Of a stretch of 64,000 nucleotides of DNA, positions 1 through 64,000 are shown piece after piece (position 1 is the first letter of the stretch; each line of letters opens with the position of its first letter). The DNA is from a virus, in IMG/VR virus record IMGVR_UViG_3300033993_002274, positions 31,869-95,868 of that record; one strand, given 5' to 3'. The translations under genes and the position numbers were made by a program. The notes beneath the pieces were generated by a model. It saw nothing but the letters and a program-made list of their open reading frames with translations, had not been told where the DNA came from and made no database searches.

Positions 1-684
1 ACTAACACTAATGTTTACTGTAAAAGCACTACATATATTTGGAGTTGGTGTTGGTGTAGGAGTCGGGGTTGGTGTTGGTGTAGGAGTCGGGGTTGGTGTT
101 GGTGTCGGCGCATCACAATCAACATCATATGAAAAATCAAAAGTATCACATACAGGAGTTGGTGTTGGTGTTGGGGGAACACAATCACCAGGATAAAATA
201 AGTCGGTAAAAAGATTTGGACAAACAGAAGTCGTTGGGTTTTGTCCGTAGAAGAAACAATTTGTACCAGGTGCTGTACCTAAACACCATTTTGTAGCACT
301 TTTATAGATATACCCTGGTTGTGTTCCTCCTGTGAAAAAGGGGAATCCGTTATATCCTCCCGCAACAACATATGTTCCGGTGTATGCAGAATATTCATCT
401 TTATTTATTACAACACAATATTTATTAGAACAACATTCTCCTGTTGCACAACTTGAGGCGGTACATCCTGTTTGTAGTCCATATGTTCCATTAGGTACAT
501 AACTTGTTGCGGTAAACCCTGACGTAAACGCAGAAACAATTGAATAACATCCACTTACAACAGATGCATCATAAGTAATATAATAAACAGAAGTTACAGC
601 CGAAGTCCCAGCGGTCCAATTAGTTTGGTTTGTAAAATATTGTAAACCGGGGTAACAACAACTCTGTAAAAGTATATTTGCCAT
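1..684 (-). CDS. Pro-Thr-repeat tail-fibre/adhesin-like protein, partial (C-terminus beyond window)
   Basis: Reading the minus strand from the ATG at 684 gives an open frame that runs off the left edge of the window. The first ~150 residues are Cys-, Gly-, Tyr- and Thr-rich with no transmembrane segment. Two Pro-Thr runs follow: a short one after DCVPP and a longer one after DCDA. The sequence then resumes as NICSAFTV. I know no enzyme motif here. The same Cys-rich plus (PT)n architecture occurs in the 61684-63987 product, so I infer an extended virion surface or fibre protein. The start is set by an ATG preceded by A-rich sequence and a TATTTATA element. It lies immediately downstream of the two glycosyltransferase genes in transcription order. 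Confidence 0.7.
   Translation of the reverse strand, partial: MANILLQSCCYPGLQYFTNQTNWTAGTSAVTSVYYITYDASVVSGCYSIVSAFTSGFTATSYVPNGTYGLQTGCTASSCATGECCSNKYCVVINKDEYSAYTGTYVVAGGYNGFPFFTGGTQPGYIYKSATKWCLGTAPGTNCFFYGQNPTTSVCPNLFTDLFYPGDCVPPTPTPTPVCDTFDFSYDVDCDAPTPTPTPTPTPTPTPTPTPTPTPNICSAFTVNISVS
41..108. repeat. Short tandem repeat encoding (Pro-Thr)n
   Basis: A degenerate hexamer array (GGTGTT, GGTGTA, GGAGTC and GGGGTT variants on the plus strand) forms longer ~24-base repeats. On the coding strand it reads as alternating Pro and Thr codons. A shorter array with the same meaning lies at about 154-174. Such arrays can change length by slippage in whole-codon-pair steps without breaking the frame. 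Confidence 0.85.
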
Positions 685-699
685 TAAATTTTCTTTTTA

Positions 700-707
700 T
701 ATAAATA
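700..707 (-). promoter_or_regulatory. TATTTATA element, candidate late promoter
   Basis: The coding-strand octamer TATTTATA lies 15 bases upstream of the ATG at 684. It is one of many copies found just upstream of structural genes in this window. No -35/-33 box is evident. Confidence 0.4.
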
Positions 708-728
708 ACCCAAAGTTTTTTTTTGCAT

Positions 729-1526
729 TTAAAACTCCAAATTTATTTCTTCAGGTTTATAACAGTAAAAATGTTTGTATGCATGAATAAATGCAACATC
801 TTTTTGTTCTTCCATAGGTACTGACCATCCTGTTTTATCCCACCAATTTCCTATATTTTTGTCTTCGTATTGTGACCAATCATCCCATGGTCCCCAAGTA
901 AATCCAAAAAATTGAAATAAAAATGAAAGAGTTGCATCACACCACTCCACAGGCCTTGAGTCTAATTTATATATTTCGTCCCAAGGTACTTCACCTAATC
1001 TATTATATATTTCTATAAACTTTTCTCTATTGAAAATTGCACCACCACAAGCCCCATAATTTTCTAAAGACCCTAATTCACTCCAAACGTGTCTTGAGTT
1101 GTCTTTAATATTAAATTTATTTTTTAGATATTCATACAATTCTTTTGTGTAATATGGTCCATAAGCTCCTGATATATCAAACTTTGGTGGTATTGTTATT
1201 TCACATTTACACCAAACATCATCTTCATAATGAATAATCCATTCAACGTCTTTAAGTGTTGTTAGACAAGCCTCATATATTCTTGTCAACCACCGATATA
1301 ATCCATCTTTATCAACAAAAACTTTACCTGAATGTAGGTTATTAACTCCTTGTTGTTTAATCCAAGTGTAGTCACAATTAAATTTTTTTGCCACAGGCTC
1401 TAATAACTCCGAACCATCTTCAAATAAAGAAATTGGTGCGTTTGGATAAAATTTTCTAAACTGTTCAATTGCTTTATAACAAGCAACTAATTTATGACCT
1501 GATTGGTAAAAAACCCCTATATTCAT
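729..1526 (-). CDS. Glycosyltransferase-like protein (GT-A type fold suspected)
   Basis: 265-residue soluble protein. The N-terminus (MNIGVFYQSG, then a helix and NAPISLFEDG) looks like the nucleotide-sugar-binding half of a GT-A glycosyltransferase. WIIHYEDDVW at about residues 95-104 resembles the DxD metal/nucleotide-sugar motif. GACGGAIFNREKF is typical of acceptor-side segments in such enzymes. Its start overlaps the stop of the upstream GT60-like gene by 4 bases (1523-1526), so the two are probably co-translated. The likely role is addition of a sugar to a virion protein or host surface glycan. The exact family and substrate cannot be fixed from sequence reading alone. Confidence 0.55.
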   Translation of the reverse strand: MNIGVFYQSGHKLVACYKAIEQFRKFYPNAPISLFEDGSELLEPVAKKFNCDYTWIKQQGVNNLHSGKVFVDKDGLYRWLTRIYEACLTTLKDVEWIIHYEDDVWCKCEITIPPKFDISGAYGPYYTKELYEYLKNKFNIKDNSRHVWSELGSLENYGACGGAIFNREKFIEIYNRLGEVPWDEIYKLDSRPVEWCDATLSFLFQFFGFTWGPWDDWSQYEDKNIGNWWDKTGWSVPMEEQKDVAFIHAYKHFYCYKPEEINLEF

Positions 1527-2764
1527 ATTTCACCTGTAATTTGTTTAACCCAACCACTTTGTCTATGGTGTATCCAAATTGACCAACTTTTTGTTGTTCT
1601 ATCCACCAAGAATGTTCTTTTTATATTTACGTAATCACTTTTTACTTCATACAATTCTTTGATTTCATTACTATTGGCATCTTGTCTATAAATTTCATTT
1701 CCTAAATCGTCCAAAAATGAAATTGCCCAAAAATCATAATCATCTTCAGGGGCTTCTAATCTTGGAACAATTATATTGTATGTAAACATAAAACTTTCTT
1801 TTTTATGCCAATCAGTTTCATCATTAATGGGTGGATTTTCACCTTTCAATGTCTTTGGATGTAATTTTCTATCTAAAAAATTAATACCCGCATACAATTC
1901 ATAATCACGATGAGTTCTTACATTACCTAATCCATATTCCCCCAAGTCAATACCATGGTCTTCTTCTTGTAACATGTGTCTAAGTCTTATTTTGGACTTA
2001 GTATCCATTTCCCACCATGGTTCTTCAACTACCCCACTTTGTTTGTTTTCCTCATTAAAATCCGTCCAATGTTTTGTTCTACCTTCTCTTGTGTATTCAT
2101 GCCAAACAACTGTTTTATGTGGGTGAAATAAATCATAACCTAATGTATATGACCTAATAGATAAACTGATTTCATCACCAGCAAAGTAAATGTTGGGGTC
2201 ATACTTATATTCTTCACAATGTTTTCCAATCGTAAAGAAAAAGTGACCACTAACAAATCTTGCAGGTATTGGTTTATCTAACTCTTTCCAATTTGGAATT
2301 TCGTGAGGTCTAAACATAATTGTTCCTCCCGGTGTGAAGTTAGATGCAACCATTTTGTATGGCTCAACATTTAATAATTTATTAGTTTTGGGTTCATACA
2401 TGCCTGCATATGCAGTAATGATTGGTTTTTTTGAACCTGTCATTTTCATCATTTCAATCAACTCAATATCCCAATCCTGTAAGAATCTATGGTGTGAATC
2501 TAATTGTAATGTGTATTCTTCTCCGTTCCATAATTTTTGAATTTCTGAACGAGCCCAACACAGTCCTTTACTTTTTGACCAATGATAATCTAATATTTTG
2601 AATCTTTCGTCATTTGCAAATTCTCCCATAGATTCATTTTCATCTCGTTGCCAACAAATACCAAAGGTTAAATTCTCAGGGTTTTTTGCCTTTGAAATGC
2701 AGTCTCTGATTGTCGGTAAAAGTTCGGGGTCTCTATAAGACGCAATTTGGACAAATATTTTCAT
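1523..2764 (-). CDS. GT60-like polypeptide GlcNAc-transferase
   Basis: 413 residues. The N-terminus (FVQIASYRDPELLPTIRDC) is the signature of the GlcNAc (GT60) family, which includes Skp1 hydroxyproline GlcNAc-transferase and trypanosome mucin Thr GlcNAc-transferases. Also visible are LQLDSHHRF with D89-S90-H91 as the DxD-like metal site, FAGDEISLSIR at about 194-204 and HPHKTVVWHEY at about 214-224. All are typical of the family. Residues after ~300 form a family-atypical extension. The enzyme would transfer GlcNAc from UDP-GlcNAc to hydroxyl groups of Thr, Ser or hydroxyproline. It sits between a collagen-like Thr-rich fibre gene and a Pro-Thr-repeat gene, suggesting virion protein O-glycosylation (inference). 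Confidence 0.75.
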   Translation of the reverse strand: MKIFVQIASYRDPELLPTIRDCISKAKNPENLTFGICWQRDENESMGEFANDERFKILDYHWSKSKGLCWARSEIQKLWNGEEYTLQLDSHHRFLQDWDIELIEMMKMTGSKKPIITAYAGMYEPKTNKLLNVEPYKMVASNFTPGGTIMFRPHEIPNWKELDKPIPARFVSGHFFFTIGKHCEEYKYDPNIYFAGDEISLSIRSYTLGYDLFHPHKTVVWHEYTREGRTKHWTDFNEENKQSGVVEEPWWEMDTKSKIRLRHMLQEEDHGIDLGEYGLGNVRTHRDYELYAGINFLDRKLHPKTLKGENPPINDETDWHKKESFMFTYNIIVPRLEAPEDDYDFWAISFLDDLGNEIYRQDANSNEIKELYEVKSDYVNIKRTFLVDRTTKSWSIWIHHRQSGWVKQITGEI

Positions 2765-2811
2765 ATTATCATTTTAAACAAAAATAATACCTCAAGACTA
2801 AAAATAAATAA

Positions 2812-3594
2812 TTAAACTTGTGTGATTGTAACAATCAAAGATGGAATGGCCGGTCTAGTGGGTGATGTAAAAGGTCCTGCATCATATTGTAAACCTAATC
2901 TTGTGTCATCTACTCTAAATTTTAATTCTAAAAATTCATTGGCTGAAAGGTCTATTACAAAATTCCAAGCAGCTACAGTTCTACCATTATTAGAATTTAC
3001 GACAACTTGTGTATTTGAGTTAGTAACATTACTACCATTTTTAGCTAACCATATATCCATAGTTTGTGCTGAACCACCACCTGTTGATTCTAATTGAGCG
3101 GAAAATTGTAAATTATAAACACCGGCACTTGCAACAACAAATTTTGTATTTGCCGATAATGTTACACCATTAGAACCAGTATTGGTGTCCGCACTCATAG
3201 AAAACGCACTAGAGGTACTTGAAACATATTGGTCCGTTGTGGACAAAAAAGACCCCCATGCTCTACCACTACCATCGACGCCACTGGTTCCGTTAGTTCC
3301 GCTAGTACCATTTGTACCACTGGTTCCGTTAGTTCCGCTTGTGCCGTTAGTTCCGCTAGTTCCACTTGTACCGTTAGTTCCCGAGGACCCGCTAGTTCCA
3401 TTTGTACCACTGGTTCCTGAAGACCCATTAGTTCCATTTGTGCCTGAAGTTCCGGCAATTGATGCAGTTATAGCACTAAATGGTACTGCTTCTGTTCTAC
3501 CTGATATTATTGGATTGTAATTTACAATTACCAATAATGAATTAGAGTAACCTGTCGATGCTGCAGGTAAGGATGATATTGGTAAATCCGGCAT
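2812..3594 (-). CDS. Collagen-like tail fibre with C-terminal jelly-roll-like head
   Basis: 260 residues. A ~47-residue N-terminal domain (MPDLPISSLPAAS) probably attaches the fibre. It is followed by 21 uninterrupted Gly-X-Y triplets (about residues 48-110), almost all GTS, GTN or GSS. The C-terminal ~150 residues are beta-rich (SAGVYNLQFSAQ, DIWLAKNGSNV) and resemble the trimeric C1q/TNF-like heads of collagen-like phage fibres. The triplets carry no Pro, so Thr may replace Pro in stabilising the triple helix, possibly when glycosylated. The gene lies 47 bases upstream of the GT60-like gene in transcription order. A trimeric receptor-binding or decoration fibre is inferred. Confidence 0.7.
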   Translation of the reverse strand: MPDLPISSLPAASTGYSNSLLVIVNYNPIISGRTEAVPFSAITASIAGTSGTNGTNGSSGTSGTNGTSGSSGTNGTSGTSGTNGTSGTNGTSGTNGTSGTNGTSGVDGSGRAWGSFLSTTDQYVSSTSSAFSMSADTNTGSNGVTLSANTKFVVASAGVYNLQFSAQLESTGGGSAQTMDIWLAKNGSNVTNSNTQVVVNSNNGRTVAAWNFVIDLSANEFLELKFRVDDTRLGLQYDAGPFTSPTRPAIPSLIVTITQV

Positions 3595-3605
3595 AGTCTT
3601 TTATA

Positions 3606-3613
3606 GATAAATA
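3606..3613 (-). promoter_or_regulatory. TATTTATC element, candidate late promoter
   Basis: A one-mismatch copy of TATTTATA on the coding strand, 11 bases upstream of the collagen-like fibre start at 3594. Confidence 0.3.
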
Positions 3614-3617
3614 TTAT

Positions 3618-3905
3618 TTAAGTTATTTTGATTCTAAAACCATCTTCCTGTAATATATAAAAACCAGTTTCTTGTAATAAATAACTTCCACAATCCACTT
3701 CTATTTCCATGATACAACCATTAGCATCTATAATTTTTATATATATAACATCTTCATTTGGAAAAAAAGATTCTGAATTAATAACTACATTTGGTGGTAT
3801 TGAAGTAACTCCTGACACATAAAAACAATAGGTATTTGATGGGTCACAAATGAAAACATCATAAGGACTTAATCCGCTAGTTACTCCTGTTATTTGTATA
3901 TTCAT
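3618..3905 (-). CDS. Single SprB-like domain protein
   Basis: 95 residues. One beta-sandwich unit of the SprB-repeat type is visible: ITGVTSGLSPYDVFIC, later VIYIKIIDANGCIMEI. A C-terminal tail follows with the doubled motif LLQETGFYILQEDGF. There is no signal peptide. It is the last of three consecutive SprB-type genes (3 bases after the 69-residue gene), which look like products of duplication of one domain. It is probably a small tail-tip or fibre-associated protein. The function of an isolated domain is unknown. Confidence 0.6.
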   Translation of the reverse strand: MNIQITGVTSGLSPYDVFICDPSNTYCFYVSGVTSIPPNVVINSESFFPNEDVIYIKIIDANGCIMEIEVDCGSYLLQETGFYILQEDGFRIKIT

Positions 3906-3908
3906 ATA

Positions 3909-4118
3909 TTAACAATTTATTTCATAAAAAGTTTCACAACCATTACCATCAATCGCTTTTATTATTAAGGTATTTGCTGCAGAATAAAATGCAGATAAAA
4001 CATAAACGGTAAGTGTTGTACCAAGTAATGAACAATTATTTCCGTTTTCATCACAAACGTAATAACTAACGGGTGGTGTTCCTCCTGTCAATCCTGTTAT
4101 GTCAACTGAGTACGGCAT
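3909..4118 (-). CDS. Single SprB-like domain protein, short
   Basis: 69 residues consisting almost entirely of one SprB-like unit: DITGLTGGTPPVSYYVCD, then NTLIIKAIDGNGCETFYEI. It abuts the stop of the large SprB-repeat gene, so translation is likely coupled. The ending DGNGC followed by a short strand matches the last strand of repeats in the 767-residue neighbour. It may be a decoration or chaperone-like partner of that protein; no function is assigned. Confidence 0.6.
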   Translation of the reverse strand: MPYSVDITGLTGGTPPVSYYVCDENGNNCSLLGTTLTVYVLSAFYSAANTLIIKAIDGNGCETFYEINC

Positions 4119-6422
4119 CTATGTATAACAAGTTACATCGTAGTCTATTGTTAATTCTAAAGTGAAGTTAGCATCAGCCAATGGGTCGGTGTCTCCCTCA
4201 CAATTTGATTCAATGTGAATTGTATTATCTGTCAAACTTATAGTATAACTACTAATATCAGTAACACCACTTAATATCCCTTCTATTGTTGATTGCCAAA
4301 CAGTGTCTTGTGGAACATCATTCAATGTTGTTGCGGTATAGAATGTTTGAGTAAATGCACTTCCGTTAATATTCATTTCAAGTATAAATTCTGCAGTATT
4401 TAAACTACATCCCGTATATCCACTTGTAACATCAATATACCCCTCATTTAACATTTCTAAAAATCCACGTTTAGCCCCAACTGTTGTTGCAAATTCATTT
4501 TGACACAATTCAACAACAGAGTATGTTGTTACATTATTTCCTGAACATGTGATTGTAAAATTGTGAGTTTGTGAACATCCGCGACTGTCTGTAACTTCAA
4601 CAGAATACGTACCGGCGGTTAAACCGGATATAGTTGAACCCGTTTGTCCTGACGGAACATTATCTGACCAATCATAACTAAATGTTGGTTCTCCGTCGTA
4701 TATTAATACTTGCGCAGTTCCATTTTGACCACCATAACATTGTGTTGTTGATATTGCACTAATTAAACTACCTCCCGTTGATATTGTTACTTGTTCATCA
4801 ATTTGACATCCATCTGCATCAACAACTGTAAGAGTATAACTACCAGCCACTAAATTATTAAAGGTATATGAAGATAATGATGTATCTAATACTGATTGAC
4901 CGTCACTTAATATATAGTCCAAAGGTGATGTGTAACCAGTCCCAACTTGAACTTGTAAAACACCATCATTTTGTGAACATGTTGAACCAGTTGTTGTTGC
5001 ACTTATTTCAAACTTATCAGTAGATGCCAACGTAACAGTTGTTGTGTATTCACAGTTTGTTCCTGTTGCAGATATAATTAAGTCATACGTATCATTTGTT
5101 AAACCTGAAAACGTACTAGTTAAACTTTGTGTTGTATTGGTATATACTAAACCGTTCGTTTGTCCCGATAATATATAACTATAAAAATTATTTGAACCTT
5201 GTAATGAAACAGTTAATGAACCAAGTTGTTGACTACAATTAGAATTAGTTACTACCGTATCAACTATAAAAAATGAATTTTCAGCATTAATAAATGCACT
5301 TATTATTTGTTTACAAAAGTTCGCATCTGTAATTTCTAAATTGTAATTTCCACTTGATAAACCTGATAAGGTTAATGTATCGCTTAATGTATACCCTACT
5401 TGTGATGTGCTGGCGGAATAATAATAAGGGACACTACCCCCTGTAATTGTAAATGTAATACTACCGTCTGATGAAAAACAAGAAGGATTTACAGAAGTAA
5501 CAATACCAACTCCAAGTGGGTCGGCTTCACCTATAGTATCACTTTTAGTCACCACACAACCATTACCATCAGTTACAGTACAACTATAAGTTCCAATTGT
5601 TAAACCTGTTATTGTTTGACCCGTCTCACCGTTATTCCAAAGATATGTGTAAGGTGATGTTCCTGTAAGTCCTGTGATTGAAAGTTTACCTTCATTAATC
5701 ACACAAGTAGACGTATTTACTTTCCAAAAACCAAAATCAAAATTTGAAGAGGATGAAACAATTGCGTTAGATGTTGTTGCAGTTGACAACCCATAATCCA
5801 CAACTTGAACAAAATATGTGTCCGCAGATAGATTTGTGAATGTATAAGGGAACAAAGTTGTTACTTGTGATTCAACAGTACCTCCTGATGTGGATAATAT
5901 TAAAGTATAAGGCGACATTTGAGAGTCGGCACTTACAGTTAGTGTTCCATTATTTTCTCCACATGTGGTTGGTGTTACGTCAATAATGTCAGTATAAAAA
6001 CAACCTGTTATAATAACGTTTATATATAATTCGTTATTTTCAAACCCTTCAGAATCATTTAACCTAAACACATAGGTGTCGGCGGTTAATCCTGAAAATG
6101 TTATTGGACTTGATGACGTTTGAGCACTTATTCCACCAGGTTGTATATTATCTATTGTGTATGGAGGTATTCCACCATATGGTGAAAATGTTACAGAACC
6201 CGTTGGGGATGAGCATGTACCTGTGATTGTAAATGTTAGTCCTAATGGTTGGTCATCGCAAGTTGGTGTACAAGCGGACATTGTGTTATAAACACCAAAT
6301 GTTGATGCTGAGTACGCACTATCAAAACAAATAGTTTCCCCTAAAGAAACTCCAACTACAAAGTTACCACAACAATCATAGTACCTATATACCCCATCCG
6401 TTAAACCCGAAAAACAAGCCAT
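4119..6422 (-). CDS. SprB-repeat adhesin-like virion protein
   Basis: 767 residues with about seven tandem ~70-85-residue units between residues ~55 and ~630. The clearest is unit 3: GTSPYTYLWNNGETGQTI, then GLTIGTYSCTVTDGNGC. This is the SprB-repeat pattern (G..PY.Y.W..G.....I.GL..G.Y...V.D..GC) known from the flavobacterial gliding adhesin SprB and related cell-surface proteins. The last ~135 residues are not repetitive. There is no signal peptide or type IX secretion C-terminal domain, so it is probably assembled into the virion as a tail fibre or adhesin. The ATG overlaps the stop of the 982-residue baseplate gene (6422). The domain family call is firm; the virion location is inferred from neighbours. 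Confidence 0.8.
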   Translation of the reverse strand: MACFSGLTDGVYRYYDCCGNFVVGVSLGETICFDSAYSASTFGVYNTMSACTPTCDDQPLGLTFTITGTCSSPTGSVTFSPYGGIPPYTIDNIQPGGISAQTSSSPITFSGLTADTYVFRLNDSEGFENNELYINVIITGCFYTDIIDVTPTTCGENNGTLTVSADSQMSPYTLILSTSGGTVESQVTTLFPYTFTNLSADTYFVQVVDYGLSTATTSNAIVSSSSNFDFGFWKVNTSTCVINEGKLSITGLTGTSPYTYLWNNGETGQTITGLTIGTYSCTVTDGNGCVVTKSDTIGEADPLGVGIVTSVNPSCFSSDGSITFTITGGSVPYYYSASTSQVGYTLSDTLTLSGLSSGNYNLEITDANFCKQIISAFINAENSFFIVDTVVTNSNCSQQLGSLTVSLQGSNNFYSYILSGQTNGLVYTNTTQSLTSTFSGLTNDTYDLIISATGTNCEYTTTVTLASTDKFEISATTTGSTCSQNDGVLQVQVGTGYTSPLDYILSDGQSVLDTSLSSYTFNNLVAGSYTLTVVDADGCQIDEQVTISTGGSLISAISTTQCYGGQNGTAQVLIYDGEPTFSYDWSDNVPSGQTGSTISGLTAGTYSVEVTDSRGCSQTHNFTITCSGNNVTTYSVVELCQNEFATTVGAKRGFLEMLNEGYIDVTSGYTGCSLNTAEFILEMNINGSAFTQTFYTATTLNDVPQDTVWQSTIEGILSGVTDISSYTISLTDNTIHIESNCEGDTDPLADANFTLELTIDYDVTCYT

Positions 6423-9370
6423 TAATTACAATTTATACTAGCGTTTATACCTATATTTAAGTACAGTTTTTTATTTGTGAAGTCATCATAACAAGTTGAA
6501 TTACTTATTACTAAAGTTTTACCCGCAAAATAATAGTTTAGTCCATGATTATATAATTCTTGTAATTTGTCATCAATTGCCGCTGTTATTTGAGCAACCG
6601 TTGGCACATCATAAAAACCATATCCTGTGTAGAATTGCTCTTGAACTAAAATCGTACTGTCTAATCTACAATCCACAAACCACTCCGATACTATACTTGT
6701 TAAATCACAATTGGCTTGAGTGTACCCACTCTGTTTTACAACCGCACTTAAAACTTGTGTTAGATAAGTTTGTGGACTGTCAAAGTTTAATTCACATCTT
6801 AAAGTTTGGTCTATACAATCATATCCAAATAACTGACCGTCAAATGTACAAGGTACACATTCAACTTGTATAAATTGACATCCTCTTTGTCTTCTCCATA
6901 TGAATTTTTGTCTATGGAAAATTGAGTTTTCCATTTTTTGGCCCGTGAGCCAAAGTGTTGTTGCAGGAACCAACTGTTCCAATAATCTTTGCCAATAATC
7001 ACCAATACCTAATGTATAGTCTATCATTTTTTGATAGGTAAATTGATTGGAAGGTATTCCTACTGTTTGTTGTGATTGAAGGTATTTCCAATATATTGAT
7101 TGAAGTGTAGGGTAACCACCTGTCTTACCGTCGAAAATTGTTTGTCTATTTCTAACATTAATCATGTTGGTAAAGAACGATTGAGCAAATTCAAAAAATG
7201 TTTTTTGTTTTGGTTGTGGGTTTACAAAAGTCCAATCTATCGCTCCTGGATATGGATAAGGTGACGTTAAACCGGTATTTGGAATTGGGTAATCGTATTT
7301 AACACACATATCCCACACATCATAAACTAACCCTTGACCCATATTAATATTTAATTCAATATTTTTTGAGTTTATAAGTTGTTTGTCGTTTGTAATGGTG
7401 TAATCAACCCCATTAAAGTTTGAATTATTTTTTCTGTTTCCTATGTCGTCAACGGACCAAGACTTTTGGTTGTCGTAAATTTTTGTTATTGTATACCCTT
7501 CATTCAAAAATGGAAACTTAGTAAACCTGTCTAAGTATTCTTGACCATATGAAAAAGGTTGTAGTTGTGTTACAACACTTGGTACGTTTTGGTCAAGTTG
7601 TGAATTTTCTAAATCGACAACTTGTGGTGACCTGTGTTTTGGGCTAGATTCAAACCAACCTGAACCTTTTTGGAAAAAGTAATCATCTGTCTGTGTTGGT
7701 GACTTAGGGTAACCATCGTCAGAAATACCATAATCATTTCTTGACGTTGTTACAGTTTGCACTTCTCCGTTTGTTGTAAATCCGGTATATGTTACTCCTT
7801 GAATAGAAAATGTATTTGTTGGGTCTAATGCAGGTTTTTCAACATAAACCGTACCTCCACTTATTTTAGCATAATTTTCTTTAAATTGGTCCACATTAAT
7901 TTTTGAATCGACCAAATACACAACTTCATTAAATTCTGTTATTGCTTCAGGTGCACCAATCAATCTCATTATGTATTCCAAAGATGTTCTTGTTCCTTTG
8001 GATTTAAACATATATGCTGAGTTTAGAATTACATTTCTAAAATATTGATAGTTTAATTCTGATGGTGTTTTTTCTTCTGCTTGACCTGAATAAATTTGGT
8101 CGGTTGTTGTACTAAACACCGCATCTAATAATTGGTCGTTATTAATTGGCGATATATTTGTATTTACCCCCAAGGTTTGTGCTAAATTAGTTAGTAACTG
8201 TGATGGTATATCATTTCCCACAACATAGTTCACTGAGTTCATATTCGCCAAGGCATCAATAAACTTTTTAACCTCATCAAAACTTCTACCATATATTTGT
8301 AGAATTTTTTCCATCTTTTGGTCCTGAGTGTCAAAGTCCTTGAATGCCCCTGTTGTTAGAAATCTTGAAATCAAATTGGTTTTGTAATCGTCAAGATTAA
8401 GTGCGATTTCACTTAAAGTTGTTAAATACGTGTCAAAATTAGATGTCACAATATCTAAATTCCATAAACCGTCCAATACCCATGTTACACTTTGTACTTT
8501 TAATGTAAAAATCCCATCTGAATCGTAGTATGGGTACTCAAAAATCGCAGTATACTTTGGTTGGCTATTTCTATTTAATATAAAATCCTCAACCTCATCA
8601 AAATCATCTTGGAATATTTCAGCAGTTTTTTGTGTATTTGGTTTTACTATAAATGTTTCTGTTGAAATTGTTTGTCCTGAAAAAGGGTCACCTTCAACTG
8701 TGAATGTAATTGTTCCTGCTGTTAATGTCGCTGAAGGTATAAAATCAACTACAGGGTATTCTGTTGTAAGAGCAGAAAAATATAAACTAAAGTTTTCGTA
8801 GTTATTTGTTAAATCACGGTATTTTGAAACTTTTATAGGTCTAACTTGAATGTTTCTTGCTGCGTTTACAGAGAAGTCAATGTCAAAAGGATTAACTATC
8901 CACGGAACATCAACATCAAACGTTGTTAAATTTTCAATAGGGTCAAAAGCAATATTTGTAGCGGTGTATCCTGTTGTAAATGACAGAGTCGTTCCTCTTA
9001 CTTCTAAGGCCGCCGGAAAATAACTTATTATTTTTGTTACGGACGCTGATAATCTTTTTTGAAGTGAACCATACAACGTAAAACTCGTTACTTGTGATAT
9101 ATCAAAATTTGGATATACTGAAAAGTTTTTTTGTATGATTTTTTTTGTTTGTTCAACATCTTCAATATTTAAATTTTCTAAATTATAAAGTTGTGAGAAA
9201 ACACCTAAATCAAAATTACGATTTACCTTTTCATAAATGGCAGTTGTAAACTGAAAGTTTCCTTGTGTTAATCCACCTCCTGTCACCAACTGTAATCCAA
9301 CTATGTTGTCAAACGCAGTTAAAGTTCCTACAGGTGGAGCAGGTGGATATCTAAATATTTGTTTTGCCAT
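6422..9370 (-). CDS. Baseplate wedge protein with tail-protein-I-like domain
   Basis: 982 residues. The middle section (about 330-520) matches the pattern of P2 gpI/tail protein I: DQKMEKILQIYGRSFDEV, DIPSQLLTNLAQTLG, and SAYMFKSKGTRTSLEYIM, where the KGT motif follows the last helix. In contractile phages this domain belongs to the baseplate wedge, and T4 gp7 occupies the equivalent position. The long N-terminal beta-rich part and the Cys-containing C-terminus (CQFIQVECVPC) are specific to this lineage. It overlaps both neighbours by one base, in a run of structural genes starting at gp25. A wedge role is likely; direct T4 gp7 homology is uncertain. Confidence 0.6.
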   Translation of the reverse strand: MAKQIFRYPPAPPVGTLTAFDNIVGLQLVTGGGLTQGNFQFTTAIYEKVNRNFDLGVFSQLYNLENLNIEDVEQTKKIIQKNFSVYPNFDISQVTSFTLYGSLQKRLSASVTKIISYFPAALEVRGTTLSFTTGYTATNIAFDPIENLTTFDVDVPWIVNPFDIDFSVNAARNIQVRPIKVSKYRDLTNNYENFSLYFSALTTEYPVVDFIPSATLTAGTITFTVEGDPFSGQTISTETFIVKPNTQKTAEIFQDDFDEVEDFILNRNSQPKYTAIFEYPYYDSDGIFTLKVQSVTWVLDGLWNLDIVTSNFDTYLTTLSEIALNLDDYKTNLISRFLTTGAFKDFDTQDQKMEKILQIYGRSFDEVKKFIDALANMNSVNYVVGNDIPSQLLTNLAQTLGVNTNISPINNDQLLDAVFSTTTDQIYSGQAEEKTPSELNYQYFRNVILNSAYMFKSKGTRTSLEYIMRLIGAPEAITEFNEVVYLVDSKINVDQFKENYAKISGGTVYVEKPALDPTNTFSIQGVTYTGFTTNGEVQTVTTSRNDYGISDDGYPKSPTQTDDYFFQKGSGWFESSPKHRSPQVVDLENSQLDQNVPSVVTQLQPFSYGQEYLDRFTKFPFLNEGYTITKIYDNQKSWSVDDIGNRKNNSNFNGVDYTITNDKQLINSKNIELNINMGQGLVYDVWDMCVKYDYPIPNTGLTSPYPYPGAIDWTFVNPQPKQKTFFEFAQSFFTNMINVRNRQTIFDGKTGGYPTLQSIYWKYLQSQQTVGIPSNQFTYQKMIDYTLGIGDYWQRLLEQLVPATTLWLTGQKMENSIFHRQKFIWRRQRGCQFIQVECVPCTFDGQLFGYDCIDQTLRCELNFDSPQTYLTQVLSAVVKQSGYTQANCDLTSIVSEWFVDCRLDSTILVQEQFYTGYGFYDVPTVAQITAAIDDKLQELYNHGLNYYFAGKTLVISNSTCYDDFTNKKLYLNIGINASINCN

Positions 9371-10278
9371 TATTCAATAATATTGGTAAAGTTTTTACTG
9401 TAATCAATGTTATTATTTCTATCTTGTCTAACTTCAAATAGAAGTTCACTAAAGTTGTTTCTAATTTCAAATAGGTTGTATTGTTTGTAAATGTTTCCTG
9501 CCGTATCGTAAAGAGTGTAAATACCATCCTCAATACTTTTGGTTTGATTACCATAAAGAGCAATTGCTAAAGTGTCAATGTCGTATTCCGCCATTTGAAC
9601 ATCAATAGTAATAGGATTAAAGAAAGTATTTGTTATTATAATATTTTGGTTTGGTTGACCTATAAAAGGAATTGCACTTGGTTTATTAGATGGAGATGAA
9701 GAAGGTGAAAGTGTACAGAAAATTAAATCTGTTGGGTTGTCTACATATCTATATCTAATAGACTTTTGTGTTGTGTTAACCTGTTCTGTAATTACAGGTT
9801 CACAATAAAATGATGACGTAACAAGTCTATAAAAGTTTGGTATTTTTGTTCCGTTATTATTTAAGTATTCAACTCTAAAACCAACAAGTCCTTGATTAAC
9901 AAATTTATTTCTATACTGTGAAGGAACATTATTAATATCAATAATAATACCTTTTACGTTTGGTAGTGCCGATAAAACTCCACAGTCATTTATTGTTGTT
10001 CTAATTTCAGCAGGTCTAATCATTAAAGTATAAATCCCCAACTTACTAAACTCGGTTGCGGGCAATCTTAAATTATATAAACCACCTAAAATTTCCACGT
10101 TATTATTACCACCAGTATCTGAATTATGAAAATATGGTGTTAATATATTTGCGGCATTTAATTTTTTTAATGTGAAATTATTTGTAACATCCCTTGAAGG
10201 TGTATAGTGTAAGATGATTTCAACATCATCAGGTGATACATCAGCGGGTCTTGTTATTCCATATGTGCCAAGTGCCAT
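9370..10278 (-). CDS. Baseplate-region structural protein, unknown function
   Basis: 302 residues, predominantly beta, without recognisable catalytic motifs, signal peptide or membrane segment. The N-terminus (GTYGITRPADVSPDDVEI) is a good start, 10 bases after a TATTTATA element. A low-complexity SPSSSPSNKPS linker separates two halves. The stop overlaps the ATG of the gpI-like wedge gene. Its place among baseplate genes suggests a tail-periphery component; I do not recognise the family. Confidence 0.5.
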   Translation of the reverse strand: MALGTYGITRPADVSPDDVEIILHYTPSRDVTNNFTLKKLNAANILTPYFHNSDTGGNNNVEILGGLYNLRLPATEFSKLGIYTLMIRPAEIRTTINDCGVLSALPNVKGIIIDINNVPSQYRNKFVNQGLVGFRVEYLNNNGTKIPNFYRLVTSSFYCEPVITEQVNTTQKSIRYRYVDNPTDLIFCTLSPSSSPSNKPSAIPFIGQPNQNIIITNTFFNPITIDVQMAEYDIDTLAIALYGNQTKSIEDGIYTLYDTAGNIYKQYNLFEIRNNFSELLFEVRQDRNNNIDYSKNFTNIIE

Positions 10279-10288
10279 TTTTTTATTT

Positions 10289-10296
10289 TATAAATA
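10289..10296 (-). promoter_or_regulatory. TATTTATA element, candidate late promoter
   Basis: A perfect coding-strand TATTTATA, 10 bases upstream of the ATG at 10278, in a 32-base gap between two structural genes. Confidence 0.4.
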
Positions 10297-10310
10297 GTTT
10301 ATGTCTTTTT

Positions 10311-11399
10311 TTATGTTGTATTAATTTTATAATATCCGTAACCATATCTTACCATATCACCAATATTATCAACTTCACCTAATCTTTGTAATGGTTCAAA
10401 CGCGCTATATTTACCTCTTTCGATATAAACATCGCTTTGAACTTCAGGGTCCATAACAAAATCTAACAAATATTCATTTTTTGTAATCGCTGAAAACAAT
10501 AAATCATTTTGGGTAAATCCTGAACTTTGTAATAAGTACAGAGTTTGTCCGTTTGGAAAGTCGTAATAAGTGATGTCATTTATTGTGTATGAAGTATACC
10601 CTGACGTTATAGAATTTATTTGTCCGTATGGTACTCCATTTTTTATAAAAGTATAACCAACTGTATACGGGTTAGGTCCCCATCTTTTTACATCCGTAAG
10701 TTTAGATTTGGTATAACCTGAAACAGGAAAAGGAATTGTCGTGTATGAACTTGATATTTGTGATGATACATTATTTTGTGAATCACCTGTTGCTATAAAA
10801 TCGTAACTTACAGGTATACCTGACCAATAACCACCTTGTGGTGTGAAAGTAAAATTACCTTGTAAATTTGTTATTGTTGCCCCCGTTAAAGGAAGTACAA
10901 TCGGTTTTTCAATTATATTCAACCCCCAACTATTTTGACCAGAAAAAGTTATGGTATACGCACTTGGTGTGGTGGGGTATGTATGTGTCAATGGTTGGGT
11001 TCCAACCTGTTGAGTTGGGCTCCCATCACCCCAATCAACAAAGAAACTTGATAGTTTTAAAAATGATATTTCTATGTCACCCGATGTATTATAAAAATTA
11101 ACATCGTAAGGTGTTAATGTATCAGCAGAAAATAAAAAATTAGACAACACATCTTTTTGTAACATAAGACCATCAAACTCACTATAAAAACCAATATCGT
11201 TCATAGTTTGAGTGAACATAATTGGTATTGTTAAACCTGTTAAAAGTGATGTACCTCCCGTTCCTCCACTCAATATGTAAGACATACCTGAATACACACC
11301 AAAGGTTTGTGACCCACTGTCACCACTATAAGTTTCACCAAAAATATCTGTAGAAATATTTTCAGGGGATACTATTAAAGAATATTTTTCAGCTTCCAT
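10311..11399 (-). CDS. PKD-domain-containing baseplate/tail protein
   Basis: 362 residues. VDWGDGSPT at about residues 120-128, followed by HTYPTTPSAYTITFSG, is the classic PKD (polycystic-kidney-disease-type Ig-like) domain signature. PKD domains mediate protein or polysaccharide binding. The rest is beta-rich with many aromatic and Gly residues. The C-terminal stretch (LQRLGEVDNIGD and YGYGYY) resembles the C-terminus of the adjacent 280-residue product (LQRVGDSVNVIKWYEYG), so these neighbours may share an end domain. The ATG overlaps the upstream gene's stop (TAATG). A carbohydrate- or partner-binding tail protein is inferred. Confidence 0.65.
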   Translation of the reverse strand: MEAEKYSLIVSPENISTDIFGETYSGDSGSQTFGVYSGMSYILSGGTGGTSLLTGLTIPIMFTQTMNDIGFYSEFDGLMLQKDVLSNFLFSADTLTPYDVNFYNTSGDIEISFLKLSSFFVDWGDGSPTQQVGTQPLTHTYPTTPSAYTITFSGQNSWGLNIIEKPIVLPLTGATITNLQGNFTFTPQGGYWSGIPVSYDFIATGDSQNNVSSQISSSYTTIPFPVSGYTKSKLTDVKRWGPNPYTVGYTFIKNGVPYGQINSITSGYTSYTINDITYYDFPNGQTLYLLQSSGFTQNDLLFSAITKNEYLLDFVMDPEVQSDVYIERGKYSAFEPLQRLGEVDNIGDMVRYGYGYYKINTT

Positions 11400-12241
11400 T
11401 ATGGGTTTCCGTATTCATACCATTTTATAACATTAACCGAATCACCAACTCTTTGAAGAACAGGTGCTTGGTTTTGTTGTGGGATTTCTTTGTAAACTTG
11501 ATATTCAAAGTTTGCAAAATCTAACTCAACTTTATAATAAAAATATTGTGATTTATTAAAATTAAATTTGTTATTTGCAGAAAAAGTAGATTGTGGTTCA
11601 TTCATAAACCTTACAAATTGACCTGTCTTCGCATTAAAAAACTTAGCGGTCATATAAAACTCTGTAATATTTATAAAATCAGTTTCTTTTAACCAATATA
11701 TAAAAAATCCTTCTTTGTCGGAACCTGTATAATCAAGTTTAAATTTTGGTTTTTTAACATTCACTTGTGTTTGATTGTTTAATGGACCTAAAAAACCAAC
11801 TCTTGTTTGTCCTTGTTGTGTTGGTAATATTACACTAAAATATGCCTTTTGGTTTTCATTTGTTTTTGTGTCATAAAAATCCAATTTGAAAAAACTACCT
11901 TTGAATGAATTTGCAAAATAATATAATTCAGGGTCAGTAAATGTTGCATTATCATAGTCAACTGCCCAATCATTAGATGTTGCGGCAGTAACAGAAACGG
12001 TAGAATCTAAAAAATAAAATTCATAATTTATGTCTGTAACATTTGGTGTTTGCGAGTATTCTTTATTTGCGAATCTTGTAGTTTCAAAATCATCAATACC
12101 ATTTATTAAATCTTGTAAAATATCAGTTTCAAATTGAACGATTCCATCGTTTCTACCACCCATGTCAAAAGTTATTTCAACCGGTATGTTAAAAGCCGTA
12201 TCTTCTGAAGTTACACTAAACCTATAATAATTATTATTCAC
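11399..12241 (-). CDS. Baseplate-region structural protein, unknown
   Basis: 280 residues, beta-rich, no transmembrane helix or catalytic motif seen. Its C-terminal motif LQRVGDSVNVIKWYEYG echoes the end of the PKD-domain neighbour. It overlaps the upstream gene by 8 bases and the downstream gene by 1, indicating coordinated translation with the 571-residue and 362-residue proteins. It probably belongs to the same peripheral baseplate assembly. No family recognised. Confidence 0.5.
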   Translation of the reverse strand: MNNNYYRFSVTSEDTAFNIPVEITFDMGGRNDGIVQFETDILQDLINGIDDFETTRFANKEYSQTPNVTDINYEFYFLDSTVSVTAATSNDWAVDYDNATFTDPELYYFANSFKGSFFKLDFYDTKTNENQKAYFSVILPTQQGQTRVGFLGPLNNQTQVNVKKPKFKLDYTGSDKEGFFIYWLKETDFINITEFYMTAKFFNAKTGQFVRFMNEPQSTFSANNKFNFNKSQYFYYKVELDFANFEYQVYKEIPQQNQAPVLQRVGDSVNVIKWYEYGNP

Positions 12242-13949
12242 AATCGTCGTTAGTTATTTGTTGATATTCGTTTGAGAATACATTGTTATTTCTTCGAATA
12301 GGATATTGTAAAAATATACAATTTAAAAACGGATAATGAGCTCCGTTGATGAATGGGTTATTTACCCCAATCCCATCACTATCTATATATCCATAAGTAT
12401 ATAAATCTCTCCAATACCATTTGTTATTATATTCACTAAACCAAGAATACCCAGGTATATTGTCTACAGTGTCTTTTGTTCCATTTTCAATATAATCACT
12501 AAAAGCTCTAATGGGTATTGAATGGTGTGGGTTGTACAAATAACCATCAGGATAGTTTTGATTTCCCGTTGTTTGAAACAACAAATCGTTAAATGAATAT
12601 TTGTGAATGGCTTTAGATAAAACATACTCTCTTTGTTCCATGTAGTTATATTCACAAAAATCTCCTAAAATTACATCACCTTGATTTAATATTTCATTAT
12701 AATAAAATGTTTGTCCATTTAACGAATATGAATTTGTTGGTATATTATCTTTATTTAAACTATTGTTATGGTTCCACCATGTGTCCACTGAATTTTCTAA
12801 AAAATTAAAATTCCAACCTACGTCAATTCCGGTTTGTAGGCCATTTTGATTAACAAATGGTTTATTAAACCACCCCATATATCCTCTGTTTATAATTGTT
12901 AAAAACAACTCAGTTAATGGTTTTCCGTTGTTGTCTATGTAACCCCCTATTCTTACGTCTTTATCAAACGTGAAAGAAAATGTCTGAGCGTTATTTTTTA
13001 CAGAAACTCTTTGTACTTGATTTGGTGTTAGTGCCGAATACTCTAATTTTTTATCTATTGCAAATGGGTTATTTTCAAATCCTGCTTTACTAATATTACA
13101 TTGTTCACTGTTTTTGATAATCTTGTGTAATCTAACATAGTATATGGATTTTGTTTCTGCAGAATTAGCAGGTTCAGTTATTCTTTTAAGATTTCCAAAA
13201 ACACCCGTTTGTATATCTAATGTTGGATATTTTAAATCATAAATTGTAAAAACTTTATTTTCTGAATCGATTGTTCCATCACCCAAAGAATAAACTTGAA
13301 ATATAGTTTTATTATTAATTGGTGTCGATAATTCAACATATTGTCCAATTTGTAAATTGTGATTTGTACCACAATAAAAATAAACTAAAGATTTTCCATT
13401 AAATTTACCTGTCGTTAAAACATAAGGTATTCCGTCACCAGCAACAAACCCCCCATTGGTTACTCCAAACTTTTCATCAGTATATGACATTGTTTGTGCG
13501 GTTGTACTTGAAAACGCATAACTAACATAAAAAGACCAATTATACGTTGAAGCACTTTTAGGGACAAATGGTACATGTCCTGTAATACCGCTAAATCTTT
13601 GAATTGAGAACTCGTCAAACTGAGGGTTTCCTTCCCAAAAGTTTGAGTTGTTGGACGCATTACTTATTGCGTTTGTGTAATATAAATTATTTTTAAACGG
13701 TGTGTAAGATGTTTTACCGGTTAATGTATTATCAAATACATTTGTAATCTTACCAGCAAGTCTAAATTTATCACTCTCCTGTCTTTCTGTTTCAAAGAGC
13801 GTTTGTTGATTTACTAAGATACTTCTATCCCCTTCAATTAACTCTCTTCTATCACCAATTAATGGTGGTTGGAGCCAAACATCTTTATCTGTATTCCCAG
13901 CATACCTTTTGGACCCAATAACAATTCTTATTTCATTTTCGTTACTCAT
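12234..13949 (-). CDS. Baseplate-region structural protein, unknown
   Basis: 571 residues, rich in Asn, Tyr, Trp and Phe, typical of phage fibre or baseplate proteins. The N-terminus (NEIRIVIGSKRYAG, then DVWLQPPLIGDRRELIEGD) looks like a docking segment. The middle contains repeated WFSEYNNKWYWRDLY-like aromatic patches. No enzymatic motif is seen. Eight-base overlaps on both sides bind it to the genes encoding the 1617- and 280-residue proteins. A peripheral baseplate or fibre-anchoring role is inferred from context only. Confidence 0.5.
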   Translation of the reverse strand: MSNENEIRIVIGSKRYAGNTDKDVWLQPPLIGDRRELIEGDRSILVNQQTLFETERQESDKFRLAGKITNVFDNTLTGKTSYTPFKNNLYYTNAISNASNNSNFWEGNPQFDEFSIQRFSGITGHVPFVPKSASTYNWSFYVSYAFSSTTAQTMSYTDEKFGVTNGGFVAGDGIPYVLTTGKFNGKSLVYFYCGTNHNLQIGQYVELSTPINNKTIFQVYSLGDGTIDSENKVFTIYDLKYPTLDIQTGVFGNLKRITEPANSAETKSIYYVRLHKIIKNSEQCNISKAGFENNPFAIDKKLEYSALTPNQVQRVSVKNNAQTFSFTFDKDVRIGGYIDNNGKPLTELFLTIINRGYMGWFNKPFVNQNGLQTGIDVGWNFNFLENSVDTWWNHNNSLNKDNIPTNSYSLNGQTFYYNEILNQGDVILGDFCEYNYMEQREYVLSKAIHKYSFNDLLFQTTGNQNYPDGYLYNPHHSIPIRAFSDYIENGTKDTVDNIPGYSWFSEYNNKWYWRDLYTYGYIDSDGIGVNNPFINGAHYPFLNCIFLQYPIRRNNNVFSNEYQQITNDDCE

Positions 13950-16900
13950 CTTGGTTCAATATATATGCTTTGATGTATCTGTTGATTGCACTTTTACCTT
14001 TGTTTAATCCAAAATAAAAATGATTAGGTCCTCCCACAATAAATGATTGTTGAGTACCTGCCGGCCAATTTGGATTTGATAAACCTTGTGGTGTTTGATT
14101 AAATATGTAACCTCTTCCTCCTGTTGTTGATGGGTTAAAGTATGGTGTAGTTGGAGGGTTAAAACTAAAGTTTTGGTATTTTTGATAATAAAAACTACCA
14201 TTAGCCAAAACATCAGTAACCCAATCATTTGTGTCAGAACCAAAAATAGTTGAAGTTGTTGAAGATGACCACTGATATGTTGGGACTACTTGTGTGTTAG
14301 GGTAACCAAAATAATTTGTAAGGTTTGGTGCGAATGTTTGAATACCCGGACTTAGTGTTAATCTATTAATTGTATTTGAACTAAAGAAGATTCCCATTAA
14401 AGCGTCTCCCGTACCAATATACAACTCATTATCAGTGTAATTATCTTCATCAAACTCTTCAATTCCATACTCAGAGTTTATTGAAAACATTTGAGCTACA
14501 TCACCATCTATTCTGTCTTCACTTCTTGAAAACATTCTGTTTATTGATGAATCACCCAAACCTAAAACTTGACCCCAAAAATTAGAGTTAATAAGTCTTG
14601 AAATAATAAACAACTGTAAAATTTCAGAAGTATCATTGTATGAAGTACTTTTGATTGTTTCAATCAAGTACCCTTCAAAATTAGGGTTAGTACATATTTC
14701 TTTTGTAAACTCATCTCTTGGTCCTAAGTCCATAATGGTGGTCGGGAAAAACAAATTTCTAACATTCATCCCTTTGAAGTTCGCGTCTTCAAATGTTGAA
14801 CTTGTGATATTTAATTTTCTTGGTTTTTGTCCAATAAATTTACTTCCGTCATAAATAGCACCTCTATAAAACAATGAATTTGTGGTTCCTCTTGTATAAA
14901 ATATAGGTCCTTGATATGGTCTTAATGTACTATCAGGACTACCACAAAACTTATATTTTTTTGGTTGTCCCGCAATGTTAAAAATTGTTTGTTTTTTCAA
15001 TGAGAACATATATAAAGAACCATTGACCCAATTGTTTTGAAACACATGTGAAAATATTCCTCTACATGCAGCAAACACCATTCTAAATCTTGTTTTCCAT
15101 TCAAAGAAATATGTAACATCTTTTGGTATTGAAACAAGTAATGGACTATCAACAAATTTGTAACATCCCCCTGACATTCTTTTTCCATTCGGATTTTCAC
15201 TACATGGATTTTGAACTGAAAAAGATGTCCCACCGCCTTGGTAACATTTTAATACTGTCATGTTTTCACAGGAAAGTGATGCCAAAACTGTACTTGATAT
15301 TTGACTCGGAGTGTCTCCTGTTATATCTTGAGCATTATTTGTAGTGTCATTAGGACCATTTGTTGATGGTGCCAATGAAGTACCACCATCTTCGTCTACT
15401 GTGTAGACCGCAAAGTTGTCGTTTAAAAATAAACTAAACGAGTTATTACCACTTAATTCTGTCGCACTTGATGTAGGTAGTCTATCAGACCTAAATACAA
15501 TGTTAGAAGAGTTTGAAATGGAAATGTTCGATACTACCGAAGTGTGGTATGCTGGTGAATAAACTCTTGTGGTTGTTGTTGCAATGTTTATACTTGTTCC
15601 CGGAGTTGCGTTTGAAGCAATTAAAGTTCCACCTTCAATATTACCTTGAGCACTTAACACACCATTTGTCCATTGGAACGCCAATTTATTATTACCAACA
15701 CTTGGTTGTATATTTGAATATACACCAGGTGTGGAAGTAAAATATGATAAAGTCACAGCGTCTGATGAATAAGCTTTAAATGTTTGTTGTGACTTATCTG
15801 TTGAGTTATAAAAGTAAGGTGAGTTGTTTGTAAATGCACTAAACAATGTACTATCAGGAGTAAAACCAAAAGGTGGGTGATATAATGACGCATTTGTATT
15901 ATTTGAAACTAAATGTGATTCAGGCGTTTTATAATCATTAAACCAAGCTCCACTTCCTGAGTTTTGTTGTATTGGTACATTAAGATAATAACTACCTTCA
16001 ATAACAGGACCCGAACCTAAGTTAAATCCAAATAATTTCGATAGGTCATATCTTATATTTTGTTTGTCGGTGTATGGGTCCGTACCTCTTGTTAAAAATA
16101 TAATTTCATAGTTTGCAAAATTATCAATAAATTTGATTGGGAATACGTAGTCACATTGTTGTACTGGTGTACCATAACAGAATCTTTGTGTCTTTTTAAA
16201 CAAATATTTGTTAAGTAATCCTCCCGTTGTGTTTGTTAATCCTGAAAACTGTGATACAGTACCTCCTGTGATAACTTGAAAATATTCAACCCCCGCAGGA
16301 TATTTGTAATCTTTTCCATCTTCAGATATATTTAATTTCAAGTTTACAGTTTGTTGTAAACCTGCTTGATTAATGTAATTAACAGGAACTGTCACTAAAC
16401 TTGTTGCGTTATATGGTGTAGTTCCCGTAATACTATTAGTATTAAACTGATTGGAATTAGTTATACCCGTTAAGTTGGGGTCATTTATTAAGTTGATGTC
16501 TTGGAATGTTAAAAGTTGTCCAGGTTGTAAACCGTTGAAAGTTCCACTATCAACAAATAACATCATAACACTATCGGTAAACGGTTGTGACGCATCTAAT
16601 GTTGTTGTATTTGGAATGTTGTTTCTAACAGTTGTTTGAATTAAATTATCACCTTCAAAATATCTTTGTCTAATATTTGCTAAATTCAAAGATTGTGATA
16701 GTGTAACGTCATTCGCTAATACTTTTATTCCCCCTTGTGCCGGATATTCGGCAATTGGAGTTTTAACTAACTTATCATTATCATTTCCAAGATTTTGGAA
16801 TTGGTAACCCGCCATCGCTTGGACAACTCCATTGTTAAAAGCGTCAGGGTCATTTGCCGAAGATGCTTGCGATGAGTTGTAAACACTATAAGAAGTTGTG

Positions 16901-18795
16901 GAATTTGTATTCGCTAAAGGACTATTATTTTCTGATGAAATTGCAACATTTGCACTTTGAGCGAATGAACTTTGACTACTATCTTCAGGAAGTGTTTCAT
17001 CAGTACATGGGCAGGCCTCACAATCAGGATAAGACAACATGGGTAAAGAAATTCTTTTAAATATATTTTCTTTTCCTAATGGTTTAATTGATTGGGTTTT
17101 ACAACCACCTTTAGGTCTTGCTCCAAATGTGATTGCACTTATCGCTAAACAAATACCATATATAACAACATTTATTACCCATATTAAAAGATTTATCAAT
17201 ATTCTTAATATTGGGTATATAAATGCAACAAAGTGTAAAATGATTATTAAAGTTATGAACGTAGGTGTAAGTAGTATTAAAAGTAGACTTAGTAAAAAGA
17301 ACAAAAAGTCAAAATTTCTTACACCATCATTAACCGGAAATCTGTTTGTGGTGGTAGTACATCGTCTATCTGTAATTTCTTTTATACCTAAATGTCTACT
17401 TCTATTGAATCCCCACTTCCATCTATCTATAAAATTTGCAACTGTATAAACTTTATTGAAATTAAATTGATAAAACTTATCATTACAGTTTACAGCCTCT
17501 TGAATCATTTGTTGACCTATTGTCGTATTCACATCCCCATAATCATCCCAATCTAAACTAAATGCGTATGATTTTAATTGTGCGGTTACGTCTGTAGGCG
17601 CATTGATGTTAGATGTGGTCCATCCCCATTCTTTAACATTTGGAACCAAATAATCTGCTCTTAATACACTTGATTCCATTCCATCTTCATTCTGATATTG
17701 GATTCTAAATCTATATTTTCCTTTTGTTGGTATACCGACATTTGGGTCTGTTGATAGTACTTGTTCACCAAACTCGTTTGTTGTTACGTAGTCCAAATTC
17801 ATTGGGACGTTTACTAACCAAGTACCGTTGTCATCAATTATTTTACCTCCTTCGGGTAGTGAATATTGTTCTAATGCCGGTCTACCGTTTACATCATAAT
17901 TTATTGTTTGTCTAATTGCTAATATTCTTCCTTGCCCTGTGACTAAATCACATAAATTACCGGAGTCTTTTTTAGGTTTACAATTTGATTTTAAAAAGTC
18001 TTCTTCACTTGTTGAAAACAATGAACCCATAAAAACGGCTTGAGGTGTAATTTCAATCCCTAAATCTCTTAAATCAAAATCAACTCTTGTTATTCCAACA
18101 TTACAAATGTTTTCTTCACCCCAGAAAGATGCAACGTCTATATCTTTTTTTTGATTTACTATTTGAGGTAGTGAGTCTAAATCTGTCGATGATTTAAATT
18201 GGTCCCCATCAAATTGTTCTGTAGTTCCCCGACCTAATCTTATTAAGTCTGAAGGTCTAAGTGAAAAACAACCGATGTTTGATAAGTCTAAATCTAGTAT
18301 TGCGGTTTGAATACCTAACGGTACACCAATAATCATAAAGTCACCACTTTCATTAGTTTTTACAGTGTACTTATAATACTTTTCATAAACTTCTAAAACT
18401 TCATTTCTTGTTAAAACATCCTCCACATCAGGAAATGTACCAGTCGGACTATGACCACCATACTCTTTAACATATGGTAATAAGTTATATCTATAACCAT
18501 CTTCGTTTTTTTGGTCAGGTCTTTTATAAGGGTATAATGTGGATATAATTGGGTCGTTTTCGTCAATAGCATCCAATGGAACAAAAATAGATACATTTGC
18601 GTTTGGAACACCGTACCCACCATTAACAACAACTCTACCTGCAACAACACCGTAGTCGGCACAAAATCTTGTATATACATCTTCTTGTCTTAACTTTAAA
18701 GATAGTATCTCTAAAAAGTCAAAATCCTGTGTTACGTTAATTCTTAGATTTTGGTCTTTTGTTGGTTGAGCCTTTAGTCTATATGTTTTGGTCAT
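13942..18795 (-). CDS. Giant tail protein with carboxypeptidase-regulatory-like domain and hydrophobic segment
   Basis: 1617 residues. Near the N-terminus, GRVVVNGGYGVPNANVSIFV and later TNESGDFMIIGVP match a carboxypeptidase-regulatory-like/transthyretin-type domain split by an insert. At about residues 490-560 a very hydrophobic stretch (FLFFLLSLLLILLTPTF, then three further segments to AISAITFGA) could form three to four membrane helices. A Cys-rich patch follows (CEACPC). The C-terminal ~900 residues are beta-rich and Ser/Thr/Asn-rich. It directly follows the gp6-like wedge gene, where T4 encodes gp7. The membrane-like stretch is unusual for a baseplate protein and may act in envelope penetration (inference). 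Confidence 0.55.
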   Translation of the reverse strand: MTKTYRLKAQPTKDQNLRINVTQDFDFLEILSLKLRQEDVYTRFCADYGVVAGRVVVNGGYGVPNANVSIFVPLDAIDENDPIISTLYPYKRPDQKNEDGYRYNLLPYVKEYGGHSPTGTFPDVEDVLTRNEVLEVYEKYYKYTVKTNESGDFMIIGVPLGIQTAILDLDLSNIGCFSLRPSDLIRLGRGTTEQFDGDQFKSSTDLDSLPQIVNQKKDIDVASFWGEENICNVGITRVDFDLRDLGIEITPQAVFMGSLFSTSEEDFLKSNCKPKKDSGNLCDLVTGQGRILAIRQTINYDVNGRPALEQYSLPEGGKIIDDNGTWLVNVPMNLDYVTTNEFGEQVLSTDPNVGIPTKGKYRFRIQYQNEDGMESSVLRADYLVPNVKEWGWTTSNINAPTDVTAQLKSYAFSLDWDDYGDVNTTIGQQMIQEAVNCNDKFYQFNFNKVYTVANFIDRWKWGFNRSRHLGIKEITDRRCTTTTNRFPVNDGVRNFDFLFFLLSLLLILLTPTFITLIIILHFVAFIYPILRILINLLIWVINVVIYGICLAISAITFGARPKGGCKTQSIKPLGKENIFKRISLPMLSYPDCEACPCTDETLPEDSSQSSFAQSANVAISSENNSPLANTNSTTSYSVYNSSQASSANDPDAFNNGVVQAMAGYQFQNLGNDNDKLVKTPIAEYPAQGGIKVLANDVTLSQSLNLANIRQRYFEGDNLIQTTVRNNIPNTTTLDASQPFTDSVMMLFVDSGTFNGLQPGQLLTFQDINLINDPNLTGITNSNQFNTNSITGTTPYNATSLVTVPVNYINQAGLQQTVNLKLNISEDGKDYKYPAGVEYFQVITGGTVSQFSGLTNTTGGLLNKYLFKKTQRFCYGTPVQQCDYVFPIKFIDNFANYEIIFLTRGTDPYTDKQNIRYDLSKLFGFNLGSGPVIEGSYYLNVPIQQNSGSGAWFNDYKTPESHLVSNNTNASLYHPPFGFTPDSTLFSAFTNNSPYFYNSTDKSQQTFKAYSSDAVTLSYFTSTPGVYSNIQPSVGNNKLAFQWTNGVLSAQGNIEGGTLIASNATPGTSINIATTTTRVYSPAYHTSVVSNISISNSSNIVFRSDRLPTSSATELSGNNSFSLFLNDNFAVYTVDEDGGTSLAPSTNGPNDTTNNAQDITGDTPSQISSTVLASLSCENMTVLKCYQGGGTSFSVQNPCSENPNGKRMSGGCYKFVDSPLLVSIPKDVTYFFEWKTRFRMVFAACRGIFSHVFQNNWVNGSLYMFSLKKQTIFNIAGQPKKYKFCGSPDSTLRPYQGPIFYTRGTTNSLFYRGAIYDGSKFIGQKPRKLNITSSTFEDANFKGMNVRNLFFPTTIMDLGPRDEFTKEICTNPNFEGYLIETIKSTSYNDTSEILQLFIISRLINSNFWGQVLGLGDSSINRMFSRSEDRIDGDVAQMFSINSEYGIEEFDEDNYTDNELYIGTGDALMGIFFSSNTINRLTLSPGIQTFAPNLTNYFGYPNTQVVPTYQWSSSTTSTIFGSDTNDWVTDVLANGSFYYQKYQNFSFNPPTTPYFNPSTTGGRGYIFNQTPQGLSNPNWPAGTQQSFIVGGPNHFYFGLNKGKSAINRYIKAYILNQDE

Positions 18796-18807
18796 TTACT
18801 GTTTTAA

Positions 18808-18815
18808 AATAAATA
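18808..18815 (-). promoter_or_regulatory. TATTTATT element, candidate late promoter
   Basis: A one-mismatch copy of TATTTATA on the coding strand, 12 bases upstream of the 1617-residue protein start. The surrounding gap (18796-18869) is A/T-rich and shows nothing else convincing. Confidence 0.3.
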
Positions 18816-18869
18816 GATAATTTAGGTTTTTTATTTAAAACTAATAACCTTAAAAATAAAATAAATGAT

Positions 18870-20708
18870 TTAGTAGAAGTCTACGGTTCTTAGTTGTTTT
18901 ACCCTTACATTAATATCTCTAGAATCAAATCTGATTTGATATATTTGGTCTGGTTCGGCAAATAAGGTGTCGTCAATTAATAAAATTTCTTTGGTTTCCG
19001 CATCGGCGTACCTTTGAGATGTTTCAGATGACGAATATTGACCCCCTGTTCTGTTATATATTTTCAAATCTGTTAATGTATTAACACCTGCAACGTCTTG
19101 TATTAATCTTCTAATATCAGAAACGTTTACATTTTGACCTAAATCTCTGTTTTGCGGATTCATGTAAGTTGATACTTGGTCAATAATTTGAGTAATTATT
19201 TGACTTTGAGCGGTATTATTTTCGATTACAACAGATATTTCAAACTCTAAATCTATTACCTTTGCGACATCAATTGATATGTAGTCATTTATCATTCTAT
19301 ACTTAGACAAATAGGTTGCCAAGTTTGTTTTAATTGCGTTTGGAACTGTTTGTGTTAGATTCCCGTCTGAATCATATGATAAAATTTGTACAGTAACTTT
19401 GTTATTATTTTCTGTAATCGCGACTTTGGCAGGTGCCCCAAATTTACCTGGCATTGTATCGATTAAAGATTTATAGTCATTAACTGTCACCGCTCTTTTT
19501 TGTGCCGCAAAGTTAAAACTAACCATGTTTCTTGCCTCTTCAATTGTTGGTTGGTTTGCTCCTCCAACCGCACTTGTTACATTATTAATTTTTAATGATT
19601 GTACAACACTTTGATTGATTTGTGATGATGGTCCGTTTACCGCTAAATTAACTAATCCAACTTGGTTGATTGAACCAACACCAACATTTGATGCAGTTCC
19701 TCCACCTACTCGGTACTGAACAAATAGTGTTGTGTTAGGTGTTACTGTAAGTCCCAATCCGATATTATTTTGATAATTTTGTATTTTTAATGGGGTTCCA
19801 AGATTTGCAAATTGTTGAAGTTGTTGATTTGGTGTTGTCGTTGCTGCCCCAAATTGTACCTTCATATAACTTTCGGGTGTGTATTCTGTTATAAATCTGT
19901 TGTCAGTTTTTATATATTGACCAACTTTAACGCCAGCATTGTCTATTGGTTTTGTGGGGTCCTCAATAAAAACTGTGTCTTCCGCCAATGCGTCAACTTC
20001 ATACCATTTGTTCTGTGATGTTATAAATTCAGCATTTGTTGGGGTTGATTGGTATTGTGTTCCGTCTTTTTGTATGATTGTTGTAACAGACAAAACATTC
20101 TTTTCAGGTAAAAAGAAACTATAGAAAGGAACTACGTCTGCAGCATTTACAACTTGTTTATATATTTTAGTAACACCATTAACAACAACTTCTCTTTTAG
20201 TTATTATATAACTTGTTATTTTATTATTGTTGTCAAAAACAGGGGTTTTGGTTCTATTATTTACCCCTTCGTTGTTATATTGTGTAGAAAAATCAACATC
20301 ATAGACTGTTTCAAATGTTTGCCCTCCACCATTAAACTGAGCCCCCGCTCTTAAAATACCTAAGTATCTTGAATCTTCATTGTCACCAAATGCCGGAACT
20401 TGTATTGATATTTCCACAAGAGCAACTGAAGGTCTAAATCCCGGTATTTTCAAACCATAGGTTCTTGCAATATTAAAAATAGAAGACCTTTGTTGTGCAT
20501 ATTGTAAGACAGTTTCTTGAATACTTCTATCGATATGAAAATGTAAATTATCTCCAATCGCAGCATTTAAATCCATCAAAACTGAAAAGATTGAAGCGTC
20601 ATTAAAATTTTGAATTATTTCAGGATAATACTGTTGGGTATAGTTGATTAAGTCCTTTCTTAGACTTTCAAAATCCCTACTTGTATAATTAATTTTTTGA
20701 GTTGCCAT
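18870..20708 (-). CDS. gp6: Baseplate wedge protein, gp6/baseplate J family
   Basis: 612 residues (T4 gp6 is 660). The N-terminus INYTSRDFESLRKDLINYTQ and the following DASIFSVLMDLNAAIGDNL are hallmarks of gp6-type/baseplate J proteins. VNDYKSLIDTMPGKFGAPAK in the second half and VSDIRRLIQDVAGVNTL near the end also fit. gp6 forms the ring that joins baseplate wedges around the hub. It lies 2 bases downstream of the gp25-like gene, the T4-like pairing. The assignment is firm at family level. Confidence 0.88.
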   Translation of the reverse strand: MATQKINYTSRDFESLRKDLINYTQQYYPEIIQNFNDASIFSVLMDLNAAIGDNLHFHIDRSIQETVLQYAQQRSSIFNIARTYGLKIPGFRPSVALVEISIQVPAFGDNEDSRYLGILRAGAQFNGGGQTFETVYDVDFSTQYNNEGVNNRTKTPVFDNNNKITSYIITKREVVVNGVTKIYKQVVNAADVVPFYSFFLPEKNVLSVTTIIQKDGTQYQSTPTNAEFITSQNKWYEVDALAEDTVFIEDPTKPIDNAGVKVGQYIKTDNRFITEYTPESYMKVQFGAATTTPNQQLQQFANLGTPLKIQNYQNNIGLGLTVTPNTTLFVQYRVGGGTASNVGVGSINQVGLVNLAVNGPSSQINQSVVQSLKINNVTSAVGGANQPTIEEARNMVSFNFAAQKRAVTVNDYKSLIDTMPGKFGAPAKVAITENNNKVTVQILSYDSDGNLTQTVPNAIKTNLATYLSKYRMINDYISIDVAKVIDLEFEISVVIENNTAQSQIITQIIDQVSTYMNPQNRDLGQNVNVSDIRRLIQDVAGVNTLTDLKIYNRTGGQYSSSETSQRYADAETKEILLIDDTLFAEPDQIYQIRFDSRDINVRVKQLRTVDFY

Positions 20709-20710
20709 AA

Positions 20711-21175
20711 TTATATGTTAATTATTATAAATTCTCTTGAACCAAACGAGTTGTTGTCGTCCGTATAATCTATTGTAAGTTTAGCTGTGTATTCTTGAGT
20801 TGCTCTACCAGGTATTCTATATATATCACTTGTTCCTAATAACTCTTGGTTAATGTCACCTGGAGCCTCATCTGATTGTAAATATGGAACCACTTTAATT
20901 TCATTTATAGTTAAATTTGGTATGTACTTGTCAACCTGTTGTTGTATTTCAGATTTGATTCCGTCAAACGTTTCACCATCCAAAGGGTCAAAAATAAATT
21001 CATATATACGTGTTCCAAAATCAGGATTATAATATCTACTACCTCTTGCGGTTAATATCAAATGTAAAAGGTCTGCCCGTATCTCATCACCAGCATTTTC
21101 GGTTAAATCAAAATAATAAGATTTTGGACTATCCCTAAAGGGAAAATTAACACCATAAGTTCTTCCATCTGCCAT
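20711..21175 (-). CDS. gp25: Baseplate wedge protein, GPW/gp25 family
   Basis: 154 residues (T4 gp25 is 132). The core LLHLILTARGSRYYNPDFGT followed by RIYEFIFDPLD is diagnostic of the GPW/gp25 family. Despite the old 'lysozyme-like' label it is a structural wedge protein that starts sheath polymerisation with gp53. The C-terminal IDYTDDNNSFGSREFIIIN extends slightly beyond the T4 length. It is followed at once by the gp6-like gene. The start is preceded at 4 bases by TATTTATG and at 40 bases by TATTTATA. Confidence 0.88.
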   Translation of the reverse strand: MADGRTYGVNFPFRDSPKSYYFDLTENAGDEIRADLLHLILTARGSRYYNPDFGTRIYEFIFDPLDGETFDGIKSEIQQQVDKYIPNLTINEIKVVPYLQSDEAPGDINQELLGTSDIYRIPGRATQEYTAKLTIDYTDDNNSFGSREFIIINI

Positions 21176-21215
21176 ATTACATAAATATAATATCCAACAT
21201 TTTTAGTTAAATAGA

Positions 21216-21223
21216 TATAAATA
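21216..21223 (-). promoter_or_regulatory. TATTTATA element upstream of gp25-gp6
   Basis: A perfect coding-strand TATTTATA 40 bases before the gp25 start. It lies immediately after the nrdA terminator, where a promoter for the baseplate genes is expected. A second imperfect copy (TATTTATG) lies at 21180-21187. Confidence 0.45.
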
Positions 21224-21249
21224 AAAAATCCGAGTATAACTCGGATTAA
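21221..21249 (-). terminator. Intrinsic terminator after nrdA
   Basis: On the minus strand, AATCCGAG and CTCGGATT form a perfect 8-bp stem with a 5-base loop, followed by TTTTTTAT. It lies immediately after the nrdA stop and separates the replication module from the baseplate module. Confidence 0.85.
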
Positions 21250-21252
21250 TTT

Positions 21253-23676
21253 TTAAGAAGAACAACCAAAACAATCAAAGTCTGAATTAGTTGGTTTTGG
21301 TGGAAGATTCATATATGAATAATCTACTTTTGGTTCAACCGGTGAAACTTTTGGTTTTTCCTTTTTTGTAACATCTAAAGCCAAGTGTTTTGCTCCTGTT
21401 GAAATGGCCTTTGTTCTTACATAATAACAAAGAGTCTTTAGACCTTTTTCCCATCCATAAAAATGTGAAGATGTTATTTTAGAAAGTGTTGGGTTAGACA
21501 TGTAAATATTCATAGATTGTGATTGGTCAATAAACGGAGCTCTTTCGGCAGCCATGTCAATCAATTCTCTTTGTGAAATTTCCCAAATTGTTTTGTATTT
21601 TGGAATCAAATGTTCAATTCTTTTAACCTTTCTATTATAACCTTTTTCTTCAGTATCTAAGTAATTGTTGAAATTAATATTTTGAATTGAACCTTCATTC
21701 ATAATAATTTCATTTTTTAAATCCTCGGACCAAATTCCAATTTTTTCAAAGTCGTTGATTAGGTATTTGTTTACAATCATAATTTCACCTCCAACAACAC
21801 GTCTATTAAATAAAGCCGAATGTGCGGGTTCTGTCATTTCGAATGAACCTGTAATTTTGGCGGAAGATGCTACAGGCATTTGAGCGGTGAATAATGAATT
21901 ACACACCCCATAAGTCATCACGTCTTCTTTCAAGGTTTTCCAATCCATAAACAAATCTTCTTCAGAGAGTCCCCACATATCAAATTGAAAAATCCCTTGT
22001 GACATAGGTGAACCTTTGAAAAACTCATATGGGGTTCTCAAACCTTTTTTACACAAGTCATTACTTTCAAGAATAGCCGCGTAATAGATTGTTTCAAAAA
22101 TGTTTTTATTTAATTTTTTAGCCTCAGGTGAGGTAAATATGTAATCCATTAAATAAAATACATCAGCCAATCCTTGTGTTCCAATTGCAATTGCTCTTTG
22201 TTCTAAACCACCTCTATGACCTTTTTCAGTAGAATAGTTATTTTTATCAATAACATTATTTAATGCTCTAACAACTTTTCTAACTTCACTTATTAATAAA
22301 GAATAATCAAACTGTCCGTCTTTGATATAATTTTTTAACACTATTGAAGACAAAGTACAAATTGCTGTGGTCTTTTCATCTGTATATTGGTAAATCTCAT
22401 TACATAGGTTAGACTGTTTAATTACTCCAATATTTTGGTGGTTAGTTTTTTTGTTTGCACTATCTTTAGAACATAAATAAGGAACTCCCGTTTCTACTTG
22501 AGACTCAATAATTTTAGTCCAAATGTCTTGTGCTTTAACTTTTTTACCAAGACCCATACTAACTGCCGTGTTATACACTTCTTCGTATTCATCTCCAAAA
22601 CATTCTTGTAATGCCTTTAGTCCTGCCTTTTTAATATCATTAGGACAGAATAAATACCAATCGGCGTTGTTCTTAACCGCATTCATAAAGTTGTCAGGAA
22701 TCCAAAGTGCTGTAAATAAATCACGAGCTCTTAGTTCTTCGGCTCCTGTGTTCTTTTTAATATCTAATAAATCAAATATGTCTTTGTGCCAAGGTTCAAG
22801 ATATATTGCCGCACTACCCGGTCTTCTACCTTGTTGATTAAAAAATCTTAAAGACTCATTAACGATTTTTAAATATTTTAACAATCCCCCTGCGTAACCA
22901 CCTGAACTTGAAATTCTACTTTCTTTACTTCTTATGTTAGACATTGAAAGTCCAATCCCGGCAGCATCCGATGAATAAGTTGAAATATCATTCATTGTAT
23001 TTAACAATCCTTCTCTTGAGTCTGAATCGTTGTAGTGTAAAACACAAGACGCAAGTTGTGGTGTTTTGGTGCCAGAGTTAATCATAATTGGTGTTGCTGG
23101 TGAAATAAGTTGAGTCGATAAAGAGTTATAATACTCTAACGCATCTTCTAATGTATTAGTAACCCATATCGCAACTCTCATATACATATGTTGTGGTCGT
23201 TCAACAACTTTACCATTTGGTCTTTTTAACAAATACATTTCTTGTAATGACCTCCAAGCAAAATAATCAAAGTTATAATCGTTGTCATGTTTAATTGCAA
23301 CGTCGACAGTATCTTCACCGTAATATTCAATTCGTTTAATTAATTCTTCATTAACAACTCCATCCTCGTAAAGTAATCTCATAGTCTTTGAAAAACTTTC
23401 ATCAGTTTCTTTATGATATGAAGATATTGCAACCGACGAAGCCATTCTTGAATAGTCGTGATGACTTCCTGTATAGGCTGCCGCAATCTCATAAATTAAC
23501 TTATCAAGTTCTTTAGTTGTTACTTCCCCCTCAGTCGGAACCGATGTGATTACTTTAATAAAAATTTCATCTGAGTTTACGTTCAAACCTTTTGCTGAAC
23601 GTTTTACTCTGTTATAAATTTTTTGTGGATTGAACGCCACGTTCTCTCCATTTCTTTTTGTTATTTTTAATGACAT
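21253..23676 (-). CDS. nrdA: Ribonucleoside-diphosphate reductase, class I, large (alpha) subunit
   Basis: 807 residues. An N-terminal ATP-cone (ITKRNGENVAFNPQKIYNRV) provides allosteric activity control. The catalytic barrel shows SCVLHYNDSD, NLCNEIYQY and AICTLSSIVLKNYI with the expected active-site Cys residues, and EPWHKDIFDLLD. The C-terminus ends in CFGCSS, the redox-active Cys pair that passes electrons from thioredoxin or glutaredoxin. It reduces ribonucleoside diphosphates to supply dNTPs for phage replication. No intein or intron interrupts it, although phage RNR genes often carry them. It follows nrdB by 10 bases and ends in a terminator. Confidence 0.95.
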   Translation of the reverse strand: MSLKITKRNGENVAFNPQKIYNRVKRSAKGLNVNSDEIFIKVITSVPTEGEVTTKELDKLIYEIAAAYTGSHHDYSRMASSVAISSYHKETDESFSKTMRLLYEDGVVNEELIKRIEYYGEDTVDVAIKHDNDYNFDYFAWRSLQEMYLLKRPNGKVVERPQHMYMRVAIWVTNTLEDALEYYNSLSTQLISPATPIMINSGTKTPQLASCVLHYNDSDSREGLLNTMNDISTYSSDAAGIGLSMSNIRSKESRISSSGGYAGGLLKYLKIVNESLRFFNQQGRRPGSAAIYLEPWHKDIFDLLDIKKNTGAEELRARDLFTALWIPDNFMNAVKNNADWYLFCPNDIKKAGLKALQECFGDEYEEVYNTAVSMGLGKKVKAQDIWTKIIESQVETGVPYLCSKDSANKKTNHQNIGVIKQSNLCNEIYQYTDEKTTAICTLSSIVLKNYIKDGQFDYSLLISEVRKVVRALNNVIDKNNYSTEKGHRGGLEQRAIAIGTQGLADVFYLMDYIFTSPEAKKLNKNIFETIYYAAILESNDLCKKGLRTPYEFFKGSPMSQGIFQFDMWGLSEEDLFMDWKTLKEDVMTYGVCNSLFTAQMPVASSAKITGSFEMTEPAHSALFNRRVVGGEIMIVNKYLINDFEKIGIWSEDLKNEIIMNEGSIQNINFNNYLDTEEKGYNRKVKRIEHLIPKYKTIWEISQRELIDMAAERAPFIDQSQSMNIYMSNPTLSKITSSHFYGWEKGLKTLCYYVRTKAISTGAKHLALDVTKKEKPKVSPVEPKVDYSYMNLPPKPTNSDFDCFGCSS

Positions 23677-23686
23677 ATTAATAAAT

Positions 23687-24634
23687 TTAAAAATCTTCTG
23701 TGAATGTTATAGTTTCGTTTAACTTTGCTTTTTGGTATTCCATTGTTCTTGATTCAAAGAAATTACCTTTTGTTTCAACCGCAATTTGTTCCATGAATTT
23801 AAATGGTTGTTCAACATTAAATTCTTTACTACAACCCATCTTAACCAATAAACCATCAACAACAAACTCTAAGTATTGTTTCATTAGATTAGAGTTCATA
23901 CCGATTAAAGATACTGGAAGTGATTCAGTGATAAATTCTTTTTCAATTTCTAATGCTGAAAGTAGAATTTCTTTGATTCTTTTTTCTGATGGTCTTTCTT
24001 CTAAGTGGTTATTTAATAAGTGAATTGCAAAATCACAATGTAAATTTTCATCTTTAAAGATAAGTGAATTAGCATTACATAATCCTTGCATAATACCTCT
24101 TGATTTCATCCAAAAAATAGAACAAAAAGAACCTGAAAAGAAAATACCTTCAACGGCAGCAAACGCAACTAACCTTTCGGCAAATGACGCCTTTTCAATC
24201 CATTCTAATGCCCATTTAGCTTTCTTTTGAACAGCCGGTAATCTATCAATCGCATTGAAACATTCGTCCTTTTCTTTAGCGTTTGAGATATACGTATCAA
24301 TCAATAATGAATACATTAATGAGTGAATGTTTTCCATAGCCAATTGAAACCCGTAGAAAAATTTAGCTTCAGGATATTGAACTTCACGATAAAAGTTTTC
24401 AGCCAAGTTTTCATTCACAATACCATCTGACGCCGCAAAAAATGACAGTACATTCTTAATGAAGAATTTTTCATTTTCTGTCAAATTTTCCCAATCTCTG
24501 ATGTCATTTGTTAAATCGACTTCTTCTGCTGTCCAAAATGCAGCTTGGTGTTGTTTGTAAAATTCCCATATATCATTGTGTTCAATTGGGAAGATGACGA
24601 ACCGACCAGGATTTTCTGTTAATATTTTTTCCAT
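23687..24634 (-). CDS. nrdB: Ribonucleoside-diphosphate reductase, class I, small (beta) subunit
   Basis: 315 residues of ferritin-like helices. The di-metal ligand set is visible: D in LTNDIRDW, E and H in [11 protein letters not shown] in AAVEGIFF, and E and H in [10 protein letters not shown]. The Tyr of IHSLMYS is placed as the radical-bearing Tyr. The C-terminal tail ([13 protein letters not shown]) would dock to NrdA. It generates the radical used by the large subunit. It sits directly upstream of nrdA, in beta-alpha order. Confidence 0.94.
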
Positions 24635-24648
24635 AATTTTTAATTAAT

Positions 24649-26028
24649 TTAAGATTGTTGTTCTTTTTGCTTTTTCTTTTCTAAAAGCTCTTTGATTCTA
24701 TTTTTGTTTCTTTCTTCTTTTTGTTCTTCCAAACCTAAGAAAGTCATACTTTGTTCTGTGTCTATTTCTAACATTCCGTTGTCAAATTTACAGTTTTCAA
24801 AAACAACACCGTCTTTACCAATTCTTGATTTGGTAATGGCGATTGTTGCCAAATTCATTTCTTTCTGTTGTAGACTCTTGGCCACTGTAATGATTACGTG
24901 ACCTACCTGAGCCTTTTTAATTGACCCACCCATTTGGTCTGTTGTAACCACTTCTGACGAAATCGAATTACGATTTCCTTGTGTTGCGGTCCAACCTGCG
25001 ATGTCCAACTCATGACACATAGCCTCAAACCCTCTCATTACTGAACCTTCACTTTTCCATTCATCACCCAACATTTTGTCAGGAACAACACAGTCAATGT
25101 AATCTAAAATAATCATATCGACTCTAGTTCCTTCAGCCATCATCTTTCTAACCTGATTTTTGATTTGATTCATAGTCACAGTATCGGAAGGTAGTTTTTT
25201 AATAATTAACTTATTTTTCATAGTTTCCTTAATGTGTTTTACCTTCGCCATAACTTCATCTCTATATTCAGACATGTCATCAGGATGAATCCCGGTCCAA
25301 AGCGTAAAGTGTTTTCTTTGGATAATTTTTGGGTTGTCTTCAAAAAATATTTGAAGAACGTTGTATCCCAAGTTGAATGCGTGGTTTGCAATTTTTGTAG
25401 TGAAAGTTGACTTACCAACACCCGTTGGTGCCAAAATAACACCAATCTCTCCCTTAGCTAAACCACCTTTCAATAGGTTGTCAATACCCGCAACCCCAAT
25501 TGGAATTGGGTGTCTGTAATCGTCGTTTAGAACCTCTTCAAGGTTGAAGAAAACGTCGGTTGTTCCTTTATCGACCTCACCAACTTGTAATGCTCCTCTT
25601 ACCATTTCTTCTAAGTGGTCATAACTTTCAAAATCACCCTTATCGATAATTGATTGTGCTTTAGTCATAACCTTCTGTAATTCTTGTTGTTTACAGAATT
25701 TTAATGACTTTTCTTGAACAAATAATGAACCGTCATCAGACACATCTTTTACTTGTTGTAATGTATCCAAAACGCTCTTTTGAGCCATCGGAGAAGATAT
25801 TTCTGACTTTGTAAGTTGTTCTAATGTATCAAATGTTGGAGTATGTTCATACTTTGAATAGAACTCCTTAATCATTTGACAAATAATACGAAAATATTGG
25901 TTGTCAAAATAGTGTGGGTCAATAACTTCAAGAATGGAATTTGAGAAATCTTTATATAAAATAATATTGTTTAATAATTGAATTTGAAAAGTATTTCCTA
26001 AGTATCCGAAGTTTTTTTTGTCTGACAT
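24649..26028 (-). CDS. gp41: Replicative DNA helicase, DnaB/gp41 family
   Basis: 459 residues. The N-terminal helical domain (QIQLLNNIILYKDFSNSIL) is DnaB-like. Then the RecA-fold ATPase: Walker A APTGVGKST at 200-208, Walker B RVDMIILDYIDCV, and SIKKAQVGHVIITVAKS as the DNA-loop/arginine-finger region. The C-terminal ~40 residues are charged (EQKEERNKNRIKELLEKKK), probably a partner-binding helix. The hexamer unwinds DNA at the phage fork. It follows the 150-residue gene and precedes nrdB by 14 bases. A separate primase gene is not seen in the window. Confidence 0.9.
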   Translation of the reverse strand: MSDKKNFGYLGNTFQIQLLNNIILYKDFSNSILEVIDPHYFDNQYFRIICQMIKEFYSKYEHTPTFDTLEQLTKSEISSPMAQKSVLDTLQQVKDVSDDGSLFVQEKSLKFCKQQELQKVMTKAQSIIDKGDFESYDHLEEMVRGALQVGEVDKGTTDVFFNLEEVLNDDYRHPIPIGVAGIDNLLKGGLAKGEIGVILAPTGVGKSTFTTKIANHAFNLGYNVLQIFFEDNPKIIQRKHFTLWTGIHPDDMSEYRDEVMAKVKHIKETMKNKLIIKKLPSDTVTMNQIKNQVRKMMAEGTRVDMIILDYIDCVVPDKMLGDEWKSEGSVMRGFEAMCHELDIAGWTATQGNRNSISSEVVTTDQMGGSIKKAQVGHVIITVAKSLQQKEMNLATIAITKSRIGKDGVVFENCKFDNGMLEIDTEQSMTFLGLEEQKEERNKNRIKELLEKKKQKEQQS

Positions 26029-26055
26029 ATTCTGTATTTTTTTTTCTTTGTATAT

Positions 26056-26063
26056 GATAAATA
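26056..26063 (-). promoter_or_regulatory. TATTTATC element upstream of helicase
   Basis: A one-mismatch copy of TATTTATA 27 bases upstream of the helicase ATG, in a 38-base gap. Here it precedes a replication gene, so the element is not exclusively linked to structural genes, or this copy is fortuitous. Confidence 0.2.
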
Positions 26064-26066
26064 TGA

Positions 26067-26519
26067 CTAAGCCAACGAATAATTAAGGTAATTATAAGAT
26101 AAATTTTTATCTGAAAAAATGTCAGTTAAGTCTTTTAATATCGTTTTTATCGTTGGTCGTATATCCAGGGTATATCTAGCCTTTGGTGGGTATACTTTAG
26201 CGTCGATGATGGTATGACAAATTGTCTCATTTCCAATTCGAATAATCAAATTAAAAACTTCCGGACCATCAGTATTTGATGTGTCTAAGATAGATGGGTC
26301 TTCTTCAATTTGGAACCGATTTTCCAACATATAGAAAACTGATTTGTTTCTTAGTTTTGTTTTTAACTCTTCTGACAATGATTTCATGTAGTTCAATAAC
26401 TCAATACTATTTTTAGCCTTTTGGTTAATGTTTCTTACATTGAAAAAACGTTGTACAACGAAGTTGTCATTTAATGTAATTAGAAATTCAACTTTAGTAA
26501 TGTCCTGATTTTCTTTCAT
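26067..26519 (-). CDS. Conserved-looking hypothetical in replication module
   Basis: 150 residues, soluble, mixed alpha/beta. VEFLITLNDNFVVQRFFNVR and later TICHTIIDAKVYPPKARYTL are distinctive, but I cannot assign them. It has one helix-rich central part (IELLNYMKSLSEELKTKL) and no zinc or nucleotide motif. It lies between RNase H (4 bases upstream) and helicase, where T4-like phages often keep replication accessory proteins, so an accessory role such as helicase loading is possible but not shown. Confidence 0.55.
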   Translation of the reverse strand: MKENQDITKVEFLITLNDNFVVQRFFNVRNINQKAKNSIELLNYMKSLSEELKTKLRNKSVFYMLENRFQIEEDPSILDTSNTDGPEVFNLIIRIGNETICHTIIDAKVYPPKARYTLDIRPTIKTILKDLTDIFSDKNLSYNYLNYSLA

Positions 26520-26523
26520 AATT

Positions 26524-27531
26524 TTAGTTTTTTGTTTTAAATTTTGTTTTTTCTTTTCTTGTTAACTTTAAAAATGGTTTTAAAAAATAAATCCAATTAT
26601 CATCTGTTTTTGGTAGGTACTTAAATAACCCGTCTTCCATCATCATACGTATTAGGTTTTTGTATCCCCTACCGTCAGGGTCCAATGATTCTGAATAATA
26701 TGCCCTAACCAAATCTTTACCTTCTTGATTTATTAGTGGTTTATCTAAATCAATTAGTTTTTTATTAATCACATAATATTCATCACCAAATATACCTTCT
26801 TTTGTTTTACCAGACAAAAGATTTTGTAATGATTTGTTGTCTTTATTTTCTTTAAGGAGTTCCTCCCCTTTCGATAAAATATCGGATAATTCCACTTCTT
26901 TTTCAAGTAGCTCAGGAAAAAACTTAATTAAAGTCTTTTCACCTAAATAAAAAATACCGTCGATATTATCAGATGAATCGCCTGTAAGGATTTTAATTGT
27001 TTTGACATTATAATGGGGAACTTCAAAATCACTCATTTTGATAGTATCCCCCATCTTATAATATCTTTTTGTGGATGGTGAATAGATAGAAACCTTTTCA
27101 GATATAAGTTGTGTAAGGTCTCTATCACTTGAGAAAATTGTTTTATTCTCGTCTTCAGAAATTTGACAGTAATACGCAATTAAATCATCCGCTTCTGAAT
27201 TTTCAACTTCAAGTTGTCTAACAAACATCTCTTCAAGATATTGTTTAACTCGTTGTTTTTGTTCTTCATAAGAATCTTGTTTAATCTCATTAGAATCGTT
27301 TCTACGGTTTAATTTATACTTGGGGTATATCAACCTTCTCTGTGATGAGTTCGTGTCACTATCCCAAAATACTACAACTTTATTATAGTTGTTCTCCTCT
27401 AAAAACTTTCTTAAAGTATTCAAAAAGTGCCAAATGGCCCCAATATGTTTTCCTTTGTGGAAATAATCTTTCACTCCATGAAAACCAATTTTCATCAAAT
27501 TGTTTCCATCAACCAATAAGGTTTTTGTCAC
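26524..27531 (-). CDS. rnh: 5'-3' exonuclease / RNase H, FEN-1 family (T4 Rnh-type)
   Basis: 335 residues (T4 Rnh is 305). The acidic-residue series of FEN-type nucleases is present: LLVDGNNLM (D8), VVVFWDSDT, SEADDLIAYY, IFSSDRDLTQL and LTGDSSDNIDG. The last leads into the helix-3-turn-helix DNA-binding region (FYLGEKTLIKFF). It removes RNA primers and flaps from lagging-strand fragments. Position beside UvsX and helicase supports a replication role. The C-terminus is strongly basic (RKEKTKFKTKN). Confidence 0.87.
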   Translation of the reverse strand: MTKTLLVDGNNLMKIGFHGVKDYFHKGKHIGAIWHFLNTLRKFLEENNYNKVVVFWDSDTNSSQRRLIYPKYKLNRRNDSNEIKQDSYEEQKQRVKQYLEEMFVRQLEVENSEADDLIAYYCQISEDENKTIFSSDRDLTQLISEKVSIYSPSTKRYYKMGDTIKMSDFEVPHYNVKTIKILTGDSSDNIDGIFYLGEKTLIKFFPELLEKEVELSDILSKGEELLKENKDNKSLQNLLSGKTKEGIFGDEYYVINKKLIDLDKPLINQEGKDLVRAYYSESLDPDGRGYKNLIRMMMEDGLFKYLPKTDDNWIYFLKPFLKLTRKEKTKFKTKN

Positions 27532-27552
27532 TTTTTTTGTTTTTAATTGTTA

Positions 27553-28560
27553 CTACTCTACTTCTTCTTTTTCTGCTTTCAAATCAAAGTCACCATCAAC
27601 TCCGATTATTTCCTTCCAATACTCGGCATATTCTTTTTTGTATTGTTCGATTGATGCCTTTTCTTCGGAAGCTTCTTTTCCTGGTAAGAACCCGTGTGGT
27701 GTTACGATAATCTTCCCATCTTCAAAACCAAGTCCGTTGATGTGATTTTTCATAACAGACACCTTAGTTCTTGATGCAAACTTCACAGTTCTCTTATCTT
27801 TAGTTGCTGTAATTTTTGTTGTACCAGCTCCTTTTTGATTTCCAAATAAGAATACTAATGAAGAGTTCAACCAAATCGCCTCACCACCTTTTGCCTTAAT
27901 TTTAGGCTGTCCAAATGGATTGTCAGGTAATTCAACCCAAGGTTGATTAACAATTATTAGGGTGTTTTCGTATTTAGAGTCTGCTTTACGTGAACCTGAA
28001 ATACGTTGGTTAATACCCATACCAATCTTGTCGGCCAAAACACTTGCATTGTGTTGTTTACCTCCTTTACCTTCGTAAGTCATTTTACAAGGAACAGAAC
28101 CTACTGAGTCCCACATAATACACAATGAATAATCTAAATCACCCTTTTCTTGTGCGTCTAATAAATCATTGATGTAATCTGTGATTTGTTCAATATAATC
28201 AAAGTTATTATTGAATATATAAAACCCGTCCCACTCTAATTCTCCAGTTTCTGTATCAACAACTTCCTCACATTCAAACCCCATTAACTTAGCGTGGTCA
28301 AACGACCATTTTTGTTCGGTGATGATAAATACAGGTAAAATACCTTTCTTCTGAGCATCAACCGCAGTTTTAACTAGTGCCGTTGTCTTACCTGTGTCTG
28401 AATGTCCTAAGAACATATTGATGTGTCCCATAGCAGGACCAGGTAGACCAACAGCATCCAAAAACGGAGCACCAAGGTCAAAGAATCTTTGTGGTTTATA
28501 TTTTGCAGATGTGGAAAACTTTTTTTTCAAAGACCCAAAGTCATTCTTCTTAATAGCCAT
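27553..28560 (-). CDS. uvsX: RecA/UvsX-type recombinase
   Basis: 335 residues. Walker A GHSDTGKTT at 52-60 and Walker B SLCIMWDSVGSV define the RecA core. IIVNQPWVELPDNPFGQPK and KAKGGEAIWLNSSLVFLF correspond to the L1/L2-type DNA-binding region. The acidic C-terminus (DFDLKAEKEEVE) is usual for UvsX/RecA. It drives strand exchange and recombination-dependent replication with SSB. It is encoded between RNase H and a small gene whose stop overlaps its ATG by one base. Confidence 0.9.
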   Translation of the reverse strand: MAIKKNDFGSLKKKFSTSAKYKPQRFFDLGAPFLDAVGLPGPAMGHINMFLGHSDTGKTTALVKTAVDAQKKGILPVFIITEQKWSFDHAKLMGFECEEVVDTETGELEWDGFYIFNNNFDYIEQITDYINDLLDAQEKGDLDYSLCIMWDSVGSVPCKMTYEGKGGKQHNASVLADKIGMGINQRISGSRKADSKYENTLIIVNQPWVELPDNPFGQPKIKAKGGEAIWLNSSLVFLFGNQKGAGTTKITATKDKRTVKFASRTKVSVMKNHINGLGFEDGKIIVTPHGFLPGKEASEEKASIEQYKKEYAEYWKEIIGVDGDFDLKAEKEEVE

Positions 28561-28781
28561 TACAGTTCGTAAATTTTAAAGTTTTTAATAGTTTCCAACT
28601 TGTCGTTTGCGTTAGTTAGTTGTTCAACCAAATTATCCATTTCTTCGGTGTGTTGTGGGTGCTCACCAATTCCTACAGGGTTTGTAAAATATACATATAA
28701 TCTTGCCTCAGCATCTGCAATTTCAGACTCGTATTTTTTCACAAGAGCATCTTTTAATTTTTCTGCTAAAAATGTGTTCAT
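28560..28781 (-). CDS. Small helical hypothetical protein upstream of uvsX
   Basis: 73 residues, mostly two charged helices (FLAEKLKDALVKKYESEI and DNLVEQLTNANDKLETI) joined by YFTNPVGIGEHPQHTEEM, so a helical hairpin or coiled coil. The stop overlaps the uvsX start, suggesting translational coupling and possibly interaction with the recombinase. A terminator lies just upstream of it, so it begins the uvsX-rnh-helicase-nrd transcript. No known family recognised. Confidence 0.65.
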   Translation of the reverse strand: MNTFLAEKLKDALVKKYESEIADAEARLYVYFTNPVGIGEHPQHTEEMDNLVEQLTNANDKLETIKNFKIYEL

Positions 28782-28800
28782 TTTTTAATTTTTTAAAGTT

Positions 28801-28833
28801 AATAAAAATCGGGCTTAGGTGTAAAGCCCGATT
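28801..28833 (-). terminator. Intrinsic terminator after SSB gene
   Basis: Minus-strand stem AATCGGGCTT / AAGCCCGATT (10 perfect pairs, 7-base loop) followed by TTTATT. It ends the single-gene SSB transcript and would limit read-through into uvsX. Confidence 0.85.
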
Positions 28834-28847
28834 ATGTTTTTTTTGAT

Positions 28848-29702
28848 TTAGAATGGTAAATCTTCTGATGGTTCTTCGTTTGCTTGTGGGTCAACAACAG
28901 GTGTTGTTTCTTGTTTTGAACCTCCAAGTGAAATTTCAGCAGCTTCACCGTAAACATATTTTTTAAGTTCAGATGACCACATTGGTGTTTCACCAACTGC
29001 AACTGCCTCTAAATATTCTACAGGTTTTTTAGAATATACATCATTCCATGTTAATTCATCTTGAATCCATCCTTCCATGATTGCCTTATCCTCATGTAGT
29101 GGTTGTGGGTCATCATACATAATAGTTTGGATTACTGTGTACTCTTTTCCTTGTGGTGTTTTTGCCTTTGTAAGTTCAATAATTAAATCACGACCTTTTT
29201 CGGCATTAGTTACATCACCTTTAGCTTTCCAAATAGGTAGGATTTTATCTAAAACACCTTCTTGTTTGTAGTTGTGTTTGAATCTCCAAAACTTAACACC
29301 ATCTTGTTCATTGTCTCGGTCAATAACTTTTACAATGTAAAATAAACGTGAACGGTATTGTGATGCCAATTCTTTGTCTTCTTTTTTACCTGTCGAAATT
29401 AATTCGTTATAAACTTCAGTTAATGGTGAACGGTCGTTGTCGTTTTTCTCGGGGTCATACAACTTAACCCACTGTCCGTTTACTTGGATTTCATGGTACC
29501 AAACTTCAACAAATGGTGATGAACCATCTTTTGTAGGTAAGATACGGATTCTTCGTGATGCGGATTTTTCATTCTTTTGAAGAATTGCGGAAAAATATTT
29601 CTTCAATCTGTCTTCTTGAGAAATGTTTGTTTTTGTGCTGTTGCTCGATGTTGAATTTTTTTCGTACTGAGCAAGTACTGAATCTAATACTGAATTTGCC
29701 AT
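28848..29702 (-). CDS. gp32: Single-stranded DNA-binding protein, gp32-like
   Basis: 284 residues (T4 gp32 is 301). The OB-fold core shows SASRRIRILPTKDGSSPFVE, VWYHEIQVNGQWV, YRSRLFYIVKVIDRD and GVKFWRFKHNYKQEG, matching gp32-type SSBs. The C-terminus is acidic and ends in SEDLPF, the usual partner-recruiting tail. The protein contains no Cys, so the structural zinc site of T4 gp32 is absent. The gene has its own promoter and terminator, consistent with the high copy number needed for replication and recombination. Confidence 0.85.
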   Translation of the reverse strand: MANSVLDSVLAQYEKNSTSSNSTKTNISQEDRLKKYFSAILQKNEKSASRRIRILPTKDGSSPFVEVWYHEIQVNGQWVKLYDPEKNDNDRSPLTEVYNELISTGKKEDKELASQYRSRLFYIVKVIDRDNEQDGVKFWRFKHNYKQEGVLDKILPIWKAKGDVTNAEKGRDLIIELTKAKTPQGKEYTVIQTIMYDDPQPLHEDKAIMEGWIQDELTWNDVYSKKPVEYLEAVAVGETPMWSSELKKYVYGEAAEISLGGSKQETTPVVDPQANEEPSEDLPF

Positions 29703-29737
29703 AAATAAATTTTTAATTATTACTCTTTTATCTATGA

Positions 29738-29768
29738 AAAATATAAGTGAACTTTCGTTTTTGTCAAA
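29738..29768 (-). promoter_or_regulatory. Bacteroidota-type promoter of the SSB gene
   Basis: On the minus strand TTTG, a 19-base spacer and TATATTTT match the Bacteroidota vegetative promoter (-33 TTTG, -7 TAnnTTTG) except for the last base. The -33 box continues as TTTGACA, so it also resembles a sigma-70 -35 box. It lies ~36 bases before the SSB ATG. Confidence 0.6.
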
Positions 29769-29794
29769 TAAAAAAGGGAAGATAATTCTTCCCT
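29769..29794 (-). terminator. Intrinsic terminator after 226-residue gene
   Basis: Minus-strand stem AGGGAAGA / TCTTCCCT (8 pairs, 4-base loop) followed by TTTTTATT. It separates the upstream structural genes from SSB. Confidence 0.82.
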
Positions 29795-29818
29795 CAAAAA
29801 TATAATTATGAAAAATAA

Positions 29819-30499
29819 TTAGTAAGTATTTTCATCATCATCTTGGTCAAAAATACCAAATGTTTTTTTAACTTCATTAGGTGAATAGTTTTCAACCTCA
29901 TCTGAAGTTAAGATATATTCTTCTTTCCCTTGTTTTTCAAAGTCTTCTTTTTTGTCTTCAAAATAATCTGTCAATTTTTGATTATAAGGATAAGAATCAA
30001 GTGAACGTAACATCAATTTTTCTTCAGGTGACTTAGGTCTACTTTTTTCTACTTTACTTTCGATTGAATCAATTTTTGACATTATTTGGTCCATCTGATT
30101 TAATTTTGTTTCTAAATCATTCAATTTAGAAAACATACTATCCATGAACTCTTCTTGTTTTGTTTTAATTTCTTCTTGTGTTGTTACTAAATCTGTAATA
30201 TCTATTTCTTCAGTTCCTTCTTCTTCATCTTTTTTTGTATCAACTTCTTCAACATCAGGGTCTGACTCAACATCTACAGGTTCGGGTATTGCGTCGGCGC
30301 CTCCTGCATCAGGTGTGGGTGCTCCTGCGTCAGGTGCTGGTGGTGTTGCTCCTGCATCAGGCGCGGGTGCTCCTGCGTCAGGTGCGGGTGGAGCTCCTGC
30401 TGCGTCAGGTGCTGGTGGTGCAACTTCTTGTTCATTAATATATCCTGTAATTTGGTTAAAACGTTTTAACTCTTCTAAAATTTGTCTTTCTATACTCAT
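29819..30499 (-). CDS. Pro/Ala/Asp-repeat protein, unknown (possible scaffold-like)
   Basis: 226 residues. An N-terminal helix (ERQILEELKRFNQITGYI) is followed at about 27-75 by imperfect PAPDAGA repeats (a flexible, acidic, disordered linker). An acidic stretch and then a coiled coil with heptad pattern (MFSKLNDLETKLNQMDQIM) at about 115-160 follow, ending in an acidic C-terminus (FDQDDDENTY). The shape (helix, disordered linker, coiled coil) resembles scaffolding or tether proteins, but there is no family evidence. It is followed by a terminator. Confidence 0.6.
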   Translation of the reverse strand: MSIERQILEELKRFNQITGYINEQEVAPPAPDAAGAPPAPDAGAPAPDAGATPPAPDAGAPTPDAGGADAIPEPVDVESDPDVEEVDTKKDEEEGTEEIDITDLVTTQEEIKTKQEEFMDSMFSKLNDLETKLNQMDQIMSKIDSIESKVEKSRPKSPEEKLMLRSLDSYPYNQKLTDYFEDKKEDFEKQGKEEYILTSDEVENYSPNEVKKTFGIFDQDDDENTY

Positions 30500-30501
30500 T
30501 T

Positions 30502-30726
30502 TTACCCATTTAATAATGTTTTAACCCCTTGTGGAGTTTCGACTTTTAATGTTCTATTTGTTTTCATAGTATTGTCAACTCTTTCAATTAGACCATCTTT
30601 CATTCTAATTGTATAACAATCACCAGTTTCCAAATCACAAACTTCTTGATACCCATTACCCTTATCTCTTTGTGTAATTTTTGTATCTTTTCTTAGATAA
30701 TTATCTAATAACATTTTTATTTCCAT
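30502..30726 (-). CDS. Small hypothetical protein
   Basis: 74 residues, beta-rich (GYQEVCDLETGDCYTIRMKD, then LKVETPQGVKTLLNG). It lies 2 bases upstream of the PAPDAGA-repeat gene and 12 bases after a TATTTATA element. No motif is recognised. Correct spacing and gene-like composition support that it is real. Confidence 0.55.
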   Translation of the reverse strand: MEIKMLLDNYLRKDTKITQRDKGNGYQEVCDLETGDCYTIRMKDGLIERVDNTMKTNRTLKVETPQGVKTLLNG

Positions 30727-30737
30727 AGTTTTTTTTA

Positions 30738-30745
30738 TATAAATA
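30738..30745 (-). promoter_or_regulatory. TATTTATA element, candidate late promoter
   Basis: A perfect coding-strand TATTTATA 11 bases upstream of the 74-residue gene. Confidence 0.4.
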
Positions 30746-30750
30746 TTATG

Positions 30751-33700
30751 TTATGGGAAAAATATACCATAACTATTTTTAAATTGGACAAAATATCTAT
30801 TATAAATATCTTGTATGTCGGGGAACGACGAATTTACTTTGTCATTTTTTCTAGTTATAAAATCATTGGTTGTACTTGGTAAATTAACGTAGGCACCTAC
30901 TCCACCTCCAGGACTAACAAATCTTCCTTCAAACCAAAATAAAGTAAATAACGTATAGGCTTCTGCATATTTTTCAACATCTGTGGTATTTGTACTGAAA
31001 GTTTTTAGTTGTTCTATAATAGGTAAAAAACTTTGAACTTGAGCATGTATAAATTGTGTTGGTACTACAAAGTCTGAGAACGATGCATAAGGTCTAGATG
31101 ATGTATCATTTTCTAATGCCGTTGTTAAACACACTTGTTGGGATATAAGAGCATTTAAATCTGCAGTATAGTTGTTTGAAGTTGATATTTCATATAGATT
31201 ATAATTTGGTGGATTACAAACAACTTGGTCAATTTTATTATTTATTCTAGTAAATGCAATACCAAAATAAAGAGGTCGTAATTTTTCTTGGGCCGCTGGA
31301 ATATTTGTCGTTAATAAAGTTTTTAAATCTTCAACCGTTATTGGTGTTATATTAATTCCAACAAATGGTGTAGTTGTAAACGTCGTCGCAGAAAGACAAA
31401 TATTTTCAGGACTTTGTAACGCGCCAGGTTGTACCGTACCTTGTTGTGTGTTTACATTTGTAATTGGTTCAGTTGTCTTAACTTCTTTTAATATCAATTC
31501 TTTGTATGCGTTTATATAATTTTGATTGACTGTGTCTAATAGACTATTTGGTTGTGGTAAACTATATCTTGATATTCTTGGACCTGAAAAAGTTGTGGAA
31601 AAACTAGTTTGAGTAATTCTATGTGATAGTGATAAAACCATGTAAGGTCCATAGAATAATGGTACATGTCTTAAGTTGAAGTACATAGTCGGTTGAATCA
31701 TGGCATTACCCATCATTTCTATTTCAACATTATAACTTCTACTTTTATATATACTATAAAGTGAAACGGATTGTTGAGCCACTTTGTCTCCTGAAACAGA
31801 TGCTCCTAATTGTGCAAACATTTTATTTGATTCTGCAGTGTTTTTCTTTTCAGACATATCTACTTTAACACTTTTAAAAATACTTTGGTTTTGAGTTCCG
31901 TAATCAACGCTAAAACCTACTACTCTATTTTTTTTAGAGTAGTCTTCCTCGGGGTTAGATGGTACTCTTAATGGGTTGTCTGAAGATTTTCTTATATCAA
32001 ATGTATCACTTGCAAACTTTGAAAATGAAGAATTACTTGCAACAAACTCTGACGGTTTACCTGTATAAAGTAATAAAAATTTTGGAGATGCCTTTAAATA
32101 ATCAACATCCAAAAAAGTTCCAAACAATGTTTCAGTTGCATCCACAGGTAATGGTGTACTTTTCGCCACCGCCTGCTGTATACCGTAAAAATTAACGTAT
32201 GCTGGTAAAGCAAAGAAAACCATGTTGTTTTGCGAACATATTTGAGATATTAATGATAAATAATTTTGGTTGTCGTTTGATTTTAAATAACCTTTGATTT
32301 TTTCTAAGTCAATTGTAAACTCATCACCAATATCTCTACCAGCCTTGTCTTGAAATAAAAAATCTTCAAATATTGTTTTATTTAAAAAATCAGTACCAGA
32401 AATCCATTTATCATTCATTGTTTTTAAAATGGAATATGTATCTAACTTATTAACATTACCTGAAGTTGTATTTTTGATTGTTGTTGTGTTAGTTGTTGTT
32501 GTAGGTAAATCAGTATTCAATCTATTGAAAGTCTGTGTTAAATTTTCAGCATTAAAATTTTGTTGTTGTAATAAAAAATTATTAATTGCTTGTTGGAATT
32601 TTAATTTATTTAAAGTTGCATCTTCAGATTTTTGTTTTGCAAATAATCTAATTAGTGGGAATAATGCTTCAACGTTTGCCTCTGTAAACTCAATATCCAT
32701 TCCATTATTTGCCGTAAAAAAATCTGTAATTACACTCCCCGTATCTGTATATTGGAATGGTGTTTGGTTAAAAACTCCCACATATTTTCTAAGAGAGTTC
32801 CACGCATCTCTGTTGTTTGCAATACTTGTTGCTAATGTAGGTGAACCGACTGTTCCGTCACCAGGTAAGGAACCAGGTATATATGGATTAAGAGTTAAAG
32901 GGTTTAAAGGTTGGAATGTAGGATTGTTACTTATATAATTAAAAACTCTTCGTTTAAAATTACCGGGGTTACCCATTTTAAGAACACATTCAAAATTTAA
33001 AAAATCTACAACTTTTGGAAAAAAGTTAGATATTTGTTTTTCCGCCAAAAGTAAACCATCTTGTGATTCATCGTTTAGTAATGTCACGCTATTTTTTGGC
33101 ACCATAAATAAGGATTCCATTTGATTGAAAAGTCGTTTTTCTGTCACATTTCTAACTGAACCAGGATTAGTATAGTTAGAGTTTGTTTGTTCTTCATTTA
33201 AAATTAAATCAGATACTGCCGGTGTTGGGTTACAAAAGTTTAAGAATAAATTTTCAAACTTATCTAAAATTTCTGGTTCAAATACCGCAAATATTTCTTC
33301 TATATTAGAATATGTTGATTGTGCATTTTTTAATTCGAAACTTAAATTTTTACTGTTGTTCGTGTAAACAACTTTTAAATATTCATTAAATGCTGGTTTT
33401 TTAATTAAAGAATTTTTAAAATAACCAAACTGTGATACACCCCAAAGTGGTCTAACACTTCCATTATAAACTGCCTTGTTATTAAAAACTTCTTCTTTAA
33501 TTTTATTTGTCGCATCAAAACATTCAAAATTCATTTGGTTTATATTGATTCCCCCTGTTGATGGGATTAACAAAAACTTTTGATTGCTTTCGGGATTATC
33601 AAAATAGGCGTAGTAATTTTTGTTCACAAACGCTCTGTTTGGATTTTGTAAATCAAATCCAAAGTTGTAGAATTTTCCTGAAGTTGAGTTTGTACCTATT

Positions 33701-36700
33701 TTTAAACCTACTGTATTATACGCATCTAAAAAAGACTGATAGGTTGGTGTGTTTAAAATGGTCAAATCTTTGTTAAAGAAAAATCGATAAACATTATTAA
33801 TTACTTTAGGATACACCCCTAAAGTGACATTATCCATCGTTTGATTAACATTTGGTATTAGTGTTGTTGTACTTTGTAATTTAATTTCTACTTGAGTTGT
33901 TCCGCCAGTATATGATGGAAAAATTAATTTACTATTTGTGCTAGGTGTTGTCCCTGTTGTGTCATAACTTTTTAAATAATCAAAATCGGTCCAAATTGTA
34001 TTATCTAATATGTCATTTCCTGTTTGAATAAATTTTTTGTACCTATGCCATATACTTCCATATTTTAAAACCCACGCATATGGTAATCGGTGAATTGATG
34101 AAAACTTGTTAAAGGTTGACGCCAAATAATCTAAATCTGTTGCCACGGAACTTGTGTCATCAAAACTTTTAATTTTTTCTCTTGTTGTAATTAAAGGTAA
34201 TGAATTTAAATATAAATAACCTAATGCAGCGTAAGGGTCTGAAACGTTTGTTTTTTGATTTTCAACTCCTTGAACTAAAGCATTAACAAAATATGGAGTA
34301 TTCAATAATGATGTTGTTTGTATTTTTGTTGCTACTTGACCACTATATTCATTCCCATAATCAAAAATACTTTCGGTAAAATATAAGTCTTTTTCTTTTC
34401 TTGTTGAATAAAAATTACTCAAAGAAGTTTGTGAGTTTACTGGTACACTTGTATTCAAGTTTGTCATGAAAGGTTGTGTAAAATTTTTAAACTCATACTT
34501 AGAAACAAAAACATTGATATTTTTAGTGTTTTCTGTTTCGTTTACCCTCGCTATTGTTTTTTTCTCATCTAAATAAACATAACTTGATGTTTTATTAAAA
34601 TCGTTTATTGATGAAATACTATCACCTCCTTGTAAATTTGACTTTAACCAATTAACATTTGTTATTGGGTAGTTGTCTAAAAAATAAGTGTCGGTGGCTG
34701 GCATACCGTTTATAAAATTTTTAATTGAGTCAGGTAATGGTACATTCCCGTCTATGGCAATTGATGAATTAGATAATGTGTCAATACTATAAACCTCATT
34801 ATAAACATCAACGTTTTGTGTTCCATCATTTAATTCTAATAAATTTTTTATGTACTCTGTGGTAAAAACTGAGTCAGAATAAAGTGTCCATCTTGTACCA
34901 GTACCATTATTTGAAATTTTTCTTAATGTTTGTAAAAAATTGACGTAGGTGAATGAAAATTCTTTTAAAATTTTAGTGAGTGCCAAATTACTTTGTACTG
35001 TTTGTTTTATATTTTCAGCCTCTAAATTTCCCAAGAAAACAGGTATTTGTTCTTGGTTATATCCATTTCTATTTAATTTAGCATAATACGCACCTAAATA
35101 ACTTCTTTCAAAAATTTCATATAAATAACTTTGTTCTTGAGTATTAACGTATGGTGTTGTTTTGAATGGAAATTCTACTGCATTTATAGATAAAACTTTA
35201 CTTAACGATGCGGGATTATTATATACATTTGCAGATTTTGGTGTTGTTTTTTGTGCTATTGCATTAATGTATTCCTCAGTAAACGCAACTTCGGGCCATA
35301 CAACACTATCGAATCCTTTTGTGGTGTTTATAACTGAACTGTCACCAGGGTATTTTATAACGTATAACTCTGAACCATCTTTTTGGGCTTCTTTTAAAAA
35401 ATATTGTGGCCAAGGATAAACAACATTTAAATCGTTAAGTTGATTTGTACCGTTTACCAAATTTTTAGAATCTACTCCAAAATTTTTTGATGCCGGTATA
35501 ATTGATTCTAACCTTATTGGGTTTGTTCTTTGATTCCATGCGCTTGTGTGGGTGTCTTCCATAAGTCTATAAAACCCATCTAATCCGGCAAATAAAACTG
35601 CCATAACGTTTCTTATAGTAGGTAAAAATCCTAAAACATTTGGTCCGTTTACTACTTGGTCACTTAAAAACTGAGTGAGAGATTTTTCTATTTCTACATT
35701 TTTTTTATTTAACTCATCATTAATTTTTTGAATCTTATCTAAAAAACTATTTGCAATATAATTGTTGGAACTTCCAACTTTATCACCAAATTTGTAATAT
35801 TGGGGAAAATCATTAACCACAGTGTTGGTTAATGTGTCAAGTAAAAAATTTGGATTAAGACTTTTAAAGTCGGCAATAGATTTATTTAACTGATTGTCTG
35901 TTGGATTAGTTCCAAAATTAACAACATATGTTTCTCTAAAATCCGCGTCGGTTAATGTGTTATAATCTATCTCTTCAAAAATATCATTAATTGAAAATTT
36001 AATCGGTATTTCACCAGGTATATTTCCCTTATCAGGTAATTTATACTGTCCTCCCGTTCCAAAACTTTTGTTATTTTTTAATAAAGTAACATAGTTGTTT
36101 ATTGCAGTTTCAACACGTTGTTTATATTTTGCTCTATCTGCAAATGAAATGTTTTCTAAATATGGGTAATAAATTTGTCCTTTGTATAATTTTTCTGATG
36201 TATCTAAAAAGTCAGTTATTGAATTGGCGTAGACTTCGTTTCTTAATTTATTTAAGTTTGTCTGAAAATCAGCAACATCATTCATTACTGTAAAATCTGC
36301 CTTTTTTAATGCGTCCGCTAATGCTGTAGGTAGGTTTTCTATTCGGGCAATAAATTCCTCTAAAGTTATTTCAGGAAAATCTGGAGTAATTAATCCCTTA
36401 CTTTTATAAATAGAATAAGCTTCTCTCATTTTTTGTAACCCTACTGATTCAACAACGGTGGTTGAGTTGTTTGTATTTACACCATTATTTGAAGAGTTTG
36501 AAGTACTTTGAGTAACCACAGTTTCTGTTTGAAACATTTTTGGTGAGTTTCTAGCATATCCTATTATACTATCAGCAAGTATCGCACTGTTTCTACTTAA
36601 AAGTTTAAGAGTAATTTTAAAATTACCACTTGACGCTTCGAAACTCGCATTGAAATCCGTTAAACTTAATTGGTACCTAATTGCCTTCCCATAATATCCT

Positions 36701-37326
36701 TTTAAGGTTAAAAAAAACGGAGGATATGGTAAGTTAAAAAAAACAGAATATAATGAATTATCTCCTTGTTCAAATAAAGCTCGACCTCTAATGTCTTCCA
36801 TTTGTATTGTTACATTTGTCACATTAGCTGGTGTTACGTCAACAGTTATTTCTGTAATACCTAAAGTTTGAGTATCTTCATAGTTTAAAACTTTTTGTTT
36901 AAAAACAGCATTTCCATCTTGATTAATTTGATATTCGGAGTTTTGATTAATTCCTTGACCTTGTCTAACGCCTCTACCTGTAAATTCATCCGACCAACTT
37001 GTATCAAATGCTTTTTTACCTTTGGGTCTTAAAAAATTAAGTTTCAAATCTTCAGGGAAAGTAGATAAGGATGCAATTTGTGAATTATAAACAGGATTAT
37101 CAAAACTATCACCAATTGCTAATTTTGTTCTTGGTATAATTTGTGTTTCTAAATTTGCGTAAAAAACAAGATTTTCTTGTTGAACGTATCTATCTTTAAC
37201 GTTGTTGTCTGCATCAACAACTTTGTTAGGGTCAATTAAAATAATATTATCGTAGTCGGCTTCGACTAGAATTTTATTTTCTTTGTTATATATCTGTCTG
37301 AATTTTGTTGGGTCATTAACGGCCAT
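30751..37326 (-). CDS. Giant baseplate hub protein with gp27/gpD-like segments
   Basis: 2191 residues, no membrane segment or enzyme motif. Near the N-terminus (about 150-250), NVTIQMEDIRGRALF and PPFFLTLKGYYGKAIRY look like a tail-tube-fold domain. At about 1860-1920, VEIEMMGNAMIQPTMYFNL followed by VPLFYGPYMVLSLSHRI and FSTTFSGPR strongly recalls the C-terminal hub domain of gp27/P2 gpD proteins. The ~1600 residues between are Asn/Tyr/Thr-rich and unassigned. Its ATG overlaps the gp53-like gene by 11 bases. It is far larger than T4 gp27 (391), so the hub may have absorbed other functions. Hub identity is a reasoned inference. Confidence 0.55.
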   Translation of the reverse strand: MAVNDPTKFRQIYNKENKILVEADYDNIILIDPNKVVDADNNVKDRYVQQENLVFYANLETQIIPRTKLAIGDSFDNPVYNSQIASLSTFPEDLKLNFLRPKGKKAFDTSWSDEFTGRGVRQGQGINQNSEYQINQDGNAVFKQKVLNYEDTQTLGITEITVDVTPANVTNVTIQMEDIRGRALFEQGDNSLYSVFFNLPYPPFFLTLKGYYGKAIRYQLSLTDFNASFEASSGNFKITLKLLSRNSAILADSIIGYARNSPKMFQTETVVTQSTSNSSNNGVNTNNSTTVVESVGLQKMREAYSIYKSKGLITPDFPEITLEEFIARIENLPTALADALKKADFTVMNDVADFQTNLNKLRNEVYANSITDFLDTSEKLYKGQIYYPYLENISFADRAKYKQRVETAINNYVTLLKNNKSFGTGGQYKLPDKGNIPGEIPIKFSINDIFEEIDYNTLTDADFRETYVVNFGTNPTDNQLNKSIADFKSLNPNFLLDTLTNTVVNDFPQYYKFGDKVGSSNNYIANSFLDKIQKINDELNKKNVEIEKSLTQFLSDQVVNGPNVLGFLPTIRNVMAVLFAGLDGFYRLMEDTHTSAWNQRTNPIRLESIIPASKNFGVDSKNLVNGTNQLNDLNVVYPWPQYFLKEAQKDGSELYVIKYPGDSSVINTTKGFDSVVWPEVAFTEEYINAIAQKTTPKSANVYNNPASLSKVLSINAVEFPFKTTPYVNTQEQSYLYEIFERSYLGAYYAKLNRNGYNQEQIPVFLGNLEAENIKQTVQSNLALTKILKEFSFTYVNFLQTLRKISNNGTGTRWTLYSDSVFTTEYIKNLLELNDGTQNVDVYNEVYSIDTLSNSSIAIDGNVPLPDSIKNFINGMPATDTYFLDNYPITNVNWLKSNLQGGDSISSINDFNKTSSYVYLDEKKTIARVNETENTKNINVFVSKYEFKNFTQPFMTNLNTSVPVNSQTSLSNFYSTRKEKDLYFTESIFDYGNEYSGQVATKIQTTSLLNTPYFVNALVQGVENQKTNVSDPYAALGYLYLNSLPLITTREKIKSFDDTSSVATDLDYLASTFNKFSSIHRLPYAWVLKYGSIWHRYKKFIQTGNDILDNTIWTDFDYLKSYDTTGTTPSTNSKLIFPSYTGGTTQVEIKLQSTTTLIPNVNQTMDNVTLGVYPKVINNVYRFFFNKDLTILNTPTYQSFLDAYNTVGLKIGTNSTSGKFYNFGFDLQNPNRAFVNKNYYAYFDNPESNQKFLLIPSTGGININQMNFECFDATNKIKEEVFNNKAVYNGSVRPLWGVSQFGYFKNSLIKKPAFNEYLKVVYTNNSKNLSFELKNAQSTYSNIEEIFAVFEPEILDKFENLFLNFCNPTPAVSDLILNEEQTNSNYTNPGSVRNVTEKRLFNQMESLFMVPKNSVTLLNDESQDGLLLAEKQISNFFPKVVDFLNFECVLKMGNPGNFKRRVFNYISNNPTFQPLNPLTLNPYIPGSLPGDGTVGSPTLATSIANNRDAWNSLRKYVGVFNQTPFQYTDTGSVITDFFTANNGMDIEFTEANVEALFPLIRLFAKQKSEDATLNKLKFQQAINNFLLQQQNFNAENLTQTFNRLNTDLPTTTTNTTTIKNTTSGNVNKLDTYSILKTMNDKWISGTDFLNKTIFEDFLFQDKAGRDIGDEFTIDLEKIKGYLKSNDNQNYLSLISQICSQNNMVFFALPAYVNFYGIQQAVAKSTPLPVDATETLFGTFLDVDYLKASPKFLLLYTGKPSEFVASNSSFSKFASDTFDIRKSSDNPLRVPSNPEEDYSKKNRVVGFSVDYGTQNQSIFKSVKVDMSEKKNTAESNKMFAQLGASVSGDKVAQQSVSLYSIYKSRSYNVEIEMMGNAMIQPTMYFNLRHVPLFYGPYMVLSLSHRITQTSFSTTFSGPRISRYSLPQPNSLLDTVNQNYINAYKELILKEVKTTEPITNVNTQQGTVQPGALQSPENICLSATTFTTTPFVGINITPITVEDLKTLLTTNIPAAQEKLRPLYFGIAFTRINNKIDQVVCNPPNYNLYEISTSNNYTADLNALISQQVCLTTALENDTSSRPYASFSDFVVPTQFIHAQVQSFLPIIEQLKTFSTNTTDVEKYAEAYTLFTLFWFEGRFVSPGGGVGAYVNLPSTTNDFITRKNDKVNSSFPDIQDIYNRYFVQFKNSYGIFFP

Positions 37327-37633
37327 AATAAAAAATATGTGTATCTAATGCACTTTTGTAGCCTTGTAGAGCACTTATTAATGGGAATGGTATTATTAAT
37401 ACCGCACCGTCAGGAATATTTGTTTCTAAACCACCATATATTGGATTTGCAGTTAATATTAACCAACCAAAATATGGTGTTCCATATTTTTCATAACTTA
37501 TTTTATCTAATCTACTTTTATTTTTTGTGTAAATGTATCTTTGGTCTGACGCTCTGACGGGTAGATTAACAAATGGAACTACCGTCTGTTGACCGTTAAT
37601 TAAAAAATTTTGGTATCTGTTGTAGTATTGCAT
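37316..37633 (-). CDS. gp53: Baseplate wedge protein, gp53-like (LysM-like)
   Basis: 105 residues (T4 gp53 is 196). The segment RLDKISYEKYGTPYFGWLIL followed by TANPIYGG corresponds to the gp53 pattern (…YG.P..YW.LL..N), and IPDGAVLIIPFP supplies the LysM-like closing strand. gp53 joins wedges and contacts gp25 in the T4 baseplate. It lies between two giant baseplate genes, overlapping the hub gene by 11 bases. Confidence 0.72.
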   Translation of the reverse strand: MQYYNRYQNFLINGQQTVVPFVNLPVRASDQRYIYTKNKSRLDKISYEKYGTPYFGWLILTANPIYGGLETNIPDGAVLIIPFPLISALQGYKSALDTHIFYYGR

Positions 37634-37634
37634 A

Positions 37635-40600
37635 TTAGTCGAATGAAACTTTTAAGTTATATTCATCACCTGTAGAATTAGTTGATGCGTTTAGGGCTTT
37701 CATGTTGTCAATTTCTGTTTGTGCTGGAAATAATACTTGAGAAAAATTTAGTTTTCTTTCCTTATCTTTATTTAAATTATAACTACATGTTGAACAAAAT
37801 TCTTTACTTAAAAAATTATCTTCGAAACTTTTAAATCTTGCATCAACAAAAGCTTTTGAATCTTTATATTTTGCGTAAGGTCCTGTTGGTATTTCTTGTC
37901 CCGTATTTGTAAAACCTAAATTACCTTTAAGATAATTAAACCAGTCGGTTTTTCTTTCATTGTTTGAAATTGTATCGACGACTTCATTTAAAAATTTGGT
38001 ATAGTCATCAATAATTTCTTTACCGAATATCATAAAAAATCTATTTTCTTCAGGACTTATCGCATCTGGGTCCGAATCTATAAAGGTATTGAAATCAAAC
38101 TCATCGTTATATACTTCATCTTGAGCGGTTGGAATCAGACTATATGTTTCTAAGTTGTTATTAAATGTGCTCATTTTGGTTCCAACAATTAATAAGTCTC
38201 CTTTTAACTCATCCAAAGTATTTGCGTATGTCGTATTAGATGGGTCAACCGCAGAAGTACCTGTCAAAGAAAAAACAATTACTTCATTTTTATCGTTAGA
38301 ATAACCATCGAAAGAATTACACACATAATTTAATTGGTCTAATAAATCAATTGTTTTAGTTTCATCAACTTGATTTTTTACAATGTTGTTAGACGCCTCA
38401 GTTATAATAGACAGGTAAGTTGACTGTCGACTATCTATCATATCTTTAAGTTTTCTTTTAATTTTTCTTGTCGATATATTTGTAAAATTCTGTAGAGGTA
38501 AACTAGCCAATATCGGGCTTGTTTCATTTTCTACATCTTCTTTTGCTTTAGAAAACAACGCATCAACTTTATTTTCATACTGACTTTTTCCAAATATTTT
38601 TACTAAGTTAGTTTGTGGTTGATTGATGTTATTAAAATATCCCGTTTGGTATTTTCTATCTTTTGTAAAAATTAAAATTCCTCCAATCAATAACTTATCA
38701 TTTATATTTTTTAAATTTTGAAAAACACTATTTGCATATTCTTTGGTTATGTCTATAAAATTTTTCATATTTTCTTTATATGATAAAACACCTGTAAATC
38801 CACTTAATGTTGTATCATATTTAGATGATTCTTGTTTTCCAATTGTAGTTCCAATTTTATTTTGTTGGTTTTGCTGTGGTCTTGTCAATGGGTTTATTTT
38901 CAAAGCTTCAAAATATTCTGCATCATACTGTGATGTTACATCTTCGGTTATTGTCGCCCTTTCATCATACATTTCAGTATTTGCATAATAATTAAATGAA
39001 AGGGCGTTTTGAAGTTCGGCTATCGGACCCGCCAATCCATGACCACCTATCATTTTAAATCCTAATGTTATGCTTGCAAACATAGGTTGAACGCCTATTC
39101 CTTCAGGATTCAAATCTAACGGTATATTTGAATTAAGTTCATATTTTATATCTAACCTATCAGGTATTATTTTAGTGTGGAAAAAATCACCAATCCTTAA
39201 TACCAAAACAGGTGGTGCACCAAATGCACTGTTAAAGGCGTCGTTATAATCTAAACTATATGTTCCTGCCGCATTTTGTGAAACAGTTGGAATTGTATCT
39301 CCTGGTCTTACACATTGTTGTAAAAATGTTAATCTTGAGTTTAGACCTTCAGGAGTAATAGAGTGGAAAACAGGATTAAAATACTGAAACTTACTTCTAA
39401 TTGTGTCATAAATAAATGGATTTGTCTCTTTAACCATTTGAAAATAATTACACTCTGTAAGTAACCTTCTTAATATTTTTTTCGCCAAATCTTTATATTG
39501 TGGTGTTTGTTTAAAGTTGTCAATTACTTGGTTTTGTGGTGTTGGTTTCGGTGCTGTACTTTCAGCAGCGGTAGGATTTGGAGCAGCAGACTCTACTTGT
39601 GAAGGTGGTGTTTCTGATTTTGCGGGTGGTCCTGGTTTATATACAATTTTTTCAATTTTTACTCTTCTACATGCCATTGCCTGTACAGAATAAATTCCTT
39701 CTTCGTATTGTGATTTAAATGGTTTGGTACAATCAATTTGTGAATATTTAGGGTCTTGAATTGCAGCACTTGAGCCCGTCGCTTTAGCATTTATTTTTAG
39801 TTTTCCTGAATCTATAAATGATTTTAAAGTTTTATTATTTACTGTAAACTTTTCAATAAACTTTAAAACCGCATCGTTTCTTCTTTCAGACAAATTTTGA
39901 TTACCACTGGTATTTGTTGAGCTGGCAGTTGCCAATAAGTCAAAAGTGACTTCTCCACCTGAGTCTAAAACTTTAAATACTTCACTTAAAAACTCTTTTA
40001 AATCATTAAACTCTTGTAATATATTATCAAAAAATCCACTAAGGGTTTGTTTTCTTGTGTCAACATATTCGGTTAATGAAAAAGTAGGAGTTGTTGTTGT
40101 GTTAAGAGCCACTTTATTTGCGTCACTATATTTAAAAACTTTATTAAGTGGTTTTGTTGTGTCATATAATGTTTTATTTGACACATATTCATTATACCAA
40201 TATTCAAAATCTTTACTTGTTGTTGAACTACTTGAATCGTTAGGTTGGGCGTTTTCAAAAAACAAAAATATTTCTTGAAACTTTGGGTCTGAAATTTTTG
40301 TTTCAGTTTCTGGTGGTGTTGTTTTTACAATTTCTTCTTTTACAGGTTCGGGGTCAGGTGTTTCTTTTACTATGGTTGTTGCTTGTTCAGGATATTTTAT
40401 TAGTTGAATAGCGGTTTGAATATCCTGTGGGGCTAAAGATGCGAATCTTTGACCTAATGTATAAATGTCATATTTTAAACACCCTGCAAAAAATGAATCC
40501 ATAACTTTTTTCAATTCTGACTCAGGTTTTATATCTTTCAACTCTTGGTCCACTAAAATGTTTGAGATAGAGGGATGGTCAACTATAATGTCAAAAGATA

Positions 40601-43600
40601 ATGACCCATTTCTTTCAGTACTATTATATGTGTATATGGGTTCTGGTCTACCTATGAAATTTGTATTACTGAAGTCGGGTCTTGTGTCTTCACTAAATGT
40701 CAAGTTATATGGAGGAAACCACATAATTCTACCACCATTGGGTCCTCTTTCACAAGCCGGTAAATCTTGTACGGTAAAACCAGGTTTGTTTGATGTTCTC
40801 CAAGCCAAATTTTCTAACGAAAGCATATATTTTTTAACCTGACCATTAATAATATTTGACGATTGTCCGTTTTTATCATTGAATGGTACAATATTAAGGT
40901 TATATGTATTATCTAAAACTGAATAGGTATAATTTCTAATATTACCATCCGTTTTTTGTAGTTGTGAATAATTTGTAAAAGGAACATCTTTTGTAAATAA
41001 TCTACAATATTCATATCCTTTTATTGTACTGTCTGTACTACCTACTGAGTTTTTTGAAGTATATCTAATAACTCGAGAACCTTTTGTCATTTCAACATAT
41101 CCATCATTAAAAACTTTAGATATTTGATTTATCGCAGTACCAACGTGTTCTAATTTTTTAATTCCTGACCTGTCTGCAGAATCAACAATTTTTTGAGTTG
41201 TGTCTAAAATTGAACCGTCTCTCCATACATTGTTTTCTTCTATTTTCCAAGACTCAGTATCTTTGAACGCTGACTCATAATTTTTTGTAAATACGCTACT
41301 TTCACCAAATCTTTGTTTTCCTTCAGGACCTGCTAATTGTCCTGTTTTAAAATATGATTTTTTAGAAGACCATGTGAATCCACCAGCTAAAGGTGTTGTA
41401 CCATCTATATAATTTCTAGTGTTGAGACCAAATTTATAATTTTGAAACGCTTCACCTTCAAAATACTTTCCTATTTCACCCACTGAGTAAACAGGTGCAC
41501 CACTAGGTTCTCCGTTCCTGTCTAGGGGTTGAGCATTAACTGGAGATATTAAAGTAGAAAATATATCATCAGAATTACCACCACCATAAAATTCAGGGGA
41601 TGGGGCAAATAAAGAAGGTCTTCTTAAAGTTAGACCTCTATAATCAGGTCTATATAAATTATAAAACAATTGCCCAAACAATAGACTTCTTGTTGCGTTA
41701 GATGTGTTGGCTAAAAAAAGTTCAGACCCTCTTTTGTTTTTTTGACCTGTTATTGTTCTAATTGCTCCCATAACAGTACTTGTCACAACTTCAACTGGGT
41801 TTTCAACAAGTCTATTTAACATACGTTTATTTGGGTAGTCAAAATATTCTCCAACTATAATGGAATACGGTGAATATAATCCTGCTATTTTAGCTGTAAA
41901 ATTCAACGCTCTTCCAACTAATGATTCAGGTGATGTAATTGTATAATTTCTAGCTAATAACGGAATATTTCCTGATATTATTCCCGCTGCGTCAAATGGG
42001 TTAAGGTTTGGTTTTACTGATATTTCACCACTATCGGGGTCAACCGATGAGTCAAGAGCATTAACTCTACCTAAAGTTTGAGACAACAACTCACTTGCAA
42101 TTCTATACTTATATTCTTTTTTTAATTGTCTTGCACCAATTCCCGCTAATGCGGAATCCTGTGACAAAGTACCATCAGAACCTCTTGGGTTGTCGCTTAA
42201 TAATATATTAATAGGTCTATAGGTTGAAGGTATAAAATTTAAAGGTGTTAATGAATATGCATATGCACTTCCATAACTTGTTGGTATAATTTCATCAATT
42301 GTTATTACATCATAGTCTCCATCACCTGTTACATATTTATTTCTAACATATGCCTCTTGTTCTTTTTGAAATCCAATAACTTCTAATCCACTACCTTTAG
42401 TATCGGGAAAACCATATTCACCTTCATTTGACAATTTACCCAAATTTACATTGATGTCTACTGAATCTGTTGGTTGATTTTCAGGGTTATATTGATTTAC
42501 ACTAAATAATAAAGGTCTTTCATTTTCACCTTTAATTTCTAATTCACTGTCTAGTGTATCAGGAAAACCATAATTACCTTCGTTGGCGTTTGTTTGTAAA
42601 TTTAAATTTGGAACTACAGTAGATTGAGATTGTCCTTGTTCAGGTCCATATTGATTTATAGCAAATAATATGGGTCTATCGGTTTCACCTTTAATTTCTA
42701 ACTCACTATTAATTGTGTCTGTAAAGTCATATTCTTTTTCGTTAGCCTTTGTTTGCTTATTAATAAATGGGAATACAGTATCTAAAAAACCACCACCAGG
42801 ACCATATTGGTTTAATGGGTATAAGGTATTTCTATTTTGTTCACCATCTTGTTCTAATTCGCTATTTATTGTATCAGGGAAACCATATTCACCTTCATTT
42901 GAACCTAAAGATAATATGTTATTAATTGAATATTTTGTTGCTCCGTACCCTGGAGTGGATGCGTCAGGTGTATATTTATTTAAAACTCTTAAAATAACTT
43001 CCCTATCATTACCGTTTGTTTCTAATCTATTGTTTACAGTATCAGAAATATTGTACTCTCCCGCACCTACAGTTTGAATAACTTGGTTATTTTGAATACT
43101 ATAAACAGGTGTTCCAAAACCATTATTACTAGTATTTTTATAAACGTTTAATACTTTTAACGCAATTTCTTGTTGATTACCAATAGAATTTAAAAAACTG
43201 TTGATTGTATCGGCGATAGTATATTCACCTTGTCCATTTGTTACAAAAGGTTTTAAATCATTAATTGAATAAACAGGCGTACCAAAACCATTAATTGCAG
43301 AATTTTTATACGCATTTCTTACTTTAGATAAAATTTCTTGTTGGTTTCCTATACTATCTAAAAAACTATTTATTGTATCCGAAATACTATATTCACCCTC
43401 TCCTCTTGATTGAATTGTTTGATTATTATTAATGTACCATACAGTATCACCAAAACCACGGTCATTTGTGTTAAGTGGTTTATAAAGGTTTGTTACAATT
43501 AATTCTTTTTCTTTTGTATCACCAATTTTTTCTAAATCACTTCCAACAGTTAAAGGGTAACCATATTTACCTTTATTTGTTTCTGTTTGTAAATTTTTGT

Positions 43601-44024
43601 TAATTTCTATGGTATTACCATATGATGTTTCAAATTCTGTTGGCCCGTAAATGTTATTAACATACAATAATTTTTCTTGTCCGTCTCCAATTTTTTCTAA
43701 TTTAGAGTTAATGGAGTTTTTAAAACCATATAAACCAAAATTAGTTTCAACATTAAGATTAACGTTAATATTGACCATATCTCCGTAGGTGGAGTTACTA
43801 TTATCAGGGCCATATTTATTTTGTTTATATAAATCTTTTTCCTGTATGTCACCAATTTTAGAAATTTCTTCAGAGTCTTTTACTGAATAATCTACAATTT
43901 GAAATTCTTTATTTTGAAAAGATTCTCCAAAAGATGTGCCGTCAACACGATATGGTTTAAGATTTCGTGTTAATAATCTTTTTCTAAAGTTTTCAGAAGA
44001 GTTAAATGAAAGTGGACTATCCAT
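37635..44024 (-). CDS. Giant baseplate/tail-tube-associated protein with ten N-terminal repeats and OmpA-like domain
   Basis: 2129 residues. Residues ~52-600 hold about ten units of 50-57 residues with consensus NS.LE.IG…E…...N.Y.P…YG…..N.N……GEYGF.DT. At about 1095-1150, RIMWFPPYNLTFSED, FIGRPEPIYTYNSTERNG and SFDIIVDHPS resemble tail-tube-initiator proteins. Residues ~1345-1460 form an OmpA-C-like domain (NQNLSERRNDAVLKFI, ACRRVKIEKI). At about 1618-1690, ITLGFKMIGGHGLAGPIAEL again looks tube-related. It lies between tape measure and gp53, where a tube-baseplate junction protein is expected. The exact T4 counterpart (gp48/gp54) is uncertain. Confidence 0.55.
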   Translation of the reverse strand: MDSPLSFNSSENFRKRLLTRNLKPYRVDGTSFGESFQNKEFQIVDYSVKDSEEISKIGDIQEKDLYKQNKYGPDNSNSTYGDMVNINVNLNVETNFGLYGFKNSINSKLEKIGDGQEKLLYVNNIYGPTEFETSYGNTIEINKNLQTETNKGKYGYPLTVGSDLEKIGDTKEKELIVTNLYKPLNTNDRGFGDTVWYINNNQTIQSRGEGEYSISDTINSFLDSIGNQQEILSKVRNAYKNSAINGFGTPVYSINDLKPFVTNGQGEYTIADTINSFLNSIGNQQEIALKVLNVYKNTSNNGFGTPVYSIQNNQVIQTVGAGEYNISDTVNNRLETNGNDREVILRVLNKYTPDASTPGYGATKYSINNILSLGSNEGEYGFPDTINSELEQDGEQNRNTLYPLNQYGPGGGFLDTVFPFINKQTKANEKEYDFTDTINSELEIKGETDRPILFAINQYGPEQGQSQSTVVPNLNLQTNANEGNYGFPDTLDSELEIKGENERPLLFSVNQYNPENQPTDSVDINVNLGKLSNEGEYGFPDTKGSGLEVIGFQKEQEAYVRNKYVTGDGDYDVITIDEIIPTSYGSAYAYSLTPLNFIPSTYRPINILLSDNPRGSDGTLSQDSALAGIGARQLKKEYKYRIASELLSQTLGRVNALDSSVDPDSGEISVKPNLNPFDAAGIISGNIPLLARNYTITSPESLVGRALNFTAKIAGLYSPYSIIVGEYFDYPNKRMLNRLVENPVEVVTSTVMGAIRTITGQKNKRGSELFLANTSNATRSLLFGQLFYNLYRPDYRGLTLRRPSLFAPSPEFYGGGNSDDIFSTLISPVNAQPLDRNGEPSGAPVYSVGEIGKYFEGEAFQNYKFGLNTRNYIDGTTPLAGGFTWSSKKSYFKTGQLAGPEGKQRFGESSVFTKNYESAFKDTESWKIEENNVWRDGSILDTTQKIVDSADRSGIKKLEHVGTAINQISKVFNDGYVEMTKGSRVIRYTSKNSVGSTDSTIKGYEYCRLFTKDVPFTNYSQLQKTDGNIRNYTYSVLDNTYNLNIVPFNDKNGQSSNIINGQVKKYMLSLENLAWRTSNKPGFTVQDLPACERGPNGGRIMWFPPYNLTFSEDTRPDFSNTNFIGRPEPIYTYNSTERNGSLSFDIIVDHPSISNILVDQELKDIKPESELKKVMDSFFAGCLKYDIYTLGQRFASLAPQDIQTAIQLIKYPEQATTIVKETPDPEPVKEEIVKTTPPETETKISDPKFQEIFLFFENAQPNDSSSSTTSKDFEYWYNEYVSNKTLYDTTKPLNKVFKYSDANKVALNTTTTPTFSLTEYVDTRKQTLSGFFDNILQEFNDLKEFLSEVFKVLDSGGEVTFDLLATASSTNTSGNQNLSERRNDAVLKFIEKFTVNNKTLKSFIDSGKLKINAKATGSSAAIQDPKYSQIDCTKPFKSQYEEGIYSVQAMACRRVKIEKIVYKPGPPAKSETPPSQVESAAPNPTAAESTAPKPTPQNQVIDNFKQTPQYKDLAKKILRRLLTECNYFQMVKETNPFIYDTIRSKFQYFNPVFHSITPEGLNSRLTFLQQCVRPGDTIPTVSQNAAGTYSLDYNDAFNSAFGAPPVLVLRIGDFFHTKIIPDRLDIKYELNSNIPLDLNPEGIGVQPMFASITLGFKMIGGHGLAGPIAELQNALSFNYYANTEMYDERATITEDVTSQYDAEYFEALKINPLTRPQQNQQNKIGTTIGKQESSKYDTTLSGFTGVLSYKENMKNFIDITKEYANSVFQNLKNINDKLLIGGILIFTKDRKYQTGYFNNINQPQTNLVKIFGKSQYENKVDALFSKAKEDVENETSPILASLPLQNFTNISTRKIKRKLKDMIDSRQSTYLSIITEASNNIVKNQVDETKTIDLLDQLNYVCNSFDGYSNDKNEVIVFSLTGTSAVDPSNTTYANTLDELKGDLLIVGTKMSTFNNNLETYSLIPTAQDEVYNDEFDFNTFIDSDPDAISPEENRFFMIFGKEIIDDYTKFLNEVVDTISNNERKTDWFNYLKGNLGFTNTGQEIPTGPYAKYKDSKAFVDARFKSFEDNFLSKEFCSTCSYNLNKDKERKLNFSQVLFPAQTEIDNMKALNASTNSTGDEYNLKVSFD
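42250..43880 (-). repeat. Ten degenerate ~160-base coding repeats
   Basis: The coding region of the 2129-residue protein contains ten in-frame units, recognisable by starts such as NSKLEKIGD, GSDLEKIGD, NSFLDSIGN, NSFLNSIGN, NSELEQDGE, NSELEIKGE and DSELEIKGE, and by ends such as GEYGFPDT. They are diverged at DNA level, with units 4-5 and 8-9 the most alike. Confidence 0.8.
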
Positions 44025-44038
44025 TTATTTGTTTATTT

Positions 44039-44046
44039 TATAAATA
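44039..44046 (-). promoter_or_regulatory. TATTTATA element, candidate late promoter
   Basis: A perfect coding-strand TATTTATA 14 bases upstream of the 2129-residue protein start. Confidence 0.4.
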
Positions 44047-44061
44047 GACATTGTTTAATTT

Positions 44062-46071
44062 TTATCCTCTTTTTTGAGTAATAAATGCATTTGATAATTT
44101 ATCTGAATATTCAGCACTTAATCTAGTATTGACTGTGGACATAATTGTTTCTTTTAATTGTGACGTATTTAAAACTTCGTTTATTAGATTTTGTGGTATA
44201 TTTGTGTTAATGTTCAAAGTAACTTCAGTTTTACCTCCAATTTCTACTTTTTGAGTTGTTTCTGTATTAGTTGGTGAAAATGAAGAAGACTTTGTTAATA
44301 AGTCAACCAAATTTTGTGATGGTTGAGCGGTAGCGTTTTTATATAATAAAGATAAATCTCCTCCCGATTTGGGACCTCCAATTGATTTTAAAATATTTTC
44401 AGATTCATTATATTTGTTAAAAAAATCTCCAATTCCAGGAGAAAGTAACATATCATCTTTAGTGTCTCCCAAAAATTTACCAAAAGAACCCGTAACCATT
44501 TTTCCTCCACCTGCAGGTACAAATGCATCTGAAACTTTTACTGTTGGGTTTGGTGAAGGTGGTGTTATACCCCCAAGTGTTACTTGTATAGAGGCAACAG
44601 TTGTATCAACAAGAGCTTTAAGAGTTGCTATAAAAGTTGTAAAAGTAGCCAATTGAAATTCGTATGCGGTTTTAATTGAGGAATTTGCATTATCAAACGA
44701 ATTTTTGAACTCTCTGATTAAACCATTAAGAGATGTTTCAGCCGCACCATATAATGTTTTATCTTCTCCGGCTTTAAGTATTGTTTTCCCAACATCTAAA
44801 CCTTGACCAAAAATACCTTGGTTTTGAATTGTAATTAATGTTGCCAATTGTTTATCTTGTACACTTAGTTGATTTTTAGCATTTTGTAACATTTCTGTTT
44901 GTAAATCTTGTTCGCTCTTACCTAAATCTTTGTTGTACTGATTCAATGCATCTATGAAAGTATTATCATTCATAAGTGTTGCCAAGTCTTTTCCTGCTTC
45001 ATCAAAACCTGGTAAATCTATAGATACTTTACCTCCAGGTCCAATTTCTGCCAAACTTGAAACTAACCCTCTTTGTTCCTCAGTTAAACCTTTAAAATCA
45101 ATCCCTTTGGACATAATTTCTTGTTCTTTTCTGGCATTGATTGCCCCTTTAGCAACGTCTTCATAAGATAGACCTAAAATATCGGCTTGTTGTCTTAATC
45201 TCAACATTTCCTCACCACCAATTTTAAATTCACCTGTAGTTTCATTAAAATCAACAGCAGCTGATGAGGCTTTAATAATTTGGTCTTGAAGTCCTTCCAT
45301 ATCATACATTGACATGTGTATTAATTGAAAGGGGTCACCTAATGCACCAATATTACCACCTAATGCTTGTAATTGAGAAGCCATTTCCACGGCCTTTTCG
45401 GGACCACCATTCAAGATTAGGTTTGCTGTTGTTTGTGCTTTATCTAAACTTAAACCTACACGTTGTGCTTGAGCGGCCATTTTTGTTAAACCTTCGACAC
45501 CATTTTTAAAACCGTATATTTGAGCCTTTTGGATATTATCAGACACTGTTTTGGTTAGTACCTTTGCATCAACACCTGACGCCTTTGCGGTTGCAGCAAC
45601 TTTATTCATTATCGCAATGGATTTACTTTGTGTAATACCATATTGAGTCATTCCTCCAATAAGTTTAGCGACATTCTCAGGAGTTTCTCCGATTGCTTTT
45701 CCAAAAACTAATGCGTTTTTTGTCATTTCAGCACTTGTAGGAATCATCCTACCCATACTTGATTGTACTCCTTCTAGAAATTTTCCCGCATCTTCAAATG
45801 CAATACCATATTGTATACCTTCTTCATAAACTTTATAAATTTCTTCTTGAAATTCAACAACGCCCTTTCTAAGTCCTTGACCTAAAGTTGTATTTAGTTT
45901 TGTTGCTTTGGATTCTAACGTTAAAAAGAAATTTTCAACCCTTGTTTGGTCAAATGCAGAATTAAACGCCTTATTTAATTGGTCTGAAAAGTTGGAAACT
46001 TGTACATCTGTATAGGTAGGACCGCCACTACCAGTGCCAGCAAAAGGGTCAGAATAACCTAAAAACATCAT
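44062..46071 (-). CDS. Tail tape measure protein
   Basis: 669 residues, overwhelmingly alpha-helical with Ala/Gln/Lys-rich amphipathic stretches (VFGKAIGETPENVAKLIGGM, MNKVAATAKASGVDAK) and a hydrophobic helix region around 470-510 (ATFTTFIATLKALVDTTV). This is typical of tape measure proteins, which set tail length and are ejected ahead of the DNA. It is encoded right after the gp26-type assembly gene, the usual position. At ~1.5 Å per residue the tail would be about 100 nm, close to T4 (gp29, 590 residues). ATGATG at the start leaves a one-codon ambiguity. Confidence 0.75.
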   Translation of the reverse strand: MMFLGYSDPFAGTGSGGPTYTDVQVSNFSDQLNKAFNSAFDQTRVENFFLTLESKATKLNTTLGQGLRKGVVEFQEEIYKVYEEGIQYGIAFEDAGKFLEGVQSSMGRMIPTSAEMTKNALVFGKAIGETPENVAKLIGGMTQYGITQSKSIAIMNKVAATAKASGVDAKVLTKTVSDNIQKAQIYGFKNGVEGLTKMAAQAQRVGLSLDKAQTTANLILNGGPEKAVEMASQLQALGGNIGALGDPFQLIHMSMYDMEGLQDQIIKASSAAVDFNETTGEFKIGGEEMLRLRQQADILGLSYEDVAKGAINARKEQEIMSKGIDFKGLTEEQRGLVSSLAEIGPGGKVSIDLPGFDEAGKDLATLMNDNTFIDALNQYNKDLGKSEQDLQTEMLQNAKNQLSVQDKQLATLITIQNQGIFGQGLDVGKTILKAGEDKTLYGAAETSLNGLIREFKNSFDNANSSIKTAYEFQLATFTTFIATLKALVDTTVASIQVTLGGITPPSPNPTVKVSDAFVPAGGGKMVTGSFGKFLGDTKDDMLLSPGIGDFFNKYNESENILKSIGGPKSGGDLSLLYKNATAQPSQNLVDLLTKSSSFSPTNTETTQKVEIGGKTEVTLNINTNIPQNLINEVLNTSQLKETIMSTVNTRLSAEYSDKLSNAFITQKRG

Positions 46072-46083
46072 ATAGTTTTATTT

Positions 46084-46091
46084 AATAAATA
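46084..46091 (-). promoter_or_regulatory. TATTTATT element, candidate late promoter
   Basis: A one-mismatch copy of TATTTATA 12 bases upstream of the tape measure start. Confidence 0.3.
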
Positions 46092-46280
46092 TTATTCTTG
46101 TTGTTTTTTATTTTCTTCAATCAACTTATTAATGAAGAACTTTCTTTCATATGTTGGCATACTCATGATGTCTCGATAAGAAAATCTTGCGAACTTGACT
46201 AAATAATATATTTCGTCTAATAGATGTTTTTGATAATCAGAAGAAAGGGCGAAAAAACTCCACCCCAAAAGTAACATCAA
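46092..46280 (-). CDS. Second tail-assembly chaperone frame, probably a +1 frameshift extension
   Basis: A 62-codon open frame overlaps the end of the gp26-like gene by 44 bases in the +1 frame. The nominal start at 46280 is TTG, followed by ATG at 46277, both inside the upstream coding sequence without a convincing initiation context. After the overlap it encodes ALSSDYQKHLLDEIYYLVKF and later SYRDIMSMPTYERKFFI, a helical segment like those of tail-assembly chaperone extensions (gpGT-type or T4 gp51 position). It lies just upstream of the tape measure gene, as in phages with programmed frameshifting. It is most likely made as a ~298-residue fusion with the gp26-like protein, though separate initiation is possible. 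Confidence 0.6.
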   Translation of the reverse strand: MMLLLGWSFFALSSDYQKHLLDEIYYLVKFARFSYRDIMSMPTYERKFFINKLIEENKKQQE

Positions 46281-46989
46281 TAGTCACTTTTTCTCCAGAC
46301 GGGGTTTGAATTACTTTTTGTAAATCGATTTTTGGTTCACATTTATATGCAAATCTTCTAAAGTCTTTTGCATCTGATATTGGCATTTGATTAATAAACT
46401 TTACAATTTGAAGTGGGTCCTTAGAACCATCGATTTCTACAATTTGTTTTTCTAATCTTTTGGTTGCAATAGGTACGGTCATACCGGCTGGATATTGAGA
46501 ATTAAATTTGTCCAACTCTTTTTGGTCCCCAATTGTCAACAGTCTAAACTTAACTTCTTTTTTAGATTTTGGTAGTACATATGAGAATAACCCTTCAAAA
46601 TCAGGTTTTTCTTCAATCGGTTTGTAATCCAACGCATCTAAAAGAACAGTTGTTTCAAAAGTTTTGTTTGTTCTCGGGTCAGTAACCGTAAAGTTATATT
46701 CAGGACCAAAAGATGTGTTTCTTAAAAAAATTAAAACTGCTTGAACGTCACAATCTAACATATCATTAATGTTAAATCCAGGTTCATATATTTTTTGTCT
46801 AAGTAATGAATAAATAATTCCATCTTTATCGTTATTTTGTGACATCAAAATATTTTCATCTTGTGCGGTTAAAAAACCTACTTTAATAGTTTCTTTTTTT
46901 GGTTTGTAAAATATACCTTGTGATGGTAATTTTATTACGTCATGTGGCAAACTAAAATCCATTTGCCCGTATTTTGCTGATTCGTCCAT
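46237..46989 (-). CDS. gp26: Baseplate hub/tail assembly protein, T4 gp26-like (tail chaperone position)
   Basis: 250 residues from the ATG at 46989. An earlier in-frame ATG at 47043 lies inside the tail-tube terminator hairpin and adds a hydrophobic leader, so I reject it. PHDVIKLPSQGIFYKPKKET and DVQAVLIFLRNTSFGPEYNF, then FRLLTIGDQKELDKF, match the T4 baseplate (gp26) family. It ends VEFFRPFF. Within TTT TTT CGC near the end a +1 shift would fuse it to the downstream frame. It lies between tail tube and tape measure, where lambda-like gpG/gpGT chaperones are also encoded. Confidence 0.7.
   Translation of the reverse strand: MDESAKYGQMDFSLPHDVIKLPSQGIFYKPKKETIKVGFLTAQDENILMSQNNDKDGIIYSLLRQKIYEPGFNINDMLDCDVQAVLIFLRNTSFGPEYNFTVTDPRTNKTFETTVLLDALDYKPIEEKPDFEGLFSYVLPKSKKEVKFRLLTIGDQKELDKFNSQYPAGMTVPIATKRLEKQIVEIDGSKDPLQIVKFINQMPISDAKDFRRFAYKCEPKIDLQKVIQTPSGEKVTIDVTFGVEFFRPFF
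46249..46257 (-). other. Candidate +1 ribosomal frameshift site TTT-TTT-CGC
   Basis: In the zero frame the ribosome reads GAG TTT TTT CGC. With tRNA-Phe (anticodon GAA) in the P site on the second TTT, a one-base forward slip re-pairs it perfectly with TTC and brings GCC into the A site, entering the 46092-46280 frame. CGC is expected to be a slow codon in this A/T-rich genome. A zero-frame stop follows four codons later. Confidence 0.5.
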
Positions 46990-47030
46990 AGTTTTTATTT
47001 TAAAAATATTTTGAATAAAATTATTGTAAA

Positions 47031-47057
47031 TAAAAAATCCCATCTATTGACGGGATT
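47031..47057 (-). terminator. Intrinsic terminator after tail tube gene
   Basis: Minus-strand AATCCCGTC pairs with GATGGGATT (one mismatch) around a 4-base loop, followed by TTTTTATTT. It would reduce transcription from tube into the assembly gene, in keeping with high tube abundance. Confidence 0.75.
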
Positions 47058-47081
47058 AATTATAATTTTATTTTTAAAATT

Positions 47082-47570
47082 TTAGTAAACTAGAATACAT
47101 CTATCCGGTCTCAAAGTCATGTCTACAGTCATAAGGTCTGAACCATCATACCCGACCTCATTAAATTTTGCTTCCGTTATACTACAATTTTGTAATATCC
47201 ACTTTTCAACTGCAACTCCTGTTGGGTCTAACATTTCTAAGTTCACATCTTTTTTGTAACCAGCAGCATAACCCATACGACCTGTTACTGATTCAGCATG
47301 TAAACGAACCCACTCCATTACCGCCTGAGCTGCCGATGGACCAATCGGGTCTCTTAAGGTTACAGAAATAGTGTCCCACGCAAAAGACCCTGCAACATAA
47401 GTTTCAGTATTCAAAAATTTAATTTCTTTTGTATCAATTTTAATTGACGGTCTTGACGCTTTTTCAACATACCATGAATTAATACCCAAACTAGAGTCAA
47501 ATGTTAGTATAAACCTATTTTTCTTTTTTGGTTCGTACTGAAACGGCATTCTCATTAATAAATCAGCCAT
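47082..47570 (-). CDS. gp19: Tail tube protein, gp19-like
   Basis: 162 residues (T4 gp19 is 163). The fold pattern fits phage tube proteins: an N-terminal FILTFDSSLGINSWYVEKAS, SRPSIKIDTKEIKFLN, then a loop and WDTISVTLRDPIGPSAAQAV, and a closing DLMTVDMTLRPDRCILVY. It polymerises into the inner tube through which DNA passes. It is separated from the sheath gene only by the HAD-like and 45-residue genes, keeping the T4 sheath-tube proximity, and is followed by a terminator. Confidence 0.85.
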   Translation of the reverse strand: MADLLMRMPFQYEPKKKNRFILTFDSSLGINSWYVEKASRPSIKIDTKEIKFLNTETYVAGSFAWDTISVTLRDPIGPSAAQAVMEWVRLHAESVTGRMGYAAGYKKDVNLEMLDPTGVAVEKWILQNCSITEAKFNEVGYDGSDLMTVDMTLRPDRCILVY

Positions 47571-47604
47571 GTTTTCTTATTTTTTAATTTTTATTTTATT
47601 TTAC

Positions 47605-47612
47605 TATAAATA
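47605..47612 (-). promoter_or_regulatory. TATTTATA element, candidate late promoter of tail tube
   Basis: A perfect coding-strand TATTTATA 34 bases before the tube ATG, inside a 103-base gap (47571-47673). That gap otherwise holds only A/T-rich sequence and a weak ACTAG/CTAGT inverted repeat near the HAD gene stop. Confidence 0.45.
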
Positions 47613-47673
47613 CTTACTAAATTATTTTTTGTATTTACTTTCAATTATTTTAAATTTATTCTATAACTAGAAA

Positions 47674-48564
47674 CTAGTATTTAACTTTATTTCCTCCTTT
47701 TGTTAAATATAAGTTTAAAGGTAATTCTTCATACTCACTAGATAATAATTCTTTAATTTTTTCAACATTTCTTAAATCGTCATCTGAAAAACCAATATAA
47801 GGTTCCCAACTTGAATTAAATTCAACATCATTTTTAAACATAGGACTACCCTCAACCCCGTAACGACTTTTTAATTCACTTGCCAAACTCTTACAATAAG
47901 ATATAAATTGTTTTAATGCATCAAATTTTGCTTGTTCAGGGTTAGAGGCGTTTCCTTTTTTAAAAGACACGGGTTCAAATTTACATAAGTCCAAATAGTC
48001 ATTAAGTTCTGATGGTGACAATGCTTTAACAGTAGTGTCCGCTTTAACTTTGTTTCCTATTTCTCGATACTTGTATAAATTTCTAGCTAATTCTCTTGAG
48101 TCTATTCCGTTTTTATTACTCATTACTAAGTTGTAAACAGCCTCTCTTAAAGTTTCAGGACTATGACCTCTAGCGGTAATTATAGAAAAAACTGACCCAC
48201 CATTTATACATTCCACAAAATCAGACCAAGACGGACCGGGTTTTGCAACCATTGAATCAATAATAAATCTTTTGTTTCCAAACTCCTTAAAGTTTTTAAA
48301 TGCTCCGATAGAAAATGCGACGATTCTTTTACCTTTATACATAAACGGTTCAAAACCAATTTTTTCTCTGTACTCTGCAAAGTCTTCTGTTGACATGGGT
48401 ATTTCGTTTTCGTCTTCATCCATAACCAAAATAGAAGTTGGCATGAATAAAATATTGTCATCCCAATCAAATGCATAATATTTTAAGTCAGGTCTACCAA
48501 CATCATCAAATCCTTCGTTCAATCTTTGTTGAACAAATTTTCTAACATACCCTTTAATATCCAT
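47674..48564 (-). CDS. HAD-superfamily phosphatase-like protein
   Basis: 296 residues. HAD motif I is YYAFDWDDNILF with D33 and D35 as nucleophile and acid/base. Motif II is FSIITARGHS (T130). Motif IV is IGFSDDDLRNV (D261-D263). The cap between motifs I and II contains MDEDENEIPMSTEDFAEY. The N-terminal MDIKGYVRKFVQQRLNEG is an amphipathic helix of the kind used as a targeting or docking tag by T4-like proteins (inference). The substrate is unknown: nucleotide, polynucleotide end or phosphoprotein. It lies between sheath and tube and is translationally coupled (TAATG) to the 45-residue gene. Confidence 0.7.
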   Translation of the reverse strand: MDIKGYVRKFVQQRLNEGFDDVGRPDLKYYAFDWDDNILFMPTSILVMDEDENEIPMSTEDFAEYREKIGFEPFMYKGKRIVAFSIGAFKNFKEFGNKRFIIDSMVAKPGPSWSDFVECINGGSVFSIITARGHSPETLREAVYNLVMSNKNGIDSRELARNLYKYREIGNKVKADTTVKALSPSELNDYLDLCKFEPVSFKKGNASNPEQAKFDALKQFISYCKSLASELKSRYGVEGSPMFKNDVEFNSSWEPYIGFSDDDLRNVEKIKELLSSEYEELPLNLYLTKGGNKVKY

Positions 48565-48701
48565 TATTTTTGAAGTTTTTCTAAAAGTTTTTCTAACTGA
48601 GATTCAGTTAAAACTACATTTTGTTTTTTTGTGGAATAAGTTTTGTCCGACCAATCTTTGATTCCAACTGACTCTTTAATAACTTTCTTTTTAATTTTCA
48701 T
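48564..48701 (-). CDS. Small 45-residue gene coupled to HAD-like protein
   Basis: ATG at 48701, stop TAA sharing a base with the HAD ATG (TAATG). It reads MKIKKKVIKESVGIKDW, then QNVVLTESQLEKLLEKLQK. It is Lys-rich with an amphipathic C-terminal helix. The tight coupling, absence of stops and filling of the gap between the sheath terminator and the HAD gene support it. No family recognised; it may be a chaperone or partner of the HAD-like protein. Confidence 0.6.
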   Translation of the reverse strand: MKIKKKVIKESVGIKDWSDKTYSTKKQNVVLTESQLEKLLEKLQK

Positions 48702-48715
48702 TTTATTTATATTTT

Positions 48716-48743
48716 AAAAATAAGTGGGGGAATGACCCCCCAC
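48716..48743 (-). terminator. Intrinsic terminator after tail sheath gene
   Basis: Minus-strand stem GTGGGGG / CCCCCAC with a short loop, followed by TTATTTTTAAAA. The G/C-rich stem is conspicuous in this A/T-rich genome. The U-tract is interrupted by one A. Confidence 0.75.
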
Positions 48744-48748
48744 ATTTA

Positions 48749-51700
48749 TTATACGTTGTCAAATGATGCTCCTGTTGGTGTAATAACAAACTCGATGTCA
48801 ATGTATTCTAACGCTCTTGTTGGTTTCAAGTAAATCTTACCTGTAAGAGTGTTTGAGTCTAAATCTTCAGGTGTATTTGAAACTGTAACTCTAAAGTCAA
48901 TCAAACCTCGGTCTCTTCTAATTGAATCCAAAATTGGATTTACTGAATCTAAGAAGTCTTGTCTTACTTTGTCATCATTTTGTTCAAATAATAATCTAAT
49001 TGCCACTGCTGAAATTAACTTACGAGCTTGTAGTAATAATCTTCTAACGTTGATTCTGTCAAGTGCAGATTCTCTAATTTGTAGAGTTTTATTACCCCAA
49101 ATTACCGTACCAACATCATTGAAAGTCGCAATTGGGTTGATTCTACCTTTATATAATACGTCTCTATCTTCTTGTGTCAACTTACGTCTCGCTCTAATTG
49201 CATTTACAAGACCTCTCGTGTAACCCGCTGATGCGAACCAAGGGAATGCAATGTTGTCTGTTAATGCTAAGTTTTTAGTAACTTCAGCCGTAGGGGGAAG
49301 ATAAATTTGTGTGTTATTAACACTATCCCTTGTTAATACCCAAGGGTAGTAAGTTGCTGTGTAGTTAGAGTCTATACCCGTAGTCTCTAAATTGTCAACC
49401 GCCTGTTGAGGATAAATTAACCCCTCTTCTATATTTTGGTAAGAAGGTAAGAATAAGTTAAAGTCAGGTGTAGTACAGATGTAAATTGAATCTGCTCTAT
49501 CTTCCTCAATCAAATTAACCGCATCTTCAACTAAGTTACTGTTGTTTACATAGTCAATTCCTGGTGTAACAAACACATTTATATTTGTAGATTCAGGATT
49601 AGAGAATGTTGATTGACCCCATTTGTAAGCGTAGTAGTCAGTGTTCGCCCAAGTTTCTTGGTTTGGTCCTGAAATTTGTTTGAACGCTCCCCAACCTGAT
49701 GCTGTAGGATATGTTGCGGAAGCTGCCGCTCCTTGTTTGTATCCTGTCTGACCTAACGCGAATGTATCTGCGTTTGTTCTAGACGCTCTATAAATGTCCC
49801 AACCGTCAAATCCGCCGTAAGCATATACGGTATATTTTCTTGTATTTAAGTTGTAATAAGGATTATCACTGTCTAAAGGTTCGCTCGAGAATGAACCCGC
49901 ACCCACTTCAAACGCTGACTGACCTGAAGTAACATATCCGTTAGAAATAGTTACAATAGTTGCTCCACTATCCATATGGAAACCTTTAGTAACATAACCC
50001 CAATCAGGACCTGTAGTGTCAGTTGCGATATTTGTAGGAAGTTGTTTACCTTTGTATTCAAAGAAATCATAATCAACACCTGTAATATTAGAAATACCCA
50101 AGTATGCTTTTCTAACATTTTCACCTGATGAAGTTCTAATATTATTACCATTGTTTGCAGAACCAAAAGGAGGATTGTCTATTTGCTGTCCTGCCGTTAA
50201 ATATCTTGTTTTGTATACAATAAATGGAGGTGTCGCATTTGAGTATTCTCTCATAATATAACCCTCAAATCCACAAGGTAGCGCATCTGTTGGTGCTTCA
50301 TCAGCCATTTCAATCATTAAGTATTTAGATTTTACTTGATATTCACCATTAGAAGTACCAATTTTATTTGCTATAAAATTATTTTGTGTAGGGTCTAATG
50401 AACAGTTTGTAAAACTTTCTATTACTCTAACCTTATCGTCAGTATCATAAAAGTCTCTAACAAAAACGTCAAAAGTATTGTTTGTAAAAGATATATTACC
50501 TATTGATATTTTTACAAGTCTATTAGCCGCATTTCCATCGGAAATTAATACAAATCTAAATAACTTATAAACCAAATTACCTCTTAGTTCAGACACTAAG
50601 TAAGGAGTTTTAGGTGTTTGATATTGTTCTAAATAGAAACCAATAGTTTCAGTATCTAACGATTCAGCACTGTCCAATGCAATTAAATCACAGTATAAAC
50701 CTCTAATTTTACTATTGTTATAACCTGAATTTAATAAACTTGGATAAATTTCCTCAACAAAAATTGGAACTTCGTTTCTATCTTTCGCAAAGTTTGATTT
50801 ACCAAATAAACTTGACATGTAGTTGGAATTTGTAGACAACATTGAAGTTTCAAAACTAAATGTTTCAGAATCATATGTAATACCTGATATTACAAAAGTT
50901 GAGTATGGGTCACTTGTAACTGCTGAATATGTACCAGTACATACCATTTGAACGTCACTTGTACCCGTAACCCAATATTGTGGTCCGTGTTGTGTTGAAG
51001 AATATGTGGTAAGACCTCTTGAACGTAGTGTTGATACAACTAAATCATCCCATTCACTATAAGGTGAACCTGAATAGAATGTCATACCAATATTACATCT
51101 ACCTGAGAACACACCACCACCGAGAGATGACATCGCTCCGATTGAAGCACCTAATCCGTATCCATAATATGAGCCAACACTTTGAATTTTGTTATAGTCA
51201 AATAATGCATAGTACCATGTATCATTCGTATCTGCTGAAAGATTTGTTAAAGATAAATTAACATTATCAACTCCAAAGGTTTCAGAAGTTGCGGTTACAG
51301 TATTCACTGAAGACCCTGACACGTAAGTTAGTGTATTCGCACTTAAAGTACCCCAATAAATCGCAGTTGTTGCTGAGGTAGACGCACTTAAACTAAATCT
51401 ATTAACGTTAGTAGAAATAAAGTTTTGAAAATCTGCATTTAATGTGGAAGTTCCTCCGTTATAAGACGTGTATGTGCTGTAAAAATCAGCACTTAATTGT
51501 GATGGAACAGATGTAATTGTAATATTTCCACTAGTACCTGTAGTTCCTGTAAAGTTTAATGTAATACCTGTTGTATTACCTGTTGCTGATATTGTTGCCG
51601 GATTTGGGTTTGCAATAGTAACAACCGACCAAGATGGTCCTGCATCATAACCTGATAATCCAAGTATTCTTGTTACGAATAATTGATTTGATTGACTTAA

Positions 51701-51952
51701 GTAAGCCTTTGCAATATAAGACGCCTCATATTTTGGTATTTGGGTATTAACAAATCTTTCAGGACTTGTTCCCCCAAAATAAACTTGATATTCGTCAAAG
51801 TTTGTTATGAAAATAGGTTCAAATGCGGGACCTTGAATGGTTTCACCGACAATACCTAAAGTTGTTACACCAACGCTTTGTGCAACAAAAGTTAAATCTC
51901 TTTCTGAAGTGTAAACACCAGGTGAGACGAAAACCTTATTACTAGATGCCAT
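48749..51952 (-). CDS. gp18: Tail sheath protein, gp18-like
   Basis: 1067 residues against 659 for T4 gp18. The N-terminus VSPGVYTSERDLTFVAQSVG and LGIVGETIQGPAFEP are diagnostic of contractile sheath proteins, as is the C-terminal domain with INVRRLLLQARKLISAVAIR and FEQNDDKVRQDFLDSVNPIL. The extra ~400 residues, mostly at about 120-420 and Thr/Ser/Gly-rich (TISATGNTTGITLNFTGTTG), should form outward-facing insertion domains. The subunits form the contractile outer tail. The gene is followed by a strong terminator and preceded by TATTTATA. Confidence 0.9.
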   Translation of the reverse strand: MASSNKVFVSPGVYTSERDLTFVAQSVGVTTLGIVGETIQGPAFEPIFITNFDEYQVYFGGTSPERFVNTQIPKYEASYIAKAYLSQSNQLFVTRILGLSGYDAGPSWSVVTIANPNPATISATGNTTGITLNFTGTTGTSGNITITSVPSQLSADFYSTYTSYNGGTSTLNADFQNFISTNVNRFSLSASTSATTAIYWGTLSANTLTYVSGSSVNTVTATSETFGVDNVNLSLTNLSADTNDTWYYALFDYNKIQSVGSYYGYGLGASIGAMSSLGGGVFSGRCNIGMTFYSGSPYSEWDDLVVSTLRSRGLTTYSSTQHGPQYWVTGTSDVQMVCTGTYSAVTSDPYSTFVISGITYDSETFSFETSMLSTNSNYMSSLFGKSNFAKDRNEVPIFVEEIYPSLLNSGYNNSKIRGLYCDLIALDSAESLDTETIGFYLEQYQTPKTPYLVSELRGNLVYKLFRFVLISDGNAANRLVKISIGNISFTNNTFDVFVRDFYDTDDKVRVIESFTNCSLDPTQNNFIANKIGTSNGEYQVKSKYLMIEMADEAPTDALPCGFEGYIMREYSNATPPFIVYKTRYLTAGQQIDNPPFGSANNGNNIRTSSGENVRKAYLGISNITGVDYDFFEYKGKQLPTNIATDTTGPDWGYVTKGFHMDSGATIVTISNGYVTSGQSAFEVGAGSFSSEPLDSDNPYYNLNTRKYTVYAYGGFDGWDIYRASRTNADTFALGQTGYKQGAAASATYPTASGWGAFKQISGPNQETWANTDYYAYKWGQSTFSNPESTNINVFVTPGIDYVNNSNLVEDAVNLIEEDRADSIYICTTPDFNLFLPSYQNIEEGLIYPQQAVDNLETTGIDSNYTATYYPWVLTRDSVNNTQIYLPPTAEVTKNLALTDNIAFPWFASAGYTRGLVNAIRARRKLTQEDRDVLYKGRINPIATFNDVGTVIWGNKTLQIRESALDRINVRRLLLQARKLISAVAIRLLFEQNDDKVRQDFLDSVNPILDSIRRDRGLIDFRVTVSNTPEDLDSNTLTGKIYLKPTRALEYIDIEFVITPTGASFDNV

Positions 51953-51985
51953 TTTAAATTATGTTTTAGCTTTTTATGTTTTATA

Positions 51986-51993
51986 TATAAATA
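51986..51993 (-). promoter_or_regulatory. TATTTATA element, candidate late promoter of tail sheath
   Basis: A perfect coding-strand TATTTATA 33 bases upstream of the sheath ATG, in the divergent gap between sheath and the lone plus-strand gene. Confidence 0.45.
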
Positions 51994-52000
51994 CATTGAA

Positions 52001-52012
52001 TTTTTGCAAAAA
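52001..52012. promoter_or_regulatory. Perfect palindrome TTTTTGCAAAAA, possible operator
   Basis: A 12-base perfect inverted repeat between the divergent sheath and small plus-strand gene. It overlaps the TTTG box of the plus-strand promoter candidate. A dimeric DNA-binding protein such as the adjacent small gene product could bind here (inference). Confidence 0.3.
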
Positions 52013-52034
52013 ACTATTGACAATAATATATTTA
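52003..52034 (+). promoter_or_regulatory. Bacteroidota-type promoter for small plus-strand gene
   Basis: TTTG, a 20-base spacer and TATATTTA, the same spacing and -7 box as the polymerase promoter. A TTGACA also occurs at 52017 but is too close to the -7 box to act with it. Confidence 0.45.
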
Positions 52035-52040
52035 TCTGAT

Positions 52041-52066
52041 AAGGCAGACAAAATTCTGCCTTTTTT
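52041..52066 (+). terminator. Terminator-like hairpin in the leader of the small gene
   Basis: Perfect 8-bp stem AAGGCAGA / TCTGCCTT with a 6-base loop, running into TTTTTT in the plus direction, 17 bases before the ATG at 52083. The U-tract is only on the plus side. It would stop plus-strand transcripts before the gene, hence a possible attenuator. Confidence 0.7.
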
Positions 52067-52082
52067 CTCACCTAAAATTATT

Positions 52083-52241
52083 ATGAAAAATAAAAAAATT
52101 AAAAACATTAAAATATCTGATGACGCTCATTCAGTATTAAAAACTTACTGCGAAAAAAATGGTTTGAAATTGTATAAGTTTTTAGAAAATTTGATAATTA
52201 GAAATTGTAGTAAACCTAAAGATATATATGGTGAAGATTAA
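52083..52241 (+). CDS. Small ribbon-helix-helix-like DNA-binding protein
   Basis: 52 residues from the ATG at 52083. In-frame upstream starts from 51996 run through the promoter and hairpin, so I reject them. IKNIKISDDAHSVLKTYCEK and LYKFLENLIIRNC fit the strand-helix-helix pattern of small RHH/Arc-type regulators (K.I.IS...H..LK.YC...G.....FLE.LI). It is the only plus-strand gene within a 54-kb minus-strand block and converges with the next gene, overlapping its stop by 4 bases. A role as transcriptional regulator is inferred. Confidence 0.6.
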   Translation: MKNKKIKNIKISDDAHSVLKTYCEKNGLKLYKFLENLIIRNCSKPKDIYGED

Positions 52242-53470
52242 ACAAAATAGGCAACAGTTTTAATTACCGATGTTTGAGTGATTAAAGTTTTATATGCTTT
52301 TATTAATACAGAATCCCCATCATTAACTTGAATCACATCTAAATCATCACCTATGTAAAGACCATTTATATAAACAGAAAATGCACTACCACAAGATGTT
52401 GTTGAGTTTGTTGTTGCGCCTGTTGGGTTTGAAAACACGGGCAAAGTACCACCTTGAACACAAACAGTTCCTGTATTACCACTTGTTATTCCTGATATGA
52501 TTGATGGCCCGCTATTACATGTTACAAAATTTAAAGTGTTGTTTGTGGTTGCAGTATAATTAAAATTATAACAACTTGATAAATTTTGCAATTCAACAAC
52601 TTTCAAATCTGCAGTATATCTAAAAACTTCAGATAGTTGTGTTACTCCAGGTAGAAAAGTAAAATCAAAATCAAAGTTGTCGGGTCGTGGAGGTTCAATT
52701 TCAACTCGTCTAGTTTTAATTTTTGTATCTACTTCAAACATCGTCATATATCTTGATATTGCGGGAGAAACTTGAAAATCTTCTTCATCTAATAAAAACC
52801 CTTGTAGTGTCAACTTATAATTTATAATGTAGTATTTTCTTTTTTCTAAATCTTTTACTGACTCATCGGACACTTCTTCCATCATTATTGGCATATAGTG
52901 TCCATTTATTTGAGTATAGGATTGAGCGGATGCAAATGTTTGCATAACAATTTTGTTAAACTCGTTGTTTTCTCTCATTCGATTACAAAACAACTTTAAA
53001 TTGTAAACAATATCAACGGCAACAGGTTGTGGAACTTTATAGACATCGGCACCTTTTCTTTGTCCATCCCATGTTGGTACTGTAAAATAATTAATTCTAA
53101 GTTTTTCGGGGACATTAAATCTACCCCCAACATATTTACCTGGTTTAACTTCAGGGGTTCTTACAATTGCTAAAAAAGGTAATGATATATTTTTATCTAA
53201 ATCTTGAAAATTCCATGTTTGTGTAAATTGCATCCAATTTTGATTGGTTATAATTCTATCAATCAACGGTACTTTTTTTTCATCAACAACTAATTCTAAT
53301 TTGTCTTTAACAAAATCTAAAAACCCCCTGTCCAAATCGGCATGTAATACCCCTTTTGGTAAAAATGTTCCATGTCTTGTTATGTCCTCGAGCATTTCTT
53401 CTCTTCTTTCCACACCAAACTTTTGTGGAATCAAAGGTAAATTTTTTTTTACTTGTTTTGGAAAAGCCAT
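52238..53470 (-). CDS. Tail-terminator/neck-type protein (gp15 position)
   Basis: 410 residues. The N-terminal ~260 residues form one domain (VDIVYNLKLFCNRMRENNEF, YYIINYKLTLQGFLLDEEDF), comparable in length to T4 gp15 (272). The C-terminal ~110 residues are a Cys/Thr/Gly-rich beta domain (TCNSGPSIISGITSGNTG, FSVYINGLYIGDDLD), likely a surface decoration. Gene order neck-this-sheath parallels T4 14-15-18, and this position is the main reason for the call. No sequence motif proves gp15 homology. Confidence 0.45.
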   Translation of the reverse strand: MAFPKQVKKNLPLIPQKFGVERREEMLEDITRHGTFLPKGVLHADLDRGFLDFVKDKLELVVDEKKVPLIDRIITNQNWMQFTQTWNFQDLDKNISLPFLAIVRTPEVKPGKYVGGRFNVPEKLRINYFTVPTWDGQRKGADVYKVPQPVAVDIVYNLKLFCNRMRENNEFNKIVMQTFASAQSYTQINGHYMPIMMEEVSDESVKDLEKRKYYIINYKLTLQGFLLDEEDFQVSPAISRYMTMFEVDTKIKTRRVEIEPPRPDNFDFDFTFLPGVTQLSEVFRYTADLKVVELQNLSSCYNFNYTATTNNTLNFVTCNSGPSIISGITSGNTGTVCVQGGTLPVFSNPTGATTNSTTSCGSAFSVYINGLYIGDDLDVIQVNDGDSVLIKAYKTLITQTSVIKTVAYFV

Positions 53471-53477
53471 AATTTAA

Positions 53478-53993
53478 TTAAATTCCTTCAAATTCATTAT
53501 TCGTAACAGGGGTTGCAAGAATTGTTCTATAAAATCTTTTATAACCAGCATAAGTATGTTTATTGTCAGTAAACACCCTACCATCATTTACCACACTATA
53601 ATATCTAACTCTACTTTCTGTTTCATAATACCCAATATAATCACCATATTCTATATCAATTTCTAAATCATCTAAATAATCTTGATAAACACTAACAGTT
53701 AAATTACCCGGCTCTAACTGTTCTAATTTTGTTGAGCCATAGTCTTGGTTTGCAGGGGCCTCTATTTTAACCAAACCTTTAAATTCTATTGGTGGTAAAA
53801 ATTGTATTCCGCCTTTTAATGCTTCGCCATACACATCGTCGTTGTTGGTTTTCTGTCTATCAACTTTATATAAAACTAAAGTGAAGTTCATATCCCCCTC
53901 TAACCATTCTCTTCCCATTTTTATATCTAAATTGAAGTCTTCTTCTGCAAAAAACTTATTTAATCTTGTTATTGGAACTTTAGGTTGTGTCAT
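53478..53993 (-). CDS. Neck/head-closure protein (gp14-like)
   Basis: 171 residues. VDRQKTNNDDVYGEALKGG followed by PPIEFKGLVKIEAPANQDYG and VRYYSVVNDGRVFTDNKHTY suggests a beta-barrel neck protein; 'D.VYGEA' recalls gp14-family sequences. It is shorter than T4 gp14 (256). It lies 7 bases upstream of the gp15-position gene and is divergent from the helicase gene. TATTTATA lies only 3 bases before its ATG. Confidence 0.5.
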   Translation of the reverse strand: MTQPKVPITRLNKFFAEEDFNLDIKMGREWLEGDMNFTLVLYKVDRQKTNNDDVYGEALKGGIQFLPPIEFKGLVKIEAPANQDYGSTKLEQLEPGNLTVSVYQDYLDDLEIDIEYGDYIGYYETESRVRYYSVVNDGRVFTDNKHTYAGYKRFYRTILATPVTNNEFEGI

Positions 53994-53996
53994 ACC

Positions 53997-54004
53997 TATA
54001 AATA
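53997..54004 (-). promoter_or_regulatory. TATTTATA element next to neck gene start
   Basis: A perfect coding-strand TATTTATA, 3 bases before the ATG at 53993. If a promoter, its transcript would be nearly leaderless, so a translational role is also possible. The divergent gap 53994-54048 shows no other clear promoter. Confidence 0.35.
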
Positions 54005-54048
54005 CTTTAATTGATTTTTTCTTGAATTTTATTATATTTTATTATACT

Positions 54049-55812
54049 ATGGAAGATTTTGTGCCTAAAACACCCGAATCAAAAGCCCTTTTAATATTAG
54101 ATGATTACGAAGGGTCAAATAACTATATCCTTAATTTAAAACACAAAAAAGAGAACAGTAAGTCTTTCGTACCCACAAGACCGCAGGCGGATTATATCAA
54201 TAATTATAACACAACACAACCAAAAGTTGCAAAAAAATGGGTCAAACTTGATTCATATTTTGGTAAAAAACTGATGGAAGATAAGATGTATACTAAGGAA
54301 CCTTCTGAAATATATGTTGAAAAATTGTTGGTTGAAAAAGACAAAGCATATCATATTTGGGGTAAGATATTTTCAGGAGAAACTTTACATGATTTTTGGA
54401 TGCCAAAATCAGCCTTATTAAAAGATAATGAAGTTAAAAACATTTCTATTGATTATGGTAAGTACACTCATAGACCTCCTATGGAACATCAAAAAGAAGC
54501 AATCGAAAAACTTGTAAGAAATAAAAAGTTTATTCTGGCCGATGACATGGGTCTTGGTAAAACAACATCAACCATAATTGCAGCATTAGAAACGGGAGCC
54601 AAAAAAATATTAATTGTGTGTCCAGCATCATTAAAAATAAATTGGCAAAGAGAGATTGCAAATTATTCAGATAGGTCTGTTTATATTGCAGAAGGTAAGA
54701 AATTTTCAGACGAACATGATTTTGTTATTGTAAACTACGACATCTTAAAAAATTTTCATGACATTAAAGAAAAGGATAAGTCAGAAATTATGAAAATTAA
54801 TTTTGATTTGGTAATCATGGATGAAGCTCATATGATTTCTAATCCACAAGCCCAAAGAACAAAAATCGCTAACGACATCGCAAGTAAATCAAATAGAGTT
54901 TGGTTATTATCAGGAACACCTATGACCTCTCGACCTATGAATTATTATAATTTATTAAACCTTGTTGATAGTCCAGTGGCAATGAATTGGATGGCTTACG
55001 CTAAAAGATATTGTAATGGATTTCAATTTAGCGTTGGGAAAAGAAAGGTATGGAACGTTACAGGAGCATCCAATCTTGACGAATTAAGAGAAAGAACCTC
55101 AACACATATTCTAAGAAGGTTAAAAGAAGAAGTTTTGGATTTACCTGAAAAAATTATCACACCTGTTTATTTAAGACTCAAATCAAAAGACTACGAAGAA
55201 TTAATGGGTGAATATTTTGATTGGTATGACCAAAACCCTGAAGAGTCATCTTCACTTACAATTCAGTTTGGTAAACTAATGAAAGTAAGAAAAGTAATTG
55301 CACAAGAAAAAATTAATAACACAATCGAGTTAGCGGAGAACATTATAGAACAAGGTAAAAAGGTCATTATATTTACAAACTTTACCGACACATTAAATCA
55401 AATCTATAATCACTTTGGTAAATCTGCGGTTTATTTAGATGGTAGTTGTTCTAAGTTTCACAGACAAAATGCGGTCGATGAATTTCAAACAAACGATAAA
55501 ATCAAAGTATTTGTTGGAAACTTAAAGGCTGCTGGTGTGGGGATTACTTTAACCTCGGCGGAAGCTGTAATTATGAATGATTTATCTTTTGTTCCTGCTG
55601 AACACTCACAAGCAGAGGATAGGTCACATAGAATTGGTCAAAAAAATTCAACATCAGTTTATTATCCTCTTTTCGAAAATACAATAGAAGGTGCAATTTA
55701 CGACATATTAAATAGGAAAAAGAAAATTATCTCAACAGTAATGGGTGACGATATGTTTGATGACGCATCCACAATAGAAGAAATGTTAAATTTAATTTCT
55801 AGCAATCGATGA
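54049..55812 (+). CDS. SNF2-family DNA helicase/translocase
   Basis: 587 residues from the ATG at 54049. Longer in-frame reading from 53842 would overlap the divergent neck gene, so I reject it. Motif I LADDMGLGKTT (K171), Ia LIVCPASLKINWQ, II VIMDEAH (258-261), III LLSGTPM, V GVGITLTSAE and VI QAEDRSHRIGQ define the SWI2/SNF2 group, closest in style to SMARCAL1/HepA-like annealing helicases. It may remodel forks or branch structures, the task of UvsW in T4. First gene of the plus-strand block; the next gene starts 12 bases later. Confidence 0.88.
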   Translation: MEDFVPKTPESKALLILDDYEGSNNYILNLKHKKENSKSFVPTRPQADYINNYNTTQPKVAKKWVKLDSYFGKKLMEDKMYTKEPSEIYVEKLLVEKDKAYHIWGKIFSGETLHDFWMPKSALLKDNEVKNISIDYGKYTHRPPMEHQKEAIEKLVRNKKFILADDMGLGKTTSTIIAALETGAKKILIVCPASLKINWQREIANYSDRSVYIAEGKKFSDEHDFVIVNYDILKNFHDIKEKDKSEIMKINFDLVIMDEAHMISNPQAQRTKIANDIASKSNRVWLLSGTPMTSRPMNYYNLLNLVDSPVAMNWMAYAKRYCNGFQFSVGKRKVWNVTGASNLDELRERTSTHILRRLKEEVLDLPEKIITPVYLRLKSKDYEELMGEYFDWYDQNPEESSSLTIQFGKLMKVRKVIAQEKINNTIELAENIIEQGKKVIIFTNFTDTLNQIYNHFGKSAVYLDGSCSKFHRQNAVDEFQTNDKIKVFVGNLKAAGVGITLTSAEAVIMNDLSFVPAEHSQAEDRSHRIGQKNSTSVYYPLFENTIEGAIYDILNRKKKIISTVMGDDMFDDASTIEEMLNLISSNR

Positions 55813-55820
55813 TATTTATA
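55813..55820 (+). promoter_or_regulatory. TATTTATA element upstream of peptidase-SOD gene
   Basis: A perfect coding-strand TATTTATA 4 bases before the ATG at 55825. It has the same orientation relative to its gene as the minus-strand copies, which argues against chance base composition. Confidence 0.4.
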
Positions 55821-55824
55821 TATC

Positions 55825-56910
55825 ATGACCGTGGATATTAAATATATAGATGTTGACCCAACAAAGGAGGATAAAGAATTAATTAACAAATTTATTTCTC
55901 AGTTGAAAAAAAATTATCCTTTAGAAAATGACATAACAATCTTGTTTCAAAATAACAGAACTGGTAAAATGACCACAGGGTCAAGGACAGACAAACATAA
56001 ATTAAAAATATTAGTTAAAGATAGATTAAATCGTGATGTGATGAGAACATTAGCACATGAATGGTCCCATGAACATCAAAGAACAGTTCTTAATAGAAAA
56101 AAAGGTAAAGACATTGGAGGTAAAAATGAAAATGAAGCCAGTTCTCAAGCATCTGAAGAAATAAAAAAATTCGAAAAAGGTAATAAAAAAATAGAAAAAG
56201 TTATTTATAAACCTTTTACAGAAAGAATTGAAAGAATAGAATCTTTGTTACAAATAGAATCTTTAGAAAAACAATCATTAATAAATGAAATTAAAAAAAT
56301 AAGCGTAGATAAACTACCTTACGAATATGATTCTTTAGAAGTTTTTATTGATAGTGAAACAATGAAAACTCACTACAACAAACATTACAAAGGTTATGTT
56401 GAAAAATTAAATAAAGAATTAGAAAAAATAAGTGGTAAAGATTTAGACTTAGAACAAATTATATCTGACATTTCAAGTTTTAATACAATAGTTAGAAATA
56501 ATGGTGGTGGAGCATTTAATCATGCGTTGTTTTGGAAAATGATGTCGCCTAAAAAACAAAAGTTAGACGACCCCATCAAAAGTAAAATAGAAAAGACTTT
56601 CGGTTCATTTGAAAAATTTAAAACAGAATTTGAAGACGCCGCCAAATCTCGTTTTGGTTCAGGTTGGGTATGGTTGATTCTTACAGATAAAAATAGATTG
56701 AAAATTGTAACCACCGCAAATCAAGACAACCCCCTAATGGATAATCAAGAAGAAAGAGGTTACCCCTTGTTAGGTCTTGACGTTTGGGAACATGCTTATT
56801 ATTTAAAATACAAAAATCTAAGAGACAAGTACGTATCTAATTTTTGGAAAGTGGTTAATTGGGGATTTGTTAATGATTTGTATTCTACTCAGTCTAAACT
56901 TAACAACTAA
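55825..56910 (+). CDS. Fusion of HExxH metallopeptidase-like domain and Mn-type superoxide dismutase
   Basis: 361 residues. Residues ~1-115 are zincin-like: a core strand, then TLAHEWSHEHQ with H78-E79-xx-H82 and NENEAS (E104) as possible third ligand. A charged helical linker (~115-160) follows. Residues ~164-355 are a complete Fe/Mn SOD: LPYEYDSLEVFID, H183 in THYNKHYKGYV, H233 in GGGAFNHALFW, FGSGWVWL, and D319/H323 in GLDVWEHAYYLKY. ANQDNPLM and GGG before NH are Mn-type features. All four metal ligands are intact. SOD dismutes superoxide; the peptidase substrate is unknown. It lies between SNF2 helicase and the gp13-like neck gene; virion or cytosol location is open. Confidence 0.85.
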   Translation: MTVDIKYIDVDPTKEDKELINKFISQLKKNYPLENDITILFQNNRTGKMTTGSRTDKHKLKILVKDRLNRDVMRTLAHEWSHEHQRTVLNRKKGKDIGGKNENEASSQASEEIKKFEKGNKKIEKVIYKPFTERIERIESLLQIESLEKQSLINEIKKISVDKLPYEYDSLEVFIDSETMKTHYNKHYKGYVEKLNKELEKISGKDLDLEQIISDISSFNTIVRNNGGGAFNHALFWKMMSPKKQKLDDPIKSKIEKTFGSFEKFKTEFEDAAKSRFGSGWVWLILTDKNRLKIVTTANQDNPLMDNQEERGYPLLGLDVWEHAYYLKYKNLRDKYVSNFWKVVNWGFVNDLYSTQSKLNN

Positions 56911-56914
56911 ATTA

Positions 56915-56922
56915 TATTTATA
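56915..56922 (+). promoter_or_regulatory. TATTTATA element upstream of gp13-like gene
   Basis: A perfect coding-strand TATTTATA 12 bases before the ATG at 56935, within TATATTTATATAA. It is the second plus-strand example. Confidence 0.4.
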
Positions 56923-56934
56923 TAATAAAAACTT

Positions 56935-58056
56935 ATGGCAACTACTGTAATTATCACCGAACCTGAAAGAAGTAAATTATATAAAAGAATAAAAAATCTT
57001 TTAGGTGCCCCTATTCGTAGTGTTGAATTAGAAGACGAAATGATGGATTCATTATTAGAATTATCTATTCAGGATTACGCACAGCACGTTAATGATTGGT
57101 TGATTGAAGCTCAATGGTCTTCTTTGAACGGTTTGAATTTAGATGAGCAATCACTAACAAGGGCCTTTACTACAAGAAGTATGGATTGGGAAACTCAATA
57201 TACTTACGCATATTCAAAAATTGTGGGATTACAAGCTGGTGGCGATTATGTATTGAAAAAAGATTATATTGATTTAGTTGCAAATCAACAAATATATGAA
57301 ATACCTGCAGGTCGTGAAATCAATGAAATATTATGGTTTTCTCGTTCTGAATTAGACGCAGCGTATTTTGACCCGTTCATGGGTGGATTTGGTGGATTTG
57401 GTGGTATTGGTTTAGGTGGTGGAGCAGGATTTTCTCAAATGGGGACAACAGGAAATTATTTTATTACACCAGCCTTTGATATTTTACTTAGAATGGCTGA
57501 CATTCAAATGAAAAGAAGAATCATAACAGGAGATTTGACTTATAGAATAACGGCACTTCCTGAAGGAAAAAAAGCATTACATTTAATGAATGTACCTGGT
57601 GGAAAATTTGATTTTGGAAATATTGCTTATCAAAAATACAAAGTATGGTATTGGTATTATGATACTTTTGATAGAGATGATTGTTTAGCGAAAAATCCTG
57701 ACGTAGTTAGACTTCCTTCTGACGTTCCAATTGACGAAATGAGATGGGATGAATTAAATTCACCAGCAAAAACTTGGGTTAGAAGATGGTTTACGGCATA
57801 CTGTAAAGAAACTTTGGCAAAAGTAAGAGGTAAGTATAGTGGTAGTTTAAAGACTCCTGATAGTGAATTAACCTTAGAGTGGCAAAGTTTGAATACTGAA
57901 GCCAAAGATGAAAAGGCTATGTTGTGGGAAGAATTAAAAACTAGACTTGAAAGGTTAAGACCTGAAAAACAAATGGAACAAAAAGCCTTACAGGCTGAAA
58001 ACTTGAACAAAGCCTTGAAATTTAGAGCATTTACAAGTCCTTATAATATCATATAA
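56935..58056 (+). CDS. gp13: Neck protein, gp13-like
   Basis: 373 residues (T4 gp13 is 309). KRIKNLLGAPIRSVELEDEM and LELSIQDYAQHVNDWLIEAQ form an N-terminal helical head-tail adaptor-like part. A Gly-rich loop (GGFGGFGGIGLGGGAGF, about 150-166) interrupts the middle. RWFTAYCKETLAKVRGKYSG near the C-terminus fits gp13-like neck proteins. It would sit at the portal-tail junction. It is isolated on the plus strand from the gp14/gp15-position genes, which lie on the minus strand ~3 kb away. Confidence 0.55.
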   Translation: MATTVIITEPERSKLYKRIKNLLGAPIRSVELEDEMMDSLLELSIQDYAQHVNDWLIEAQWSSLNGLNLDEQSLTRAFTTRSMDWETQYTYAYSKIVGLQAGGDYVLKKDYIDLVANQQIYEIPAGREINEILWFSRSELDAAYFDPFMGGFGGFGGIGLGGGAGFSQMGTTGNYFITPAFDILLRMADIQMKRRIITGDLTYRITALPEGKKALHLMNVPGGKFDFGNIAYQKYKVWYWYYDTFDRDDCLAKNPDVVRLPSDVPIDEMRWDELNSPAKTWVRRWFTAYCKETLAKVRGKYSGSLKTPDSELTLEWQSLNTEAKDEKAMLWEELKTRLERLRPEKQMEQKALQAENLNKALKFRAFTSPYNII

Positions 58057-58063
58057 TTTTTTT

Positions 58064-58396
58064 ATGTCAGTATTTAAATCTATTCCTTCAATTAGAATAA
58101 TTAATGGTAATAGAGTTGAAACATCAGATTCTGCAATAGTTTCTAACTCTTACTATGAAACCGATGGTGAATACGTCATTATCGTTTCGGGTGTTGAAAA
58201 TTGTGAACTTTTGTTAAATTCATCAAACACCGACCACGTTGTTGTAAAATCTATGACGAATGTTTTAGTAAAGGGAGACTCATTAATTGATGAACAATAT
58301 GAAGAAGTTGAATTAACTAAAGGTTCGTGCGTTGAGTTTAAAAAAGTCGGAAATTACTGGTATATATTATCTTCAGACGGATTAAAAAACTCTTAG
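58064..58396 (+). CDS. Small beta-rich protein, unknown
   Basis: 110 residues, mainly beta strands (GEYVIIVSGVENCELLLN, HVVVKSMTNVLVKGD, GSCVEFKKVGNYWYILSSDG). The ending resembles the short 'W.I.SSDG' tails of phage decoration or fibre proteins. It starts 7 bases after the gp13-like gene. Its stop lies inside the hairpin shared with the convergent polymerase gene. Function unknown; a virion decoration role is plausible. Confidence 0.5.
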   Translation: MSVFKSIPSIRIINGNRVETSDSAIVSNSYYETDGEYVIIVSGVENCELLLNSSNTDHVVVKSMTNVLVKGDSLIDEQYEEVELTKGSCVEFKKVGNYWYILSSDGLKNS

Positions 58397-58409
58397 TCGA
58401 AACTAAGAG
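58383..58409 (-). terminator. Intrinsic terminator of DNA polymerase containing both convergent stop codons
   Basis: Minus-strand stem CTCTTAG / CTAAGAG (7 pairs, 6-base loop) followed by TTTTTTAAT. The stem includes the minus stop (58393-58395) and the plus stop (58394-58396). In the plus direction the stem is intact but lacks a U-tract. Confidence 0.78.
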
Positions 58410-61221
58410 CCATTAAATCCCCATCCACATCAAATTCAAAGTATTCATCAATATCCACCTTCTTTTGTTGTACGACAAATTCTTCCATTAACTTTTTGTT
58501 ATTTTTAACCCAATCAACATCCACTAAATCAACAGTACCATCTAAATACATATAGTAAGGGTCAATACCTACGTTTTTCCAAAACGTTAATTCCATGTCA
58601 GATAATGTTAATACTTCCTCTAATGTATCTTGATGAGTTTCTTTCATGGGGTAACCACGTACTAATTCAGTTTGGGACTTAGTAAAGATAGGTCTATCTT
58701 TTGGGTCTTCAATTAAAATGTCCTCTCTAATTTCAGGTTTATAAACAACAAGTAATGGTTCAATCCTTTTGTTAAAAGCCGCCAAATATCTTGGAACATT
58801 ATACTCACCTAATAAATCAGGATTCATTTCTATATCACGTTCATCAATCAAATAACAATTTAAAACTAATTCATCTTTTTTCTTTTGAACGTCTCCGTGA
58901 GATTTCTTTTCACCATTATTAACATAGAAGATTGTATCACCAAGACCAGGATTTTTACCTTCTTTAATCAAAAGTTCCATGTGTGCTTGACGGGACATCA
59001 TATTTCCGGCCTTTGTTGTTTTAGTAATGTGAACTTTATAATCGTCTATTGATTGTTTAACACGAGCTTTGTTTGCAATTTTTGCCAAAGGAATTTGTCT
59101 GTTATAAAGTTTGTCCACATATTCGTAGTAGAAATCTAAAAACTCACCACCTTTACCGTCCAATAACATTCGAAGACCTTTGTCCAAAAATTCAGCAACA
59201 TACGTTTGAAGTTTTTTAGATTTAATTGTATTACCTGTAAGTTTTACTTTACCCTTATCTGTAAGAAGTGCGTAGTTTTTACGAGCCACATTAATTGTTG
59301 ATGGCCAAACACCGTCAATATCCAATCCCATTTCACCTCGTAAAAATAAATCATTGTATTCAGCAACATCGGCCTCGGCCCCAACATATTCTTTACCTTC
59401 TTTAACCAACCCATTTAAACCTTGACCAATGTATTTATACGATTCTCTATCTTGTGGGGTTTCAAAGTTTACACCGTCCGTGTCCATTACAAGTGGAACA
59501 TAACCTCTTTTCATAAAGAACATAATCATTTGACGTAGGTATTGTCTACCTGTACAAGTAATCTGTTCACCCATATCAATATCACCCCACGGAAAAACTT
59601 GTGGTGCCGATAATGAACCAAAGAATGCGTTGATAAAGATTTTAATTGGTAATTGTTTTCTGTCGTAAGAAATCGCAAGTTTTGGGTCAATAGATTTATA
59701 TTCACTTGCTAAGTTCTTGTATTTAATACGAGTATCACGGAAATACTTTAACATACTTTTCATTGCTCCTGTCACATCACACTTAGGAAACACATCGTGA
59801 ACCAACTGAATAGATGGATATAGTGAAGAGTAGTCAAGTTTCAATACGTTTTTAGAGAACCCAACCTGTACCAAACGAGAAAGACCTCCTGTAAATTTTC
59901 TTTTTTCTAATTTTCTTGGTAATGCTAAATTATGTTTATATGACCATGCGGCCATAATCATTTTCCATAATGTCGCAGTTCCCATAGTTGAAAGTCTTTC
60001 ATATGTTGTTGGTACAAGTTTAGACAATAAGAAGTTTGCTTGATTAAACTGTTCATCAACTATCATCGTTTCATAAAGGTCATCGTCCAAATAGTCCTCA
60101 ATAATTTTTGAACCCGTAACTAATTTATAAACATCATCTCTTCTTTTACAGATTTCATCTATTTTTGAATCAAACCCAACTTTTTTATAAGCTCCGTTTT
60201 CTTTGTTCATCCAATATTCAAGATTATCAAAATAGATTTTACCAATCTTATCCCCCTCAACGTAAACACGATTTGGTTTTTCAGCTTCAATAAATTTGGT
60301 GATGTACTTCAAAGACCAACTCTTAATGTCTGAGTTGATTGCTTGTGCTCTACGAACTGCGTGTGCAATATCAACAATATTATATCCCCACATCTGAGTC
60401 TGAACGTATGGTTCCATTTCGTTCGCCAACTTTAGAATACCATCTTTTTGTTTTAGTGTATAATCAGGATGTAAGGTCTTGCAGATTTTTTTGATATTAA
60501 CTTTTAATATTTCAGCTCTTTTTAGAATAAATGGGAAGTCAAAGAATGCTGAGTTGTAACCCCCAATCAAAGATGGTTTTAACTCATCAATAGTCTTAAA
60601 GAAGTCGACAATCATTTGTCGTTCTTCATCTTCATTTTGTGCTGATAATAATTTTAAAAAACCACGATTGTCTTTCATCCCTATCAAGAATATCTTACTT
60701 GTTTTAGGGTCAAGACCTGTGGTTTCAATATCGAATACAAACCTGTGGATTTCATCGTATTCATCAAAACCTTTGAATAGTCTTTTACTTTTTTGAATTA
60801 AGTATTGTTCTACGGGTGATAATATTTGAATTGAGTCTGTATTATCTCTACCCCATGGGTCTAATCCACCACCCTTAAAGAAATTTACAAGATTAGAATA
60901 TGACTTGGTTGTTTTAACTAAATACTTCAGTCCGTTTTCTAAACGTTCGTCATTGTGAGTATCAAGTTTTTCTATGATAATACCATTTTCACTCATCGCA
61001 CGTTTTTGTGCGTGTTTGTCGTTCTTGTAAAAGTTTTTACCTTTCAAGTCACCAACCCAAGCAAATGGAATAAATGTGTCGGGACGTAATAATTTACCCT
61101 TAACAGGGTCTTGAATTACCTTATATATTTTAGATGATTTGTAATCGTATTCGAGTGATACAATATATTTTTCGTCGTCTTCACCTAATAAAAAGCGTTC
61201 AATTTCTTCTTGTGGAACCAT
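58393..61221 (-). CDS. gp43: DNA polymerase, family B (gp43-like) with 3'-5' exonuclease
   Basis: 942 residues (T4 gp43 is 898). Exo I is FVFDIETTGLD (D164, E166); exo II is IGGYNSAFFDFPFI. Polymerase motif A is LKLDYSSLYPSIQ at about 460, motif B KIFINAFFGSLSAP at about 527, and motif C VMDTDGVNF at about 579, with the usual DTDS altered to DTDG. No intein or intron is present. The C-terminus EYFEFDVDGDLMALSFD is acidic, possibly for clamp binding. It is the replicative polymerase. It has its own promoter and terminator and lies in a separate minus-strand block from helicase and SSB. Confidence 0.94.
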   Translation of the reverse strand: MVPQEEIERFLLGEDDEKYIVSLEYDYKSSKIYKVIQDPVKGKLLRPDTFIPFAWVGDLKGKNFYKNDKHAQKRAMSENGIIIEKLDTHNDERLENGLKYLVKTTKSYSNLVNFFKGGGLDPWGRDNTDSIQILSPVEQYLIQKSKRLFKGFDEYDEIHRFVFDIETTGLDPKTSKIFLIGMKDNRGFLKLLSAQNEDEERQMIVDFFKTIDELKPSLIGGYNSAFFDFPFILKRAEILKVNIKKICKTLHPDYTLKQKDGILKLANEMEPYVQTQMWGYNIVDIAHAVRRAQAINSDIKSWSLKYITKFIEAEKPNRVYVEGDKIGKIYFDNLEYWMNKENGAYKKVGFDSKIDEICKRRDDVYKLVTGSKIIEDYLDDDLYETMIVDEQFNQANFLLSKLVPTTYERLSTMGTATLWKMIMAAWSYKHNLALPRKLEKRKFTGGLSRLVQVGFSKNVLKLDYSSLYPSIQLVHDVFPKCDVTGAMKSMLKYFRDTRIKYKNLASEYKSIDPKLAISYDRKQLPIKIFINAFFGSLSAPQVFPWGDIDMGEQITCTGRQYLRQMIMFFMKRGYVPLVMDTDGVNFETPQDRESYKYIGQGLNGLVKEGKEYVGAEADVAEYNDLFLRGEMGLDIDGVWPSTINVARKNYALLTDKGKVKLTGNTIKSKKLQTYVAEFLDKGLRMLLDGKGGEFLDFYYEYVDKLYNRQIPLAKIANKARVKQSIDDYKVHITKTTKAGNMMSRQAHMELLIKEGKNPGLGDTIFYVNNGEKKSHGDVQKKKDELVLNCYLIDERDIEMNPDLLGEYNVPRYLAAFNKRIEPLLVVYKPEIREDILIEDPKDRPIFTKSQTELVRGYPMKETHQDTLEEVLTLSDMELTFWKNVGIDPYYMYLDGTVDLVDVDWVKNNKKLMEEFVVQQKKVDIDEYFEFDVDGDLMALSFD

Positions 61222-61284
61222 ATTTTATATTTTTAATTTTGGGTTATTATTCTCACAAACTATGTTGTGGTTTCCCTTTTTTAA

Positions 61285-61316
61285 TAAATATAAAAATGAG
61301 TTGTGTTAATGTCAAA
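61285..61316 (-). promoter_or_regulatory. Bacteroidota-type promoter of DNA polymerase
   Basis: Minus-strand TTTG, 20-base spacer, TATATTTA. The upstream box reads TTTGACA, as in the SSB promoter. It overlaps the stop of the preceding gene and lies ~64 bases before the polymerase ATG, so polymerase is probably transcribed separately from the fibre genes. The rest of the gap 61222-61311 holds nothing recognisable. Confidence 0.6.
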
Positions 61317-61665
61317 CAATGTTTATATAAAGATTTTCTCTAATTGGCGAAATCAATTCTCCATTTTGTAAAACTACTGAAAATTCACCTATAAACCTAC
61401 CTTTTATTTTTGTATCGTTTGCGGTCCATTTGTAATATAAATAATATTCAGTTGGACTATCGGGGTTATTTTTTAATTTTTCGACAATATAAGCTTGGTT
61501 CATAAATATTTTTTGTATTCCATTCTTTTCGTCTTTCATTGAAAAACGAATAATTGCATTATCTAAAATTTCTATAATATTTTTATAAGAGTCACTTCTA
61601 CCGTCCACGACTGGTTCCATTTTCAAAATTGGTAATGTAGAGTTTTGATTTATAAAAAATTCCAT
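61312..61665 (-). CDS. BppU-like baseplate/fibre attachment domain protein
   Basis: 117 residues. The pattern IIRFSMKDEKNGIQKIFMNQ, then YYLYYKWTANDTKIKGRFIG and EFSVVLQNGELISPI resembles the Ig-like N-terminal domain of phage upper baseplate/BppU-type proteins (Y.WT..DT…G.F..EF.V…G). These tether receptor-binding proteins. It lies 18 bases after the lectin-like Pro-Thr-repeat gene, which could be its partner. Family match is by pattern only. Confidence 0.5.
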   Translation of the reverse strand: MEFFINQNSTLPILKMEPVVDGRSDSYKNIIEILDNAIIRFSMKDEKNGIQKIFMNQAYIVEKLKNNPDSPTEYYLYYKWTANDTKIKGRFIGEFSVVLQNGELISPIRENLYINIV

Positions 61666-61683
61666 TTTTTCTTCTTATGTAGT

Positions 61684-63987
61684 TTATGAACAATTATTTA
61701 ATACTTGAGTAACAACGCCATTTGAAATACTTAATAATACGTAGTTTCCACCGTTTTGTGCAACATAAAATCCTGTCATACCATAGTAATTACATGTTGT
61801 AGGTCCACCATAGAACACCGTACCAACTTGAATTTGTGGAGTATCAATGTACATAGATTCAATTGCTCCATTGGTACTACATGTTCCTGCAGATAAACAC
61901 AACAACGAACTACAAGCCAACGAATAACTATTTGAAAAATTACCATATTGATTAGTAGAAAAACTTAAATATGAGGATAAGTATGGGTGTGTTGTTAAAC
62001 AAGGTACGGGTGTTGGAGCCGGAGGACATAATGCACAATCTCCATTTTGACCATACACTTGACCGTTCCATGTCACAGTTTGAGGACCTGCAGATGGACC
62101 TGTAACAACATAACACTGACCATTTGTTCCACCAACAACATAATAGTTGTCAAGATTTTGATATTGAGGAGGTATTGAAATAACTTCCGCATCAAACTCA
62201 CCCGCACAAGGTATTGCAACTGCAAGTATATTTGCGGGTGTCGGAGTAGGGGTAGGTGTTGGGGTTGGTGTCGGAGTAGGAGTAGGTGTTGGGGTAGGGG
62301 TAGGTGTTGGAGTTGGTGCCGGAGTCAAACAATCAGGACACCAATAATCAAACAAATCAAATTTATCTTTTAAAATTCTAAAATTATGTTGTACTTGAGG
62401 ACTTGCAAAAGGTTCAGTATACATTCTAAATTGTGATATACCCCCCATAAATGAACCCCCAAAATTTTGTTCAACAAGTATATTTGTGGTTAAACCACTT
62501 AAAGTTGTTGCTGACAATATTTCATTTGGAAATAATTCAGGGTCTTGTATATATGGTCCTGTTAATAACGTATCTGCCGAAAAAATTAAATTGTCATGTA
62601 ATCCTTGACTACCCCCACCCCAAGAAATATTAAACGGTACACCGATTTGTTTTTCTTTTTCACAATTTAATTCTCTTGGAATTATTTCTTCAAAGTTTTC
62701 AATTATGGTGAATAAGTAACCGTTGATATATAATTTTAGTCTTCCTAATCTATACCAAGTATCATCAAACCATTTATGGTCAAAAACAATTCTATAAACT
62801 TTATTTTCTTTTGTGTCTCCAGAATGTGTTTCAGGTGGCATAATCAAATTATATGCAGTCCCGTTTAAAATAGATTGATAAGTCACCTCTCTTATATCCC
62901 CTAAACCGCCAAGATTTAATAAATCACATTCTTCTATTGTTGTATATCTTTCAAAAACTGCCGTAACCATTACCCATCTGTCTTCAGTTATTGTCCCACA
63001 AACATAATCACATACATCATATATTGGTGGTGTACATACTTCGGTTATGGTGTACCCTGTTTGAAAAGTAACACCAGTAGTTTCACAAACACCTGTTGTG
63101 ACACAATCTCCTGTTATTTTAATGTATTTGATACATAAACTTGGATTTAAAGGACAACCACTAAATCTAATTGATAATGCGTTTGACAACACATCAAATT
63201 TAGGGTCTAATGGTGGAACTGGTATTTGTTCTGTACATGCTCCACATCCACAACCAATATTATGATACGCCGTTGTTGAACTAGTTGGGTAAAGTTTTAC
63301 ACAATTTGCGTTTGTATATCCTGTTTCATAACAAGTACAACTACTTAAACTTGTTAATCCTGTTGTTGCTCTAGTGTATCCTGAATCCGATTCAGGACTT
63401 CCACTTGCAAAATGATAAAATTTGTTTTCGGCTCTTGTACCAAAATAGAAAAAAGTACCAGCATTACTTGGGTATTTTGTATTCAGATACTCTTCAGTTG
63501 ATGTATTAATAATATATTCATCTAAGTTTCTTGGTTTTATAACCGTCTCCATGGTCCAACCTTTATTTACTCGTTCAGGAAAAACTTCATAGTCATAACC
63601 AAAAAGTTTATAAAATCCTTGATAGAAACCACCGTATAATTCTTGATAGTAACCAATTGTTGGGTCACTTTTAGAAACAATATTATACATAGATTGTTTT
63701 GGTCTACCTGAAAAAACAACATTTGGTAGATTGGTATACCCCGTAACCATATGCATTTTCATTCTTCTGTCGTAGTATATTGGGTTAAACTTATAATCAT
63801 TTCTAACCCCCATAGTGTAATAAAGTGTTTGACCTGTCAACGAAGTAAATAAACCATTATCGGTTCCAACTATTCCAACATCACAAGTTCCCGTAAATGC
63901 CGAGATACAATCTAAATCAACATTATTAGGGTTGTAATAATTTTTACTAACTAAAGTAGCACCACTATAAAAGGTGTCAAACGACAT
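61684..63987 (-). CDS. Lectin-like, Cys-rich tail-fibre/adhesin with (Pro-Thr)n hinge
   Basis: 767 residues from the ATG at 63987; the frame is open to the window edge, so an earlier start outside is possible. RIVFDHKWFDDTWYRLGRLK, LYINGYLFTIIENFEEI and WGGGSQGLHDNLIFSADT form a concanavalin-A/LamG-like lectin domain (about 290-540). Residues ~200-260 are Cys-rich (CTCYETGYTNANC, CGCGACTEQ). At about 554-588 a (PT)n hinge leads to a ~175-residue C-terminal part (CPPAPTPVPCLTTHPYLSS). There is no signal peptide. A virion fibre binding host glycans is inferred; it shares its hinge with the protein at the window's left end. Confidence 0.6.
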   Translation of the reverse strand: MSFDTFYSGATLVSKNYYNPNNVDLDCISAFTGTCDVGIVGTDNGLFTSLTGQTLYYTMGVRNDYKFNPIYYDRRMKMHMVTGYTNLPNVVFSGRPKQSMYNIVSKSDPTIGYYQELYGGFYQGFYKLFGYDYEVFPERVNKGWTMETVIKPRNLDEYIINTSTEEYLNTKYPSNAGTFFYFGTRAENKFYHFASGSPESDSGYTRATTGLTSLSSCTCYETGYTNANCVKLYPTSSTTAYHNIGCGCGACTEQIPVPPLDPKFDVLSNALSIRFSGCPLNPSLCIKYIKITGDCVTTGVCETTGVTFQTGYTITEVCTPPIYDVCDYVCGTITEDRWVMVTAVFERYTTIEECDLLNLGGLGDIREVTYQSILNGTAYNLIMPPETHSGDTKENKVYRIVFDHKWFDDTWYRLGRLKLYINGYLFTIIENFEEIIPRELNCEKEKQIGVPFNISWGGGSQGLHDNLIFSADTLLTGPYIQDPELFPNEILSATTLSGLTTNILVEQNFGGSFMGGISQFRMYTEPFASPQVQHNFRILKDKFDLFDYWCPDCLTPAPTPTPTPTPTPTPTPTPTPTPTPTPTPANILAVAIPCAGEFDAEVISIPPQYQNLDNYYVVGGTNGQCYVVTGPSAGPQTVTWNGQVYGQNGDCALCPPAPTPVPCLTTHPYLSSYLSFSTNQYGNFSNSYSLACSSLLCLSAGTCSTNGAIESMYIDTPQIQVGTVFYGGPTTCNYYGMTGFYVAQNGGNYVLLSISNGVVTQVLNNCS
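62236..62326. repeat. Second (Pro-Thr)n-encoding tandem repeat
   Basis: A hexamer array of GGTGTT/GGAGTA/GGGGTA type on the plus strand, reading as alternating Pro and Thr on the coding strand. Composition closely matches the array at 41-108, so the two loci could recombine or exchange length variants. Confidence 0.85.
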
Positions 63988-64000
63988 TGGTATTTGAGGA

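Follow-up and report, generated by a model that had tools for sequence, protein, structure and literature searches.

A predicted zincin-type domain fused to a manganese-type superoxide dismutase, with exchangeable end modules, in a phage gene next to a gp13-like neck gene

Results

The locus and its features

The window, the whole stretch of DNA analysed here, comprises 64 kb out of a 95.9 kb virus record, and was assigned to a contractile-tailed phage on the strength of its other genes, among them those for a tail sheath, a baseplate hub and a DNA polymerase. In the gene described here, one open frame of 361 amino acids joins a zincin-like domain to an Fe/Mn superoxide dismutase (SOD). The main features are as follows (nucleotide positions in the window):

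54049..55812, + strand: SNF2-type helicase gene, conserved upstream neighbour (phrog_62, E 7.8e-117; synteny)
55813..55820, + strand: TATTTATA octamer, promoter-like, ending 4 nt upstream of the ATG (enriched upstream of genes)
55825..56910, + strand: whole gene, zincin-like domain, linker and Fe/Mn SOD, 361 aa (single open frame)
55825..56208, + strand: N-terminal zincin-type domain (N-domain), residues 1-128, exchangeable cassette (model, PDB fold matches, absence or replacement in close relatives)
56209..56304, + strand: linker, mostly helical, residues 129-160, containing the 3' edge of the cassette exchange (model and DNA alignment)
56305..56895, + strand: complete Fe/Mn SOD domain, residues 161-357 (Pfam, PDB sequences, fold)
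56935..58056, + strand: gp13-like neck or head-tail adaptor gene, conserved downstream neighbour ('head-tail adaptor Ad2', phrog_211, E 1.6e-10; synteny)

A preliminary description, made from the letters of the window, had read one uninterrupted frame at 55825-56910, lying between an SNF2 helicase and a gp13-like neck gene and preceded by its own sequence element. The frame, both neighbours and the element (TATTTATA at 55813-55820) were found as described, and the two domain identities that it proposed proved correct, through Pfam matches to Sod_Fe_N and Sod_Fe_C and a zincin-like model of the N-terminal part.

Viral contigs were scanned with the whole protein; 521 stretches encode a relative, of which 80 were kept. 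The identical fused frame is present in 72 of these, and a frame with the SOD only in the other 8 (L069-L073 and L078-L080). A second scan used the profile of the N-domain alone, with 80 loci kept. The SOD lies in the same frame as the N-domain in 78 of 80 frames (79 loci of the profile scan and the window's own), and the remaining two are truncated by a contig end. No locus with an N-domain at the same place but without the SOD was found in two 80-locus scans that had the SOD as part of the query, and none of the eight records of the SOD-only relatives, all fragments, holds an N-domain elsewhere. A frameshift or assembly error fusing two genes, a possibility that the preliminary description had raised and that the eight SOD-only relatives would favour, was ruled out and has a negligible probability, since the fusion recurs in 72 of 80 relatives, which come from many metagenomes with separate numbers, and since alignment of two SOD-only loci showed the N-domain DNA to be cleanly missing. 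In one further locus (L217), the SOD part is split into two frames.

Neighbouring genes and the upstream octamer

The SNF2 and gp13-like genes both adjoin the fusion in 151 of 164 loci (some contigs were fetched twice). One or both are missing in the other 13, which are mostly short stretches and include L224. A small extra gene (beginning MPTKLDQ) lies between the helicase and the fusion at L196 2078-2785 and L216 2571-2999. In L069 (3214-6108), the ATP-binding loop of the SNF2 helicase is interrupted in frame by a long insertion, intein-like by eye, whose last residues, ...VTHN, precede the loop Thr. On the - strand of the window, 30751-37326 and 37635-44024 are taken up by two very long frames, of 2191 and 2129 aa.

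The window contains 19 copies of the octamer TATTTATA, where 12 are expected (a count as high was reached in 2 of 100 shuffles). By our own gene list, 8 of 38 genes have a copy in the 60 nt upstream, against 0.26 expected, on the coding strand at the following positions:

10289, 21216, 44039, 47605, 51986, 53997, 55813, 56915: TATTTATA copies before 8 of 38 genes

It is also found near the start of the frame in 69 of the 78 related loci with a recognised frame (of 80). These counts suggest that TATTTATA marks a common, candidate phage-specific promoter class. A late-promoter role is plausible for the copy upstream of the fusion, but the 4 nt between it and the ATG leave little room. The late octamer of phage T4 is TATAAATA; as a candidate late octamer here it was rejected, being not enriched (1 of 38 genes, against 0.28 expected).

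The N-terminal domain is predicted to be a glutamate-zincin

In a model of the full-length protein the SOD half was poor (pLDDT <50 in parts), and the list of PDB matches was filled by SODs; the N-domain was therefore predicted alone. Sixty N-domains, chosen by us from the loci, were used for the alignment and the model, which reached a pLDDT of 90.7 and a pTM of 0.86. The putative zinc site comprises two elements:

56056..56070, + strand: HEWSH motif, H78-E79-W80-S81-H82 (H78, E79 and H82 invariant, 60/60)
56128..56130, + strand: E102, most likely third zinc ligand, on the next helix, predicted at residues 100-119 (invariant, 60/60)

In the model the HExxH motif lies on a helix spanning residues 70-87 and E102 on that spanning 100-119; by the motif, one metal should be surrounded by H78, H82 and E102. 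The HEWSH motif lies at residues 78-82 as first described, and its HExxH pattern, whose conservation had been left as a check, is retained in all 60 N-domains and in 39 of 39 distinct full-length relatives. The third ligand had been given as E104, which was the wrong residue. Position 104, nearly invariant in the 60 N-domains, holds E, D or V in a first alignment of 22 sequences, and E104 was dropped in favour of E102, which does not vary.

Comparison of the N-domain model with 1000 PDB chains placed zincin-type metallohydrolases in all of the best 50 positions, led by the M30 peptidase lugdulysin (Z 9.1, rmsd 3.3, 112 residues aligned). Wss1 (Z 8.2, 109 aligned), M1 aminopeptidases, PPEP and BepA are also among the best 50, as are 1oz9 (Z 8.8), which we take to belong to the YbeY family, and two further YbeY-type chains, 7y7o (Z 8.2) and 1xm5 (Z 7.7). 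Four of the M1 rows are titled as virus-spike complexes, and the chain in question was taken to be aminopeptidase N from its length. Only 15 of the 1000 chains reached a Z of 8 or more, and a best Z of 7 to 8 is common even for models that lack a clear match, so the zincin-like fold, another point left for checking, is supported at moderate scores. With Foldseek alone, no match to the N-domain model reached E 0.001; at the head of its list, at E 0.016-0.15, stood Wss1, PPEP-1, an M61 peptidase and YbeY, with mostly unrelated proteins below. The full-length model matched in BFVD an uncharacterised phage protein of 127 aa (A0A6J5L9U4; 32% identity, TM 0.88 by target), an IrrE-N-like protein (A0A6J7WL94; TM 0.77 by target) and SprT-like phage proteins.

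No Pfam family scored above its cut-off for residues 1-128, and a PDB sequence search with the N-domain profile gave 0 matches at E up to 10, so that the peptidase assignment rests on fold and motif. The Pfam profiles of ImmA/IrrE and SprT did not match the window protein or two relatives, and the likeness to these families is at the level of the BFVD fold matches. The dN/dS of the N-domain was 0.05-0.17 for 11 of 21 pairs among 7 sequences, the values being rough for 4 pairs because their dS exceeds 1.5, near saturation. The HExxH motif is thus more than a chance occurrence, because the domain that carries it is under purifying selection. The zinc site is invariant while the rest of the N-domain diverges, which argues that its chemistry matters. 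The modelled domain has the layout of a glutamate-zincin, with HExxH, a Glu on the following helix and a zincin fold, and is predicted to act as a peptidase.

The N-domain of L160 gave a weak match to phrog_1365 (E 0.0043) and, among annotated phage records, one weak match in Synechococcus phage B23. Among bacteria, one of 105 pattern matches is a relative of the N-domain, a partial, more distant copy (L239 1-231); it lies at the contig end of a Flavobacteriales MAG, with neighbours that look chromosomal by eye. At L224 2986-3390 (+ strand), a zincin domain forms a separate frame of 134 aa in another context with no SOD in frame, and a frame resembling an AAA ATPase lies upstream of it.

The superoxide dismutase domain has a complete Mn-type active site

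The C-terminal part of the window protein matched both Pfam domains of the Fe/Mn SODs, Sod_Fe_N over residues 161-241 (E 9.6e-23, 80.9 bits against a cut-off of 27) and Sod_Fe_C over residues 250-350 (E 1.5e-41, 141 bits against a cut-off of 20.9). Searched against PDB sequences, the whole protein had 160 distinct matches at E up to 0.001, headed by superoxide dismutases (6gsc and 5a9g among others), and the SOD fold was matched by the full-length model with a Z of ~21. Conservation was read from 244 SOD matches, which are redundant:

56371..56373, + strand: metal ligand H183 (243/244, rest gap)
56521..56523, + strand: metal ligand H233 (243/244, rest gap)
56722..56724, + strand: Q300, C-terminal water-coordinating residue, Mn-type (241/244, rest gaps)
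56773..56775, + strand: G317, the 'XD-2' residue two before the Asp ligand, Mn-type (241/244, rest gaps; rule from the available part of PMC10172142)
56779..56781, + strand: metal ligand D319 (241/244, rest gaps)
56791..56793, + strand: metal ligand H323 (241/244, rest gaps)

The four ligands, H187, Y191, G229, Q300, G317 and E322, the last presumably an interface residue, show zero substitutions and 1-3 gaps each in this redundant set. All four ligands of the full Fe/Mn SOD reported in the preliminary description are thus present. Its Mn-type assignment also stands, on Q300 and G317, though the HxxxHH motif is incomplete, reading HYNKHY with Tyr188 in place of the last His; this Tyr is invariant in alignments of 26 and 11 members. 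A C-terminal Gln and a Gly at XD-2 are features of the Mn-preferring SodFM1 enzymes, and loss of the last His of HxxxHH is named as a mark of SodFM4, in the available part of a survey of the family (PMC10172142). SodFM1 predominates in Bacteroidota, according to the parts available of this and another source (PMC10172142, PMC13008324). The SOD type and the Flavobacteriales MAG with the partial N-domain copy point weakly to Bacteroidota as possible hosts. The domain was classed as an Mn-type Fe/Mn SOD and not as SodFM1, because its HxxxHH ends in Tyr188. Judged by its residues, the SOD is intact with a complete active site of Mn type, and is predicted to dismutate superoxide.

The SodFM1-like MnSOD of Sphingobacterium sp. 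T2 (5a9g/6gsc) shares 43% identity with the window SOD over 176 aligned residues, and the two have in common both Pfam domains, the four ligands, the C-terminal Gln and the Gly at XD-2. Unlike the Sphingobacterium enzyme, the window SOD is fused to a zincin-type domain and has HxxxHY for HxxxHH.

The N-domain is lost or replaced in close relatives

Over the final 900 nt of the helicase gene the window and the SOD-only locus L069 share 93% nucleotide identity, and over the SOD and the gp13-like gene 96%, yet L069 lacks the N-domain, the gap having one edge at the start codon and the other close to the linker. The same absence separates L008 from L079 (95% nucleotide identity in the helicase, 98% in the SOD). 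Between the window and L007, the helicase (93%), SOD (94%) and gp13-like gene (90%) are close in nucleotide sequence, and the N-domain is just 72% identical. On these alignments, the N-domain is an exchangeable cassette, cleanly missing or replaced in close relatives.

A further scan for relatives, with 80 loci kept among the matches listed, gave these architectures: 29 N-domain+SOD, 21 N-domain+SOD+tail A, 16 N-domain+SOD+tail B, 12 N-domain+SOD+other tail and 2 SOD+tail without the N-domain (4 of these 80 frames run off a contig end).

Dissimilar C-terminal modules follow the SOD in relatives

In complete frames of more distant relatives, ~335-380 extra residues follow the SOD in three main groups. 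In the first set, 61 of 163 SOD frames extend at least 60 residues beyond the SOD, and from 244 SOD frames at least 59 distinct tails were collected, which form groups A (24), B (24) and C (9), together with two singletons of 140-144 aa. No similarity between groups A, B and C was detected by BLASTP at E 0.001 over 70 residues; a remote kinship between groups, for instance B and C, may exist. Examples are:

L216 4096-5151; L311 3616-4611; L156 4093-5187: C-terminal modules of ~330-380 aa, mutually dissimilar, no database family

The tails change between very similar loci. L201 carries tail B and L203 tail A, while the N-domain and SOD are 95.9% identical in nucleotide sequence, the 900 nt upstream 98.0% and the 900 nt downstream 98.9%. 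An unrooted SOD tree was built from 86 rows: the window and the 85 of 119 that were left after thinning within each architecture at 96% identity. The tail type switches along it at least 24 times, the N-domain 3 times. When supported branches alone were counted, there were at least 10 changes for the tail-B group and 5 each for the A and C groups. Tails B and C are scattered over the tree almost as widely as shuffled labels (32 and 100 of 500 shuffles, respectively, were as low), and tail A and the tail-less group are clustered. Rooting with three distant phage SODs as outgroup was rejected, as their branches were too long; since the tree lacks a root, the changes are counted without distinction between gain and loss.

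Within group B, E145, D185, Q199 and K201 are invariant (7 sequences, alignment A6), and within group C, E100, D120 and K132 (6 sequences, alignment A7; numbering in each case by the first sequence). By eye, these residues resemble PD-(D/E)xK nuclease sites. The C-terminal modules matched nothing above cut-off in Pfam, modules C and B had no match better than E 0.15 among PDB sequences, two three-domain relatives had none better than E 0.041 in PHROGs, and module A of L212 had none among annotated phage records. PADLOC gave weak matches in one of three tails scanned (E 0.013 and 0.017). The Pfam and PDB results speak neither for nor against the nuclease resemblance. Elsewhere in the 95.9 kb record of the window, a weak profile mixing tail types gave no convincing match to a third module, the best being a 47-residue frame at E 0.034. 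In this set of sequences the SOD is the constant trunk, and the N- and C-terminal parts are exchangeable.

Comparison with known proteins

The preliminary description knew of no peptidase-SOD fusion, and none was found in the open-licence literature, which was searched mostly by title and abstract. A close parallel is provided by the polyvalent proteins of phages and conjugative elements, which combine disparate enzyme domains in one chain and in which the zincin is the commonest hub domain, proposed to cut its own chain or to attack host proteins (PMC5512222, here and below from the part available). The fusion likewise combines two disparate domains, zincin and SOD, with a third module in relatives, where at least two define a polyvalent protein, and the layout of its N-domain (strands, the HExxH helix and the next helix with a Glu) fits the zincin of these proteins (PMC5512222). 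SNF2 ATPases, another common component of polyvalent proteins, are represented here by the neighbouring gene (PMC5512222). Unlike the polyvalent proteins described, the window protein is small, and the word 'superoxide' occurs 0 times in the main text of that source (PMC5512222); it is likewise absent from the available part of a jumbo-phage overview (PMC7824862). Multi-domain phage proteins are a known theme, to which the fusion adds a new combination of domains.

Both domains have separate phage counterparts. Zincin-type domains of phages (ImmA/IrrE N-terminal-like and SprT-like, with Wss1 as a solved structure) have a similar predicted fold, but here the domain is fused to an SOD. Standalone SODs are encoded by Pseudomonas phage Callisto and the PA5oct group and by Vibrio phage 2.275.O, with genomes of 285-349 kb; these are 29% identical to the window SOD, with no peptidase domain in the match and with other gene neighbours. 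Among annotated phage-collection records, 28 match the protein; the match spans less than 80% of the query in each, and all leave the N-domain uncovered, the matches starting at residue 132 or later. The better of these matches (37-50%) look like bacterial DNA in phage records, judged by names, annotation and one neighbourhood. In BFVD, the full-length model matched a 501-aa phage 'superoxide dismutase' with 60% identity over 199 columns, so a similar SOD has already been deposited under that bare name.

The Cu/Zn SOD family, to which the enzyme of chlorovirus PBCV-1 belongs, is unrelated to the Fe/Mn SODs. The PBCV-1 enzyme is a late product that is packaged in the virion, and superoxide is reported to be lower in infected cells; like the window SOD the enzyme is encoded by a virus, but by an algal one, and no fusion is mentioned in the part of the source available (PMC7019647). 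In the available part of a Lac Pavin paper that mentions SOD and phage, the SODs are bacterial only (PMC9875498).

Discussion

The two domains, their conserved catalytic residues, the purifying selection, the genomic position and the exchange of end modules were computed directly, and both domains are probably active. We hypothesize, with about an even chance of being right, that the protein is a compact phage protein of the polyvalent type, in which an Mn-type SOD trunk carries an exchangeable zincin whose substrate is the protein itself or a target from host or phage. The SOD, probably a dimer, would be the constant trunk and clear superoxide from the infected cell; this is likely the shared function, given that the SOD is the part that stays constant. 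The N-terminal glutamate-zincin, with a predicted zinc site of H78, E79, H82 and E102, would be exchangeable and would most likely cut its own protein, releasing or activating modules, or else a host or phage protein, and in relatives a third, C-terminal module would be added and swapped. The protein would probably be produced late, along with the product of the neck gene. A trunk that keeps its place at one locus while its end modules are exchanged again and again would suit a protein that meets varied host targets, and the exchange may mirror host-phage conflict. The late expression, virion protection and targeted proteolysis proposed in the preliminary description are likewise hypotheses. 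Three points count against this explanation: the window protein is small, with two recognised domains; ordinary phage mosaicism fits the domain exchange too; and the fold scores of the modelled N-domain are moderate, with YbeY, an endoribonuclease of the same fold, among the matches.

SODs are normally plain housekeeping enzymes, and repeated exchange of parts between closely related loci is a pattern often seen in arms-race proteins. The protein might be a phage polymorphic effector of a new class, in which the SOD serves as a constant, dimer-forming chassis for exchanged warheads, the N-terminal zincin and C-terminal nuclease-like or other modules; this is possible, though on the doubtful side. 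If it were true, antioxidant activity and host-directed effectors would be delivered or expressed together.

A plain auxiliary stress gene is a rather unlikely account, in which the working part is the SOD, clearing superoxide from the infected cell, with the N-domain as an accessory for its regulation, localisation or maturation. It agrees with the dispensability of the N-domain in some close relatives (8 of 80 in the whole-protein scan and 2 of 80 in the further scan) and with the result that no N-domain without the SOD was found at the locus in two scans with the SOD in the query. Precedents are the standalone SODs of Pseudomonas and Vibrio phages of 285-349 kb, and the ROS-defence genes, SODs among them, reported in freshwater phages (PMC6802176, available in part). 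However, this account leaves unexplained both the strict conservation of the zinc site (60/60) and the swapping of dissimilar C-terminal modules.

It is unlikely that the protein is a virion component, packaged or attached at the neck, where the zincin would process itself or proteins of the head or neck, and the SOD would shield the particle or the entry site. The PBCV-1 SOD, late and packaged, is a precedent (PMC7019647, in the part available), as is the zincin-bearing DdrB of phage P1, which is processed before packaging (PMC5512222, in the part available). The fixed position, with SNF2 and gp13-like genes both adjoining in 151 of 164 loci, points the same way, but one of these neighbours is a helicase, and a DNA polymerase gene lies slightly further on, on the other strand. 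Moreover, repeated loss and exchange of domains would be unusual for an essential structural part.

Very unlikely, finally, is an N-domain that keeps the zincin fold and metal site without being a peptidase, acting as a nucleic-acid enzyme or binding module like YbeY, or as an adaptor. The YbeY-type chains 1oz9, 7y7o and 1xm5 (Z 8.8, 8.2 and 7.7) are indeed among the fold matches. In YbeY, the third metal ligand is a histidine, but here HExxH is paired with a Glu on the next helix, the arrangement of glutamate-zincin peptidases, and apart from the YbeY types the best 50 of the 1000 fold matches are peptidases.

With these exchanges among relatives, an SOD trunk with swappable parts replaces the picture of a fixed two-enzyme fusion. 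Natural near-isogenic comparisons are available in L201 against L203, and in the window against L069 and L007. The SOD is here the constant core of a modular phage protein, and what a phage may gain from the control of superoxide during infection is made directly testable.
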